DNA of 64,000 nt from Lobosporangium transversale (taxonomy: Eukaryota; Mortierellomycota; Mortierellomycetes; Mortierellales; Mortierellaceae). The stretch is from assembly GCF_002105155.1 (NCBI RefSeq), contig NW_019028981.1, positions 434,001 to 498,000 on the forward strand, written 5' to 3'. Position 1 is the first letter of the stretch. Each line of letters opens with the position of its first letter. Below are positions 1-64,000 of the stretch, piece after piece. The notes beneath the pieces are model-generated. The model did not search any database and had not been told where the DNA came from. It saw only the letters and a list, made by a program, of their open reading frames with translations. The position numbers were made by a program, and so were the translations under genes.

Positions 1-508
1 GGATTTATTCGTTTTTTGTTGTGTGATTAATAAAAAAAGAAAAAAGAAAGGAAAGCCAAAGTTACCCCGATCTGCCCGCTTCAGCTTTGTTTCTTCTGCT
101 AACCAGTGTAAGCATGAAAGAACTTCCTTTCTTTATGCGAACTCATGAATGAGAGGCCTTATGAATAAATTGATGTAATATATACGTGCGCATGTAAAGG
201 ATAATAAAGATGACAGACGGTGGAAGCATTGACCATGTTGCATAGGAGTGGGAAATTGTCCAGATGTAGTCTTAGGGATGCTCCCTTCTTTCTATCACAA
301 TGGGGTCTGTGAGTGTTAGTGTAATAATACCGCGTCGAGGTCTACGTTTACCGTTGTGCAGTTAAGGGTAAGAGAGAAAAAATGCAATCATGTCACTTGG
401 ATCGTACAGATCATGTAAAGAACACAACAAAGGTGCTTTTTTTTTTGTACCCCCTTGGAAGTTTCTATTCCATGAGAGGGGTTGTGGAGAGAAATCAAAA
501 AATCCAGT

Positions 509-544
<36 letters not shown>

Positions 545-1082
545 CGAGGGATATGATGCATGCATGCAAGTTTTGAATGTGTGGGGTTGTAGTCTTTTAT
601 TTACTTTTTTTTTTTGGTCTGATGACCACTTCCTTTTTTACTTATTATTCTAATCAAAGAGTCCAAAAGAGTGCTGTTTCACCAAACGCGACCAGGACGC
701 GTTGTTTTTTTTATCCTTGTCTTGTACTTCCGGATCATTCTTTCTCTCTCCATCTAGGCTAAGTACTCACTCACACTCACCTTCATTTCCATTGACTCCA
801 CATAAAGCATTGAGCGGCGAGCATGGACGAGTTTTTGTTTTGCCACATTGCCACATTGTCATCACTGTCCTTGGCCTTATTTTGGGTACATGTACATGTT
901 GAGGAAATGAACTTTAAAGATCTGTAAATAAATAAATAAAAAGCACATCAGTTCTCGCCATCATCATTCTTTTTTTCTTCTTGCTCTCACGGTTGCTATT
1001 CTCTCATTTTCTCCCGCTTTTTGTGCTTTACCTTTTTGTTTGTTCAAGATCTGCCTGCATATCCCTTCGCGTGACAGCATTA

Positions 1083-1119
<37 letters not shown>

Positions 1120-1385
1120 CCCCCATCGCATCGAGCCACAATTGTGTCCCTGTCTGTCCCTGTTTCGCTTCCCCTTTCCCCATTTTTTTTTTTTTTTTTG
1201 TGTGAGAGAGGAAAGAGATTTTTGTTTATCTAACTTGCTTCCTCCACAACTTCGACATTGGTCATTCTTCACCATCTCCCAAACTAAGGCAAACACATCC
1301 GAAATTTACTTCATTTCACATCTCTTACTCTCATTACTTCTTTCACTCTCACTCTCACTTCTCATCCTTCATATAAAAAGACACA
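1..1385. other. Intergenic region upstream of importin gene
   Basis: I see no credible gene here. The stretch is AT-rich and holds three long poly(T) runs (about 511-542, 1085-1119 and 1183-1199) and pyrimidine-rich sequence with CTCTCACT-like repeats just before the importin start codon, which probably contains that gene's promoter and 5' UTR. The ORFs crossing it are short and consist mostly of homopolymer-encoded Lys or Phe. Confidence 0.6.
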
Positions 1386-2147
1386 ATGACTCGAATGTCA
1401 TGCCCAGTTCAAGAGAGTGTACTCCAACAACTATTCAAGGTTCTCACCAACCTGGTATCAAGTGATAACACAATCCGAGCCTCGGCCGAGACCTATCTTA
1501 ATGCTGATTGGATACTCAAAAAGCCAGATGCTCTTCTCTCTGGACTTGCACACTTTGCAAAACATAGTGAAGTGGCCGATGTAAGTCATAAGACAAAAAA
1601 GGGGGATCTTGTTAGGAAAAATAAAGATAATGCAGGTTCTTGATCTGGCTGATCAATAGAGAGATAGAAAGAGGGGAAGAGTGAGAAAGGGTTGGATCGC
1701 GTGAGAAAGATGCATCAGACATAAAGGGCGTGTTGTTCATTTTTTATATATATGTATATTTATTCATATTTCTTATTGTATTCTACTATCCTTCACGTCG
1801 GGACAGTTACGTTCTTTCGCTGCAGTCTTAACACGTCGAGTTGCTTTCAAAGCTCCCGCGAACCAAGATGCCAGATCATCAGGGACCAAGTCTCCATCAT
1901 CGCCTATTCCATCTTCAGCTAGTTCGGAAACAACGTTATGGGGCAATGTACAAGAAGATACTCGGACGTATGTCAAGGCTCAATTCTTGGAGTCACTTGT
2001 ATTTGAGATTCAGAAATCTGTTCGTATTAAGATCTGCGACACCATCGCAGAGATTGCGCGTGCCAGCATCCAGAGAGAGGATGAGAATAATGAAAGAAAT
2101 GAGAGTAAGTATCTTTCTAAAAGAAACAAGAAAACTTCCCATCTATT

Positions 2148-2179
<32 letters not shown>

Positions 2180-5100
2180 CACAGGATCTTTAACCTGCAT
2201 GTTTGTGTTTGTGTTTGCGTTTTTTTTTTGTGACACCATCACTATTAGATTCCTTTTGGCCAGAACTTCTCCCAGCACTGTTTGAATGTGCCAAATCTTC
2301 AACTCCAGAAGTACGCGAATCTACTTACAGGATCTTTGCGTCAGTGCCACATCTCATCGCTTCACAAGATGTGGAGGTCCTTAAAAATGTGTTTGCTGCA
2401 AGCCTCAAAGATGAGAACCTTCAGGTATTATATGAAATCATTTTATCTCTTCCCGCAGTCTAGTGAACGTGATTAATCTTTATTATTATTATTATTATTA
2501 TTTGTTTCTTTTCACCAACAGTCTAATGCCATGTAATTCATATGAATGAAACAAAACATAGGTTCGTCTAGCTGCAACAAAATCCGCAGCATCTTTCATG
2601 CTCGACACTGACCACAACACCCGTAATGCACTTATGCCTTTGATGCCATTTGTGCTCGATACCCTTAACAGCCTCATGACCGTCAAGGATGAGGCTGGAC
2701 TTGTGGAAGGTCTCGGCGTCGTGATTGAGCTTGCAGAGAACTCTCCACGACTTTTTCGTCATGTCCTCATGACTATGGTCCCCTTCATGCTATTGATCAT
2801 CAAGAACAAGTCCTTTGGAGACCAACCACGCCAATCTGCATTAGAGCTTCTACTTACGATTGCAGAATGTGCTCCTAATTTGATCCGCAAATCTGCTCCA
2901 GATTTCACGGTGACTCTTGTGCCAGTGATCTTGGAGATGATGAAGGAATTGGATGATGACGATCAAGAATGGTACGCAACCGATGATCAAAATGAAGATG
3001 ATGAAGAAGAAAATTATGTCCTTGGAGAACATGCCATGGATCGGCTAGCTCGCGCTCTAGGCAGCAAAGCAATGCTGCCGGTCTGCTTCCAATACATCCC
3101 ACAGTTGCTGGGCAACCAACAGGACTGGACAGCACGGCATGCAGGTCTTATGGCTGTTTCTTCAATCGCCGAAGGTTGTGCCCGAATCATGGAAAGAGAG
3201 CTGGCCAAGGTCCTCCATATGGTTGTGCCGTTCCTCAAGGACTCCCATCCAAGAGTTCGTTACGCTGCCTGTCACGCGATCGGACAGATGGCAACAGACT
3301 TCAAAGGCACGATGCAAAAGAACCACCATGCGTTAGTTCTCACCAATCTGATCCCAGTTATGGACGATGCCCCCCATCCAAGAGTCCGTGCTCATGCTGC
3401 GGCGGCTCTCGTAAACTTTTGTGAGGCAGCAGAGAAGCGTATTTTGGAACCATACTTGGATGCTATTTTTGAGAGACTGTTGTCGCTACTCAAAACGGGG
3501 ACGACGTATGTGCAGGAACAAGCCATCACAACCATTGCCACTGTGGCTGACAGTGCTGAAGACCGTTTTGTAAAGTACTACAATGGGATTATGCCCTTGT
3601 TAATTGATGTTCTTCGCCAAGCGACAACCCCCGAATACAGGCTATTGAGGGGTAAAGCGATGGAGTGCGCCAGCTTGATTGCGTTGGCCGTGGGTAAAGA
3701 TGTTTTTGGGCCTCATTCACAAGAGTTTGTCAAGTTGTTGGTTCAGGCTCAGACATCCTTGACCGAGCTGGATGATCCTCAAGCTTCCTATCTTTTGGCA
3801 GCGTGGGCTCGCATCTGCAAAGTGCTCGGACAGGACTTTGTCCCTTATCTCGACACTGTCATGCCACCACTCCTCACCAGCGCTGCACTCAAGCCAGACT
3901 TTGCAATTCTGGATCCTGAGGACGATGTTGCGTCCAAGTATCCTGCAGAGGACGGATGGGAGTTTGTTACTGTAGACGGCCGACAACTTGGTATCAAGAC
4001 GACAATGATGGAAGAGAAATGTACTGCTCTTGAGATGCTGAACTGTTATGCGCGTGAGCTTGGATCCGGATTCCGGCCTTATATTGAAAGGGTTCGTGAC
4101 ATCGCATTGCCTCTCCTTCGATTCTACTTTCATGAGGGAGTTCGACGTGCATCCGCGGCTATTCTGCCACAACTGATCTCTTGCGCTAAACAGTCGGAGC
4201 TTGGGGAAGACTACCTACATAATATGTGGAGCGGTATTTGTCTCAGAATGATTGATACCATGTCTACAGAGACAGACGCTACATATTTACATCACTTGTA
4301 CAATGCGTTCCACGAAGCGTTGGACTTCATGGGGCCCAGCCCTAGTCTCTCGCTCGAAATGATGGAGGCTTTCACAAAGGCAACCAAACGTCAGTTGAAG
4401 GAACTATACGCACGTTTGAAGGATCGTGAAGAGGCAAGGGCAGCTGCGGGATTGGAAGTGGAGGAACGAGTAGCGATTGAAGAAGAAGAGTTCAATGAGG
4501 AGTCTGTTTTGAATGAAATTTCGGGAGCGTTACAAAGCGTGCTCAAGTATCATGGCGTAGCATACATGGCCTCATTCCGAATGCTCACGTCGGTGATGAA
4601 CAGGTATCTAGGCTCATCCAACTTGATTGCACGTCAATGGTCCCTCCGTGTGTTGAATGATTTTGTAGAGTTCACAGGTCAACATTCATGGCCGGTCATG
4701 GTCTCGTTCCTTCCACAGATGCTCGAATCAGTTGTGTTTGCAGACTCAGCAGAGATTCGTCAGGTAGCCTGCTATGGTATTGGTCTTTGTGGACAGTATG
4801 GAGGCTCACAATATGCAGAAGTCTGTGCCGCGGCTCTGTCGTTGCTTTTCCAAGTGATCTATGAGCCTGGCTCCCGAGACCCCGAGAATATCTTGGCGAC
4901 TGAAAAAGCTATCGCTGCAGTGGCAAAGATTTGCAAATTCAATCATTCACAGTTTGATGTTAATGCGGTCTTACCTTCATGGATTCAAACCTTACCGATC
5001 CTGCATGATGAACGCGACGCGTCAATGACGTATTGTTATATGTTGGACCTAATTGAGGCGTAAGTGTTTCTCCCTCTTTGCTTAACTATCTGCCTATGAA

Positions 5101-5405
5101 ATATAAAAGATACTTGATGATCGTCTATCCTCATTTTCTCTTGTTAATTATTAATAACAATAATATTGTTATTTTTTAGACAAAATATGGCACTTCTCGG
5201 TCTTAATAATGTAAATCTGCCCCATATCACAGCCGTAATGATTGAAGCGTTGGCAGCTGGGATTGTTCCTGAACCAATGATAGCAAGGATGATGCAGACA
5301 TTTAAAGCAGCCCTCAGCATGTTAGATTCTAATACAACCACAGTCATCTGGAGTAAGATTGCACCCGAGAAGAAGAAAACATTACAGGAACTAAAGTACA
5401 TTTAA
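1386..5405 (+). CDS. Importin beta-3 family karyopherin (IPO5/Kap121/Sal3-like)
   Basis: Nuclear import receptor built from HEAT repeats; the family carries ribosomal proteins, histones and other cargo through the nuclear pore in a Ran-dependent way. I model five exons: 1386-1580, 1807-2104, 2249-2424, 2562-5059 and 5180-5405, giving 1130 aa, close to the usual ~1100 aa. Phases close at each junction. Visible family features are an N-terminal LRSFAAVLTRRVAFK segment, an acidic loop (DDDDQEWYATDDQNEDDEEE) in the middle of the protein, and repeated helical blocks such as HPRVRYAACHAIGQMATDF and HPRVRAHAAAALVNFCE. The C-terminus ends in KKKTLQELKYI. Two of the small introns carry long poly(T) tracts. 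Assignment to the importin-5 branch rests on the acidic insert and overall order of the repeats, from memory of the family. Confidence 0.93.
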
Positions 5406-5435
5406 AGACTCTTTGTGGGGTTCCGTTATATGAAA

Positions 5436-5484
<49 letters not shown>

Positions 5485-6323
5485 GTGTACATATTTTTAT
5501 TCCTTCATATTGTTAGTCGGGCAAATCTGCCAGATAAAAGTTTTGAGCACTTTTTGCTTATTATTTTTTTTTTTCCTCGTCAGCTCATTAAGTAATACCT
5601 TCCTTTTCTGAGCACACATTTACGTCTGGCTCCGGACACATCTAGAAAGGTACCTTGAATGACAATTGCTTAAGTATCAAGTAAGGATTTTACTGGAATG
5701 TCGCTCGACTTAAAAGTTCCACATATAGGCATGTCTAACCACAGATTGACTCTTCGCATTGAGACGTTGCACAATATGCACGTGACTGGTATTTGTGTTA
5801 CAAATTGCTGCGCCTAAACTTAATATTTTTGCTCCTTCGAAAGGACATCAAAGCTAGTATGAAAGCCATCCAGTCATTGAAGGTCATTCCTTCATTAATG
5901 CTTGGGATCTAAGAGAAGCATACAAAAGAAACATCTATCGCAACGCTGTAGGAGCAGACAGCATCGCTCGACGTGTAGACCGCGAGCTGACTGAGCTTAC
6001 TCTGCCTCACATTATGGCCAAAAAAAAAAAAAAAAAAAAGATCCAGCCAGAGCTGCAACGTGCAAATATTCCTGAAGATGTTCTAAGACATGATAGGTGA
6101 AAACGTTACGTATACCTACTACAAGCGTATTCTATTAAAGATGTGATTCCTTTGCCCGCCAGACCATGTGGTTTAGGAGATATTATTAAATATTACGTTT
6201 TAAGGCACTTGTAATAAACGATGCGAGAATAAGTGTGGTTAAGGAATGATATGAGAGATGATGAAGGAATAAGAGAAAAAGTAAAAAAACCTAATGAAAT
6301 AAATTATAAAATAACTTTTTTTT
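5406..6323. other. Intergenic, with a coding-like remnant at about 5855-6100
   Basis: Between the importin stop and the convergent membrane-protein gene. The + strand at about 5855-6100 reads as coding-like sequence in two frames (for example AWDLREAYKRNIYRNAVGAD and then SIARRVDRELTELTLPHIM), interrupted by a run of about 20 A at 6019-6039 and by a frame change. It has no start, no intact ORF and no family I recognise, so I regard it as a decayed fragment of a gene or mobile element. Confidence 0.35.
5438..5480. repeat. (AAT)n microsatellite
   Basis: About fourteen AAT units in the 3' flank of the importin gene, directly followed by A-rich sequence. Confidence 0.9.
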
Positions 6324-7983
6324 TTAATGGTTCTGTTGGTTCTCGCGCTTCTTATACGGGTTTCTCTCCTCTGCTGGCGTAAATGAACTGGTCAGCAAAG
6401 ATGCGGGGCGATGGGTAGACGATGCTGAATCCTGAGTAAGGCTGTTATTGGAATTTGCATTCGCGATGGGTGTAGGGGGGTGCGGGCCCTTATCAGGGGC
6501 GTGAGCATAGTTGCTCTTTGTCATCGTAGGGCCACCGGCGCCACGGCCTCCTCGTGCTGTCATAACCGGGCTACTTGTTGCGATCGAAGCCAGGTCGTTG
6601 TATCTAGTAGCGGCGGCAGGTTCCTTGAGCTTACGTGCTGTGCTTTTTTTTTCTGCACGCTTATTGCTAAATCGGATTACATAGAACCCTACAAAGCCAG
6701 CAAGGACCAAGGCACCGACAGCAGAGCCAACGCCGATCAAGATCATCTTTGTCTTTTCGGTTACTACAATTTCACCGGGTGGAGGGTCATCTGCGGCTAT
6801 TTGTGCTTCTGAATCTGCGGGCGGGCCACTGATAGATGAGCCTGGGCGAGGAGCTTGATTGCTTGGGATGAACAGCATGAGTTTGCAGCGAGCTGAACCA
6901 TAAGCAACCGCGCCTGTTGAGTCATAGTAAGGCCAGTCGAATGCGACTTGATATTGCTTTATATAAAAAATAAAATAAAACATGTTATTAGTCGAGAGTA
7001 AATCCATTATTGATTCGGGTAATAATGAATTCTATCTAGAATAAAACGATCATCAGAATATCCGTCTTTTCTAGGGCATATTCCCACCCTTTGTCAAAGA
7101 TCTTTTTTTTTTTTTTTTTTTTTTTTTTCACAGAGTGGATGAAGGAAACGACATACGCCTTAAAAAAAAGAGCAGGTCTACTGTTTCTATTTGTTCTTTG
7201 GAAGGAACTTCTCGATTTTTTTTTTAGCGGATGGCGTTTTATTACTGTTGGGTTGGGATCCCACCAGATTGATGGAAATCCATACGCACGTGTATGCAAT
7301 GTCCGATTTTTTAGGCAAAACAATCTCGAGAACCTCGTTGAGAAAGGCGAGCAGGTTATTTTAGTTAAGCATCTCTCATCCCGTAGGCAAGGCACGCTTC
7401 ACCATTCCAGATCATGCACAGATGCTCTTGATCAAGTTTGGTAGACCTTTTTTTAAAAAAGGGGCTCCTAGCAGTCTATTTTCTCCTACACTCTTGTACA
7501 CGTGCATAAATACTTTAGATACCGCTGATGTCACCTCGTTCTTCGCCCAATTGCAGTAAGCTTGCAATAAATAGAAAGGAAGGTAGAAGGGATTGGAAGG
7601 GAGAGTAAAGTAAAAAATAAAAAAAGAAAAGAAAAGAAAAGAAAAAGGCTTACATTATGAGGACATACTGCACTATGACCAGGCATCGTGGAGTCGACGG
7701 TCCAGTACACAGGTGGGGTCGAGTTCGTGTTGAATGTGGTGATGGTCTGAACCACCTTATGGTTCTGAACACAATACAGATTCATTTTAAAAGACTCGAG
7801 GACCGGAATCTTTGTATTGCTCCAGTAGAATTTGAGTGTAGCGTTGACGCGAAATGTATCAGGGCCAAATTTTCGACAAATCAGATCTGCCTTTGCTGAT
7901 AATGGAGCCATTGACATCAACCCGACTGCTCCTGCAAGAGCTAGTGATGCTACTGACTTGAACATGTGGAATTGTGCTCTCAT
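6324..7983 (-). CDS. Secreted/type I single-pass membrane protein, function unknown
   Basis: Two exons (7654-7983 and 6324-6956) join in phase to give 320 aa. The N-terminus is a clear signal peptide (basic start, then SVASLALAGAVGLMSMAPLS, followed by AKADL). Residues ~33-180 form a luminal or extracellular domain with scattered cysteines (CRKFG, YCVQNH, AVCPHN, RCKLML), probably disulphide-bonded. One membrane helix lies at about 181-205 (MILIGVGSAVGALVLAGFVG). The tail of ~115 residues is basic next to the membrane, then Ser/Pro/Asn-rich and presumably cytoplasmic. This layout resembles fungal cell-surface proteins, but I recognise no named family. The 697-nt intron is unusually long for this window and contains a poly(T) run and coding-like debris. 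Confidence 0.7.
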
Positions 7984-8309
7984 TTTGTTGGTGCTGTTGT
8001 TTCGTTAAGGATGTGTTAAGGGTTCAAGGATGATGACAAGTATCTATTGGAATGTGTATGGAGAAGAGGATGAAACCGAAGGCTCAGGGAACTGTAGAAT
8101 ATGTGTAGCAAATAAGAAACATAAAAAGCGGTCCAGGAATATGATTAGTCGCTATTAGTAAAAATGAAAGGGCTGCCTTGGACATCAATTGAAAAAAAAA
8201 AAAAAAAAAAAAAGAAGAGAAAAAGAAAAAGGAAAGGAGGCAAAAAAAGGGAATAGAAAGAAAATGGTAGAATTATGGCATGGATCGGAGGCTGCTGTTA
8301 TCATAGATC

Positions 8310-8311
8310 TG

Positions 8312-8358
<47 letters not shown>

Positions 8359-8384
8359 TTTTTTTTTTTTTTTTTTTTTTTTTG
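8310..8384. repeat. (TTTC)n microsatellite followed by poly(T)
   Basis: About twelve TTTC units run into a pure T tract. A second long T tract lies at about 8502-8535. No gene is associated. Confidence 0.9.
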
Positions 8385-8500
8385 GTTATTTGTGGTCAAT
8401 GGTAGAAAGAAGGAAGAGAAGGATTTGAGTAAGCCTCTTCTCCTTCTTGAAATACGGCGCTGTATAAGTATGCCCTTGATTATCGCAAAGTGTCCTGGTC

Positions 8501-8535
<35 letters not shown>

Positions 8536-11500
8536 CATTAGCTGCTGATATTGATGTGGAAGCTGGAGTTGAAGTTGATAAGGACCATGTTCGTTCGATA
8601 GAAGGTTGACACCTGTGGTACAGTATTTACTCACCCTTAATAAAAATTATTATTCTTAATTCAGTACTTAATGTAAACTGAATAAAAATAAAGCATGTCA
8701 AGCACGGGAAGTGGAAATGATATTCAGGGATGGAAGGAGGTCAGAGTGTAAAGTCGCAAGGAATGTCAATGAATAATGGGCAATGAGATTCGAATGAATG
8801 GAATGGGAAGCTGTCGAAGCAATGGCCTAACTAAAGAGAAAAAAAAAAAGAAGGAAGAAAAGAAAGCGAAAAAAAGAAGGGGCGAAGTAGCCAGATGCCA
8901 GGATCGGACTGCCAGGACCAGACTGCCAATTGCTCTCAGTGCTCGGATGCTATGCGGTACGACGTCTCCAAACGCAGTTGGGGTGTCCTCTTTTTCTTAT
9001 TGTTTGATAATAATAATGACGATCTCCTTTTTTGTTTTGTTAATGCAATGAAGGCAATGAAGAGAAGCTTTTGTTCATTTTCGTGCCCGTGCTCTCAAAA
9101 TTACTTCGCCCCGATGTCAACTAAAAAAGAAGGACAAAAGATTGTTCATGAGTCCATGCAAATCAATTAATAAATGTTATTAATACATCTATGGACTATA
9201 CAACAGATAAGCAGACCTTTTCCTCTTTGATCTTAACTGCTGCTGCTAACTGGTAACCTACTTCTGGTGGGTGCTCAGATGCTCTCACCTCAACCCTCAT
9301 AGCCAATCTTCTCCTTTATCTACCTCCTCGTTCCTCCACTTTCTCCCACCCTTCTACCCTTTTTTTAAGGAAAATATTTATTGTTCCTGTCAGTAAAAAT
9401 AGGACAGTGGAGGAGAAATGTCGGACATGTTGCTCTAGGCACTATTTTACATCATGCTCTAACTCCTATAGTACATAGATATAGTGAGAGCTCTCGGAGG
9501 ACCGCTTTTTCTTAAATCCCCAGTCTCCGTTTCGCTTAATAGCTCGAATATGTATTTTTATATATACAAGAGTAGAAAAGTATCATAGATCATCCAAGTA
9601 AAGACATGTTTCAAAAGAAAAAACTCATTATCGTTGATAGAAAGATAGATGCAAGGTTTTCAACACGCCTTGCGATATAATCCGATTCAGAAGATAACCA
9701 ACATCGGTGAAGAGAAGTCTCCCTATCCCCCCTCTCTCCTTCTTTCCTCTCCTTCCTCATGGCTCCGGAATAATAAAAGCTCGAGGTTAGAGTACACGTT
9801 TCACAAAACATATTATCCCTGTATAAAGAATTCTATCATCTCCTCCAGGTTGCTTCAAGGAATAGCTTTCGTAAGCGTTGCTTGAGTGTGTTTGAATTCC
9901 TGCTTGCATGGATGTGTTCCTTGGTGTCGTTTATCATTAAAAAAGTTCAGGTGCACAGACAACATTTGAATTAGAATTTAATAAGGCTCCCATGATCCAT
10001 TTTTGACCAACGATTTAGGCCATGTGCTTTTTTATGATCTTTTTTGAGTACATGTGAACTCTATAAACTATGACTTTTTATCCTGAACTGAATAGCCTGT
10101 CGACTACTGAGCTCAGTGGTAGAGCTTGCATGAGGTTGGCGGAAAAGAGAAGCTGCTAGCTTGCAAGGCTTGTAAGGTTTGCAAACTTCCAATAGAACGA
10201 GCTTGAAGCAAGATACCCTCTTACGATTTTAAGGAAGGATACATAATTTATTTCCTAGAAAATGTCGCCTAGAAACGACAGCAGAGTGGGTAGAGGTGGG
10301 AGCAGCAACCCCTAGGAGGCCGGATATGTTGTTTGTTTGGTACGCTGCCAGCTCATGCTTTCTAAGCCATAACCTGGGAAAGAGTCATCTACCATAATAG
10401 CAGTAATAGTAATGATAGCAGTATACTGACTGATATGTCGCGCTATATCTTTCGACGTTATCGGGATGATGAAGAGCCTTAAGACATCATGCCAAGGCTT
10501 TGAAAAGCATGCTGGAGTTGGAGGAGGACAGCGACGGATATCTGGCAACGAGAGGAAACCGTCGCTCTTTAGGCGGATATCACCGCCTGCTTAATTATAC
10601 TTTTAAGCCCAGGCTTTAACTCACAATGATCAGCGCTGCTCACGGAGACCCGCTTATTAAAGTTTCGTTTATAAGAGATAGAGACGTGCTTGGTTTAATT
10701 TGTTTGTGGTCCAGTTTAACTTTTTAGCACTATCCTTTGGTATATTAAGTATCTTACTATTATTACTTTTATTTTTCAATATCAGCCATTGCACTGGAGC
10801 ACAGATGCCTGTCGAATAATGAGGTAAATCGACTTGCATTAAATAAAAGAGACAGATAAAAAAACCGGAACATGAATAGTAAACATGATTCCCTATTTCT
10901 GGTTTATTTCCTCTCTCCTTGTCCCGAATCCTTGCTGTAGCAGAATTAATACATGTCAATCCTCGGTGCACTTTTATATTTTCATTATTCAAAGTAATGT
11001 AATAAATGCTTTACATTGTTATATCGTATACTATTGCTACATCACTAACTTGGCAAGTGAAGGCAAGTGCTAAGTTGATGAGCCGTGTCATTTGCTAAAT
11101 GCCAATTATCCTCCTTCCTATCCACTTCCTTGTATCGGTGTAACTATCGAACATTCTCTGTGAAAAGCGAATACGGAAATTAGAAAAGCATGATAGACGA
11201 GTTAATAGGATAACGATGATAGCAAAGGTGAATGAAATCACGTTCACCAAGAACACGAAGGCTGATCAGGACTTTTGTCCATTGCATTGCTAGATGGTTG
11301 GTATGCGTTTATGTATTTGCACTTAGTGTGTTAGTGAAGGCTTCTCGAGCATACTGGATAAGTCGTATGCTGTTCGTTTTAATCTTCATCTAATGGTTTA
11401 AGGGCCTGCTCTTTTTTTTTTTTTTTTTTTTTTTTTTGTTGATTGTAAAAAGTAGGGCCAGGAGCTGGCGCCTATTTCGCCGCTAACTCATAATAGCAGG

Positions 11501-13010
11501 GTTCGGTTGTTTGCCCTGTTAGGCTTGGGTATGGGATGCGCCATGGATAACATGGTGTAAACCCAGTGCTTTTTTTTTTTACTATAACGAGGACTGTATT
11601 CTTGATCATGGTTGCTGATAATAAACCTTCCATTAGTGATAAAACCTTCGCAGTTGTACGGTAATTTTTTGCTACTTTGGTGTGCTCATTCTCGTCTAGT
11701 AAATCGTTGACATGTGGAACAATCGCGCCATTTCATGGCCCCTCATGTTTTTGTCTGGGTTGCCCTTGGGAAATACATTTCGGAGCATTTAGATGAGGCC
11801 CTCTCAGTTTTTTGTGCGAGGTCTAATAGTAGGCCTCTACGCATTACCTTTCAATGCTCTCTATCATCCCTATCTCATCCGGGATTTATCCTTAGCACAC
11901 TGGGTAATCTCTCATCATCATCATCATCATCAAGGTCCTGCTTTTCGCCGTGGCCACCTGGTTTCCCTCACATTCGTCACCGTTATCTGATATTTTCAGC
12001 ACGGTCACCTGAGCCGCTACCATCTCCCGCCACTGCAATATGTGCACCTCCGTAGCGGCGTCGGGTACCATAGCGAGAAATACTCGGTTTGGAAATAGGA
12101 TGGGAAATAGCCACTTCTCCTTGGGCTACATTTCACAAAAAGGACATATGAATACATTCTTTGATAGAGAAGAGAAAACTATTGTAATATGACGATATTC
12201 ATGTCGTATACAGACGATAGACTAGCATTTACAGTTCTACAATGGAGCACACAGGAAGCCGTGGGCACAACGAGGTTATTGGGATGCTTGTGAGCTACCT
12301 TTGCCAAGGGTCCGTCATTTGGATGGTCGTTGCCTTTAGCTAGGACGAGGGTGCCCCTTATTCTAGTGCTGTTAAGTCTATTACCGGTCTAGGGCACGCA
12401 TCGCAGCTGATGACCTGAGGATACCTTTCAGCTTGCTGACTAGCGCTACACTTGGGCTCGACATTCACGGCGCTATCGGGGGCTCGTTGGAACCAACGAT
12501 TGGTGGAATGCTATGGCTCCTTTGCACGATTCTTTTTGCTAGTGCTTCCTCAGCATCTCCGTTGGGCCACCGTTAATCGACGGCTATTGGAGGAAGATGC
12601 CTGACCCAGCATCGTGGTTCCAGATTTCCTCTTCCTACTCGTGGGTATTCAGAAGATATAGGTGCATGAAGAAAAGAAAAAATAAAGCTTGCTTAGAGCT
12701 TAAAAAACTTGGCGACAAAGAAAGGAGGGAGAGATGCGCCAAAGAAAACAGATGAAGTTGTGGATGGTTATATTTGAAGGAAGCCTTTTTTTTTACCTTA
12801 CCAAGGGTACAAAAAAAAAAAAAAAGGAATGGAGAGTAAAAAGCACTGGGAATAATATTCCATCTTCAATAGTATACAACTGACTCTATACAAGCAGTTG
12901 GAGTACGAGCCACACTGTGAGCGATGTAAAGTGATTGAAACTCAAACTTGCATACGCTTATCTCCACTCTGTTCACTAGCATTAAGCTTAACCAACAATT
13001 GATGACTCTG

Positions 13011-13098
13011 CCAGTCAAGCCTATTATTTTTTCTTCCTTTCCTTACCACCAGTGATTGCCGCCGGTGCATTTCTTTTTTCGCCGATGGGCTTGACTGG
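13011..13098. repeat. 11-bp inverted repeat
   Basis: CCAGTCAAGCC at 13011-13021 is the exact reverse complement of GGCTTGACTGG at 13088-13098, separated by about 66 nt. The flanks contain many CACCAGTG/CACCGGTG-like words. It could be a small non-autonomous element or chance. Confidence 0.5.
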
Positions 13099-13990
13099 TG
13101 CAATGCTCCGCTAGTCTACAAGTATCAGTATGATGCACCCTAACACAATTATCTTGTTGCATCCCTGGTACATCATACCAGGAACCACCAAGTGATACAC
13201 CGCACCGAAAAAAATCTCACACCGTGGTGCAAAATTCACCAGTGAAAATCATCTGCACGCGCTCTATCTGGCAAAACCCATACCATCTCTAACAAAATGA
13301 ATTATACAGATTTATTCATAGATCGACTTGTGGTTTTTGCCAGTAACATCAGTGGCGGTGTGGTTTGCAGCAATGAAATGGAAACAAAAAGACAGAGCTA
13401 AACACGTTGGTACGCCAGTGGCGTATATAGATGTAATGATGGCAACAAAAGAGCCGGGGGCTGGTTAGGGTGATTCAGGAAGTTGATCTAAATGAGGAGA
13501 AAATTACTACACAACGTTGTGCTTCAAATGCATTGGTTGTTTTAGTTTTGTGTCATCCATTATGCTGGTTGAAATCTAAATATACTCCCGCACTGGTCAT
13601 GTCAGACATGCACATGTAGATATTCTCTTGACGAAAATGAATAAATACCCACTGTGTCTGGTGTGTGGACCTTAACTCTTTCTAATTTACTTCTCTCTCT
13701 CTCTCTCCCTTCCCTTCTCCCGCCAAATATCCATTCATCTCACTACTTACATTAAAACTCTACATGACTCCCATCAAAAACAAACAAACAAAAAACCCCT
13801 CCCATCCACATTTTTATACCAATCCTTCTCATCGTACTCGAATGTAGTGTCCAGCTAACAATGACCTAAGCCTGGTTTAAGTTCGTATCCAGAAGAAGTG
13901 GTTGGAGCAGCATTCGGCTTAATGATATCATCATCAAGGGTATTATTGTCCTCAAGAAGGCGAAGCCAATGAATGATGTCGCCTCAAGAC

Positions 13991-14483
13991 AGGAAGGTGC
14001 CGGCGAGCGAGGCGATTTCCGGGCCCCCCAGGGAAAGCAATTTTGGGATTGTTAATCATGCGAAGAGACTCCCACAAAATCCGAACATAGTTCCCTATTA
14101 AGTTTTGTACTCAATTAGAGCTCGCTTCTTGACACGAGTGCAATTTTTGTGCCTTTCTAATATCCTTCTTCGAGTCCTTAGTCCCACATTCTGCAAAGAC
14201 CTGCTGAAGTGTTTGTCGAGCCTCTAGTGCTACTCCTTGGTTGTGCCTGCTATCCTTCTCGGTTTTCTTGAGATCAATTAGAAACAAATCGTATCCCTGG
14301 AACATCTCCAAGACTTTCCACAGCACAATTGTATCAAAAGGGATCTGGCAAGTATGTTGTGGAAAGTCTTGGAGACACGAATACAATACAAGAGTTCTTA
14401 TTAAGGGAGAAAGCTGTCAGCAAGCGAAACGATTTCTGGGATCTCCAGGGGATGCAATTTGGGGCCGTTCATTTTATGCAAAG
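13991..14483. repeat. Diverged direct repeat, copies about 417 bp apart
   Basis: Copy 1 at about 13991-14065 and copy 2 at about 14408-14483 align over roughly 70 nt at about three quarters identity. In the best-aligned first part nearly every difference is a C-to-T or G-to-A transition in copy 2. No coding capacity is assigned. Confidence 0.5.
14305..14375. repeat. 21-bp near-perfect inverted repeat (hairpin)
   Basis: The arm at 14305-14325 (TCTCCAAGACTTTCCACAGCA) pairs with 14355-14375, with 20 of 21 positions complementary and a 29-nt loop. It lies between the two copies of the diverged direct repeat. Confidence 0.75.
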
Positions 14484-14548
14484 GGAAATGAGAGAGGGTT
14501 CAAGGTTAAAGATTAAGAGATAACTTTTTTTTGCAAACAATTATTGCC

Positions 14549-14580
<32 letters not shown>

Positions 14581-15141
14581 CTTTTCAGCCAATTGGAATA
14601 AAAATTTAGCGTATCTTTTTAAATGCTCATCGCTGAAAGTAAAATATCGTTTTTTTATTTTATTTTTTTAATCTATTGAGTCTATGAAAAACAGCTCATG
14701 CCATTTCTTGACTGCCAATCGATGTATAAATGTGCAATTATACTTCTACCTCACTACAGCTGGATCCCAAGTACCATTCTCATCTTCTCCAAGCACAGTT
14801 CGGAATTGTTACTTACAGGACCAAAGCTGACATTATAGTAATAAAAGATCTCGAAAAACAACATTGGCATTGGTAACGTAGTTAGACGGGCTGCCCGTAG
14901 GTTACTCCAATTTTGTGTTTTGCCTCGTAAGGCTTATTTATTTATTTAGGCTAGTGAAGTTGGTCTTTAATTTATTTCAGATCAGGGTTCACCATTGTCG
15001 TCCAGGTCATGAAGATTCCTTGGACGCCAAACTAGACAGCGCATTTCAAATCAAAACAAAATAAAAAGAAAAAAGTCCAATTAATAAAATAAAAATAATT
15101 GTCGTGTAATTTATGTCATTCAAGACTAGACAGCAGTTTCA

Positions 15142-15630
15142 TCAAGGTAATTGCTTGTTACCTTGAATATTTCCTGCTCGTTCTTTCGATCCTGGGGCAA
15201 CCGTTGAAATGACATCTTCTAGGTATGGACACCAAGCGAAGTCCGATACCATCAAGCTAACAAATATCGAAGAAAGGATGAGTCAGAACTTTTTTTTTTT
15301 TTTTTTTTTTTTTTACAGCCTCGTTATCCTTAATAGACATACTCATGGCCTTGATGACGAAATAGCATTTCTGGGATCTGTTGAGGCGTAGTCTGATCCA
15401 CTGGTCCATCAAACTTCTTAATTTTCCAGATACAAATTTGACCGCCTATTGTTAATCCTGCTATGCAGTCCGATCGATGTGGCGACCATTGAGCTTTGCG
15501 CAGCGTATGTTCCCCCAAGTTATGGAACGTGGCAAATGCCTAAAAAGTCAGCCGAGGATTAGTTGGTGCTAACCTTCTAAGGGTATATATTCATATTATA
15601 AGCAGAAAAAAAAAGTCTCCCTTCTCTCAG

Positions 15631-15661
<31 letters not shown>

Positions 15662-16210
15662 CATACATCATGATCCATCTTGCGCACATCCCAGACACGC
15701 ACAGTTTTAGAATGCGTTGTCATGAATTCGTTCGAATTGTTTGGATTCCATTCAATACTGTAGACTGGGTCATATATTTGACCGGTCCCTTCTTTGTCCA
15801 TACAAGCCATGGTAGCGAAAACAGCCTTGTTGGGTGATCGAGGATCCCACCGAGCGATTTGCGCATATTCGTCCGATCCAACAAGAACTGTCGAGTCGAT
15901 TGAATTAATCGAGATGCAAGATGAGTGGAACTTGAAATCTCGATCAATTTCAACTCTGGCTGTACTGTCAAGATTTACTATCGATCAAAGAGTAAAAGAT
16001 AAAAGTGAGTGAAAACCATAACCAACGTAAATATGATACCGGTTGTTCGACAACAACAACAACAACAACAACAGTAACAATAAAAAAATAGATAAGTGTC
16101 TTCAAGGTATTAATTGATATTTATGCTTCAAGCCTTACTAGTAGCATCGCTTCCTACAGATGACACGGACTTGTATAGATCATAAGAGTGGATCCTCCCG
16201 AAGCAATCTA

Positions 16211-16241
<31 letters not shown>

Positions 16242-17560
16242 CCATAAATAGAAAACCACTGATATTACAAATAACCCGGTCATAGGAAATGTATTCAAAC
16301 AAACAGAATGCCATGCATTTGTCGCCTTACCCACACTGCAGACATCCATGCCTTGCACATCGAACCAAATTTTGTCGTGTGGTTTATTCCTCTCCAACCT
16401 AATTTCATAAAAGAGCACACAAACATTCGTTAAAGACCAATATATACATACATTATTCATTTTGAGATTAGGATGTCAAATTTACTTGACTATTGGAGTC
16501 TTGGCTCGCTCTACGGTGTCTCTTAAATCCCAAACATGAAGGCTCCAAGGTGTGTTTGTGGCTGCCACCAGATGACCGGATTCTAAGCATCTTTGTTTTT
16601 ATCAAGGCGTAATTGAGCAAATAAAATAAAATAAAATAAGAAAAAGTGTTCATAATTCCGAGATAATAGGTAAACAAGAAAAAAAGAAAAAGTATTTACT
16701 TCATTGCCATGATAGGTCCTTTCCCGGTTACATTGATACCCTCAACTAAAGTCTGAAAGCTCAAACAGAAGAATTTCGTTAAACTCAATTATTATCTTCG
16801 ATTTCAAGGGCTTTTTTTTTTTTTTTTTTTTTTTTTCTGTTTCCACACACATATACAAACAGATGTGGATATGAACATTACATCTCTTGACTCGGGCAGT
16901 TGACCGCTATGACGAATGGCTAAAACTTGAGCAGCAGACTCCTTATCACCATACTCACGCATCTGAACCGTTAAACTAGATAAGACCGGAACAGGATTTG
17001 GACTTTTCGATGTCCAGAACATCGATCCTGAAGATTATTTTATATAAACATTTTAAGGAATTTATCAATTATCGAAGGGGAAATAAAATAAAATAATAAA
17101 AAAAAGATTTGTATTTACCATAGTGTAACCTAGCGGTTGAAATATCAAGCTGTGTGCTCCATGCCAATGTGGATATTGCTAAATTTCCTTGTTCGGATGC
17201 TGTTGAAAGATTGTAAAGAGTTTCGTAACTGATATAGGCTGATTCACACCAACTCGTAAAAGATCCACTGAACAGATCAGGTTTGACATGCGTAACTTTA
17301 AGCTCGCCAGGATGTAGCGAGAATTCTTTTTCAGCAATACGTCTTGGATAGTGACGTAATCGCTGTTCTTCTGCTGGCCCTCGCTTTCGTTTATGACTGT
17401 AGGTATGGCTTTGAATATAATTGCTGTTGTTCTCTGATGATGCTCGATTTTGATCATTATCACTGCTTCGGCTGTGGTTGTAAAGATTGGCTTGTTTGGC
17501 ATTGATATTACTGGAGGTAGACGGAGATGAACCTTGAATTTTTTTGAAGATCTTTGATAG

Positions 17561-17591
<31 letters not shown>

Positions 17592-18845
17592 TTAGAGAGC
17601 TGAGCAAAATACCTTTAAATAAATCAGCATTTAAATCATATTTGTGTTTAAGTGTTGATATACAGAGGTAACTGGCGTGCCTATCACACGTGTGTTTTTG
17701 GTAGGCACTTCAATCTGGCTTCCTTTGGTCTTTGGCAGCGTATTGTTCGGTTGAGTCCAAAAATTCGGCAAATGAGGTGGTAGGGGTCTATAAATGATGT
17801 CGCGGATATGTCCAAAGTCAGAAAGTGGCCCTTTCTAGGTCGAGAAAGGAAAAAGACACAGAGAGGGAAATAGGGAGATGAGATTGTAGTAAGGATTGTT
17901 ATACGAGAAAGTAAGCATGCAAAAGCCTTTTTTTTTTTTTTTTCTTTTTTTACCTTGGTGAGTGCATTATGGGCTGAATATGCTCCATCATTTGAAGTGA
18001 AGGAGATATAGTACTTATGGCATTGGGGGGGAGGTCTTGAAGACGCAAGTGGACGAGAAAAGACTTTATTTATTATTATTAGCTATTCTTAAGACAATAG
18101 AGCCATATAAAAATTTACGTCTTTCTTTTTTTTTTTTACCTGATACAACAATTCCAAAGCGCTGAAAAAAATTGTATATTTTCTAAATCATATTTCGCAG
18201 TATACATTATGCACAAAAACCATAGGATTGATGAGCCATCTTAACATGCACAAATGGCTGTGGTTAGTAAGTCCATGGGAATAAAGCGAAGATAGTAGGG
18301 GACATACCCAGAGTGGACATGATTTCTCCGCCTCGATCTGTATTCCTGGAATGCGATTGTACACGCTTGGTGGCCAGAAGGCCATTCTTATCCGTCGACC
18401 TTTGAGCTCACTAAAGTTGTGTCTCCTATCAACCAAAGAAGGATGGGATGACAAATATAATAATAATAATAAAAAAGGAAAAGTTTAAAAAAGCGGCCAG
18501 AATGCTTGTGAAAATCTTCTTCAGTACTTAGAATCGTACCTGAATATGGGCATGGCAACATCAAGTGAAGGTACGCTAACCCTAAATGCTATTGAAGCCT
18601 CCAGATCAGATGACTCATGAAGACTGACTGCTCCGTCTGGTCCTAATCCCAGGAACATGGATAATTCCTTCGCTGCAACGCTGTGGACATAAATATGTGC
18701 ATCGATATATATTGTTAAGAAAAAAAAAAAGTTACATAACTCAATGATAAAAAGCTCTTTTACGATAGTAGACTGATGAGGGATATGGTGTATACCTCGG
18801 ATGTACATCGAGGACCAGAAAAGTTGTTTTATTAGAGGTGCTCAT
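15142..18845 (-). CDS. WD40-repeat protein, 15 exons, unassigned
   Basis: I reconstruct 15 exons with consistent phases: 18796-18845, 18540-18680, 18308-18425, 18140-18161, 17954-18063, 17664-17834, 17119-17551, 16882-17027, 16700-16752, 16486-16590, 16331-16398, 16139-16207, 15667-15977, 15343-15539 and 15142-15256. The product is 702 aa. The C-terminal half is a beta-propeller with typical blades: LVAATNTPWSLHVWDLRD, AQIARWDPRSPNKAVFAT, SKTVRVWDVRKMDHD and GGQICIWKIKKFDGP. A basic, low-complexity linker with KRKRGPAEEQ lies near the middle. The N-terminal third has weaker blade-like segments. One exon is only 22 nt. The junction between exons 6 and 7 is the least certain. WD40 proteins are scaffolds; I cannot assign a complex. 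Confidence 0.78.
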
Positions 18846-19320
18846 GGTAAGGTGTCTGACATCGAAAGATGCATTCACAAGAAGATTTAACATTGCAAAC
18901 AATAACTTGGGGCTGAGTAAATAATACCAAAAAAAAAAAAAATGTGGCTGTGCTTTTCATTATCACCTTGCGTATTTACAAAGTTAAGTCAAGCATGCTT
19001 GCCTCGGTACGTCGGCTTCGCCAAAGAGATAACGAATGACAGTAATCAGGTTGATGCCAAGACTGAAACTTGGGCCACGAATTGACGCAGTATCTCTTAT
19101 TATTTTTTTTTATGTCAGTAATGTTATGTACATTGTAATAGTCTTCTGCAGAATCAGGCGGCGCAGTGACCGTTTTGTGGAAAAGACTTGCGTGTTTCTT
19201 ACAATTGTCATGAACCATTGATGCATGCTCCTTCTCTTCCTCTTCCTCTCTCATTCATATTCTGTCATTCATATTCTAATATTTGATAATTAATCAGGAA
19301 TTACTTTCATCAAGAACTCA
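18846..19320. promoter_or_regulatory. Divergent promoter region, WD40 gene / PI31 gene
   Basis: A 475-bp gap separates the two divergent start codons, so it must contain both promoters. It has an A run at about 18928-18941 and no clear TATA box. No other gene is seen. Confidence 0.55.
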
Positions 19321-20952
19321 ATGTCAAATCTACAACAGCCGCCTCCAGAGGCAGCAACAGCCTCAAATAGCCCAACCAACGTTCTCGACTGTGACTCAGT
19401 CTTGACACTGCTTCAGACGATACTTCCCAAGTCTAGCACGGCCAGTGAGACTAACACTGAAGCATCATCAACAGCGTCTGAGCCCCAGAATGTCCCTATT
19501 ACCATTCTCAGTAGCCCTTACGAGGGCCTCGCAGCACTTTCTCACGCATTAATGACTGCGGTTGGGTTCAGGCTGGTTGGACTTGGTGAAGACGATACCC
19601 TTGAGCCTAGTCGTAAGAGTATTGAAGGTAAAAAGCACCCAAATTTTTCTGTCCTTTCCTCCCCTCTCTCTTTCTGGCCCGTTTACCTGAGCATCATCTT
19701 CATTTCCGCTTAATCATCTCTTAGATCTCTCGAAAGCCAACGAACTACCTGAACGATGGAACACATCCAAGGAGAGCTACTCTTTCAGATACACCCATTC
19801 CAATTCACAACTCACTTATCTTATCAAATGTATGCGTTTGGCAGGCAAACTTGTTATTCATGGAACTACTATCGAGGTAATATTAAAGAAACAAGCTCAG
19901 GAGTTTAGGTTTGGTTGCCATTGCGAAAAAGCTAATATATAATTTTTTTTTTTTTTTTTTTTTTTTAGACCAATAAAATCTGCTCATTAGAGCTTGATGT
20001 CAAGGACTTTACCTCGCCTTCTTATTTTCCATATACAACTGCCACAGACTTGAGTAGAGATCCATTATGGAATGCTTTCCTCTCACGTTCCAGGACCAAC
20101 GACCTTATAGGACAATTTAAAATTAAGATGATTCAACAGCTCATCCCTGGATTATCAAAACCTGGTTATCAGGAGGAACAACCAGCAACCAACACTAACA
20201 CTAACACCGATACTAGCACTAGCAGCAGGGGTGACAGTAGCGGTAATAGTAGCAGCACACCAACAAGCGGCGGTCCTGCTGGATATGGGCCTGGTATTTA
20301 TCGAGATGATCCATCTACATTCCCAGGAATCGGCGGGGGTGTTCCTTTGCCAGGACGACCAGGCTTTGTGCCACGACCACCCATATTCGGAGACCCTTTT
20401 TCGGCGGAAGACCCAGACTCCATGGGCTTTGGGGGGGGCCTTGGTGGCTTTGGAGGAGGTCGGCATAATCCTTTTGAGATAGGAAGAAGCGATTTAGATC
20501 CTTTTGCGGGACGCCATGGTGGAGGAGGGTTTGGAGGTGGCGGTATGGTTGTGGGACCTAACCATCCCATGTTCGGAAGACCAGCCCCAGGTCCTAGCAG
20601 CGGGAGTGGAATCTATGGCGGACCTCAACCATTGCCGCGCGGATCTGTCCCGCCAGGAGCCAGGTTCGATCCTATTGGACCATTCGGTCCTGGGGGCGGA
20701 ATAGGTGGTCCGCCTGGCGCTGGAACTGCCCATCGAGGGCCAGGGTTTGGAAGAGGCCGTGGTGCTGGACCTGGATCTAGGTAAGCTTTTCAGTAATTTC
20801 CAACTTTCATTTTGTTTGTTGTTGCTCATAAATATGGCCTCATTAGAATAGCGTTAGCATCATTACTAACATTCCTTCATTATATCAGTTTCCTTGGAGA
20901 GCCAGACAACGATGATGCTCCTCCACCAGGATACATGGACATGTACATGTAA
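19321..20952 (+). CDS. PI31-type proteasome regulator (PSMF1/Fub1-like)
   Basis: Four exons (19321-19627, 19725-19876, 19969-20780, 20889-20952) give 444 aa. The N-terminal half corresponds to the FP domain of PI31/Fbxo7 (TILSSPYEGLAALSHALMTAVGFRLVGLG through NAFLSRSRTNDLIGQF, seen as separate segments). The C-terminal half is Pro/Gly-rich with the family signature DLDPFAGRHGGGG followed by VVGPNHPMFGR. The extreme C-terminus, GYMDMYM, fits the hydrophobic-Tyr-X (HbYX) motif that proteasome activators and PI31 use to contact 20S alpha-ring pockets. PI31 binds the 20S core in cytoplasm or nucleus and affects its activity and assembly. It is longer than human PI31 (271 aa) because of Ser/Thr/Asn-rich and Gly-rich stretches. 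Confidence 0.88.
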
Positions 20953-22265
20953 ATATTGTCAAATAAAGAAGCATCGCTCTATATAGTAGTAGTATGCTCT
21001 ATATGTTTCTATCCCAATGCTTTTGAGCGTCTTTTTAGTCAACCGTCTCACGATCCTCTTGGAAAGCATCCACCTATCAATTGTATAGAGCAAAGTACAA
21101 TATTATATCTATAGATCTTAGCAGATCAATCCAGGACTTTTAGCAATCATAGTAAATTAAAAAAAGGAGGTCATTGTTGTCTAGATTTTGGCCTAGTTAT
21201 TACCCGCATGCCGCGCGATAAAAGCAAAGCAAAGAGGAGGGAAATAAACAAAGGCATTAGGCAATGACGCCATTAGCCTCATCAAGATCTTTTGGGCCTG
21301 GGAACTATTGCGCGCGTTAAACCCGTAATCTCTTTCCTTTTGAGCCTTTGGAGTGACAGAATAGAATACTGAGAGTACAAAGGACATCAACGCTCGTTAT
21401 TCGAGCTATCAGTCTACCATTTTTGATATGATAGAAGAAAGTAAAGGTGGCGGTAATGGTACTCCTCAAATTCTGTTCACTATTCATAAAACCATAAAAG
21501 CCTAGCAATTCGGGCCAGGCCTGGTGTCGCCACAGCAATCACAATCACAATCATAATCGCAAATCCTTGACGGCCTCTTAGCTGTGGGCCCAATCCGAGA
21601 GCCTTCTTAACGGTTCCAGGCAGGCGGGGGTCTTATGGATCCTTAATGTATCTGCAATCCAAGGTGGTGCAGACATGAGGCTCCCTGACTTACCAGCTTC
21701 AGTTTTAGTAGGATCGCCACTCAAGGATCGCAAAATGTATCTAAATTTTCGTCAGCGATTGCACTATTTGTAGGTGGTCAACAAGAACAATCTTTATGGG
21801 TTTCTGGACCATTTTTTAATGTGGAAGGTGGTCGCGTCCTCAAATGAGAGATTTCATCGGTTTTGGGCTTTAGCCAAGGTTCAAAGGCAACCAAGCAGTG
21901 CTTTCAAGGAAATCCCCAATCGCGAGCTCGCCTTGGCGCGAATTTGTTGGCTATTGACTTGGAAGGAGACATGAAGGAGGATCCTATAATTACGTCTTCG
22001 CGCGCGTGACTCACGATATGCTGAGTAAGTTCTTTATGTGAAGCCCATACAAGGTATGAATATAGTGGCTTTTTTTACTGATCATCCTTTTCTTTATCCT
22101 ATTTCTAGCTATTGGGCACTCTTACCATCAAGCATGGCTTATAAATGATTGTACCAACAATTGTTATATATCGAAGTGGTCGCAAACAGAATGTGTTGCA
22201 TTTATTACCACAATGAAACTGACGCTATATATATGTGTAGATATATACAGAGTTGTTTGTGGTTT
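20953..22265. other. Intergenic, no gene recognised
   Basis: Convergent spacer between the PI31 gene and the mtSSB gene. Only short ORFs without family resemblance are seen (for example 21774-21974, +). Nothing repeat-like stands out. Confidence 0.5.
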
Positions 22266-22965
22266 TTATTCCTTTGAATGTTCCTTTGGTGATAAAGATT
22301 GGAATGTTTCTATTGTTTTTAACATCATTGAAGCAAACATAAATAATAAATAAGTAAAGATATTAAGAAGCAGCAAGAAGCGGATGTAGGCAAAAAAAAA
22401 GGACATACTAAGAACAATCTCGGTGAGATGCTTTTCGGTGCCATCCTTTCCAGTATATGATTTATAGTGAACAGGACCCTCAACATAAACTAGATCGCCT
22501 TTGTGGACCCTATCTGCCAAGAAAGGGTTCCTCTTTTGATCCCAGGATACGATCCTATGCCAATGTGTTGTCTGGATTAAATTGTCTGAAAAGCATGAGA
22601 AAAAAAAAGATGTCATTATTCAGCGAAACACAATGATGTTGTTACAGTGATATAACAGTGTCTTTTTTTTTTTTTTTTTTTTTTTCACACACCTTGATCA
22701 TCCTTGCGGGTCTCAGAAGTAGCTACTGAAAAATGGACCACGGTACGGTCGCCAACCTGGCTGGTCTCAGCATCTTGTCCGACGCGTCCAACGATAATCG
22801 CTTTGTTAACTAAAGTACAGATCAGATCAGATATAGTTTAACATAAGATGAGCTCAGTTAATAATAACTGATCATTTATGATTATAAAGATTATAAGAAA
22901 AAAGACATACTGAGCGTACGGACAGACCCAATTGCAGGCTGATGGCACAAATATATGATAACCAT
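22266..22965 (-). CDS. Mitochondrial single-stranded DNA-binding protein (SSB/Rim1-like)
   Basis: Four exons (22911-22965, 22693-22809, 22585-22409 and 22309-22266) give 130 aa. The protein has the bacterial-type SSB OB-fold order: NKAIIVGRVGQDAE, then RTVVHFSVATSE, then THWHRIVSWDQ, then KGDLVYVEGPVHYKSYTGKDG with TEIVL. Rim1/mtSSB proteins form tetramers that coat single-stranded mitochondrial DNA during replication. The N-terminus before the OB fold is short (about 20 aa) and only weakly like a mitochondrial presequence, so an additional upstream start is possible. There is no acidic C-terminal tip of the bacterial type; the protein ends EHSKE, as is usual for mitochondrial forms. Confidence 0.9.
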
Positions 22966-23526
22966 TGTAGCGGTTTATAGAAAATGATGCAGAAAACTTA
23001 GTAAGTCAAAGTTCAATATCTTTCATTTTAACGCCTTTTGTCAAAGCCCAAAACAATGGGCTCAAACATAATCTTCATTGCACATTTATTAAACATATAC
23101 CGTTGCAATGCGTTTTGCGATGGGGTTAATTCTTGTAAGAAGCATGTTTAAGGGAAGAGGGGTTGGGATAACAATAATGGTGAAGAAGGTGAGGAAAGAT
23201 GAAGTGGGGGACAGAGGCTAAGATATTTGACTTGTTTATACGCTTTTTATTACCCCGAATTAGAAAAAGGACGCCACAGTCACAGGCAAGCGTGGCTAGG
23301 GCAGAATATATTGACTGTGGCCACAGTGGCTGGAGAGATTAGTATAGTCCGTCCCATTAAAAAACGAGACATTCCATCTATTGTAAAAAGAAGAAATGTA
23401 TTAGAACACAGAAATAAATAAATAAATATATTAACCAAGAAAAAAAAGTACTATCAAGCCAATACTTACAATTTTTTTAAGACGAAGGCCTTTCTGGACC
23501 TAGTCATGTTTGTAGTAGATTGTGTC
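22966..23526. other. Intergenic between mtSSB and the XPG-Fanzor gene
   Basis: Upstream of mtSSB and downstream of the XPG-Fanzor gene. No gene is visible. In known Fanzor and TnpB loci the guide (omega) RNA overlaps or follows the 3' end of the nuclease gene, so this stretch and the 3' end of the preceding gene are where one would look; I see no decisive structure by eye. Confidence 0.4.
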
Positions 23527-26500
23527 CTACTGTTGTTGCCGGCTTGTCTCTCCCCCTCCTCCTGGACCCAGCAAAGGTCCTTTCGGTGGTCTTGATCCCT
23601 CTACTCCTCCTCCTCCTTCATCTGAAAATTTCCTTTTTCTGATTCCTCCACTGCCACTTCCACCACTACCTCCCTCTCCTCCTCCTCCTTCCCCCGGGCT
23701 TAACAAAGGTTCCTTCGATGGTCTCGAACCCTCAACTTCCCCTCCTCCATCATCCGAGAATTTTCTTTTTGTGGTTCTGCCACTACCACTACCACTACCA
23801 CTACCTCCTACCCCTGGACTCAACAAAAGCCCTTTCGGTGGTCTTGATCCCTCTACTCCTCCTCCTCCTCCTTCATCTGAAAATTTCCTTTTTGTGGATC
23901 TGCTACTACCACCACCACTGCCACCACTACCTCCACCGCCGCCACTACCGCTAGAAGCTTGGCCTTGAGTTCCTCCGTCCGGCGGCATATATTTTGAGGT
24001 CGTTTTTGCTCTCTTATCTGCGACTCACAGACCCTTGCGATGTTCTCAGCACCAACAGCATCTCGATCAAAGTATGCTTTACAATTTCGACAGTACTTGG
24101 ATCGAAAAGGAACATTCTCCAATATACTGTCACAGTGAGGCCGTGGACACTTGGCAGATGTGTAGTATTCATGACAACCTGCAATGGGGTAGTCTAGAGA
24201 TTTTGCCTGTTCGAGCCAGATTTAATACTCGTTAAAAAAGAGACTCAAAAATTGAATGTCATTGATCAAGGGATTTTTTTTTTACCTTTTCAACAAGCTT
24301 CTTCATCAATATCCCATGCTTCGATACTTGTCCTCGGTTTGTCTTGAATGATCCTAGTCCAATACAGATCACCGCATTCGTATTGGCATCTCTTCTTCTT
24401 CCATTGCTTCCGCCCGCAAGCTTCAGAATTGCCTTGATCACATAATCAACGCATCCGTTCTGTGCTTTTCTATTATCCCAGCTATTCCGAACAAACCACC
24501 CGTCATTATAGAAATCGACAAGCGCCCTATATATAGTCTCCCTATTGTCGTCACTGGTCCCAGATCCACTGCTACTACTGGCCTCAACTCCACTGCTACT
24601 ACCGGTCCCTGCTCCACTGCTACTACTGGCCCCAACCCCACTACCAGAGAAACTACCTCCAGTACTTGATGGAGCTTGATTTAGCGGCAAGCTCATATAA
24701 GCGAAATACTGTGTTAAAGTAGGCCTTGAGAATGACGGAATATTGCTTTCAATCTCTGTAATTCCTCTTCTAAGCTTTCGCCTCTCTAGCTCGCCCTGAA
24801 ACTTCTTGGATGGTTTGTAAAGGTACGCTCTAGAAATCCGGAGGATCTCACGTTCGTTAGGTTTCCTTGGATCCAACTTTGCAATTGTCATCGAGTACCT
24901 CTCGCCTGGATCGATCCCAATGATAATGGTACTTTCGGGGGGAGGGCATGCTGCCTGGGTGTCATATTTAACTTCTACATTCTCGAGGAGACGGGATCTC
25001 TGCTTCCAGTTGATCTCACGCCGGGGACTGGGACTCACCGGGGACAGTGGATTTGTGCTCGATGTACCTTCTTCAGCTGCTTCTTCTCCCTCGTCGCCAT
25101 CTAAGAATGGTTCATCAACTTCCAGCAAGTCAATATCGCTGATACCCAGCAAGATATCGTCATCTTCATTTCCGTCGTCGTCTCCATCATCACCACCATC
25201 ACCTGCACCATGGCCTGAAGACGAGGATCCCTGCTGAGCACTTGAAGAAGCCTGGACTGCTTGAGATCTTTGAGTATCCGAAGGTTGGGCAGCTTGCGAA
25301 CCTCTACCTCTTTTTTGCTTCGATGTGTCATAGGCAAGAAGTGTTAGGGTAAGGCCGTTTGTAAAGAACGATGTCCGTAGTTTCCTTCTAGGACCATCAT
25401 CAGATTGCAGTCCAACGTCCTTGTATCCTTTCAAGGAAAACAGCTCCTGCAACAATATCCCCTTGTGGTTAAGGATCTTGTCCTCTGCAGCCCCCTTGGT
25501 ACTCATCTTTAGTTCCAACAATTGGGCTATTTCCTCTCGAACTGTTGGGTTAGACCATAATATATCCAGGAGACAGGCTTCCGTTAGGCAAAGAGACCGA
25601 GGCGAGAAAGCAGACGTAGGGAAATCCAGATATTTTTTGGCAGTTGCATTTTGCTCAAAAAAGAATTGGATGGAACTTCTTCCATCGCCTGGAATATCTA
25701 TGTCAAACTAGACATTATATTGAAGAAATGATTAGGAACATTTCTATAAACATATTATAAGATAACCTCAAAATATTATAATATTATATTTACCTGCGCA
25801 TTCCGATAGTGAGACCTTAGCGCTGCTTGAACAGGGACCATGACCATCCGAGACGACTTGCTGATCACCAAATCGGGATAGATCTGGTTTAAAGGACCAA
25901 GCCCTGTCTTTGCATAGAAGTTTTCGTATGCTTTGAGCTGGGACGGCTTGGCTACGTTCCCTTCGCCTTTTTTCTTCACTTCCCTGCTATACCTAGATAA
26001 TGGACTCATCACTCCGTGATACAACAACGCAGCAAGGCCGTAAATAAAGTCCCTGGTATCAAGAACTTCATCTAGGAGTTGTGGGAGATCAGCTGGATTG
26101 GATGGCCCAGTGGTAAGCAGGTTATCGATCCACAAGGCGCAGGCCCAGAAAGCTCGAATCCGTGCCTCATTCAACATTTTAATAAATGATTGAATGAGCC
26201 CTTGAATTGTTGCAGCAAGTTGCTCGGGATTGAGATTGGGATCGGAAGTAGAGTCCAGCTTGGCAACTACACATGTCTTTAACGTGCCCAGAGTTAATGC
26301 AACAGTGGGGTGGGCCCTCTTCAACCGTCGGTCCTCGGCAGTAGCCTCCTTCACTTTCCTGGTCTTATCAGTCTTTCTGATATACTTGGCCTTCCCTTTG
26401 TTCTTCTTTTTTTTCTTCTTTTCCTCCTTAACCTCCTCTTCTTTGTCATCCTCTTTTTTTTCCTTTTCCTTTTTTTTGGGGGACTTTCTTTGACGGCTGG

Positions 26501-27730
26501 AGCTGACGGGACGGTCGTGTTGTTTGCAGTTGGTCAGGTCATATTTCTTAGGGGAAAGTTCCTTTTTCTGGGTAGGGAAAACAGGCCGATAGCGATTCGG
26601 CTTTGCGCGTTTAGGGATATAGAATCTAATTAGGAACAACAATGTCAAGGGTTAGATGACTTTTTTTTTTGTATATGCTTTGGAAAATGTTCATTTGAAG
26701 GAGCTTACCTGGGTTGAGGTTGATTATTTTTATTCTGGTACCTAGCAGATATCGCAGTCCTCATTCTATCATGGTAATGAAGGAATCTTTCAGCGGTTGG
26801 TTGCTGCGAGGCCTGGGTTTGGATCCCACCAAAGAAAACATTAATTGAATGGTCAAACTGGCCTTCTGCAGGAGTTCGACGGCTACGGGCATGGACCTCA
26901 CGAACATATGATACCGTCAACTTTTCGGCATCAGTGTCAGTGAGCGCGGAGATAATCTCAGCATTTGTAGCAAGACCAAAGGTTGGGATATTTGGGGTGT
27001 AATCGTTATCGGATATAATGCCATAGACCAGGAGTTGACTGTTCCTTGAAAACCCAAGGGCTTGCAGGACCTCTTGTTTCTCATAGAGTGCAAACATGTG
27101 ATGGCGACGAGGGATTGGACGAAGAACTCTTTTTATAGAAGGATAGATGAGAAGGTCAGAGTCCCCAGACACAGCGATACTGGTTGGTGTACATTTGGCG
27201 GCAATACACACATCAGCCTCATTTCTACAATGGCAAATCACAAAGTTATTGTATCGACCGAATGGCGCCGCGAGCTCCCTCTTCTCGTTATGACTGAATG
27301 TGAAGAGCTGTCGAAGATTCTTTTTAATGGCAATCATATGGCTTCGAGATTCCCATTTGCCTTCATTGGACTTGGTTTCCATGTTGGCTATGAGCGTATC
27401 GAGTTTTGCATCCGCTGCTGTACGCTTAGCATCTCGGTCCCTATAGGCACGCGTTTTTTCTTCGCAGCGAGGCCCATCAATGTGTATCGTCACTGTGGCA
27501 AGAGGACCAAAGATCTTTCGAATGATACTAGCCATAGCATGGCCGCAGGCAGTGAAAGAACTCTGCCAGCTGAATCTCCTTAGGATGATATTATGTATAT
27601 CGCTGTGGAAAGTGCCAAGCAGATCCAGCTCAAAAGATGAATGGGGTTCAGCAGCAAGCTCATGTACATCAATCTCCTTTGGTGGCAGGTCTCTCCTTGA
27701 AAGGTATGAATAGAGTCCTTTAATACCCAT
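23527..27730 (-). CDS. XPG/FEN1-like nuclease fused to a Fanzor/TnpB-like RuvC nuclease
   Basis: Five exons (26709-27730, 25794-26625, 24286-25707, 24029-24206, 23527-23963) splice in phase to 1296 aa. Residues 1-~300 are an XPG/FEN1-type PIN-like nuclease: start MGIKGLYSYL, and candidate metal ligands D36, D85, E171, D173, D190, D192 and D241/D243 (in NEADVCIAA, SGDSDLL and ISDNDY). A Lys/Glu-rich linker follows (~341-440). Residues ~450-1152 look like Fanzor/TnpB: an N-terminal helical part, FFTNGLTLTLLAYD, RuvC-I in IIIGIDPGERYS (D884), a zinc ribbon (C1112, C1117, C1131, C1134) after EYYTS, and RuvC-III in YFDRDAVGAENIARV (D1141). The tail has three basic repeats. Fanzors are eukaryotic RNA-guided nucleases; activity here is inferred only. 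Splicing could instead yield two products, but no stop separates the halves. Confidence 0.82.
23560..23905 (-). repeat. Three-copy tandem repeat in the tail of the XPG-Fanzor protein
   Basis: The C-terminal tail has three copies of a ~28-residue unit of the form KRKFSDEGGGGVEGSRPPKG followed by LLLSPG, joined by Gly/Ser spacers of different length. Each unit begins with a KRK cluster like a nuclear localisation signal. The DNA repeats are recognisable on the + strand as repeated AAAATTTCC/TTTT and CCTTTCGGTGGTCTTGATCC blocks. Confidence 0.85.
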
Positions 27731-28276
27731 CTAGAGAAAGTATAGTGTAAAACAGTGCAAGCAATGTTGGTTTAAGCGGCTAAAGATTGAAGCTGAAGTT
27801 GTTAGAGTAGAGATAGTTTACCTTTAAGAAAGCAAAAAGTTATGATCTGTGAGGGGATGAGGGTGTAAGAGTACGGGTGAGAGCGCGAAAGCAATGTCGT
27901 TGTAAAATGAGAGAGAGAGAGAGAGAGAGGGAAAAAGAGAAGGAGGCAGGACGTATTTATAGGTGTATGAAAGAGAACGAAACAAAAGGCTGATGAATTT
28001 GGAACAACTCGAAACAATAAGTTTCTCAGCAACAAGTTTTAACTTTTTGGATTTCGAGTATTGTTTACAGCTCTTCTCCAATCATCTACATTTACCAAAT
28101 CAAGCCTTCGCCATGACAATCAACAAGAAATAAAAAAAACAGACTTCCTTACGTCCCCCCTCGGTATGTGTATCTGTCTGAACACGTCCTAACTGACATC
28201 CTCTCGACAATCCTTCCAAGGCTGCAGTGTTTGAATGTGTACAGGGAACAAAAGAGGTCTAGATACAGGCTCTCTT
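27731..28276. other. Upstream region of the XPG-Fanzor gene
   Basis: Presumed promoter of the minus-strand fusion gene, with a GA microsatellite at about 27908-27928 and AT-rich sequence. No gene is visible. It separates the intact gene from the head-to-head relic. Confidence 0.5.
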
Positions 28277-28800
28277 TGTGACATTGAAGGAGATCGCATG
28301 TTTCATGGCTATCAAGACAAGGTACCCCTACAGGCACAAGACAAAGGTATAACTCGGTTCAAACTCAAAGGAACGATTTTACCAATGGCCTTGTTCTGAA
28401 TCCACTTGCCTATGACACAGTCCAGACGAAGAGACAGCAGCAGTCTGACGTAGATGAAGAAGATCTCAGCCAGGAATTGAAACTTTCTCAAGGATTCCTT
28501 AACACGGCGTGTTTTAAAGGCAGCCGGTGAAGGCCTGATAGATGAAGACTACGCAAACATAAGCTGGAAGAGGGGCCCCAAACTTCTTGAAAACGTTGGA
28601 CTCATATTCCATGAGCCAGGGCGATGCTCATTTGCAAATACCACAACTACCGTCTAATGCGATCCTGGTATTGTTAATGCCCTTACGTTTTCTTCGCTAG
28701 ACCGTCACAACCCTGACCTGCGTCAAACGGTGAAGGTGAGAAGTAGGCTCGTCAACAGCCTGTGTGCCTTATATGCGTTGCACCAATGCTCACTGATAGG
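28277..28800 (+). pseudogene. Decayed Fanzor/TnpB-like relic
   Basis: Translating the + strand in shifting frames gives segments that line up, in order, with the RuvC module of the neighbouring gene. FKLKGT then FTNGLVLNPLAYDTVQTKR corresponds to KLRTSFFTNGLTLTLLAYD; NISWKRGPKLLENV (about 28557) to INWKQRSRLLENV; and DPGIVNALTFSSLDRHNPDL (about 28661) to the RuvC-I segment IDPGERYSMTIAKLDPRKPN. At least two frameshifts and a TAA at 28655-28657, just before the DPG motif, break it. The zinc-ribbon and RuvC-III end and any XPG half are not recognised. It lies head to head with the intact gene, starting about 550 bp from its start codon. The sequences are diverged, so it is not a recent duplicate. 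Confidence 0.72.
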
Positions 28801-30007
28801 TTGGGAGGAAAGACACCAAGCCGGCAACAACAATAGGATATGATCAGTTGCATATTTCACAGTACACGTGTTACATGAAAATTTATAATACAGACATACT
28901 AACAGCTCTATGCCCCATGGTGCCCGAGACAAACTTGCAGTTTTATTTTGATACAAATTTGGATAAATGCCCCATGGATGTGATGTGTGAACCCACATCC
29001 TATTCTCACTTCTGCTCCCTGGTTACTATTTGTCTGTCAAAAATTTTTCATGAGCTACTACAAACATGACTAGGTCGGGAAAGGCCTTCGTCTTGAAAAA
29101 GTTGCAAGTATTAGCTTGACAGTGCTTTCTTGACTAATCTCTTTATTTCTATGCTTGGTCTAGATGGTGTTTTTTTATGGGGAGGACTATTTAGACAACA
29201 TATAGACCCCACATATCCTAATCATAATAAATTGGTTTGGTGGCATTGTTGTAAAAAATATCTTTGCTTAAGGGACAGAAAGATAGACACAATCAGGAAA
29301 AGGCAGGACAAAGAGTGTCAACAAGATTGACAAGAGAAAATAGAGTCAAATAACCTTGACTACAAACAGCGCCATAGAATGTCAAAAGAAAAGATGGGAG
29401 CTTTATAGGTGAGCTCACAAACTGAGTTACCGGAAGACAAATGCTTGTTGTGAAAAGGGGAAAAAGATAAATGGCAAGATGAACTGCGGGTGAAGAATAA
29501 GACATGTGGGGAAAACTGAAGACTTTATTAAGAAGGAAATTTCTTTGGCTTTTATACTCGGTAGCTTCTAGGTGAGGCGGACCCGCCTATGACTACAAAG
29601 GGCTTTGCGCAAAGATTCCTTTAAGCTGGTTCGACAGATTAGTGGATACAAAATAAACTGAAATTAATTTTAATGACCAGCCACACCACTTGCAATAACA
29701 AGCGAGTCAATTGGCTGCCAATACATTTAAGAGTATTCAAAAATATAAGGGATCGCGACCAAATGGAACGGGCTATACTGTAAAACTTTGTTAAGATACA
29801 AGGTCTAAAGTGCTGATAAGCTACAATAGAAGCATCCTTCTTACAGGATATTCCACGTGACTATCTGTCACAAGATTCATGACGTCTATGGGGCACGCTT
29901 CACTTTTTCATCCCTCAATCATACGAATCGTCCTCTTTCTCTTCACTTTTCATTAACCCCTAGCACTTTAATCACCCATACACAGTACATTCTTCACATT
30001 TATAGCC
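28801..30007. other. Intergenic, no gene recognised
   Basis: AT-rich spacer between the Fanzor relic and the V-ATPase proteolipid gene. Short ORFs only. The last ~150 bp, pyrimidine-rich with CACTTTTC words, is presumably the promoter and 5' UTR of the downstream gene. Confidence 0.5.
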
Positions 30008-31207
30008 ATGTCTGCCCCTCTTGTCCCTACTGAGTACTGGTAATATTTATATTTTTCTCTTTTCATCAACCATACAATCAAGACTGATGGGCACTACTTG
30101 GGTCCTCGGCAAATACTCAGGGCAAGGTTGCCAAGCTGGAGACTAGAGTTGGTTCTCACACTCTTGACCAATACTTTTCTTTGATACCTTTAATAGCCCT
30201 GTCTACTCCCCCTTCTTTGGGGTTATGGGTGCCACCACCGCCATCGTCTTCTGCTGTAAGTTTTTAATATACCTCTATGGGTACAAAGGAGAAAGAAATA
30301 AGCAACTCTCGTTTGTCCTTTGAAATAATCAAACTCGCGCGCAAAAAAATTCCCGTATCTCCCCTCTGCATCTGTATCGCGTTTTGTCATAACTACTTAA
30401 CTGGATCAGAGTTTGATGGAACGAGTCATGACAGAGCTTGTCTATGCAGAAGGAATTTTTTTTTTAAATCCATCATACATTTTGGCATTCACGAAAAAAA
30501 AAAAAAAAAAAAAAAGCAATGCGAATGTCATGCGAGTATCGGGGGCATCTGTGATGATCAGACCTGGACGAGGAAAGATGTATAAGATATACACGCTTTG
30601 ATCACAGGACCCTCACAACTCGCTGTATTTGCAGGGAAAGCATTTTGAGAGCAAGAGAAAGGGGTAAAAGTATAGACCGCGAGGATCATACATCCCCATG
30701 GATTGAGATTTAGAAAAAGACACTAAAGTTGAAAAAGACTCTTTGTGTCGTTGTGCGAGGCACTTTTATTTAATGTATTGCTTATTGCTTCACCCCTCTT
30801 TTCCCCATATGATGCAACTAGCGAAAAAAAAAAAAAAAAAAAAAACGGTTATTTTATGAGATGTCCTGCTGACCAAATGATCGACTGACAAACTAACCCC
30901 TTGATCTTTTTATGTCACGCTTGACTATTTGTCTCACAGGCTTTGGTGCAGCCTATGGTACCGCCAAGTCTGGTGTTGGCCTTACCTCCATGGGTGTCCT
31001 TCGCCCTGATCTGATCATGAAGGGTGTTGTGCCCATTATTATGGCCGGTATTATCGGTATTTACGGACTAGTAGTGTCCGTACTTATCGGAAACGGATGT
31101 AAGTTATTCATTACATAGTTATCAATTTGAAACAAGACGTCCGTGGTCACTTTACTAGCAATTAGGATCAAGGAACTATAAACTAAACGTTTTATTTCTC
31201 TCTCTCT

Positions 31208-31238
<31 letters not shown>

Positions 31239-31622
31239 CTAACACGTTAATACACAATAGTCTCCCAACAAATGTCGTTGTATGCGGGATTCATTCAATT
31301 AGGCGCTGGTCTCAGTGTCGGTTTGGCTGGTATGGCTGCTGGTTTTGCTGTCGGAATTGTGGGTGATGCTGGTGTCCGTGCCTCTGCTCAGCAGCCTAGG
31401 CTCTTTACTGGAATGGTAAGAAGCATCAAGCTGACACTTATATTTTCAGACTGTTCCCTTTGATAGAAGGTGTATAGTGTACCATATATACTAATGTGTT
31501 ACTTCATTGCGTGTTCTTCTACAATCTAGATTCTCGTTCTCATTTTCGCTGAAGTTTTGGCTTTGTATGGTCTTATTGTTGCCTTGATTCTCAACACCAA
31601 GGCTTCAGACGCCAAGTGCTAG
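30008..31622 (+). CDS. VMA3: V-type H+-ATPase proteolipid subunit c (Vma3-like)
   Basis: Five exons (30008-30039, 30197-30255, 30940-31098, 31261-31415, 31530-31622) give 165 aa, the standard size. Four membrane helices are visible: [60 protein letters not shown] and [20 protein letters not shown]. The proton-carrying glutamate is E143 in the last helix. The [12 protein letters not shown] and GIVGDAGVR signatures of the family are intact. It forms the rotating c-ring of the vacuolar ATPase. The sequence is closest in memory to Vma3 rather than Vma11 or Vma16. The third intron (684 nt) contains A runs and is long for this window. Confidence 0.93.
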
Positions 31623-32182
31623 ATTATTTATCATCGCTTATTTTTTCTATCAGATTACACCTTTCATTCTTCCGTGCGTGATTCGCTCGTTCGCCATCAC
31701 CAGTCATCCTTTGTCAATAAATTTGCCCGTTTGTTCCCTCACAAAGTTGCATGGAGTGCATATGAGTCCAGTAAAGGATAGTTCTTTTATGTGACGAGCT
31801 TAAGAGGCTACATGGGCTTCTTTGCTGATTTTCCTATGGTAGCAGATATTTGTCTGCTAAACTAGAGACCAGCTACTCTCTTTAAATTGATGATGGCATA
31901 TTTCAAATAATTAAACTATGAGACAATATGGATCTGGAGATCAGAAATCGAAGTGATCCTCTTGTTCCTGAATCCTTGGCCTGATTTGTTGACAGCCCGA
32001 AAAAGGAAAGAAACGTGGCAGCACCGCCACGACCCTTGAAGCTCGTGTTTGCTCATTCTTTTAAGATGAATCTTTCTCTTCAATCAAAAGCATACGGCAG
32101 TGGAATCCAGTAGGAACACTCGGATAGCGTGGAGGAAAGAAAGGAACAGGAGAGTTCATACAATTGCAATATAGCAATTCCG
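31623..32182. other. Intergenic between VMA3 and the DUF6589 element
   Basis: 3' flank of VMA3. Nothing gene-like or repetitive stands out before the inverted repeat begins at 32183. Confidence 0.5.
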
Positions 32183-32255
32183 GGAAGCTTGCATTCTATA
32201 CGTGCAAGCCAAAATTTGTTGCCTTTTACGGGCAACGACATTTTGCTTCTCAGGC
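32183..32255 (+). repeat. Left 73-bp inverted repeat
   Basis: Begins GGAAGCTTGCATTC and ends GCTTCTCAGGC. It is a perfect reverse complement of 35464-35536. Confidence 0.95.
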
Positions 32256-32274
32256 TGGAGCAAACTCGGACTAA

Positions 32275-32639
32275 GGAAAAATGCACCCCCCCGGCTGAGA
32301 ATTCCTAAAACCCCCCCCGTCAACATACCTTTATTCGGAATTCTTATCCCCCGGCAACCACGTAATCCTTAACCCCCCTGTCAACATTCTAGAGCTATTT
32401 TTTGAAATTGAGAACCGTTTTTCATTCCTAATCAAGAGCATAAAGTTGGACCTGAGTTTATGCAAGCATCTTTGTGGCTTGTTGACAGTAAAACACGTCA
32501 AAAAAAAAAGAGCCCAACTGTACCCTCACACTGTAAGTGTAAAAGGCCCCATTGTCCCAATCTGTATTTAAGACAATAAATGTCATTGATTGCGAAGATA
32601 ATTTGGATTGTGCGACATGTGGTGTTATATAGTGTAAAG

Positions 32640-32672
<33 letters not shown>

Positions 32673-33074
32673 CGATGACTATATCGGGCTTGTGTGGTGC
32701 ATGTAAAGTTGCTGAAGGTTCTGAGCCTAGAGATAAATAAAATACTAGGGAGGGAGCCATTCATCAAGGAACATGTGTCTGTCTAGCTGATTTTTCTACT
32801 GTCAAGTTTTTGATGATAAGATAAAAAGTAAGAGGGCTTTAATAGCGTTGAGTTTAATAGAAAGACAGATGCAACCAAAAGCAGAAAATAAGACCCAAAA
32901 AACAGCCTCAAAATGTTGACGGGGGGTTAAGATTTGCCTTTCGAGAATCTTTACGGGGGGTGCTTCGGAATTCTGACGGGGGGACGGGGGTAAGAATTCC
33001 GAGTTGACGGGGGGGTTTTGGGAATTCTCAGCCGGGGGTCAATTTTTTATTCTGACGGGGGGATGCATTTTTCC
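32275..33074. mobile_element. MITE-like 800-bp element with G/C-tract inverted repeats
   Basis: Outer ends GGAAAAATGCA...CCCCCC and GGGGGGATGCATTTTTCC are inverted copies. The arms (about 32275-32396 and 32914-33074) match imperfectly over ~120-160 bp. They share words such as CGGCTGAGAATTCC, CCCCCCGTCAAC and CGGAATTCTTA and contain at least five runs of six or more G or C. The ~500-bp core is AT-rich, non-coding and has a T run at 32641-32672. It looks like a non-autonomous element nested 19 bp inside the left inverted repeat of the DUF6589 element. Confidence 0.6.
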
Positions 33075-33293
33075 ATTATTCATAAAATTATCCTATAAGT
33101 TATCCATTTTTTCAAACATGATAACCAAATACCATGTCCTTTTCATGTCCCACAAAATTCATGGTTAATTTCGCATGACCACTTAGACAAAATTTGCAAA
33201 CACTTGGATAAATTTCTCAGCCCTTTTCGGTCAGCTTTTTAACTTACCTTTGGATAATTTTTTTTATTCATTGGAACAATTTTAATAAAACAA

Positions 33294-35200
33294 TTAAAAA
33301 CGCTGTAGCACCGCCTTTTTCATCTGATCTGAATACCTATAGTTAATTCCGCAATGCAGGTGTAGCAGTTCATAAGCATACTTTGCTGCTAGGCTGCCTT
33401 GAAGCATTACTGTGATCCATTGCAAGTCTTCTTCAATGCGTCCTACATCACCAGCCCTAATAGCATTTGCTAGCTCCAGGTACCACATCATGTCTCTGAG
33501 AAAGAGAGAGGCGTTCCTTGTGGCCACATTGCACTCTTTGGTAAATCCAGATCCAGATATTTGGAGATAATGAGGGATACTTTCTCGCCGACCAGACGGG
33601 ATAGCTCTTCCTTAGTACAAGCCTTACCAAGCGTTGCCAAATCCCCAGTCACCAGCTCCAGTTGCCATAATCGGAGGACCATTGCATCAAATGTATGGTG
33701 CAGCAGCTCGTCGACAGCATGGAAGTCTATTTTTTTAATGTTGACTCTCTTTCTTCCTAGCAATGCTGCATTGAACGCTAGCGGCCCAGCGGTGTCTTTA
33801 TCGCCGTAATGATTGTTGAGGATTGTTCCTGCGAGCGATATTTGTAGGTGGAACAGTTGTGGCACCGGTGTTACCCATAGTAGCTTATTGTAGTTGCTTG
33901 TGTCGTCCCGCCGTAACTTCTTTGCAGTCCTGATCTGGACAGTGGCGAGGAGGTCCCCAGCCGTGATGATTTGCTTGTGTTTGAACCAATCTTGATTTAA
34001 TTAGAGATGGCGAACGATCTCCTCTAGGACTTGCATATTTCCATCCACGCTTGACTGGTTGATGGGCATCGATGGTAGTAGATATCTTCGTGTCTTTATT
34101 AGAGGAAGTAGGTCTTTCTCTAGCGCAGGAAGCACACAACCTTCAAAGGTCTGGACACGGCAATGCAAAACCTACAGCAGCAATATGAACATCAATTTTG
34201 ATCCATTTTTCCAGCCGTAACTGTTTTCAAAAACCCTGCATGCAGCAAATTCACATCACAATACCTCGGAGAGAATATTTGATAAACAAAGTCGAGGTGC
34301 TTTGCATTTTCGGTATCAGACATAAGGTCATCCGCTTTGAGTTTCCCGTAAGTCTCCGCATAGGTCCGCTGATTCTGGTTTCCTGGATCTTCGCCCACCA
34401 CCATCGTCGCAGTCGTGCCACTCTCAAAGCTGTCAACATTATTCGACCGCTGATCGCACTTCTGAGTGGCGAAATTGATGTTGTCATAAACCAGGAAACA
34501 GAATTCCATCCCTATATTCCTCCGTACTTGTCCTGCAGAATCCTTTCCCAGTGATTCCAATGCTCGATCTATAGTCCATGGAGACACCGATAAACCAGCT
34601 AGGCAAAGGACCTCAATGACTTTTCTTGGAGCTCCATGGCTGAATAAGAAGAGACCGAAGGCAATCTGCAGTTTGTTGCAGCTACGGTTACGAAGGTTAA
34701 GGATTATGCTACCTATGGTTGGAATAATGACTGTCAGATCACGCCCAGTATGTTGGTTTAACTGTGTTATGGATCTCAGGAAGGAGATGAAGTATAGAGT
34801 CTTTTTATACAGGCACATTGAGATGTTTTCCAGTGAAAAATCTTCTAGCTGTTGACGGGTAAGCTTCGTAGATGGAGTTTTGAAGCGATTGTCTATTCAG
34901 CACTATTAATTTCTTGGCAAACCTGCTTTGTTACCACGTCCAAGGCTGCCTCAAAGAAAGATGCTCTTGAGAATTTCGCCATTTCCTTGGCATCCCAAAC
35001 TCTAATAAGATACGCGGGACCTTTTTTTGCGTAAAATCGGGAAACCTTTTCTGAGATCAATTCAATCTTTGAAGTAAGCACTGAGCAAAGAAATAGAACA
35101 GTGACCATTGAAGCGCCTCAAGTATAGCCAGGACCTTCTGTATTTTCGTCCCCGGCATAGCAACAAGCTGCGCCATCAGAAGGTTCATGTTCATGATGAT
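33294..35200 (-). pseudogene. DUF6589-domain protein gene, broken
   Basis: In order along the minus strand: a start-like segment (MNMNLLMAQLVAMPGTK, about 35195), KVSRFYAKKGPAYLIRVWD, LRSITQLNQHTGRDLTVI, MEFCFLVYDNINFATQKCDQ, LLPSMPINQSSVDGNMQVLE, VTPVPQLFHLQISLAGTILN, and FLRDMMWYLELANAIRAGDV. This order matches DUF6589 proteins that are abundant in fungi, as I recall them. It is broken by an in-frame TAA near 34000 (between IVRHL and LNQDWFK), a frame change near 33515-33530, and an unresolved stop or frame change near 34890. No function is established for the family; its multicopy nature and the flanking inverted repeats suggest a mobile-element origin. Confidence 0.65.
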
Positions 35201-35463
35201 AGTATGTACTGAAGGTTATTTTATTTGACAGTTAGTTTTATTTGACAGTTAGATGGTCTACTCTACAAGATAATGAGACATGACGCGTGTGAAAGCAAGT
35301 ATATGGATGACAAGCCTACAAAAGGTGTAAATAGGTGGTATTGACAGAAAGAGTTGTCTTATAGCGCGGTGAGGGTTGATGAATAGTTGGAGCGATGAAT
35401 GGGCCGATATTCAGGAACAAAAAAAAAAACAAAAATCACATGATCGACAGAGCATAGTAGAAG

Positions 35464-35536
35464 GCCTGAGAAGCAAAATGTCGTTGCCCGTAAAAGGCAA
35501 CAAATTTTGGCTTGCACGTATAGAATGCAAGCTTCC
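35464..35536 (-). repeat. Right 73-bp inverted repeat
   Basis: Begins GCCTGAGAAGC and ends GAATGCAAGCTTCC. It is a perfect reverse complement of 32183-32255 and lies in the likely promoter or 5' UTR of the IleRS gene. Confidence 0.95.
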
Positions 35537-35571
35537 TTCTCTGACTGGATTCGAGCCTACATTCACTCACA

Positions 35572-38500
35572 ATGATCAAGGCCATTTCAACTAATAGAAC
35601 CTTTGGCAACTTTTGCTCCAGGGGCAACCTTTCAACGCGTAATGTAGACACGCGATCAAGTTTGGTGTTGATCAATACTTCTAATAACATCTCTCCATAC
35701 ACCCAAACGACAGGATGCAGAGCTAGTTTGTTTCGTTTCATGGCTACATCATCAAAGACAGCACCTAATGCAGCTACATCGGCTACAGGATCAGCGCCCG
35801 CAGTAGCCAGGCAAGCAGCCAAGGATAGGCCCGAATCAAGGTTTTCGTCAACCTTATTACTTCCAAAAACCGCATTTCCTCTCCGATACGAGAATGTGAC
35901 ACGGGAGGCAGGATTTCGTCAGCGATGCACTACAGATCTGTACCCGTGGCAGGTAATTGTGCAGGGGTTTTGTTCGAAATCCGAGCAAATTCGGATTTTA
36001 CTGATAAATGAAAGGAAGGAGCGCATAGTCGGTTAACTATCTGGGTTCAACATAATTCTTTTTTATACCAGCGTGAGAACAATCCTGGAGATCTCTTTGT
36101 CCTACATGATGGACCACCATATGCGAACGGACATCTCCACCTGGGACATGCACTCAACAAGCTAATCAAGGATTTCGTTAACCGCTATCGAGTCATGCGA
36201 GGGTTCAAAGTAGAGTAGGTTCGGCCTTCTCATTCGTTAAATCTGTCGTTACGATAGAGAAAGTTTGCTGTTTTCAAGTTATAGCCATCTTTTTTTATGA
36301 TGGATGGTACTTTACCCCCGTCCGGGGACTGGCTCTAATAGATGACATGAGATTTTTTATTTAGTTATCGCCCAGGATGGGATTGTCATGGTTTGCCGAT
36401 CGAATTGAAAGCCCTGGCAGAGCTCAAGTTGAAGGATAAATCCCTTCTCTCGCCAATGGATATCAGAACAGTAGCTCAGACATCTGCCCGTGCAGCGATC
36501 GATGTTCAGAAGCGCGAGTTCCTGTCGTATGGTATCATGGGGGATTTTGATAATGGATATCTGACAATGGATAAAGATTTCGAGACTCGACAACTGAAAG
36601 TATTTCATGAGATGATGCGGAAAGGATTGATTTACCGTGCCAACAAGCCCGTCTACTGGTCTCCTTCATCCCAAACTGCCCTTGCAGAATCAGAACTTGA
36701 GTATAAAGATGATCACAAGAGTCGTTCTGCGTGGGTTAGCTTCGAGATAAATCAACCCTGTAATTTTTATTATTATTACTATTATTACTATTACTATTAT
36801 TATTTTGATTCATTTTCTTGCAGGCTCTGATAGTATAGCAAAGAATTTGCAGTAGCTAAATACTTTATATTTATTTATCTGAAACGAATTATAGCCAAGA
36901 AGTTGTCTGAGGCTCTGCCCAAGGATGTCTCCTTGCAGGCAGTTGTCTGGACAACTACTCCATGGACCTTGCCTGCCAACCGATGTGTAGCAGTTCACCC
37001 AAAACTCAGCTACACTTTGTTCCGTGCCAGCAACTTCTCGAGCCCAAACACTGTCTATCTCGCTGCAACGGATCGCATGGAGGAAATGAAGAAGCGATTT
37101 AACCCATCAACGACAGGAAGTGCTGGAGCTTCTGAAGTGAGGCCAGAAGTGACCTTGGAGCCTATTGGGGAGATTTTAGGCCAAGATCTTGTCCGTACCA
37201 CATACAACCACCCATTGACAGCTGCAACGCATCCATTCATTACTGCCGACTATGTTACCGCTGATTCGGGATCAGGTCTGGTTCACACAGCCCCTGGCCA
37301 TGGAATGGAAGATTATAAAGCTTGTTTATCCTTGAATATTGAAGCATTTTGTCCTGTGGACAATATCGGGAAGTTCACAGCGGAGGCAGGCCCTGAGTTA
37401 GAAGGTCTGCAAGTCCAGACGGATGGAACAGCCAAAGTGATTGAAATGCTTACAGCCAAAGGTAGCTTGATTCAGGAGCAATTGTACGTTCATAAATACC
37501 CTTACGATTGGCGTACAAAAAAACCAGTGATCCTTAGAGCAACTTCTCAGTGGTTCGCCAACGTTGGGTCCATCAAAGAAGACGCCCTCAAGGCGATTGA
37601 AACGGTCAAAATTATCCCAGAGCCGTCACGCCGTCGTCTGGAAGGATTTGTACAATCAAGGACAGAGTGGTGTATTTCTCGTCAGCGATCCTGGGGTGTT
37701 CCCATCCCAGTATTGTATGAAGTTGATACAGATGAGCCGCTTTTAACCGATGCCTCCGTACAACATATTGTTGATATTGTGAAGGAACATGGAACAGACG
37801 CTTGGTGGACCATGTCGACAGAAGAGCTACTCGCACCAGAGTATAGGAACAATGGGAAGACGTATCGCCGCGGCTATGATACTATGGATGTTTGGTTCGA
37901 TAGCGGTACGAGCTGGACTATGATTGAGGAAAAGATGTCTCGTCCTCATCTGCCATATGTAGCAGATGTTTATGCAGAGGGTTCTGATCAGCATCGCGGT
38001 TGGTTCCAGTCATCATTATTGACATCAGTGGCCCTAACGGGCAAAGCCCCTTATGGAACATTGATTACACATGGATTCTTGTTGGATGCTAAAGGTTTCA
38101 AGCAGAGCAAGTCCCTTGGAAACACAGTTGACCCGGCAGTGGTTATCCATGGTGGCAAGAATTTACAGAAGGATCCCGCATATGGAACAGATGTGCTCCG
38201 TCTCTGGGCAGCATCATCAGAGTACACAAAGGATATTGCGATTGGAAAAACGATTTTAACACAGGTCGTAGAGAGTATTCGTAAATTCAGAAACACTGCA
38301 CGATTCATGTTAGGTAACTTGAATGGCTTCAAGGAGGATCTGCAGGTACCTTATGAGAGACTTTCAAGGCTAGACCAATTTATGTTGTCCGAGGTTTATC
38401 AGTTTTCTAAGAACGTGAATGCCGCTTACGACGAGTACATGTTCAATAAGGGTAAGAACTATGCTGCGTTAGAATCATAATGGAATCTGATACTGTGTTA

Positions 38501-39411
38501 ATTTTTTCTTTTCTTTTCTTTTCTTTTTTTAGTATTTACGCAGCTGCAGTATTTCACAAGTACGACCCTTTCATCATTCTATCTGGATGTGATTAAGGAC
38601 AGCCTCTACTCTGATGCTGAGCAAAGCATCCAGCGTCGTGCCATTCAAACCGTTCTATTCCATGTAAGCTGCTGCTTCTTACTGCTCCTGCTGTAACGCT
38701 CTTGTCTTTGGTATCCTCTAACATCTTTCAACATTAATTCTCCTTGTATGGGTTATATCCTAGACGTTGAACGCGTTTACAAGGAGTATTGCCCCCTTGG
38801 CGCCACATCTTGGCGAAGAAGTCTATGAGCACTACCGCGATTGTTTCATCACTCCTCAGCCTACTGTATTCCGATCTGGGTGGCTGGATACACCCGAATC
38901 CTGGAATAATGTTCAGCTGAGAGAAGAGTTTTCAGTCCTGAAGCAGCTTCGTACAGAAGCAAACCAACTTCTGGAGCAGGCCCGTACAGCCAAGATCATC
39001 CGCTCTTCATTAGAGGCCACAATGGAGATTCAAGTAAATGAAGCATTCAATGAGACTGAATCCGAAGTATCGTTGCATAAAGACTCAATCAGTAGCATTA
39101 GCAGCATTGTCAACAAGGTGTCGCTCAAGAAGCTTTTGCAGTCATATGAGGATGACTTGAAGAAATTATTTATTATCTCGGACGCCGTTGTTGTACAATT
39201 GCCAGATTCCTTCTCTACATCATCGCTCACACAGACGAGTGCAGAGAACGTGTTCGTGAGGGACGTGTTGATTCCTAGAGTAGGATCTTGCAAGATGGTG
39301 TTGCGCAAGGCAGCGAAGCACAAGTGTCCTCGCTGTTGGACGTTCACTTCTACAGCGGAAGACGCACTCTGTGGACGATGTGAGCCGGTTGTTGCTGCGT
39401 TACAGCAATAG
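35572..39411 (+). CDS. ISM1: Isoleucyl-tRNA synthetase, mitochondrial
   Basis: Six exons (35572-35952, 36072-36214, 36365-36759, 36895-38451, 38533-38663, 38764-39411) give 1084 aa. The enzyme charges tRNA-Ile in the mitochondrion. The first ~95 residues are rich in Ser/Thr/Arg with few acidic residues, as in a presequence. Class I signatures: HLGH at residues 150-153 (in [12 protein letters not shown]) and the KMSKS loop as KQSKS at 709-713. The editing-domain segment [13 protein letters not shown] and the catalytic-core segment [12 protein letters not shown] are clear. A C-terminal zinc motif, [10 protein letters not shown] followed by CGRC, is of bacterial/mitochondrial type. The cytosolic enzyme would lack this layout. 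A mobile element ends 35 bp upstream of the start codon. Confidence 0.92.
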
Positions 39412-40135
39412 TAATGTTGAAATAGGAATATGATGACAGAATGGGATAGAAATGAAATTTTCGTATATATTTTATATTTTTCCTTTACAAAAGAACCTTT
39501 GATCATGTTCTTGGAGTAAAGTCTATATTTTGGCATTTAGTATTACAGTCGGCCTGAGATGTCTTCTAAATGCAGAATTCAAGTTGGTATATTCTTGTGC
39601 CTTCATAATTTTTTTTTGTTATAAGTGCCCAGCACACAAGTGTCAATTCTACATTTATCAAAGCAATATCAGGTCAATTGACAGCAAATGTCGCTAGCAA
39701 TCAAATGGGTGGGATACAGAGTACGGAGTTCATTCAGTCACTCAAAAGCGTCTTATATGCTAGCGATTGGGATCTTTTAGATCAATGTGTTCACAATGCT
39801 ACCACTCAAAGGTTTTCCCAAGACATCCTTATTGAGCATTCGCATTATCGTTTTGATTGCAGCAATCAAATGCATTATTTGTCACTGATTGTCCAACATG
39901 GGTTCTCATGGCCATTTACATGAGCGAACATGGTAGGAGGCTTGCTTCTTCTGCAGGTGTTACTGCCATTGGAGATAGTTGCTTTGGACGTTGCAAAAAG
40001 GGTTGGTACTTGTACGTACACATGTCAGCTGTTGGATTGTGAGGCTCAATCTCCGAGGACAAGAAATTCGTGCTCAGACGAATTCACACACTGACTGATT
40101 GAATTAGCGGAGAAAATCTTATTCCAATTCTCACC
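39412..40135. other. Intergenic with weak coding-like sequence
   Basis: At 39857-40039 the + strand encodes a short Cys-containing ORF (ASSAGVTAIGDSCFGRCKKG) that begins inside AT-rich sequence and has no recognised family. It may be a remnant or chance. The final ~100 bp should hold the promoter of the ACP-like gene. Confidence 0.4.
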
Positions 40136-40528
40136 ATGCTCCGTGTTGCCCGCACAACTGCCATTGTCTTTGCCAGAAATAAAGGATGCAAAGCAATGGC
40201 TCCAGTATTCGGCGCTAGACTTGATTGCCATTCTTCGCGTTTATTCTCTTCGCCGCCTCGATCGCCTCCAACACCAGAGGCAACTACACTTCATGATTTG
40301 GTTTTCACAACAGTTGCAGAAGTCATGCAAATCAATGAGCTGGCAGATAGGGCCCAGATCAACCTTCAAAGTAGCCTCAAATTGGATTTGGGTATGGATG
40401 TTTTCAAAACATATCAATTGCTTGATGAGCTGGAGAAAAAAATCGAATCGCTCGATGTCCCGGTTGAGGCAGTAGACAAGGCACAAACCCTCCAAGATAT
40501 TGTTGACCTCATTACGCCCAAATACTAG
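40136..40528 (+). CDS. Mitochondrial acyl-carrier-protein-like protein lacking the prosthetic-group serine
   Basis: Intronless, 130 aa. Residues 1-~50 are Arg/Ser-rich and look like a mitochondrial presequence (MLRVARTTAIVFARNKGCKA). Residues ~52-130 follow the ACP fold: helix I (LHDLVFTTVAEVMQINELAD), then LKLDLGMDVFKTYQLLDELE, then the helix III/IV region ending DIVDLI. In a functional ACP the LGADSLD motif carries the 4'-phosphopantetheine on Ser. Here the aligned residue is V89 (DVF), so this copy could not be modified there. A structural role in a LYR-protein complex or in the mitoribosome, or divergence without function, is possible. Start chosen at the first ATG because it supplies the presequence. 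Confidence 0.7.
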   Translation: MLRVARTTAIVFARNKGCKAMAPVFGARLDCHSSRLFSSPPRSPPTPEATTLHDLVFTTVAEVMQINELADRAQINLQSSLKLDLGMDVFKTYQLLDELEKKIESLDVPVEAVDKAQTLQDIVDLITPKY

Positions 40529-40654
40529 CTAAGAGATTGAACAATCATTGCTTTAACGCCATAATGACTATCCTCTCATTTCCATGTTCGATATCAATGG
40601 CTATAGTAGCATCCATATACAGTTAATAGAGAATTGGTTTTTATTAAAAAAAAA

Positions 40655-41230
40655 TTATGCCAACTGAATCAAGGCTGCGATACCATCTTCTGATCCACTC
40701 TCCTTTGTGAACCAGTATTCCTCGCAATCTTCAAGAGCTACACCAGATTCATAGGTAATGGTCATGAACTGGACGGGCTTCTCAATCACAATCATGGGAT
40801 GGTGCCAGACGTTGGGTTTATAGTTGATGCCAAGTGTGTTGTCACACCTAAAGGCTTCCAATGTGCTCAAAATGGGCTTGTCGTCTGGTCCATTTTCTGC
40901 TGTGACGACGACATAGCTCCCATTACCATCACCTCCCATGGGCATAAACATTTGTGAAGAGTATGGATGGCGCTCCAACAACTTGATTCCGAATTGAGGG
41001 GTGGCGACAGGTTTATAGCACTTGAAGATTGCAATGTTGGCTGTAGCTGAGTCTAACGACTTGTTAGGGTTCGCACTGTCTGTCTTTGGTGGGCGCAAAT
41101 TGACGAACTCGGCAAGATGTGAAAACTTTTGCGCGGTGCCTTTGTTTTTTTAAAAAAAATTAAATAAAATCAATTGCCTCTATAAATATGAAGTGTCCTG
41201 TCCGAATCGTAGATCAGAAGCCAAGAAAGA

Positions 41231-41262
<32 letters not shown>

Positions 41263-41390
41263 CCTTGGTTAACCTGGACTGCATTTGGGTCTGTATCCGG
41301 TAGACGAACGACCTGACCCCAACGAGCAAAGTTCTCGTTAGTAATAGGTTTTGGTTGCACAGTGATGCGTTCAGTGGTTTCGCTGGTCAT
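40655..41390 (-). CDS. DAL3: Ureidoglycolate lyase (AllA/Dal3-like)
   Basis: Two exons (41264-41390 and 40655-41139) give 203 aa, the expected size. The enzyme converts ureidoglycolate to glyoxylate and urea, the last step of allantoin breakdown. Family features: ITNENFARWGQVV near the N-terminus, ERHPYSSQMFMPMGG, LGINYKPNVWHHPMIVIEKP and a C-terminal acidic helix (DCEEYWF). No other purine-catabolism gene is in the window. The intron has a poly(T) run on the + strand. Confidence 0.9.
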
Positions 41391-42127
41391 TGGTATTGCG
41401 GTTTACTTTTTGGAAGTTGGAATTGATAGTGTGGGTTTGTACGGTCCTAAGTCTTTGGTATTTTATGAATAATAGACCGAAGAGACCTAACAGGCGTTTG
41501 CTGATGGAATGAGAACAAAGATGAATGAACAAAAAAAAAAAGAAGAAAGATGCACTAACATTCTCTTCTCTCTTTTATCATTTCTTTTTCAAAAGACGGA
41601 AATTTTAGGACATCGAAAAATGTGGATCGCGGGGATTGTAGGCGGGCAAAAAGTTGAAGACAAAAACTCCATCTAAAACGCAGTTTAGGTCTAATTGCCG
41701 CTAGAAGAGACCCCCTTTGTAAGGAACCAGAGGCTTGACCTAATGGACTTGTCTCGACTTTGTTCTTTTTTCCGTCGAGATCAACGTTTATGATGTATTT
41801 TATTTTTTTTTATTTAGAGTACAAAGAGGGCGAAGCTGGAATGTTAAAACCGAAATGTCCGAGATGTCAAATTAAGGGGCTGACAGGACCAGACAATGAA
41901 TATTGTCAATAGAAATGCCATATCATGATTTTGCAACCATCCCAGAACTTGACCTAGGCGACTTATCATCATCTAGCCAAACAGAGGCAATCTAGAAACC
42001 TACAGCCCCGTGACTCATCCAGTAGGCTCCTTGGTTCGAATAAGAAGTCTTTCTATATTATATACAACTTTAGTGAGTGGCTTGGATCGCGTTCTACTTT
42101 TGTGATTTTGCCACCGCATTTTCAACA
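41391..42127. other. Divergent promoter region, ureidoglycolate lyase / UNG
   Basis: Gap of 737 bp between divergent genes. AT-rich with A and T runs; no gene is seen. Confidence 0.5.
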
Positions 42128-43369
42128 ATGCTGTTGAACTATCTGAGGTGCTCGTCCTCGTTCATTCATCCGTTCACATTCAACCAATCCAAGAGAATCT
42201 TCATGAGCCAGGCCAAGCGACCACTTGATTCCGCTGGTGATGATGCAAGTGCATCTAAGCGTCTCAATGCCGGAAAATCGGCGTCCTCAGCCCCTACTAA
42301 ACAGACATCCTTGTTAGACTGGGCAATTAAACCTAAGGCCCCTGCAGCGACGATTGCCAGCGATAATACCACGGCTACTACTGATGCATCCTCCAGCACT
42401 GAAACCGAGGAGTCATCATCTGCTTCGTCGTCTAAGCCACGGCCTGATATCCTTCAAGGCCTTCCTGGTGATAAAAAGGCTCTGTTGAAACTTGAGCAAG
42501 AGACTATAGATCCAACATGGCTGCGTGCGCTCCAAAGTGAGTTCACTAAGCCTTACTTCATCGAGGTACGTGATGTTGAGAAGAAATGTTTTAGTTGTCA
42601 CGTTTAAAAAAAAATAAGGAAAATGAACTCATCAATTGTATATATATTTTTATTTTTAATTTAGCTGAAGAAGTTTTTAATGAAAGAGGAGATTAGCGGA
42701 CAGAAGATCTTTCCCCCAAGAGCCGACATTTATAGTTGGTCTAGATTTACTCCTCTGCCTCTTGTGCGCGTTGTGATCTTGGGTCAAGGTTTGTAACTAT
42801 CCTTTTTTTATTTATTTATAACTCAATTGCTTGTCAATGATTCTAAGTATTTTTCCTTTTTGTAATAATTAGATCCATATCACGGAGATGGCCAGGCCCA
42901 TGGACTGTGCTTTAGTGTTAAAAAGCCTGTCCGACCGCCTCCTTCGCTTCTCAACATGTTCAAGCTTCTTGAAAAAGATGTGCCAGGTTTCCAGATCCCT
43001 GATCATGGTTATTTGGAGTCATGGGCCCGTCAAGGAGTGTTGATGGTCAACGCTGCTATGACAGTACGTGCTCACCAGGCTAACTCACATAAAGGGCGAG
43101 GTTGGGAAAAATTGTTGGATGCTGTTATCAAGATAGTCAGTGATCAACGCCGAAATGTAGTGTTCTTAATGTGGGGTAAAGATGCACAGAATCGTGGTAC
43201 ACTTGTGGATAAGAAAAAGCACTTGGTATTGCAGAGTGTTCATCCTTCTCCTCTTAGCGCGCATCGTGGTTTTTTTGACTGCAATCATTTTTCAAAGGCA
43301 AACAAGTATTTAGAGGAACATGGCCAGAAACCCATCAACTGGAACAGCCTTATTGACGACAAATCGTAA
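42128..43369 (+). CDS. UNG1: Uracil-DNA glycosylase, family 1
   Basis: Three exons (42128-42565, 42665-42788, 42873-43369) give 352 aa. The enzyme removes uracil from DNA to start base-excision repair. The catalytic motif GQDPYHG has its aspartate at residue 188 (codon split by intron 2), and the Leu-loop motif [12 protein letters not shown] is intact, as are CFSV and [11 protein letters not shown]. The first 25 residues ([20 protein letters not shown]) look like a mitochondrial presequence; a second ATG at 42203 (M26) would give a nuclear form. A QTSLLDW segment at 59-65 resembles a PCNA- or RPA-contact motif as found in nuclear UNG2. Confidence 0.93.
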
Positions 43370-43659
43370 AGCGCGAGCTTATAGGACATAAAGTCTGGAT
43401 AATAAAAAGAGTCAAGGATACCCACGTCAAGTGCCATCATCGTGTGAATATGCGTTATGTTTTTAAATAAATGGTGAATAAAACGTGAAAATAAATAACA
43501 AAAAGAGCTCTGAATGTGATGGTCGAATTGCATTGGACAACCTTACATTGCTGGATCTTGCAGCATCTATCTTTTTTTTTTTTTTTTTTTTGCCCTGATC
43601 TCAAGTTTTCCATAATTTGCTCGTCAGTCTCACTGGACATACCGTTGACGTGATATTCA

Positions 43660-44130
43660 TCATGACCTTCTTGAGTACGGAACGCCCTCCATTTCATTGT
43701 CGCTTTGGTCGTCCTCTGAAAAGTCATAGTCATATTCTACAGAAGAATCGTGATGCTCTTCCACCAACACATCCATGTCGATATCATCTCCTGAAAACTC
43801 TTCTTCATCTTTGCTACGATTCCGATGATATCGTCCCCGACTCATGAATGAGGGCCTCATATATGGCGGCGGGACGAACCTTGACAAACCTGCAGCCCTC
43901 ATAGCATCTCTCCCAACGCTTTTATCGAAGAGTAAAGCACACATGAATCAATGACGATACAAGAGTAGGTGACGAAAACATTGCTGAAGAATAAGACCCA
44001 TGCAGAGACAAAATAAAAACGTGCATTACCAAGTGCCACAGCAGATGCACCAGACTAATCCAGACATGGCCAGAGTAAGGCATAGAACCATGAGGGCGTA
44101 TAGCCCCCATGGTGTAGAGGCGTCGTCCAT
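43660..44130 (-). CDS. Small N-terminally anchored membrane protein with acidic tail, unknown function
   Basis: Two exons (44030-44130 and 43660-43918) join in phase to 119 aa. One membrane helix near the N-terminus (LYALMVLCLTLAMSGLVW) is followed by a cysteine cluster CICCGTC, a possible palmitoylation site, then a basic region (RPSFMSRGRYHRNR) and an acidic tail (FSGDDIDMDVLVEE and onward). I do not recognise the family. The sequence just past the stop, in another frame, also looks coding-like (GHDEYHVNGMSSETDEQIM), so the last exon may end differently. Divergent from the MIX23 gene with 188 bp between start codons. Confidence 0.6.
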
Positions 44131-44318
44131 GCTTAGACGTTGGAATGGTGAGTAATAAAGAGAAGCATTAATTAAAGGCGCTTAAAAGGTTAATAGGACA
44201 GAAGCAAAAGGTAAAAAAGCCACCACAACCCCTTTCATAACCGAAGAAGACCGATCCTTCTCATTCCAAAGAATAAATCCTTTCTTTCCTTCCTTCTGCT
44301 GTTGACCTCAAATTCGCC
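44131..44318. promoter_or_regulatory. Short bidirectional promoter, membrane protein / MIX23
   Basis: Only 188 bp separate the two divergent start codons, so regulatory sequence is probably shared. No defined motif is recognised. Confidence 0.5.
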
Positions 44319-45222
44319 ATGCCAGCCATTGCAGAGACAACATGCTATAACCTCTCAAAGTTCAGAGGTACGATAACATACACATATACGCACAAAAAGG
44401 GAGAATTCTTAACAGAAATACAAGCACCAACATCAAAGAGTGTTTAGATTCTAGGATAGTAGGCTATTTGTATCATGAGAGGAAAAGTTGTCGAGAGAAT
44501 TATTGATCTAAGCGTGAAGTAACGGTGGAGCTAACGATCACATCATGTATTTTTGTTATTCTTCTTCTCATGTCACCAATTATCCTTTCAATTGGTCACT
44601 CCTTTTTCTTATAGCGACCATGAAATCATTCCGTGTTTTGGACGACAACATCATGTTGCGCCTGAACGAGACCAATACTCAAACAGAAGCCGCATGTGCA
44701 AGCTTCTTCAACGAATTGGTTGCAGCCTATCAGAAGCGGGATGCTAGCATCAAGTTCTGCTTGGATGTATGTGAAACATAAAGAAAAGAGAAAGAAAAGA
44801 ATAACAGAAAAATCCTGACCCATCGCTTTTTTTTATTTTATTTTTTTTAATTTTTTTTTAATACTTTTCCTCGGTGGAATGGCGGCCAGGTCATGGATAA
44901 GAACATTGCTGCAAAGAAGGAGAAGTTGTACCAGGACCCTGATGACTATACACTCAAGGATAGCATCATGACGGATGAATCCAAGGTAAAGGATCATATT
45001 CGTATTCTCAGCTGAGAAAGGAGACATATATGATAGAAAACCATCAGAGATGCCAACAGCAACACTCTATCTTACTCTATTTATTAGCGTCAAATCATTG
45101 CCAATGAGAGCGTGGTTGAAGATATTGTACGTGGTCGTTCACTAAAGGCATTCCAAGAAAAGTGTGCGCTCTTTGATTTGCCAGAAAACATTCAAGAATT
45201 CCTGGACAAGAGGCATGGATAG
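44319..45222 (+). CDS. MIX23: MIX23/CCDC58-like mitochondrial intermembrane-space protein
   Basis: Four exons (44319-44367, 44615-44766, 44890-44985, 45088-45222) give 143 aa. It matches MIX23 (Cid2/CCDC58) by length and by conserved cysteines: C9 near the N-terminus, C44 and C65 spaced 21 apart (CASFFNELVAAYQKRDASIK then FC), and a late cysteine in FQEKCALF after VVEDIVRGRSLKAF. MIX23 is an intermembrane-space protein of the Mia40-dependent type with a role in mitochondrial protein import. There is no presequence, as expected for such substrates. Confidence 0.82.
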
Positions 45223-45507
45223 AAAGGACGCGTAGATTAATATTTTACTTAAAGAAGATACTTTGTATACTGGACCGGATAGATATGGCTTGGAGTATCC
45301 CTGTTGCTCCGTGCTTCAATAAAGGATTCTCCGGCAAAGTATGAAAAAGGAAGAAGGATTCTTTTTTGAATCTGTTCGGATCGCATGTCATTTTTTTAAA
45401 GGCTACAAGCCACTTTGTGGAACATGTAAAATGTCTTTGCCCAATCCGCGTTGCCTTTTTGACAGGCACTTCAAGATTGCAAGGATCGTTTACCATCAAG
45501 GAAACAG

Positions 45508-46989
45508 ATGGATCCTGTGTCCTTTCTTTACATTTCACGCGATGAATGTGCACCGCTGCATATAGACCCTTCATTGTTTGAAACAGTTGGGGAAGGTGTT
45601 GCGCCCAATACATTCACTATCCCTCAACCATCTTTGCAATCTGCCACTCAGCTATGGACCTCTGAACCTCTATTACATCGTCTTGAGTCACTGGTAACAC
45701 AACTGGACCCTACATACGAGGATAAGCCTCATTCTTGTAGAAGGGTCGAGGATGAGTGTATTTGTTTGGGTGCAGCAGCAAAGGCAAAAGGGAATGATAC
45801 AAAGGTATCCTGCTTAAAGAATCATGGTGTCGAGGACTATGTGATAACAGGCGAACGTGATCCTGTGGATCTTCAGATTCGAAATATTGGGAAGAATGGT
45901 GGCAATATCTTGAGCTCTTTACTGAGCAAAGAAAGTGAAAATGATTTCAGTCTCGCATTCGAGCAGAAACGATCGTCATCTCCAATATCATCGCTACTCA
46001 TATCTACTGAACCCTCATGGACATCTATGCTACAAGGACAGGAGGACGGAGAGAATAGTGTTAGTGGATCATCAAACATCGACACGCGTCAGCAACAGGG
46101 TGTACAATCTATGTTTAGTTTACTCTCCCATTTCGCCAGCTCCGAATCCGCAGCAGCAGTGAACTTGGGTTCTGTTAATATCTCTTTGGAGCTTCCATCG
46201 CTGAAGCGACCGAAGAATATTCTCGATGAATTAACGTTTTCAGAGTCCGTCACACGGACGAAGCACGAACCAGGATCCCGCCAGAGTCATAAGAATATAA
46301 AGCCTATCAAAGCGCATTTATCCAAAAAGACTAAGGATGAGAATAATACTCCAAAGGTAGACATTTGGCGTGCTGCAGGGGAAATGAGACTTCAAGATAC
46401 AACCGCTCAAGGGTATCGGGGGCCACCTGTAGATGGAGTTGCATTAAAGGATCCGGCATCTCCCCCTGATAAAGTGTGGTTAACGTGGGATAATTGTTCA
46501 AAAAACGGGCCGAAGATGCCACTTAAAGTACCAGTTACTTCATCCTTTATAACTGAATCCGAACCTCAATTTTTTGAAGCTGTGTATCAAAAGTAAGTAC
46601 TAAACTTTTGCATAAAATCTATCGTTGATTTCCTTGATATCATCTTTTTATTTCACATACTAATACAACTCTCATTAAACCTGGAACACTAATAGACAGC
46701 TAGACTATGCCTTCAAATTCCGACCGTTATCCACAGTTGTTCCCCATGATTTCCTTGTCAATGTAAATACTGAATCGAATTACATGTTTCCTGCAATTTT
46801 TTTTTTCTTCCTTGAATCCAACATCAATATGTTAATACATTTTTTGTGCTTAGTGCATATTTCTTCTGTTGAATGGGACTTCATCATCAATCTTTAACTT
46901 CAATCAGGATACCATGATGTTTGAAATGAAAAATGATGGTTATAGGATTGAGGGTTGTAGTATCTCTAGCATTTCTCAGTAAGGATATG

Positions 46990-47020
<31 letters not shown>

Positions 47021-50000
47021 GAATTGTATGAATCAGAATAGCTCACAACTAAGTCTCGCTTTTGCTTACAGGCCTTCCATTTCATTCATGTCTATGATAG
47101 CCTCCTACAAGATATGATGGTGATTGGCACTCTTATCCGAAGACTAAACAACGTTGTAGACACCTGTATTCATCATCCGGAGTATGTTGATTTTTTTTTT
47201 CCCTTATTTAGATTCAAATTTATAGTGCAATCTCCCTAAATCTTGGCCAAATGATTACGCATGCTCTAGTCGTTCGTTTTTAACATAATCTGACCCACTA
47301 TTTTTTATTTTGTTTATTTTTTGTTCTTATTACTTTATCACCTTATAGAGGATTGAGTTTGACCCGTATCGCTTTCGGCCGCGCGTTATCTTCATATCTT
47401 ACATTCCTCCAAGGAACAATTATGGCGCTACAGCAGACAAATGACGCAAAGAGGATGAACATCTTGGAGCTACATCACAAAATGTATGAAATGAGCGTGG
47501 TTCTAGAGCGACTATCTCACTTTTGTAGATGCGTAAGTTTTTAGGTGTAATCGATTAGTCATTGTCCAAATCGCAATGCCATTCTACCTTCTGTAGGTCA
47601 ACAGAAAAGAAAAAGAAGCTTTATTCATTTTCATTAATATTATTATTTGGAACTGGAAACACTGGTGTGTTAGCATTTAGAACAGGATATCACGGATAAA
47701 TCGATTGGACGCTTCGGATTCTATTTACCATTCGGCGCAGACCTGCTCTCTTTAATCTATAAGGAAATTCTGGAGCAATCAGTTACCGCGGATCCTCTCT
47801 GGATTGCTCTTTTATTAAGCCTGTTGGAACAGGCGAGCAAGCCCTATAGGGATATGCTTAGTCGCTGGTTGGGTACAACGCCATCTGTGCACAGTGAGCA
47901 AGACGACTATGAACAGAGCCAATTCTTGCGACAAATGAGAAATCCCGGACATCAAGGATCTTGGCAGCTAAATGAAGGTGATAAAGCCAACACTAGTCAT
48001 CATGCAGAGGAGCGTGATCGAGCGAGGAGCCGGTTGTCTGTCTTTGATTGCCATCTTCAGCAGTCTTTGCAAGGGCTTGACCCTTTTGGAGAGTTCTTTG
48101 TTCGGAGCAGACACGCTTGGTCATGGGATGGATCTGAGCCAATCATTCTTGCAGACCCATTGGACTTTAACGTCGAATTCTTTATGAGTGACGATGTCTT
48201 ACCTCCGATATTTATGCATGATGCATTAGTAGAACGGGTTCTAGAGGCTGGCAAGGAACTTCAGATTCTAGCAGAGTATGAACCAGAGCATCCGCTTATT
48301 GCGCACAACCGACAATTGAAACAATCGAATAGTGGATTCGAGTGGCTTTATGCTCAAGGAGATATTGCAAAGTAAGCTACATTTCACGCAGTAAGCCATT
48401 GTCTTCCCCCTCCCTCCCCTTTATGACAAGTATCTTGAGGCTGATATGTTATTATTATTTAAAAAAAAAAAAAAAAAAAAAAAAAATAGGCACCATGGGC
48501 AGTTTAGAACTTCAAGCAATAATGTCCTTCGAGCTTTGGCCATGCGACTTGAGGCTCGAGGTTGGTTACGAAGGCCTAAAAACAAAAAGACAAGCGAACA
48601 AAAAGGGAAACAGAGAGCACTATCTTTAGTAAACGACCTCTATACACCATCAAAAGGCGGATTTTCCCCAATGGAACTTGATATACGCCCACCTGGCTCA
48701 CAGAACACTAGAGGAGGTCAGCTGAATGAGATGGGTCTACACCTTGAGTTTAATCCAGATTTACAAGGCTTTTTTTCATTATCACATACTCTTGGGCAAA
48801 CAAAAGACATGTCCTTAACATGTCCAGATATGATGGAGTTTTTACTGGAGCCCTTGGAGGAGCCAACTTCTAGTATGCCTTCCCCACTGTCACTTTGGAC
48901 ACCAGACTATGCTTCACATACAACAACGGCAGCAGGATTTTCCGAGCCTACAGGAGCAAGGAAGCAAGGACTATCATTTAGTGTAAAAAGCACTAGACTC
49001 GAAAACATGGCGCCACTTACGACTTTGGCGAATTGTGTTTTTGGGAAGTCAATTTCAATCCGTACATCTCTGATTAATACCTGTGTATTATCGTTATACT
49101 TTCATGATTTAAACTTACTGGGACACTTTGACACCCTTGGGCGGTTCATGTTGATGCAAGATGGAGTATTTGTTGCAAGGATGGCTCAGGCGCTTTTTGA
49201 TGAGGACACCGGTCTTTTAGCGCGATCAGTCTTAGCTGCTACAGCAGTAGAACCAAAAATACCAGATGAGGATAGGGCGCCAGTAGGCTCAGTAACAGTA
49301 TTGCCGAAGGCGTCCACATCCACATCAAAATCGGAATTGAGAACATCATTAAAATCAACTTGGCCACCGAGAAGTGGTGAGCTGGAGATGACATTGAGAG
49401 CTGTGCTTTTAGATTGCATCCAAACTCAAACAGCTGAGGTACGAAACTTAGGTGACGAAGACAAGTATGACTCTGAAGTATCTGATATGGATATCTGCGA
49501 TGACGATAAAACCTATAGTCCACAGAGACAGCAGCAGCAACAAACACTGTCTTTTCGAAATAAGCTCAAAAAACAAGATATCTCCCGCATCAAAAGAAGT
49601 CTGGATACGCAAGAACTAGAAGAGTCGTTGGCGTTTGCAATCAAAGAGTACAATGATGTCAAAAAGATCCCTCGGAATGTCAATGGTATTTTTTTTTTTT
49701 CTTTTTTATCCTGTATTACTCATTTGAAATCATTGTCCTTTGGTAATATCTTTCTAACGCTTAAGGATATCTTCAAATCGTTACATACTACTATTGTCTA
49801 CCGTCTAATAGCATTAGAGGCACTTGATTTCCTATATCTTGACTACAAAGCTCCGCGACCATTGCGCCTTTTATTCTTGACTCCAGAAACTTTTGACAAG
49901 TACACCCGTCTATTCACTTTCCGACTTCGTTTTGCACGGATTGATGCTACATTGAAGCGAATCTATCAGCAGCTGAGGACTAGGCAAAAGGATATACAAC

Positions 50001-50809
50001 TGTCAGGGTACAACAACAAAGGCACTCACTCTAGTAATAGCACATATGATCACAATGATTACAATCATATTGAGATGAAGATGCTGTATCGATACCGATT
50101 TGAGGCGCAACAGATATTTGATGGAATTCATGGATATATCTCAGACGTAGCGATTGGCGCGACTTGGAAAACATTCATGACGCAACTGGAAAATGTACAG
50201 GAACGCATCGAAGACAGAATTATGAGGAGTGTTGATATTGGTAACGTTGATGGTAGCTCAAGCATGGTGGAAGATGGTGATGGTGATGGTGATGGTGATG
50301 GCTTCTCTCTTGATCCAGCCTGGGATAAAGAAACAGCAGCAGTGCAGTTTACCCTACTTGATAACATGGCCGCCCTACATGACTGTCATGATCATTTCCT
50401 AAACTTAGTACTGCAGAAATCGTTTTTGAAGCGTATTCAGGCTCCAATCCTAAAGCTTGTTCATGGGATCTTGAGCATGGTTCTCAAATTTTCACAGCAT
50501 GTAGATTGCCTCCCCCCTGTGGCGCTAGTGCTGGATGGTGAAGCAAATCAAGATCTGAATCTGGACAGACAAAGAGAGCAATTGGCAAGGATCACAAATT
50601 TGAAGAAAATGCATAGCAAACTGAGGTCACTGTGTACTATGCTGGTCAAAATACTCAAGACCCTAGACGAACGTGGGCTGGATATTGAAGGCAATAGAGG
50701 TGCTCCGGAGCCAGGAAAGAAGAATACTCATGTGGATGGAAACTATTTACAGCAGCTCCTTATGAGACTGGACATGTTTGGATTTCATGAAAATGGACAT
50801 CATGAATAA
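45508..50809 (+). CDS. Gamma-tubulin complex component, GCP5/GCP6 type
   Basis: Seven exons (45508-46592, 46696-46762, 47072-47181, 47349-47532, 47686-48371, 48490-49685, 49812-50809) give 1441 aa. GCP proteins arrange gamma-tubulin into ring complexes that nucleate microtubules. The grip1 part includes LEQSVTADPLWIALLLSLLE and DPFGEFFVRSRHAWSW. The grip2 part includes LDFLYLDYKAPRPLRLLF and YTRLFTFRLRFARIDATLKR. Length and long low-complexity inserts between the grip domains favour GCP6/Alp16 or GCP5 over the compact GCP2/3/4. The last intron is a choice: reading through 49686-49811 stays open but adds FFFSFLSC-like sequence that looks intronic. A DG repeat (GATGGT units) lies at about 50275-50305. 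An upstream start cannot be excluded. Confidence 0.8.
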
Positions 50810-50943
50810 CGTAATATCACAGTTACTAAGGCAAAAATACATTAGCGAGACGAATCACGTCGACCATAGTATGTATAATGTACAATATATTGTTTTTTTC
50901 TTGTATTGATTGTTTTCGGATGTGTATAAGGTTGAAGTATTGG

Positions 50944-52778
50944 TTATTTCTGCATGAGCTCAGCTCCAATTTTAAATGACCCAATTAACGACGAAAGCTG
51001 CAATCTTTCGTTTGCACCTGTAGAAAGCTTGTATCTGTCATGAAAATAAAAAAAAAGGAATACGTTTAAAAAAAACCCGTATTGACAATTTACTTTAATA
51101 TCCATTGCTGTTTGTGATTACTTACTCCACATCGGCCATCTTATCCAAGAGATACACGCGTGAATTGACAGGCATGTCGATCAATTCAAGATAATTGTAA
51201 ACTTCTGTCAAGATATCCTGTAGTGCCATTCCTTTGACCATCTTTAAGTATGAAATATCTATCATTAAAAAGCAGCAAAATAAAAAAATAAAAAAAAGAC
51301 CGTTAGTTTCTTTAACTTCTTTGCAGTACATTAAGATATAATAAAATGTGTATAGAAATCATTTTCCTGGGGAAGGAGATAAACCTTACTTGAATTGGCG
51401 GTGGTGAAATCCTCTGTTAACATGCTGTTGACGATCGCCTCAATATCTGTTGGATGAGGGTTTCCAGTACAATTATAAATCGCATCCTCATTGACGACTT
51501 CATAACCAGCATGACATGCCTGCAAAATATTGAGTGCACGTCTCATATCTCCCTTTGATAATTGCAAAAGCGCCTTTCGACCTTCGGATGTAATTTTTAC
51601 ACTGTGAATTGAAGTTGTAAAAAAAAAAAAGTTAAAAACCAATGTAGCTAGTTACAATTAGAAGCAAATGTTGAAAGGTGATGGCCGTCATACCCTTCGC
51701 TTTGAATAATGAAATCCAGTCTTGAATCAACTTGGCTCAACTCCAAGGGACCAAATCTGAATCTAGTGCATCTGGATTGCAGTGCGGGAATAATTTTGCT
51801 TACATAATTACAAATGATGCAGAACCGGACATTACGGGTGTACTTTTCAACAACTATTTCAATTATTATAGGCATCAAAACAACAACGAAAGAAGTATAG
51901 GATGTTCTTAATTAAAGATGTTGTCTATATTTTCCATTCTTGACATTTTTCCTCTATCAAGTCGTAAATTCTTTTTTTTTATATCAATATAATTGTTATT
52001 CTTAAAGCCTTTTTACCCACTCACCTCGACGAAGAGCGTTCTGAGCTGTCTGAGTCATCATATCGGCCTCATCCAAAATGATCAATTTGAATCCTGAACT
52101 GAAGATTTTTTTTGTACTCGCAAAATTTTTGATCTGCTCGCGTACCACCTCAATTCCACGATCATCTGATGCATTGAGCTAATATCATTTTTATTATTAT
52201 CATTCTTATTATTATGGAAACGTAGTGCTAACATCACGACCTCAAAAGAATCCATAGTATGCTTATAGAAATGTGTATATATATACCTCCATAGTCATGC
52301 TTTTCCACATGGGTCCGTAAAGTTTCCGAGCGCATGCGAGAATTGTGGAGGTCTTTCCAGTTCCTGGAGGTCCATAAAAAAGCATATGTGGTAACCTATT
52401 TTCATCAATGAATCGTTCAACTAGAAGTATCAAAAGAAAGGGAAAAAAAAAATGAGTGTCCAAAGATAACTTTGTAAAAAAGATGAAAAGAAAAGAAAAG
52501 AAACACGTACTAGTTGAAGTGATATCCTTGTGTGAAACGAGGTCATCCAGTGTCACTGGTCTGTATTTCTCAACCCTATTATATATTTTACAACCAAAAT
52601 TAAATATATTTTTCCATTTTTCTTTAATTGACCGATAGACATGTAACGCGTTGTATATTTTTTCTTACCATGGCAACGTGTCATCGGTGGCATTGTTAGA
52701 ATCGACCTGCTTCCCTGTAGAATGAGAACTGGCGTCGAATGTGTCGAACGCATCAGCCATGACCTGGTCTTCATCCAT
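50944..52778 (-). CDS. RFC3: Replication factor C small subunit (yeast Rfc3 / human RFC5 type)
   Basis: Eight exons (52669-52778, 52511-52575, 52287-52420, 52025-52178, 51694-51853, 51390-51601, 51126-51258, 50944-51034) give 352 aa. Clamp-loader AAA+ ATPase that helps load PCNA onto DNA. Motifs in order: RFC box [15 protein letters not shown], Walker [22 protein letters not shown], Walker [13 protein letters not shown], the arginine finger in QSRCTRFRF (SRC motif), and sensor 2 [12 protein letters not shown]. The C-terminal collar domain ends IGAELMQK. The residues after Walker A and the SRC context fit yeast Rfc3/human RFC5 better than Rfc2 or Rfc4. It is convergent with the GCP gene, 134 bp apart. 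Confidence 0.93.
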
Positions 52779-52876
52779 GGTAGAAATGGTTCCTATGGAG
52801 TTAAGGAAACAATAAAAAAAAAAACTTTTGTCGTTTTAAGTAATGAGAGTAAAAGCCACCGCCACCATTTTCACTC

Positions 52877-54151
52877 TATCCCTTAAACCGTTTATTGGAC
52901 AAATTTGTCCAATAACCTTATTTTTTTTCTACTTTACTTGTTTTTCTCGCTTTTTCATTAAGCCACCTCCCCCAACACCCGGGTAAAGTGAAAGAGCGCA
53001 AAAAATTACATAGACTGGTGTACATGTACTCAGATCAACTCGCAAATTAAGTAAATTCCAAACTTCATTTACCAATGAATGCTCCATCACAAACAAATGA
53101 CATTGAATGTGGCCCGTGCTTATGAGGAGGACAATGTCTTCGACATTACTTTGTCTTTTCCACGCCGCTGCAGAATACAAAACGAAGATATTGAAGAAGA
53201 GGAAGAAGACTTGGAGGATACCCCGACGCCCTGTGTTCGAGTGATCAACAAGCGAAGAAAAACCCAAGTTACTCTACCCTTACCCCCTGAATTCAGTCCA
53301 ATGTCTAGACAATATCATAAGTCTTACATCCGTTTACCTCATGAGTACGCAGATGATCCATCCCCCTTTAGTATCTTCCGCCTTTTTTTCCCGATAAAAT
53401 ATTCGACACAATTGTGTCAAACAGCTACGCAGAAATAAAGATGGCGGGAGTTGCAGGTCGTAGTTGGACGTCGTCCTAGGGAAACGAGTACCAATGGCTT
53501 AAAGATAAGAAAGGCAACTCTCCAAGAAAAGACCTTAATATTCTAAAGGTCGTTGATGATTACAATTACCACATGGGAGGGGTCGATATTGCAGATCAAC
53601 TGAGGTCCTATTATAACACCCAACAACCCTCACGACACAACTGGCTGCCCCTCTTTTTCTGGTTGTTGGACACCTCAATCGTCAACTCCTATATTATTAG
53701 CCTAAAAACAGGCTCCACTCGCACACACTGGGAGTTCCGATGCAAGCTTGTCTGGGGTATCATCAATTCTGTTCATGAGAACAGAGGCTCAAGTCTCAAG
53801 AAGACACAGCGTCAAAGAGTAACTAAATACTTCAAGTTACCTGAGTGCCGCTTCGAGAGTGATGGTCATTGGCAGGAATTGAGAGATGAAGAGCGTGCAA
53901 TATGTGTATGGTGCTCCTGGGTCGCACGCCAAGAAGCAAAAGATAGTGGAGCCCCATCGCACGGGACGAACAAAACCCAAACATGGTGTGAAAAGTGCAA
54001 CGTCCCTCTTTGTTTTAACAGCAATCGAAATTGTTTTAAAGCCTTTCACACTCAAAAATAAAGTTCAACTTAAAAATTTTTCATGTTTTTACATGGGTTT
54101 AGTAATCCAAAATATATAAATTTGTCCTACAAACCTTACGGTTAAGGGATA
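52877..54151 (+). mobile_element. Internally deleted piggyBac-like transposon
   Basis: Terminal repeats: TATCCCTTAAACCG at 52877-52890 and, inverted, CGGTTAAGGGATA at about 54139-54151. Next to the left end is an 18-bp palindrome, TTGGACAAATTTGTCCAA (52895-52912). Inside, + strand sequence at 53079-53438 looks like the acidic N-terminal part of the transposase. From about 53480 the C-terminal part reads LKDKKGNSPRKDLNILKVVD then YHMGGVDIADQLRSYY, a piggyBac (DDE_Tnp_1_7) signature, with NWLPLFFWLLDTSIVNSY and a cysteine-rich end (WCEKCNVPLCFNSNRNC). The central catalytic region is missing, so it is non-autonomous. The left end is ~100 bp upstream of the RFC start codon. No TTAA duplication is clear. 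Confidence 0.75.
53573..54061 (+). pseudogene. C-terminal piece of a piggyBac transposase
   Basis: 162-codon open frame starting in MGGVDIADQLRSYYN, with the RNWLP-like block and the terminal cysteine-rich domain (C-x2-C ... CFNSNRNC-x-KAFH). It has lost the DDE core, which would lie upstream, and is continuous with a degraded stretch from about 53480. No separate function is inferred. Confidence 0.75.
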
Positions 54152-54247
54152 ATAACTTCTTGCACAGCTGCCTGCATCTTTGTTCCATTTTTAAAAGTTC
54201 ACGCCAAAGTTAATTGTAATCAGCCATTCTTTCCCTCATCTACTCAC

Positions 54248-56150
54248 AATGAAAACTTTTGAACAATTCATCAATGAGAATAAGCAAAAGTGTAGTGATT
54301 TTGACGAGATCTACGCGAGTTTCTCTTATACGCAAATATCGAACACTATTTATTTACGCCACTCCCGTTGTCGTTGATGGACATGAATGGTAAATAATCT
54401 GTTTTTAACTCTTGCACTTTAGACACATTGGAAGCGTATCAGGGCGAGCAAGCTGAGGGGGAGGAGGAGATGGAGAAGGAGAGCGGGGAAGAGGCACCGG
54501 CGGCATCCCCAACCAAAAGAAGACGTATTTCAATCCAAATGCATGAAACGCCAGAGCCATGGCGTTCATTGACGGTCGCGCTAATAAGTTTGGTAGGGTT
54601 ATGACGTGCCGATCATGTAGGCACCATCTCTATTAATAGATGTCTTACTGACTAGGTACTGTTTTCATTTATTAGGTTAATGGAGTAAAAAATGCAGAAA
54701 TTCCTCCAGTTCCTCTAGACATGTTGGCAGATCATACCAACCTCTTCAGACATGCCAGCAATTGTCTCCAGCAATACCAGGAGAATGTCAAAGAGACAGT
54801 TCACATCATGAATGCAATGTATGTTATTAAATATTGTTGTTGCTTCTCTACTCTACTACTCTTACTTATTACCTTACCTGACCTCTTAATATCTTCTAGG
54901 GTGTCAATGTCGTGCGCCTTGAATCTGTGTGCATCAGGAATGGAAGAATACTTCAAAGACGCCTACCTTGATTCTGCGCGTAAAGCATGCATCCGAAAAG
55001 GCTTTAACAAGGATCACAATGTTAACGAAGTTCTCAGCCCCATGCGAGAGATACTAAAGAAAGGGGTTGAGCATCTGTCGCACTGGATACAAGTGCGCAG
55101 AGGCGAGAATTCCCAGCTCTCTCTTGCAGGCACCCCTGGCCCTTCGGATCAAATTCATGATCAAATACTGAGTGTAATACAGCACATCTGTCATTTCATC
55201 ATGGAGCCTCCATTTGGGTCGTCACCGCCATCTGAGGAAGACTGTTCTCATCAGTGGTTCACTATTTGCAATGTTAAAGCCCAAAAATATTTCGATTCAC
55301 ACCTATGTCTGTCTCCAAGTCCTAAGTTAATTTGAAAAGTGTCTGATGTGTATTATATATTAATGATTACTTTAAATCTTTAATAATCACTCATTTCTGT
55401 AGAGGAGACCAGATGCTCAATTGCACAAAGACCGTGCAAAGGATCTGCAGGGCGAGTTTGGTGATATCTCAGAAAGTGGAAGACGATGCGACCTATTTTT
55501 TAGGTCTAGTAAGCATGAGCTCGCCAATTTTAAGATAAAGCGACCTTCTCGATGTGGGTCGATTCTGACACAACAGAACAGGAAGAACATCAGGATCAAC
55601 CGCTGTGTACAACTTGCGCTACACGAAGCAGGGCTGTTATTGCTGGAGACATAGTGGGTATGCCTTTTATCAATATTCGTTGCTTTTTTTTTATTGCATT
55701 TGTAGTTGTGTTGCATCTGTGGTTTCTGTTGCCCTTACCGCCATTAAGAGATTGTGTCTGTAGAATTCCTTGCGATGTTTTACGTTATTCAGAGCTATGG
55801 CGACATCTTCATATGCGGACAGGTGACAGAGGAAGTCGTCTATATTCCAACGAATGCCGCAGGACTTGAGGACTTTCTGGACGGAAAATCCCTTTCGGTC
55901 ATCTTGAACTTCCTTGTAAGCGCTCTATTGCTATATTACATTGCTATGCCTTTTTTTTTCTTTTTTTTCTTTTTTATACCCTTTATTTGGCCCAGGGGGA
56001 CATCTTGAGATCCCAATACCTACCTTGGGGCTACATTCATTCTGTCTCAAGACAAACACTGCAGTGCAGCCATTTAATATATTTAGTCATGGTTCTTGTG
56101 ACTTTATAGAGTTCGAGGTGACTATCGAAAGGTGGCGTACTGACATGTGA
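54248..56150 (+). CDS. Multi-exon protein of unknown function
   Basis: I can follow coding sequence through about six exons: a first exon from ATG 54248 (MKTFEQFINENKQKCSDFDE), an acidic exon ending at about 54594 with the NLS-like SPTKRRRIS, one beginning VNGVKNAEIPPVPLDM (about 54677-54819), a longer one (about 54900-55332), one from about 55404 (GEFGDISESGRRCDLFF), one from about 55765 (EFLAMFYVIQSYGDIFICGQ) to 55914, and a last piece from about 55997. The exon borders near 54310, 55330, 55655 and the end are uncertain. Segments like GRRCDLFF...NFKIKRP and GLEDFLDGKSLSVILNFL resemble an expanded hypothetical family I associate with Mortierella and relatives. No function is known to me; a TE-derived or nuclease-like origin is possible. 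Confidence 0.5.
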
Positions 56151-56839
56151 AATCTTATCATTGAAAGAATTGAAATGTATGGCATCAGACAACTGGGAAT
56201 AGCTAGGGTGAAAATGATTGACGGTTTATTATGCTAAAAGCACGATACTTATGCAAGAGATGAAGGTACAGCTGAATTGGAGACCTAACTAACATCTGAT
56301 TCACTGTAAGGAGACAGCTGCGCCTATATTTATCAATGCATTTGTCATACAGAGTGTAGAATTAGACTGTTTATTGCTGCTACTCTTATTGTTATTACTG
56401 TTATTATTATAATGATAATAGCTCGGCTATGTAATTATCAGAATAAAGGAACATTTACCTGAACCCATTTTATGCTGCACTCCTGTCAATCTTTTGCACA
56501 AATGCAAAAAAATGGATTTTTTATTCGTTCTGTAGTCTAGAAAATATGCGTGTCAGCAAACATGCTTAAACTAGTTATCTTTCACAGTCACGTTTTTTGT
56601 TTTTTTCATTCCAACCTTTAATCATTCCTAATTCCTGATTAACGTAAATATGTAAAAGGTAAAGTCTAACAATACCTAATTCTTTTTGCTGCTTCTAACG
56701 CGTTTGTGAGGGTGGGATATACTTGCTGTATGTTCATACGGGGAATCCGCTTTTTGCCAATGCTCGGAGATCTCTGCCTCTGTATATGCACATTGACGAT
56801 AACCTGATGCCTCACAGATCCATGCAGAGCGGGAAGCTT

Positions 56840-56873
<34 letters not shown>

Positions 56874-57190
56874 CATTTTTATTAGGTTTGATAAAATGAT
56901 ATTACAGTCTACTAGCTAGATTATATCTTAAACGTAAAAAAACCGAGTATACATGTACTTGTGGCAATCCTTATAGAGCTCCCGGATCGATTCTTGGTTA
57001 TGTCATATTTATAATAAATCGAACAACCTTCCTTGCAAGGAATTGATATTTCGCCTTTCAGGGGTATATCCATATTTTACTCCTAAATGTTACCAAGTTC
57101 GCCCAGCCAACGACAATACACTGTATATACGCAGTGACGGTAAAGATTATGAAGATGACAGTGTTGTCAACTTCTACTCCAACTATCTTG
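56151..57190. other. Intergenic, AT-rich
   Basis: No gene is visible. A T run of about 33 nt at 56841-56873 adjoins a short minus-strand coding-like piece (ASGYRQCAYTEAEISEHWQK, 56676-56840) with no recognised family. Confidence 0.45.
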
Positions 57191-57608
57191 TTACATAGGC
57201 TTGCATATCCTAGTCGACTTTACACCACAAAGCAAGTCTCTTAATCTTATTGTTCGGTTTGTGGCCATCCGATAGGAAAAACTTATTTTCGATCCCATTC
57301 GATTACTTCCTGCTGTACTTTCTGGGTTCGCAAATAGAATACATAGCGCTGGCGCCATGTTGGATCCAAGGCTATGATAGTCATTGTAAATTGAACACAA
57401 ATTCAAAGTTAGGCGAACAGTAGCGCGCATTGTACCATCGATGAAAGCAAAATAACAATCCAAGTACCAATCTACCATGATTCCCGACGAGATAATCATT
57501 AAATTGTGAGAACCTCTTGAAGTGAAAGTGGTGTATTCTTTCATTTTTAATAATTAGAATTTCAGTTACTTCTCTGTCCTGGCATTTATCTAATCCTTTA
57601 CAGACCAC
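57191..57608 (-). pseudogene. Harbinger/PIF-like transposase scrap
   Basis: The minus strand encodes CYFAFIDGTMRATVRL then LCSIYNDYHSLGS. This resembles the first catalytic-Asp segment of PIF/Harbinger DDE transposases (FIDGT followed by an R-P, then YNGYH-like). The rest of the ORF is not recognisable, and the expected later Asp and Glu motifs are absent. It has no complete gene structure. Confidence 0.4.
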
Positions 57609-58888
57609 ATGTAGTCAAGTTAGTCTAATCTACATTTTCCTTACTCCATACAACTATTCGCCATTTTTTTCCCTAGACGGATCACAAGCGCGCGACTCAC
57701 AAACGTACCAACTTATTTTTTCTTTACAAATCAATTAAAGCCTTATAGTATTCTATTTTATTAGTGAACTAAAGAGAGATACCATTGGCATCTTTTCATC
57801 TTTCATTCTAGCTAACTTAAGATGTTTATTCAAGAGTTTTTTTATAATGATGTTTATTCAAGACGCCATGGTGTGGCTGTGTCTATGATCACATGCGCTT
57901 TCCCATACCAATGAGTGAGAAGAACACTTCTCGAATAGAAGTCTGCTGGGTTCAACTCCGAAGGGATCCACATATTTGATAGCTTGACTTGTTTTTCCAA
58001 GTTTTTTCCTAAACGAGGGTCGTTGTTTTGAGATTAGTAAATCATTCGAAGTACCTTTCTTGAGTGTATAACATACACCAAGGTTATCGCAATTAAGGCG
58101 AAGATGATGGTGATGAAGATTGGCTAGGATGGCTTGTCTTGCGGCGAAGAACTCCGAATGGTAAGATGATGACTGATACTTCGTAGGGATGAGGAAGTTA
58201 TAGGAATGTTAACGACGATGTGTGCCTCTTTTGTCAAAGTTGCATCTGTGCCAGCTTCTGTGTCTCTGTGTACATGAAGCCTATGAAACATTTCGCCTAT
58301 TAATGAAATATTGCACCCATTTCCTCCACTGCCAACAGTGACCTTTATATTTACAGCCCACGGTGAACGTGGATATTATCTATGGATAGGATTAAGGCAC
58401 GGGAAATAGAGAGGAAGAAAAATGACAGAAGCTTTAGTTCTTAATTTTTTGTAGCGTCAAATCCAGAACGAGTCAACGATAGCTTACTAGGCTAGGAGGC
58501 AATGATGCGCCAGATGGCTTTCTATGTCTGAGAGTTGGCACTGTGGGCCTACTTCGAGTTCTTGCACGATCATATGATGCCAGATAGCCTACTACGGCTC
58601 CTAGGCTCAATGGAAAGTCGGGCAAGTCTTACAAAATCCCTTCCCAGTCCACCCGGAGACAGTTTCTATCTAATTAATTATAGGGCCTACGATACTCAAA
58701 GAAAGGATGGAATGCAAGATGTGGGCACACAACCGTTTTTTATTTTTTATTTTTTTCACCTTGCGATTCAGCAAATCGAACTCTATGTACATGCACATGA
58801 ATATTGCTTTGTATTGACCAGATCTCCACCGAGCGACATCAAGAAATGTTGCATAGATTAAACTAGTCTCCGTTGTAATTTATTACTC
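57609..58888. other. Intergenic, no gene recognised
   Basis: AT-rich spacer with a short + strand ORF at 58535-58861 that has no recognised family and ends in Phe-rich sequence; probably non-coding. Confidence 0.45.
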
Positions 58889-59717
58889 TTAGTCTGCGAA
58901 GTGATAATACAAAGGAATGCAAATACAGACATTCAAAACTGCAACTATACCGATCAGGATGAACATAATCTTTTCTCCGCGTGTAAAACCAGACGATGAC
59001 GCCGCATTGGTCGGCATTTTGGTTGTTGTATTGCCGGTACCAGCAGAATGACCCACAAGAGTATTCGAAACCGTCGTGCTGCTATTGCTTCTACTTCCTT
59101 CACGGTCCTCTGGCGGTGATAACGCTCCCAAATGACGCCGCTGAGTGGCTTCAAGGTCATCTCCACGGTAGTAGTAGTTCGGGTCCGTCTCCTCTGCAGC
59201 CAGCTGCTCAATCATCGTGCTCCTGAGTGATGGTGGGATACTGGCATTATCCTCTAATTCTCGGATCACAGTAGCAACTCCCTCAATGACAATCTCAACT
59301 TCTTGTAAATTTGTCAAGGCCTGGTGTTGTTCCAATCGCTTCATTGCTTTACGAAGAGACCTTTTGCCAAAGATGGAAAGCGCCAGGACGCAGCAACCTA
59401 TGAAGACGCCATTCATTACTAAGATCACTAGGTTCTTTGTCTCCAACTCTGGGTTGTCGATTCCGGAAAGTCCCTTCAGTAAGGACCCAATCCATATTCC
59501 GATACATGAGCCAGGAAGAACGCCTACGCATGTTGCCCACACCACTGTCCATAGGCGAATAGAGGTAATAGAGAAAAAGTACGTGATAAGACTGAAAGGA
59601 ACCGGCGTCAGCCGCAACATGACTACGATTTTCCAACCTTAATAGTTATTGCAGAGAGAAAAAAAAAGACATACGTTAGAACTACCCGACATTTGGTATC
59701 AGTCTATCAGTTTTACA

Positions 59718-59753
<36 letters not shown>

Positions 59754-60923
59754 TGATTATCCTTACCATCATCCTTGATGACCTCATCCAGTGCGTTGAA
59801 CTTTGGGTGCCTCGACATTAGATCCTTAACCCAGTCATAAAAGACATAGCGTCCAAAAATGAATGACCAAACTGTTGCAAAAACATCACCCATTAATATA
59901 ATGAACAATGCAAGAGGAAAAGGCTTGAACAGGAATCCAGCGCCGACAGTGAAGAGAGACCCTGGTAAGAAGAGTGTACATGCCGCTGTATACGATAGTA
60001 TGAAAAGCACAGCACCAATCTGCTTATGATGATCGATGTATCTATATTTTTTGTGAACAAAGAAAAACATCGATAGAGTATCATTGGTAAAGCAGATAAT
60101 AATAACAATAAAAAGAATTAGCTCAACCTTATGATAGATTGCTTGAGTCCTGTGCAATAGGAGTAATAAAAGTAATAAAAATAATGAAAGCTCACTTTAG
60201 AATATCCTTGATATGATCTTGGATGCGAAACACTGTAAAGGATAAAACGACGAGTGTCAATAATGTCACCAGCAAAGTAGCTTTGATAAACGTCTGACAA
60301 GTCCAAGTCCTAGGATGTAGCCCATATTGTACTGCCCATTCTATCCATGTAGTTGGCTGGTGCTGTTGAGGACTCCTTCCTCTTCCTTGTCCTCGCCCTC
60401 TTCTTCGAATTTGACTTCCTCTGTCACCTTCGCTTTCTTCATCACTACTGTAGTCATTGCTATCCCGTGAGGCTTCATGGAGAAGAGGCGTTTGTTCTGG
60501 ATTGCGGTGATCTTGATAATCTTCGTCATCATCTTCGTACTGCCTTGGAGCAGCACGTTCAGTCTGCTGCTGCTGCTGTTGCTTGATGGGCTTATATTGA
60601 CTATTTTCTTCAGTAGAACCCTCTCTATTTCGCCCCTGTGCTTCATTTATCCGTGGATTATCATCAGAAAGTACGGGAGTAGGTGTGTGTACAATGGGAA
60701 TGAAAGTGTCTCTATTATCCGGCTCCGAAGAAAAGTGCAGCGGCTCGATTTTTGCCGCTTCTGCAGGAGCGGCAGCTACGCCCATTGTATCTGCACTATC
60801 GTTATGGCTGACAACATGCGGTTGTAGTGGCATTGATGCTTGGTCTGATGCAATCGAGTTATTCTCAATAGCTGCAGTAGGCTGCGGTCCTTTGGAGCCA
60901 TTCTTGGACTTTTTCTTTCCCAT
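58889..60923 (-). CDS. Tvp38/DedA (VTT-domain) family membrane protein
   Basis: Three exons (60196-60923, 59767-60041, 58889-59637) give 583 aa. The N-terminal ~215 residues are polar and low-complexity (poly-Q, RGRGQGRGR) and presumably cytoplasmic. Helices follow: TLLVTLLTLVVLSFTVF, then the VTT core LFILSYTAACTLFLPGSLFT - VGAGFLFKPFPLALFIILMG - FIFGRYVFYDWV, then VVMLRLTPVPFSLITYFFSI and VVWATCVGVLPGSCIGIWIG, with a final C-terminal helix (IMFILIGIVAVLNVCICIPL). The R-L-T-P-x-P-F and G-x-x-P-G-x motifs are typical of Tvp38/TMEM41/DedA proteins, which act in Golgi/ER membranes; several are lipid scramblases. An ATG at 60989 is possible, but MGKKKSKNG at 60923 is the simpler start. Confidence 0.85.
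59718..59752. repeat. (TTA)n microsatellite in an intron
   Basis: About eleven TTA units in the second intron of the Tvp38-like gene. Confidence 0.9.
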
Positions 60924-61323
60924 GGCTGAAATTGTAAGGAATGAATAATGAACAGGTTTTACAAAATGCTTTTTAAAGCATGGAGGCAATAGAATGTGAA
61001 TGAGTGACTGTCTTGTCTCTCAACCCAACCCATTTTTGGTGTCACCAACACTTTAGCCTGTGCCCCAATTGCCCTCATGACCTTCACTCACTTGATACTT
61101 ATTACTTTTTACTAAACGAAAGAACTTGTTCGCAATAGGTATTTGTATATTTGTAAATAAAAACAACCCCATGCCATGTTGTCCGTGTTATACTATTTGC
61201 AATGCTCAGTAAAGAAATCAAGCGATACAATCTCATACTATTCATGACGTGTTAAACGCGTGGCGTAACGTACTGATCTCAGGTTGCACAAAGAAATTAC
61301 AACAGTCCATCATCAACGCTTTA
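60924..61323. other. Upstream region of the Tvp38-like gene
   Basis: Presumed promoter of the minus-strand gene; no gene is visible. Confidence 0.5.
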
Positions 61324-61443
61324 ATAACTGGCTTGTGGAGTCAAGCGTTCATAGCGAGTTGCTTTTTGATCCTTCAATGTCGACCCCTCCTATTATACTG
61401 AAGAAGAGCTCGATAAGCGTTGGATTGTTCACTCACTAATAAT

Positions 61444-61482
<39 letters not shown>

Positions 61483-61654
61483 CTTTACCCTACTGATGAA
61501 ATGTTGCTGCAATGGTAATTGAACTTAGCACAAGAGAAACTGTTCATTTAAATAATAGGAATTTAGGCCTGTCTGAATAGACAATGCCCCAAAGCTATCA
61601 CCTGTTGGATTATGGCTGAACGCCTCTAAGTCAGAATCCGTGCTAGAACGCGAC
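61324..61654 (+). rRNA. Degenerate fragment of the 3' end of 28S rRNA (relic)
   Basis: The stretch begins ATAACTGGCTTGTGG and continues through conserved 28S words: GTCAAGCGTTCATAGCGA, AAGCGTTGGATTGTTCAC, GTGAGCTGGGTTTAGACC, GTCGTGAGACAGGTTAG, TACCCTACTGATGAA, GGATTATGGCTGAACGCC and TCTAAGTCAGAATCC, ending CTAGAACGCGAC. This is the order found in domains V-VI of eukaryotic 28S, including the sarcin-ricin region. The conserved AGTACGAGAGGAAC is altered here to AGCACAAGAGAAAC, so it cannot be functional. No flanking rDNA is present. Comparison is from memory of the conserved sequence. Confidence 0.85.
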
Positions 61655-62329
61655 AATTACCGCCTTTTCTGATAATTAGTTGAATACAAATAGAGCTTCG
61701 GCAGCTGAGATTAAGCCCACTGTTCTACAGATTTGTCCAAAAGAACATCTCTCTCTTCATTGTCTCTTTTTAGTTTTATTTTCACAATGGATGAGGGAAT
61801 ATAATGAGATATATATAAGGAAGCAGGCTGAAATATTAATTTGTCAATCTCATCTCAAAGACTAGGGGCGGCGCGTCACCCAAGAGGGTACCGCCATTTG
61901 GAAGTCGAGTATCGGGTATGCAAGGCCTTCTTCCTTCCCGGAGTCATCCTTCCAACTTGTACAGCGTGTCAGATGCACATCTGCTGGTAATTCGAGATTA
62001 CCTTCCGGGAATGAATATAGATTACTGTGTCAAGGTGCCGCTGCTGCTGGTCCCTTTTTCAAGATGAGTTCGTAGAATTTTTTTTTCTTTTTCGTAAATA
62101 CAGGTGTCAATTTCGCAAAAATTTTAACTTTTTGATGTTTGATGCTCATGCATAGAAGCGACCCAAGGGTTTGCCTCTGCACACTAGGGAAAATTCCCGC
62201 TAGCCTCACGTATCCACTCACAACACATTTTGGATGTAATGCTTAGAATGCTGTTATTGATGTGGCCTGCTAATATTCTCCGATCATGAAGATCTTGGCG
62301 TTGTACATGCGTCTTGATCTTCTCAAAGA
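61655..62329. other. Spacer between rRNA relic and dead transposase
   Basis: No gene recognised; a short GC-rich patch lies near 61865-61990. Confidence 0.4.
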
Positions 62330-62930
62330 CTCATTCGGTTGCGTTTAGCTGAGGGGCATACGGAAGCAGCCGCAAGCAAGTGTGTTTACCACCGATGACA
62401 TCTTGTACATCCTGCGATCTGTGGAAAGACGCATTTTGCATGATGATGACTCTTGGGGTCGGGGCGGGGCGGGGATGAACTTGTCGACCAGGAGGACTTG
62501 GAAAGTCTGAGTATTGAAGGCGCCCAAGCGTACTTCTGAGGCGGCAACCCCCTCCTTGCCAACAGCGACTACGACAGAAACATTTTGTCCCCACTAAGTA
62601 GGGCCAATTCTTAACGCCTTTTTTCCTCGCGGTGCTCGACCAAATCTACGCATAAGATGCAGATTGAACCCGGCTTCGTTAACAAACGCTGTCTGCCAGG
62701 TCTGTGCCATTTATGATCAGATCCTGTGTCCATTGGACACGACAGCAATTCTCTCCGGGCAATTGTAATCCTCAGGTTCATTGCGCATTAGCTTGAGCGT
62801 GTAGTCTACCTGTTTACTAACCGTTCTATTGACGGATAATGACACAGGCGGATCGAAGCGAAAAGTCCCATTGAGGGAACTATGAAGACTGGCGACAGTC
62901 AGGACAGGGCTTCATCAGGCTGACCTTTAA
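62330..62930 (-). pseudogene. Tc1/mariner-IS630-like transposase, decayed
   Basis: On the minus strand the order is: LNGTFRFDPPVSLSVNR, then AFVNEAGFNLHLMRRFGRAP with RGKKALRIGPT followed by a stop, then VSVVVAVGKEGVAASEVRLG, and in another frame VIIMQNASFHRSQDVQDVI and LRLLPYAPQLNATE. These match the DDE_3/IS630 domain. The first catalytic Asp appears as Asn (VNEAGFN) and the second as Gln (MQNASFH instead of MDNASFH); stops and a frameshift also break it. The last acidic position (NATE) remains. Confidence 0.75.
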
Positions 62931-63452
62931 CCATGCAATATGCTTGACTTGAAGGGACTGAATGGTGATTACCACCTTTTTCTTTTTGTTCCATCCTTTC
63001 CACTTCTTCAAACATCTGTGTGAAAGTGAGGGTTAATACGATGATATTTGTTTAAGCGTGGACACATAGTTTTGTGTTATAAAAAAAAAAAGAATGTTTA
63101 GCATACCCATTCTACAAGGTCCTACTTGTTCTTTTATCCAGCCCAATCATATTTTACTCTCAAACTCATCTCGAAAAAGAAAGTAAGGACAACAGCAGTC
63201 TTAAGAATAGAAGCAATAATTTCAAACCTCCATATCTCCAACGAGCTACATTGGTCAGCACTCAATGGTAACTGTCTTTTTTAAAAAAAAACACATAACA
63301 ATCTTCTCGACGGAATCATGCTTTCTTAGTTATATTATATTATACAGGTCATTAATAAAAAAGAAAAAGAAAAAGAAAAAGGAAGAAAAAAAAAAAGGCA
63401 ACATCTACCAAATGAATAATCGCTTGGCTGCTAGAAGTTTGAAGGACTACGG
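62931..63452. other. Spacer before the response-regulator gene
   Basis: 3' flank of the response-regulator gene with A runs near 63081 and 63360-63395; no gene is seen. Confidence 0.5.
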
Positions 63453-64000
63453 TTAAGGTTGTTTTGGTTCGGACGTTGCAACTGACGATTCAGCAGCGTT
63501 ATTGGACGTCATCAACGGTTCCTTCACGATCGGGTCCTTCCCTCCTTTCAAATCTGCCTCATCTATTGCAGATTTGCTTCCGGGTGCCTTGTCAAACTCT
63601 CCTGCAACTACCCCATTGCTCTGCGTATTTGTCTCTTCCTTTTTTACGGCCGTGCTCGCCAACTTGGCGGCAGCAGCAGCAGCAGCCTTGGAGTTCTTGA
63701 TCGACCGGGAGCTGATCGATGGCCGCTTCAGGTTGGCTCTTGTCACACTTGCCGCATTTGCAAGTGATTTTTTCAATGCAGGCGTCGGGCCACCTGTAGG
63801 CCCAGTACTAGGAGCTCCTGGGCTTGTTCCCTCCAACCCACGCTTCCATTCCTTCCAGGCATCAACATCGATAAGAGCCTGCATGCATCCCCAATCCACA
63901 ATCTTACGCTCTAACCATGGAAGTACAACAGGTTTGGTAATGTAGTCGTTACATCCCGCCAAAAGCGCTGTCTTCCTCAGATCCTCGCTTTCTGCAGAAG
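63453..64000 (-). CDS. Ssk1/Mcs4-type response regulator, C-terminal part (runs off the window)
   Basis: Partial gene; the open frame continues past position 64000. The visible ~182 residues start in the last part of a receiver domain: LRKTALLAGCNDYITKPVVL, with the invariant lysine (Lys in TKPV), then WLERKIVDWGCMQALID. The CNDY/F-x-x-KPV...WLERKI-x-WGCMQALID ending is typical of Ssk1/Mcs4 response regulators, which pass osmotic and oxidative stress signals from histidine kinase phosphorelays to a MAP kinase kinase kinase. After the receiver comes a ~140-residue low-complexity tail with poly-Ala, basic (LKRPSISSRSIKNSK) and acidic parts, ending SEPKQP. The phospho-acceptor Asp lies outside the window. 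Confidence 0.82.
   Translation of the reverse strand, partial: SAESEDLRKTALLAGCNDYITKPVVLPWLERKIVDWGCMQALIDVDAWKEWKRGLEGTSPGAPSTGPTGGPTPALKKSLANAASVTRANLKRPSISSRSIKNSKAAAAAAAKLASTAVKKEETNTQSNGVVAGEFDKAPGSKSAIDEADLKGGKDPIVKEPLMTSNNAAESSVATSEPKQP

Follow-up and report, generated by a model that had tools for sequence, protein, structure and literature searches.

A transposon-borne gene of Lobosporangium transversale predicted to join a FEN1/EXO1/XPG-type nuclease to a Fanzor1-type RuvC nuclease

Sequence analysis indicates that a single gene of the fungus Lobosporangium transversale almost certainly encodes one protein with a FEN1/EXO1/XPG-type nuclease at its N terminus, fused to a Fanzor1-type RuvC nuclease. 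Fanzors are eukaryotic relatives of the CRISPR-Cas12 nucleases. The fused gene, located on the minus strand (27730 to 23853) of the window (the 64,000-nucleotide stretch that was analyzed), consists of four exons followed by a frame-shifted low-complexity tail. It lies in a 6.4-kb transposon, referred to as family A, that carries no other long gene and is present in 14 other near-identical copies elsewhere in the genome. The most likely reading, to which we assign a probability of about 0.5, is that the RNA-guided nuclease would help the element to persist by cutting the empty site and that the 5'-nuclease would process the resulting break.

Organization of the fused gene

The open reading frames, their coordinates, and the three GT..AG introns (26626-26708, 25708-25793, and 24207-24285) of the original prediction were re-derived from the sequence, leading to the following gene model.

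26709..27730, minus strand: exon 1, XPG/FEN1/EXO1-type 5'-nuclease, residues 1-340 (open reading frame, fold, and profile)
26626..26708, minus strand: intron 1 (gtaagc...ttag), GT..AG, kept in other copies
25794..26625, minus strand: exon 2, basic linker plus a helical middle region, presumably the REC/WED part, conserved with P0001, P0003, and P0006
25708..25793, minus strand: intron 2, GT..AG, position common to family B
24286..25707, minus strand: exon 3, presumed WED-like part, RuvC-I, and RuvC-II region (sequence and alignment)
24207..24285, minus strand: intron 3, GT..AG, position common to family B
23853..24206, minus strand: exon 4, E1105, zinc-ribbon Cys, and RuvC-III, then frame-shifted tail and stop in the window copy (PF07282 and SpuFz1 alignment)
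23527..24010, minus strand: Gly/Ser-rich KRKF-repeat tail, in frame in 11 of the 14 other copies and out of frame in the window copy

Exon 1 is gap-free and full length in 13 of the 14 other family A copies. The donor of intron 1 is kept in all 14 and its acceptor in 13, the remaining one (L034) not being resolved. Homologues align without a break across this intron. The fusion proposed in the original prediction was upheld by these continuous homologues and by the introns shared with a second family of the same genome, family B, which is about 32% identical and has the same domains but other transposon ends. In family B, the three GT..AG introns occupy the same positions. Intron 1 is present in five of its six copies and deleted in L040, where the XPG half and the middle region lie within one 512-aa frame.

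The original model also contained a fifth exon and a protein of 1296 residues, which were abandoned. GT and AG pairs are available for such an exon, yet exon 4 runs into the Gly/Ser/KRKF tail in 11 of the 14 other copies and needs no further intron; in the window copy, the reading frame stops at 23853, giving a protein of about 1,210 residues. In L033, as in the window copy, the tail is read out of frame, and other indels have this effect in L027 and L030; L022, one of the 11, shifts frame again close to its end. The introns, ligands, and RuvC motifs of the first gene model were retained and its last exon was not; the transposon setting, with the 14 other near-identical copies, had been missed.

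Active sites of the two halves

Residues of the XPG half that are expected to form its active site are the following.

27623..27625, minus strand: D36, metal ligand, invariant in six of six aligned XPG-bearing proteins
27476..27478, minus strand: D85, metal ligand, invariant in six of six
27434..27457, minus strand: K92 and R99, 7 and 14 residues past D85, invariant in six of six
27212..27220, minus strand: E171 and D173 (NEAD, aligned with EXO1 YEAD; alignment and profile)
27155..27163, minus strand: D190 and D192 (GDSD; alignment and profile)
27002..27004, minus strand: D243 (DNDY; alignment and profile)

The seven ligands (D36, D85, E171, D173, D190, D192, and D243) are located where they had been predicted and are invariant in the six aligned proteins, as well as in a further six-row alignment. 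Catalytic residues are unchanged across homologues at 22-42% identity. In family B copies L037 and L038 (two of six), which lie outside these six-row alignments, the residue matching D192 is Asn. The spacing of K92 and R99 is that of FEN1 K93 and R100 from D86, and presumably reflects the same gateway Lys/Arg role; structure entries for FEN1 R100A/D86N and EXO1 R92A were among the matches of the fold search. With the predicted structure of exon 1, the best matches of that search were EXO1 and FEN1, at about 11-18% identity. The Pfam model XPG_I scored 13.9 bits against exon 1 of the window (cut-off 24.9), XPG_I_2 scored 18.6 bits against P0004 (cut-off 24.2), and XPG_N returned no match row for the XPG half. 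Since these scores are below the cut-offs, the XPG half is placed only in a fold-level superfamily and not in the Pfam families: its predicted fold and active site are those of the FEN1/EXO1/XPG superfamily.

For the C-terminal half, the motifs originally reported were all present in the translated exons. RuvC-I (GIDPG, D884 at 24910-24912) is encoded by exon 3. Exon 4 encodes E1105 (24168-24170), the relocated Glu characteristic of Fanzor1, just ahead of the four zinc-ribbon cysteines (1112, 1117, 1131, and 1134), and RuvC-III (FDRDA, D1141 at 24060-24062). Exon 4 scored 28.9 bits against PF07282 (cut-off 26.3), so that the Pfam search suggested with the original prediction succeeded for the Fanzor half and fell short for the XPG half. 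The ribbon pattern TSAKC..C..C..C..RD corresponds to the Fanzor1 motif, [TS][TS]xx C4 zinc ribbon then RD, given in excerpts of Bao and Jurka (2013; PMC3627910). E1105 aligns with E541 and D1141 with D606 of SpuFz1 (the chain offset was worked out by hand), whose metal ligands are D383, E541, and D606 according to excerpts of PMC10432273. By fold, exon 1 was closest to EXO1 and FEN1, and the RuvC half had SpuFz1 and PpFz as its best solved matches; prediction was of low confidence for the middle of the Fanzor half. As read from its sequence, the C-terminal half is a Fanzor1-type RuvC nuclease with a complete set of active-site residues.

The family A transposon and its left-flank signature

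The ends of the element and other features outside the coding exons are as follows.

23345..29775, minus strand: family A transposon, element proper TAG...CTA, with TA on both flanks; copies align up to these ends, then stop
29762..29777, minus strand: left terminal repeat TATAGCCCGTTCCATT (gene 5' side), including TA at 29776-29777 (end alignment)
23343..23358, plus strand: right terminal repeat TATAGTCCGTCCCATT, including TA at 23343-23344; 14 of 16 bases match the left repeat
29776..29779, minus strand: TAM-like left-flank motif AGTA (genome-wide flank counts)
28200..28747, plus strand: internal fragment, 85-86% identical to part of family B exon 3, in opposite orientation to the gene (alignment)
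23345..23419, minus strand: candidate guide-RNA scaffold at the right end, with a weak hairpin GUCUC...GGGAC (z -2.04; 7 of 200 shuffles as good)

Among the 15 family A copies, TA is found at 11 of the 12 left borders and 12 of the 14 right borders that could be resolved. Folding of the family B right end gave a z of 0.20 and no counterpart of the hairpin. No stop-to-stop frame of more than 99 aa is present between 27731 and 29775, no DDE transposase was seen in the element, and family A looks non-autonomous by its sequence. The first 21 bases of its left end are common, with one mismatch, to a 7.0-kb Tc1/mariner-like element encoding its own DDE-type protein; L041, which has the same end, contains a 621-aa frame with matches to HTH_Tnp_Tc3_2 and DDE_3. 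This DDE-type protein probably moves family A in trans, a link based on the short shared end and on Pfam matches that are both sub-threshold, and a mariner-type platform is likely. That the XPG half itself catalyzes transposition was also considered and appears less likely, another element with the same end encoding a DDE-type protein.

Family A end patterns were located genome-wide. The base preceding TA was G at 20 of 22 listed family-A-type left ends versus 5 of 28 right ends, and at the left end of all 12 gene-bearing copies in which this end was resolved, that of the window among them. In family B, this base was C at 16 of 19 left ends versus 6 of 34 right ends. When each flank 5-mer was counted once, the proportions were 12/13 versus 5/27 for family A (P = 1e-5) and 14/17 versus 6/30 for family B (P = 5e-5). 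The conserved base is thus confined to the left flank, TA being preceded there by (A)G in family A and by (A)C in family B; this left-only, family-specific base is new here. It resembles the footprint of the SpuFz1 TAM, 5'-CATA, which is reported in PMC10432273 together with two conserved bases, CA, preceding the left repeat. RNA-guided cutting with a TAM derived from the flank is somewhat favored.

The same base could instead reflect target choice by the transposase itself at an asymmetric transpososome. The TA borders, which are those of DDE-type mariner elements, and the sequence difference between the two ends would fit this explanation. However, related ends of the TTTC type, including those of the DDE element, have G in only 25 of 78 cases, and the second family, with other ends, has C instead, making target choice an unlikely source of the signature.

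Constraint and decay among copies

Three of the 14 copies (L022, L025, and L026) lack, through a shared deletion, a portion of the RuvC half and have spread nonetheless, indicating that this half is not needed in cis. Such copies, together with many fragments, indels in exons 2 and 3 and in the tail, and the end shared with the element encoding a DDE-type protein, raised the possibility of a selfish element in partial decay, whose two nucleases are passengers of a mariner transposase and can be dispensed with. Unique variants with premature stops (one in A exon 2, two in A exon 3, and two in B exon 3) point in the same direction. Against this, exon 1 shows no stop variants in either family, in addition to being gap-free in 13 of 14 copies, and the catalytic residues are invariant at the level of divergence given above. 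The dN/dS of unique variants, uncorrected for transition bias, ranged from 0.35 to 0.67. It was significant in A exon 3 (P = 7e-6), an effect of the region preceding RuvC-I, as well as in B exon 1 (P = 0.0035) and B exon 3 (P = 0.008). Constraint was not significant in A exons 1, 2, and 4 and in B exon 2, with P values of 0.052 for A exon 1 and 0.073 for the RuvC part of exon 3. On balance, the passenger explanation is improbable.

Possible role of the XPG half

Trimming of DNA ends is a tentative assignment for the XPG half, suggested by its resemblance to EXO1 and FEN1. Fanzor guide RNAs presumably arise by cleavage of longer transcripts, and the XPG half might alternatively trim the 5' side of the guide-RNA precursor, as would be expected of a relative of the XRN1/Rat1 5'-exonucleases. 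XRN1/Rat1 chains were indeed found in the fold search, at ranks 45 and 48-50, but below EXO1 and FEN1, and in the profile alignment the EAD/DSD/DY motifs correspond to those of EXO1. In addition, a defined RNA is bound by SpuFz1, which has no XPG half, its described domains (excerpts of PMC10432273) being REC, WED, RuvC, and NUC only. A function in RNA processing is quite improbable.

Conservation of the fused pair

The search of relatives recommended at the outset showed that the pair is conserved and not unique to the window, since fused annotated proteins were found in other Mortierellaceae (Benniella, Podila, Mortierella alpina, and M. antarctica). P0003 has 1,260 aa; P0001 and P0006 lack the zinc ribbon and P0002 lacks the middle. 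The XPG half is missing from P0007 (on a 1,977-base contig), P0008 (marked partial), and P0009 (not so marked). The annotated Lobosporangium protein P0005 starts inside exon 1, without the XPG half, and has the same intron 1 junction (26626-26708). Of the 69 TNB-domain matches in the genome, 40 are preceded on the same strand by an XPG match no more than 6 kb away, the chance expectation being about 0.6% each. No partner was found within 6 kb for 29 of the 69 TNB matches and 10 of 32 near-full-length XPG matches; some of these belong to copies already assigned to family A or B (C14 is L036 and C66 is L038, both with the RuvC exon). L043, another Fanzor-like locus of this genome, has no XPG match in about 2.4 kb upstream. 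Fanzor genes devoid of an XPG half thus probably coexist in the genome, unless that half has decayed at L043. None of 31 pattern matches in viral contigs was confirmed as a relative.

The start of P0005 and the lack of an XPG half in P0007, P0008, and P0009 could suggest two adjacent transposon genes merged by gene prediction with no fused protein being made, but this is hardly credible and was rejected because homologues are continuous and introns are shared by two families, the annotations in Benniella, Podila, M. alpina, and M. antarctica being fused, P0005 itself splicing over intron 1 from the last exon 1 residues, and exon 2 opening with conserved sequence and no Met nearby.

Discussion

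Cutting of the empty site and processing of the break would proceed as follows. The Fanzor half would load an RNA transcribed from the element's right end and running on into the flank, and would recognize a TAM composed of TA and the adjoining left-flank bases (AGTA in family A, ACTA in family B). It would then cut the site emptied by excision, or an empty allele, and recombination at the cut would restore or copy the element. The fused 5'-nuclease may trim 5' ends or flaps at the break, as EXO1 and FEN1 do, and end trimming would favor copying from the element-bearing template. In its full form, a natural guided nuclease with a built-in EXO1/FEN1-like end processor, acting as a retention or homing machine that is conserved in Mortierellaceae with family-specific TAMs (AGTA and ACTA), this proposal is possible, at somewhat less than even odds.

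To our knowledge, how Fanzors help transposons is still an open question. The fused gene offers a direct way to address it, and the fused domain points to break processing: through the pairing, cutting at a guided site and processing of the end so produced could be coupled. Provided that both halves are active, a guided nuclease with a break-shaping nuclease attached, of the kind that genome engineers assemble by hand, has already arisen in evolution. The two families additionally provide matched proteins with different predicted TAMs.

The XPG-Fanzor pairing was not found described in open-licence PMC papers. PMC10711439 does not contain the words XPG, FEN1, fusion, N-terminal, Mucoromycota, or Mortierell, and XPG is not mentioned in PMC3627910. 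Among the closest known systems is SpuFz1, a Fanzor1 of Spizellomyces punctatus carried by Spu-1 elements, whose domain description in excerpts of PMC10432273 includes no XPG half; guide RNA and cleavage have been demonstrated for SpuFz1, whose locus spans about 2.1 kb, and are proposed here for the fused protein. The PpFz chain of Parasitella parasitica (PDB 9cf0/9cf1) was not among the 26 profile matches of the fused protein (E up to 10). Mariner-type Fanzor1 elements (Bao and Jurka, 2013; PMC3627910, in excerpts) likewise are TA-flanked mariner-type transposons with a Fanzor1 cargo, which in some is the sole encoded protein, and PGv-1 carries a separate GIY-YIG nuclease rather than a fusion. 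EXO1, FEN1, XPG/Rad2, and GEN1 have in common with the XPG half the fold, the seven metal ligands, and the spacing of the gateway Lys/Arg; unlike them, the XPG half is transposon-encoded, fused to a Fanzor, and only about 11-18% identical.

A transposon gene encoding the XPG–Fanzor fusion

The gene under study, in which an XPG/FEN1/EXO1-type 5'-nuclease is fused to a Fanzor1-type RuvC nuclease, is a transposon gene. It comprises four exons:

27730-26709, minus strand, exon 1 (XPG half)
26625-25794, minus strand, exon 2
25707-24286, minus strand, exon 3
24206 to the stop at 23853, minus strand, exon 4

Exon 1 had 105 matches across the 42.7-Mb genome. Apart from the window itself, 14 of these sites were 97-100% identical to it, and all 14 copies aligned with the window from about 29.78 kb to 23.34 kb and no further, some with internal gaps or lacking the left end. 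This element (family A) ends in TATAGCCCGTTCCATT and, inverted at the opposite end, in TATAGTCCGTCCCATT. Where a border was resolved in the 15 copies, TA was found there in 11 of 12 cases on the left and 12 of 14 on the right. The left-end pattern, with two mismatches allowed, had 128 genome matches versus 0 for the reversed control. An inverted repeat of ~75 bp (~89% identical; 29055-29128 and 23442-23518) lies inside both ends, roughly 650 and 100 bp inward from the left and right ends, respectively. Outside its gene, the element contains no frame longer than 99 aa on the 5' side.

A likely source of transposase for family A is a 7.0-kb element whose first 21 bases are as in the family A end (one mismatch) and are inverted at both its ends. 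Matches of its frame to Tc3-type HTH and DDE_3 profiles were both sub-threshold. The two copies are 99.7% identical, indicating recent activity:

G000:C37:189776-196959 (L041) and a second copy (L042), 7.0-kb element, terminal inverted repeats of ~1.36 kb, DDE-type frame of 621 aa

Gene structure

The intron at 26626-26708 was correctly placed by the original prediction; the identical junction is spliced in the annotated Lobosporangium transversale protein P0005, the gene model of which begins within exon 1, without the nuclease. The proposed fifth exon was not confirmed: 11 of the 14 other copies read from RuvC-III directly into a Gly/Ser-rich KRKF tail with no frame break, the tail of L022 having a further frame shift close to its end. 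The tail is out of frame in the window copy and L033 via a common one-base difference, and is shifted in L027 and L030 by other indels. The window protein therefore has ~1,210 residues rather than the 1296 first proposed.

PF07282 exceeded its cut-off in exon 4 of the window. The RuvC profile matched a mimivirus Fanzor2 (5.2e-7) and SpuFz1 (4.4e-5), aligning E1105 with SpuFz1 E541 and D1141 with SpuFz1 D606, which are metal ligands according to PMC10432273. The best match of the predicted RuvC structure of P0008, an annotated relative, was SpuFz1; the next Fanzor was PpFz. The middle part, presumed to be REC/WED, gave a poor predicted model.

Conservation and decay

About a dozen further genome copies, only ~32% identical over exon 1, form family B. 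In the six compared in detail, the XPG half, linker and RuvC half are all as in family A, and GT..AG introns occupy family A's three positions, intron 1 being deleted in L040. The transposon ends of the two families differ. The L040 deletion places the XPG half and middle region in one frame (2501-4027), and exon 1 of L037 and L038 has Asn in place of the XPG ligand D192. The window also contains, at 28200-28747 (plus strand), a fragment that shares 85-86% identity with a section of family B exon 3, upstream of the family A gene and in opposite orientation; DNA of the two families has thus been mixed.

Protein searches recovered the same domain pair in relatives.

Annotated relatives bearing the XPG half
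P0001, Benniella, stops short of the zinc ribbon
P0002, Benniella, without the middle part
P0003, Podila, complete, zinc ribbon present
P0004, Mortierella alpina, complete, zinc ribbon present
P0006, M. antarctica, stops short of the zinc ribbon

No XPG half was seen in the annotated proteins P0007 (short contig), P0008 (marked partial) and P0009. With 85 of the 105 XPG matches listed, an upstream same-strand XPG match lay no more than 6 kb away for 40 of 69 RuvC/zinc-ribbon (TNB) matches. Of the 32 XPG matches that were near full length, 22 had a TNB match downstream. A different Fanzor-like gene (L043, G000:C106:390900-394900, ~2706-3548) has no detectable XPG part upstream. Judged from these sequences, the fusion is old and conserved.

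Evidence for constraint on the gene is moderate at the sequence level. Unique-variant dN/dS ratios were 0.35-0.67, significant for family A exon 3 and family B exons 1 and 3, and not for family A exons 1, 2 and 4 or family B exon 2. Significance in family A exon 3 was due to the part before RuvC-I (P 0.073 from RuvC-I onward). Exon 1 is without gaps in 13 of 14 copies and has no stop variants; exons 2 and 3 have a few, and small indels in several copies. L022, L025 and L026 share a ~0.56-kb deletion in the RuvC part, the XPG exon still being open, a pattern that would fit the spread of an XPG-only version.

Predicted TAM and proposed mechanism

Among the matches listed (100 of 107 for left-type ends), G preceded TA at 20 of 22 family-A-type left ends, 5 of 28 family A right ends and 25 of 78 other (TTTC-type) ends; it did so in all 12 copies that carry the gene and whose left end is resolved, window included. 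In family B the flank base was C at 16 of 19 left and 6 of 34 right ends. With each flank 5-mer counted once, and ends picked by end pattern mostly regardless of the attached gene, the proportions were 12/13 left versus 5/27 right for family A (P 1e-5) and 14/17 versus 6/30 for family B (P 5e-5). By analogy with SpuFz1, the predicted target-adjacent motifs (TAM) would be AGTA for family A and ACTA for family B; a transposase preference for the left-flank base remains a rival explanation. With the left flank plus TA as TAM and the right flank as target, the element geometry would fit a guided cut. Our best reading is that the Fanzor half would cut the empty site or empty allele under guidance, the element would then be copied, and the fused 5'-nuclease would prepare the ends.

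For SpuFz1 elements, PMC10432273 reports a conserved CA dinucleotide ahead of the left repeat and gives the SpuFz1 TAM as CATA. In the open-licence PMC literature, we found no paper combining Fanzor with XPG, Mortierella or Mucoromycota, and only a few that mention Fanzor alongside EXO1 or flap endonuclease, or TnpB alongside XPG. Fanzor1 within mariner-type elements was already known (PMC3627910); the fused XPG half appears to be the new part.
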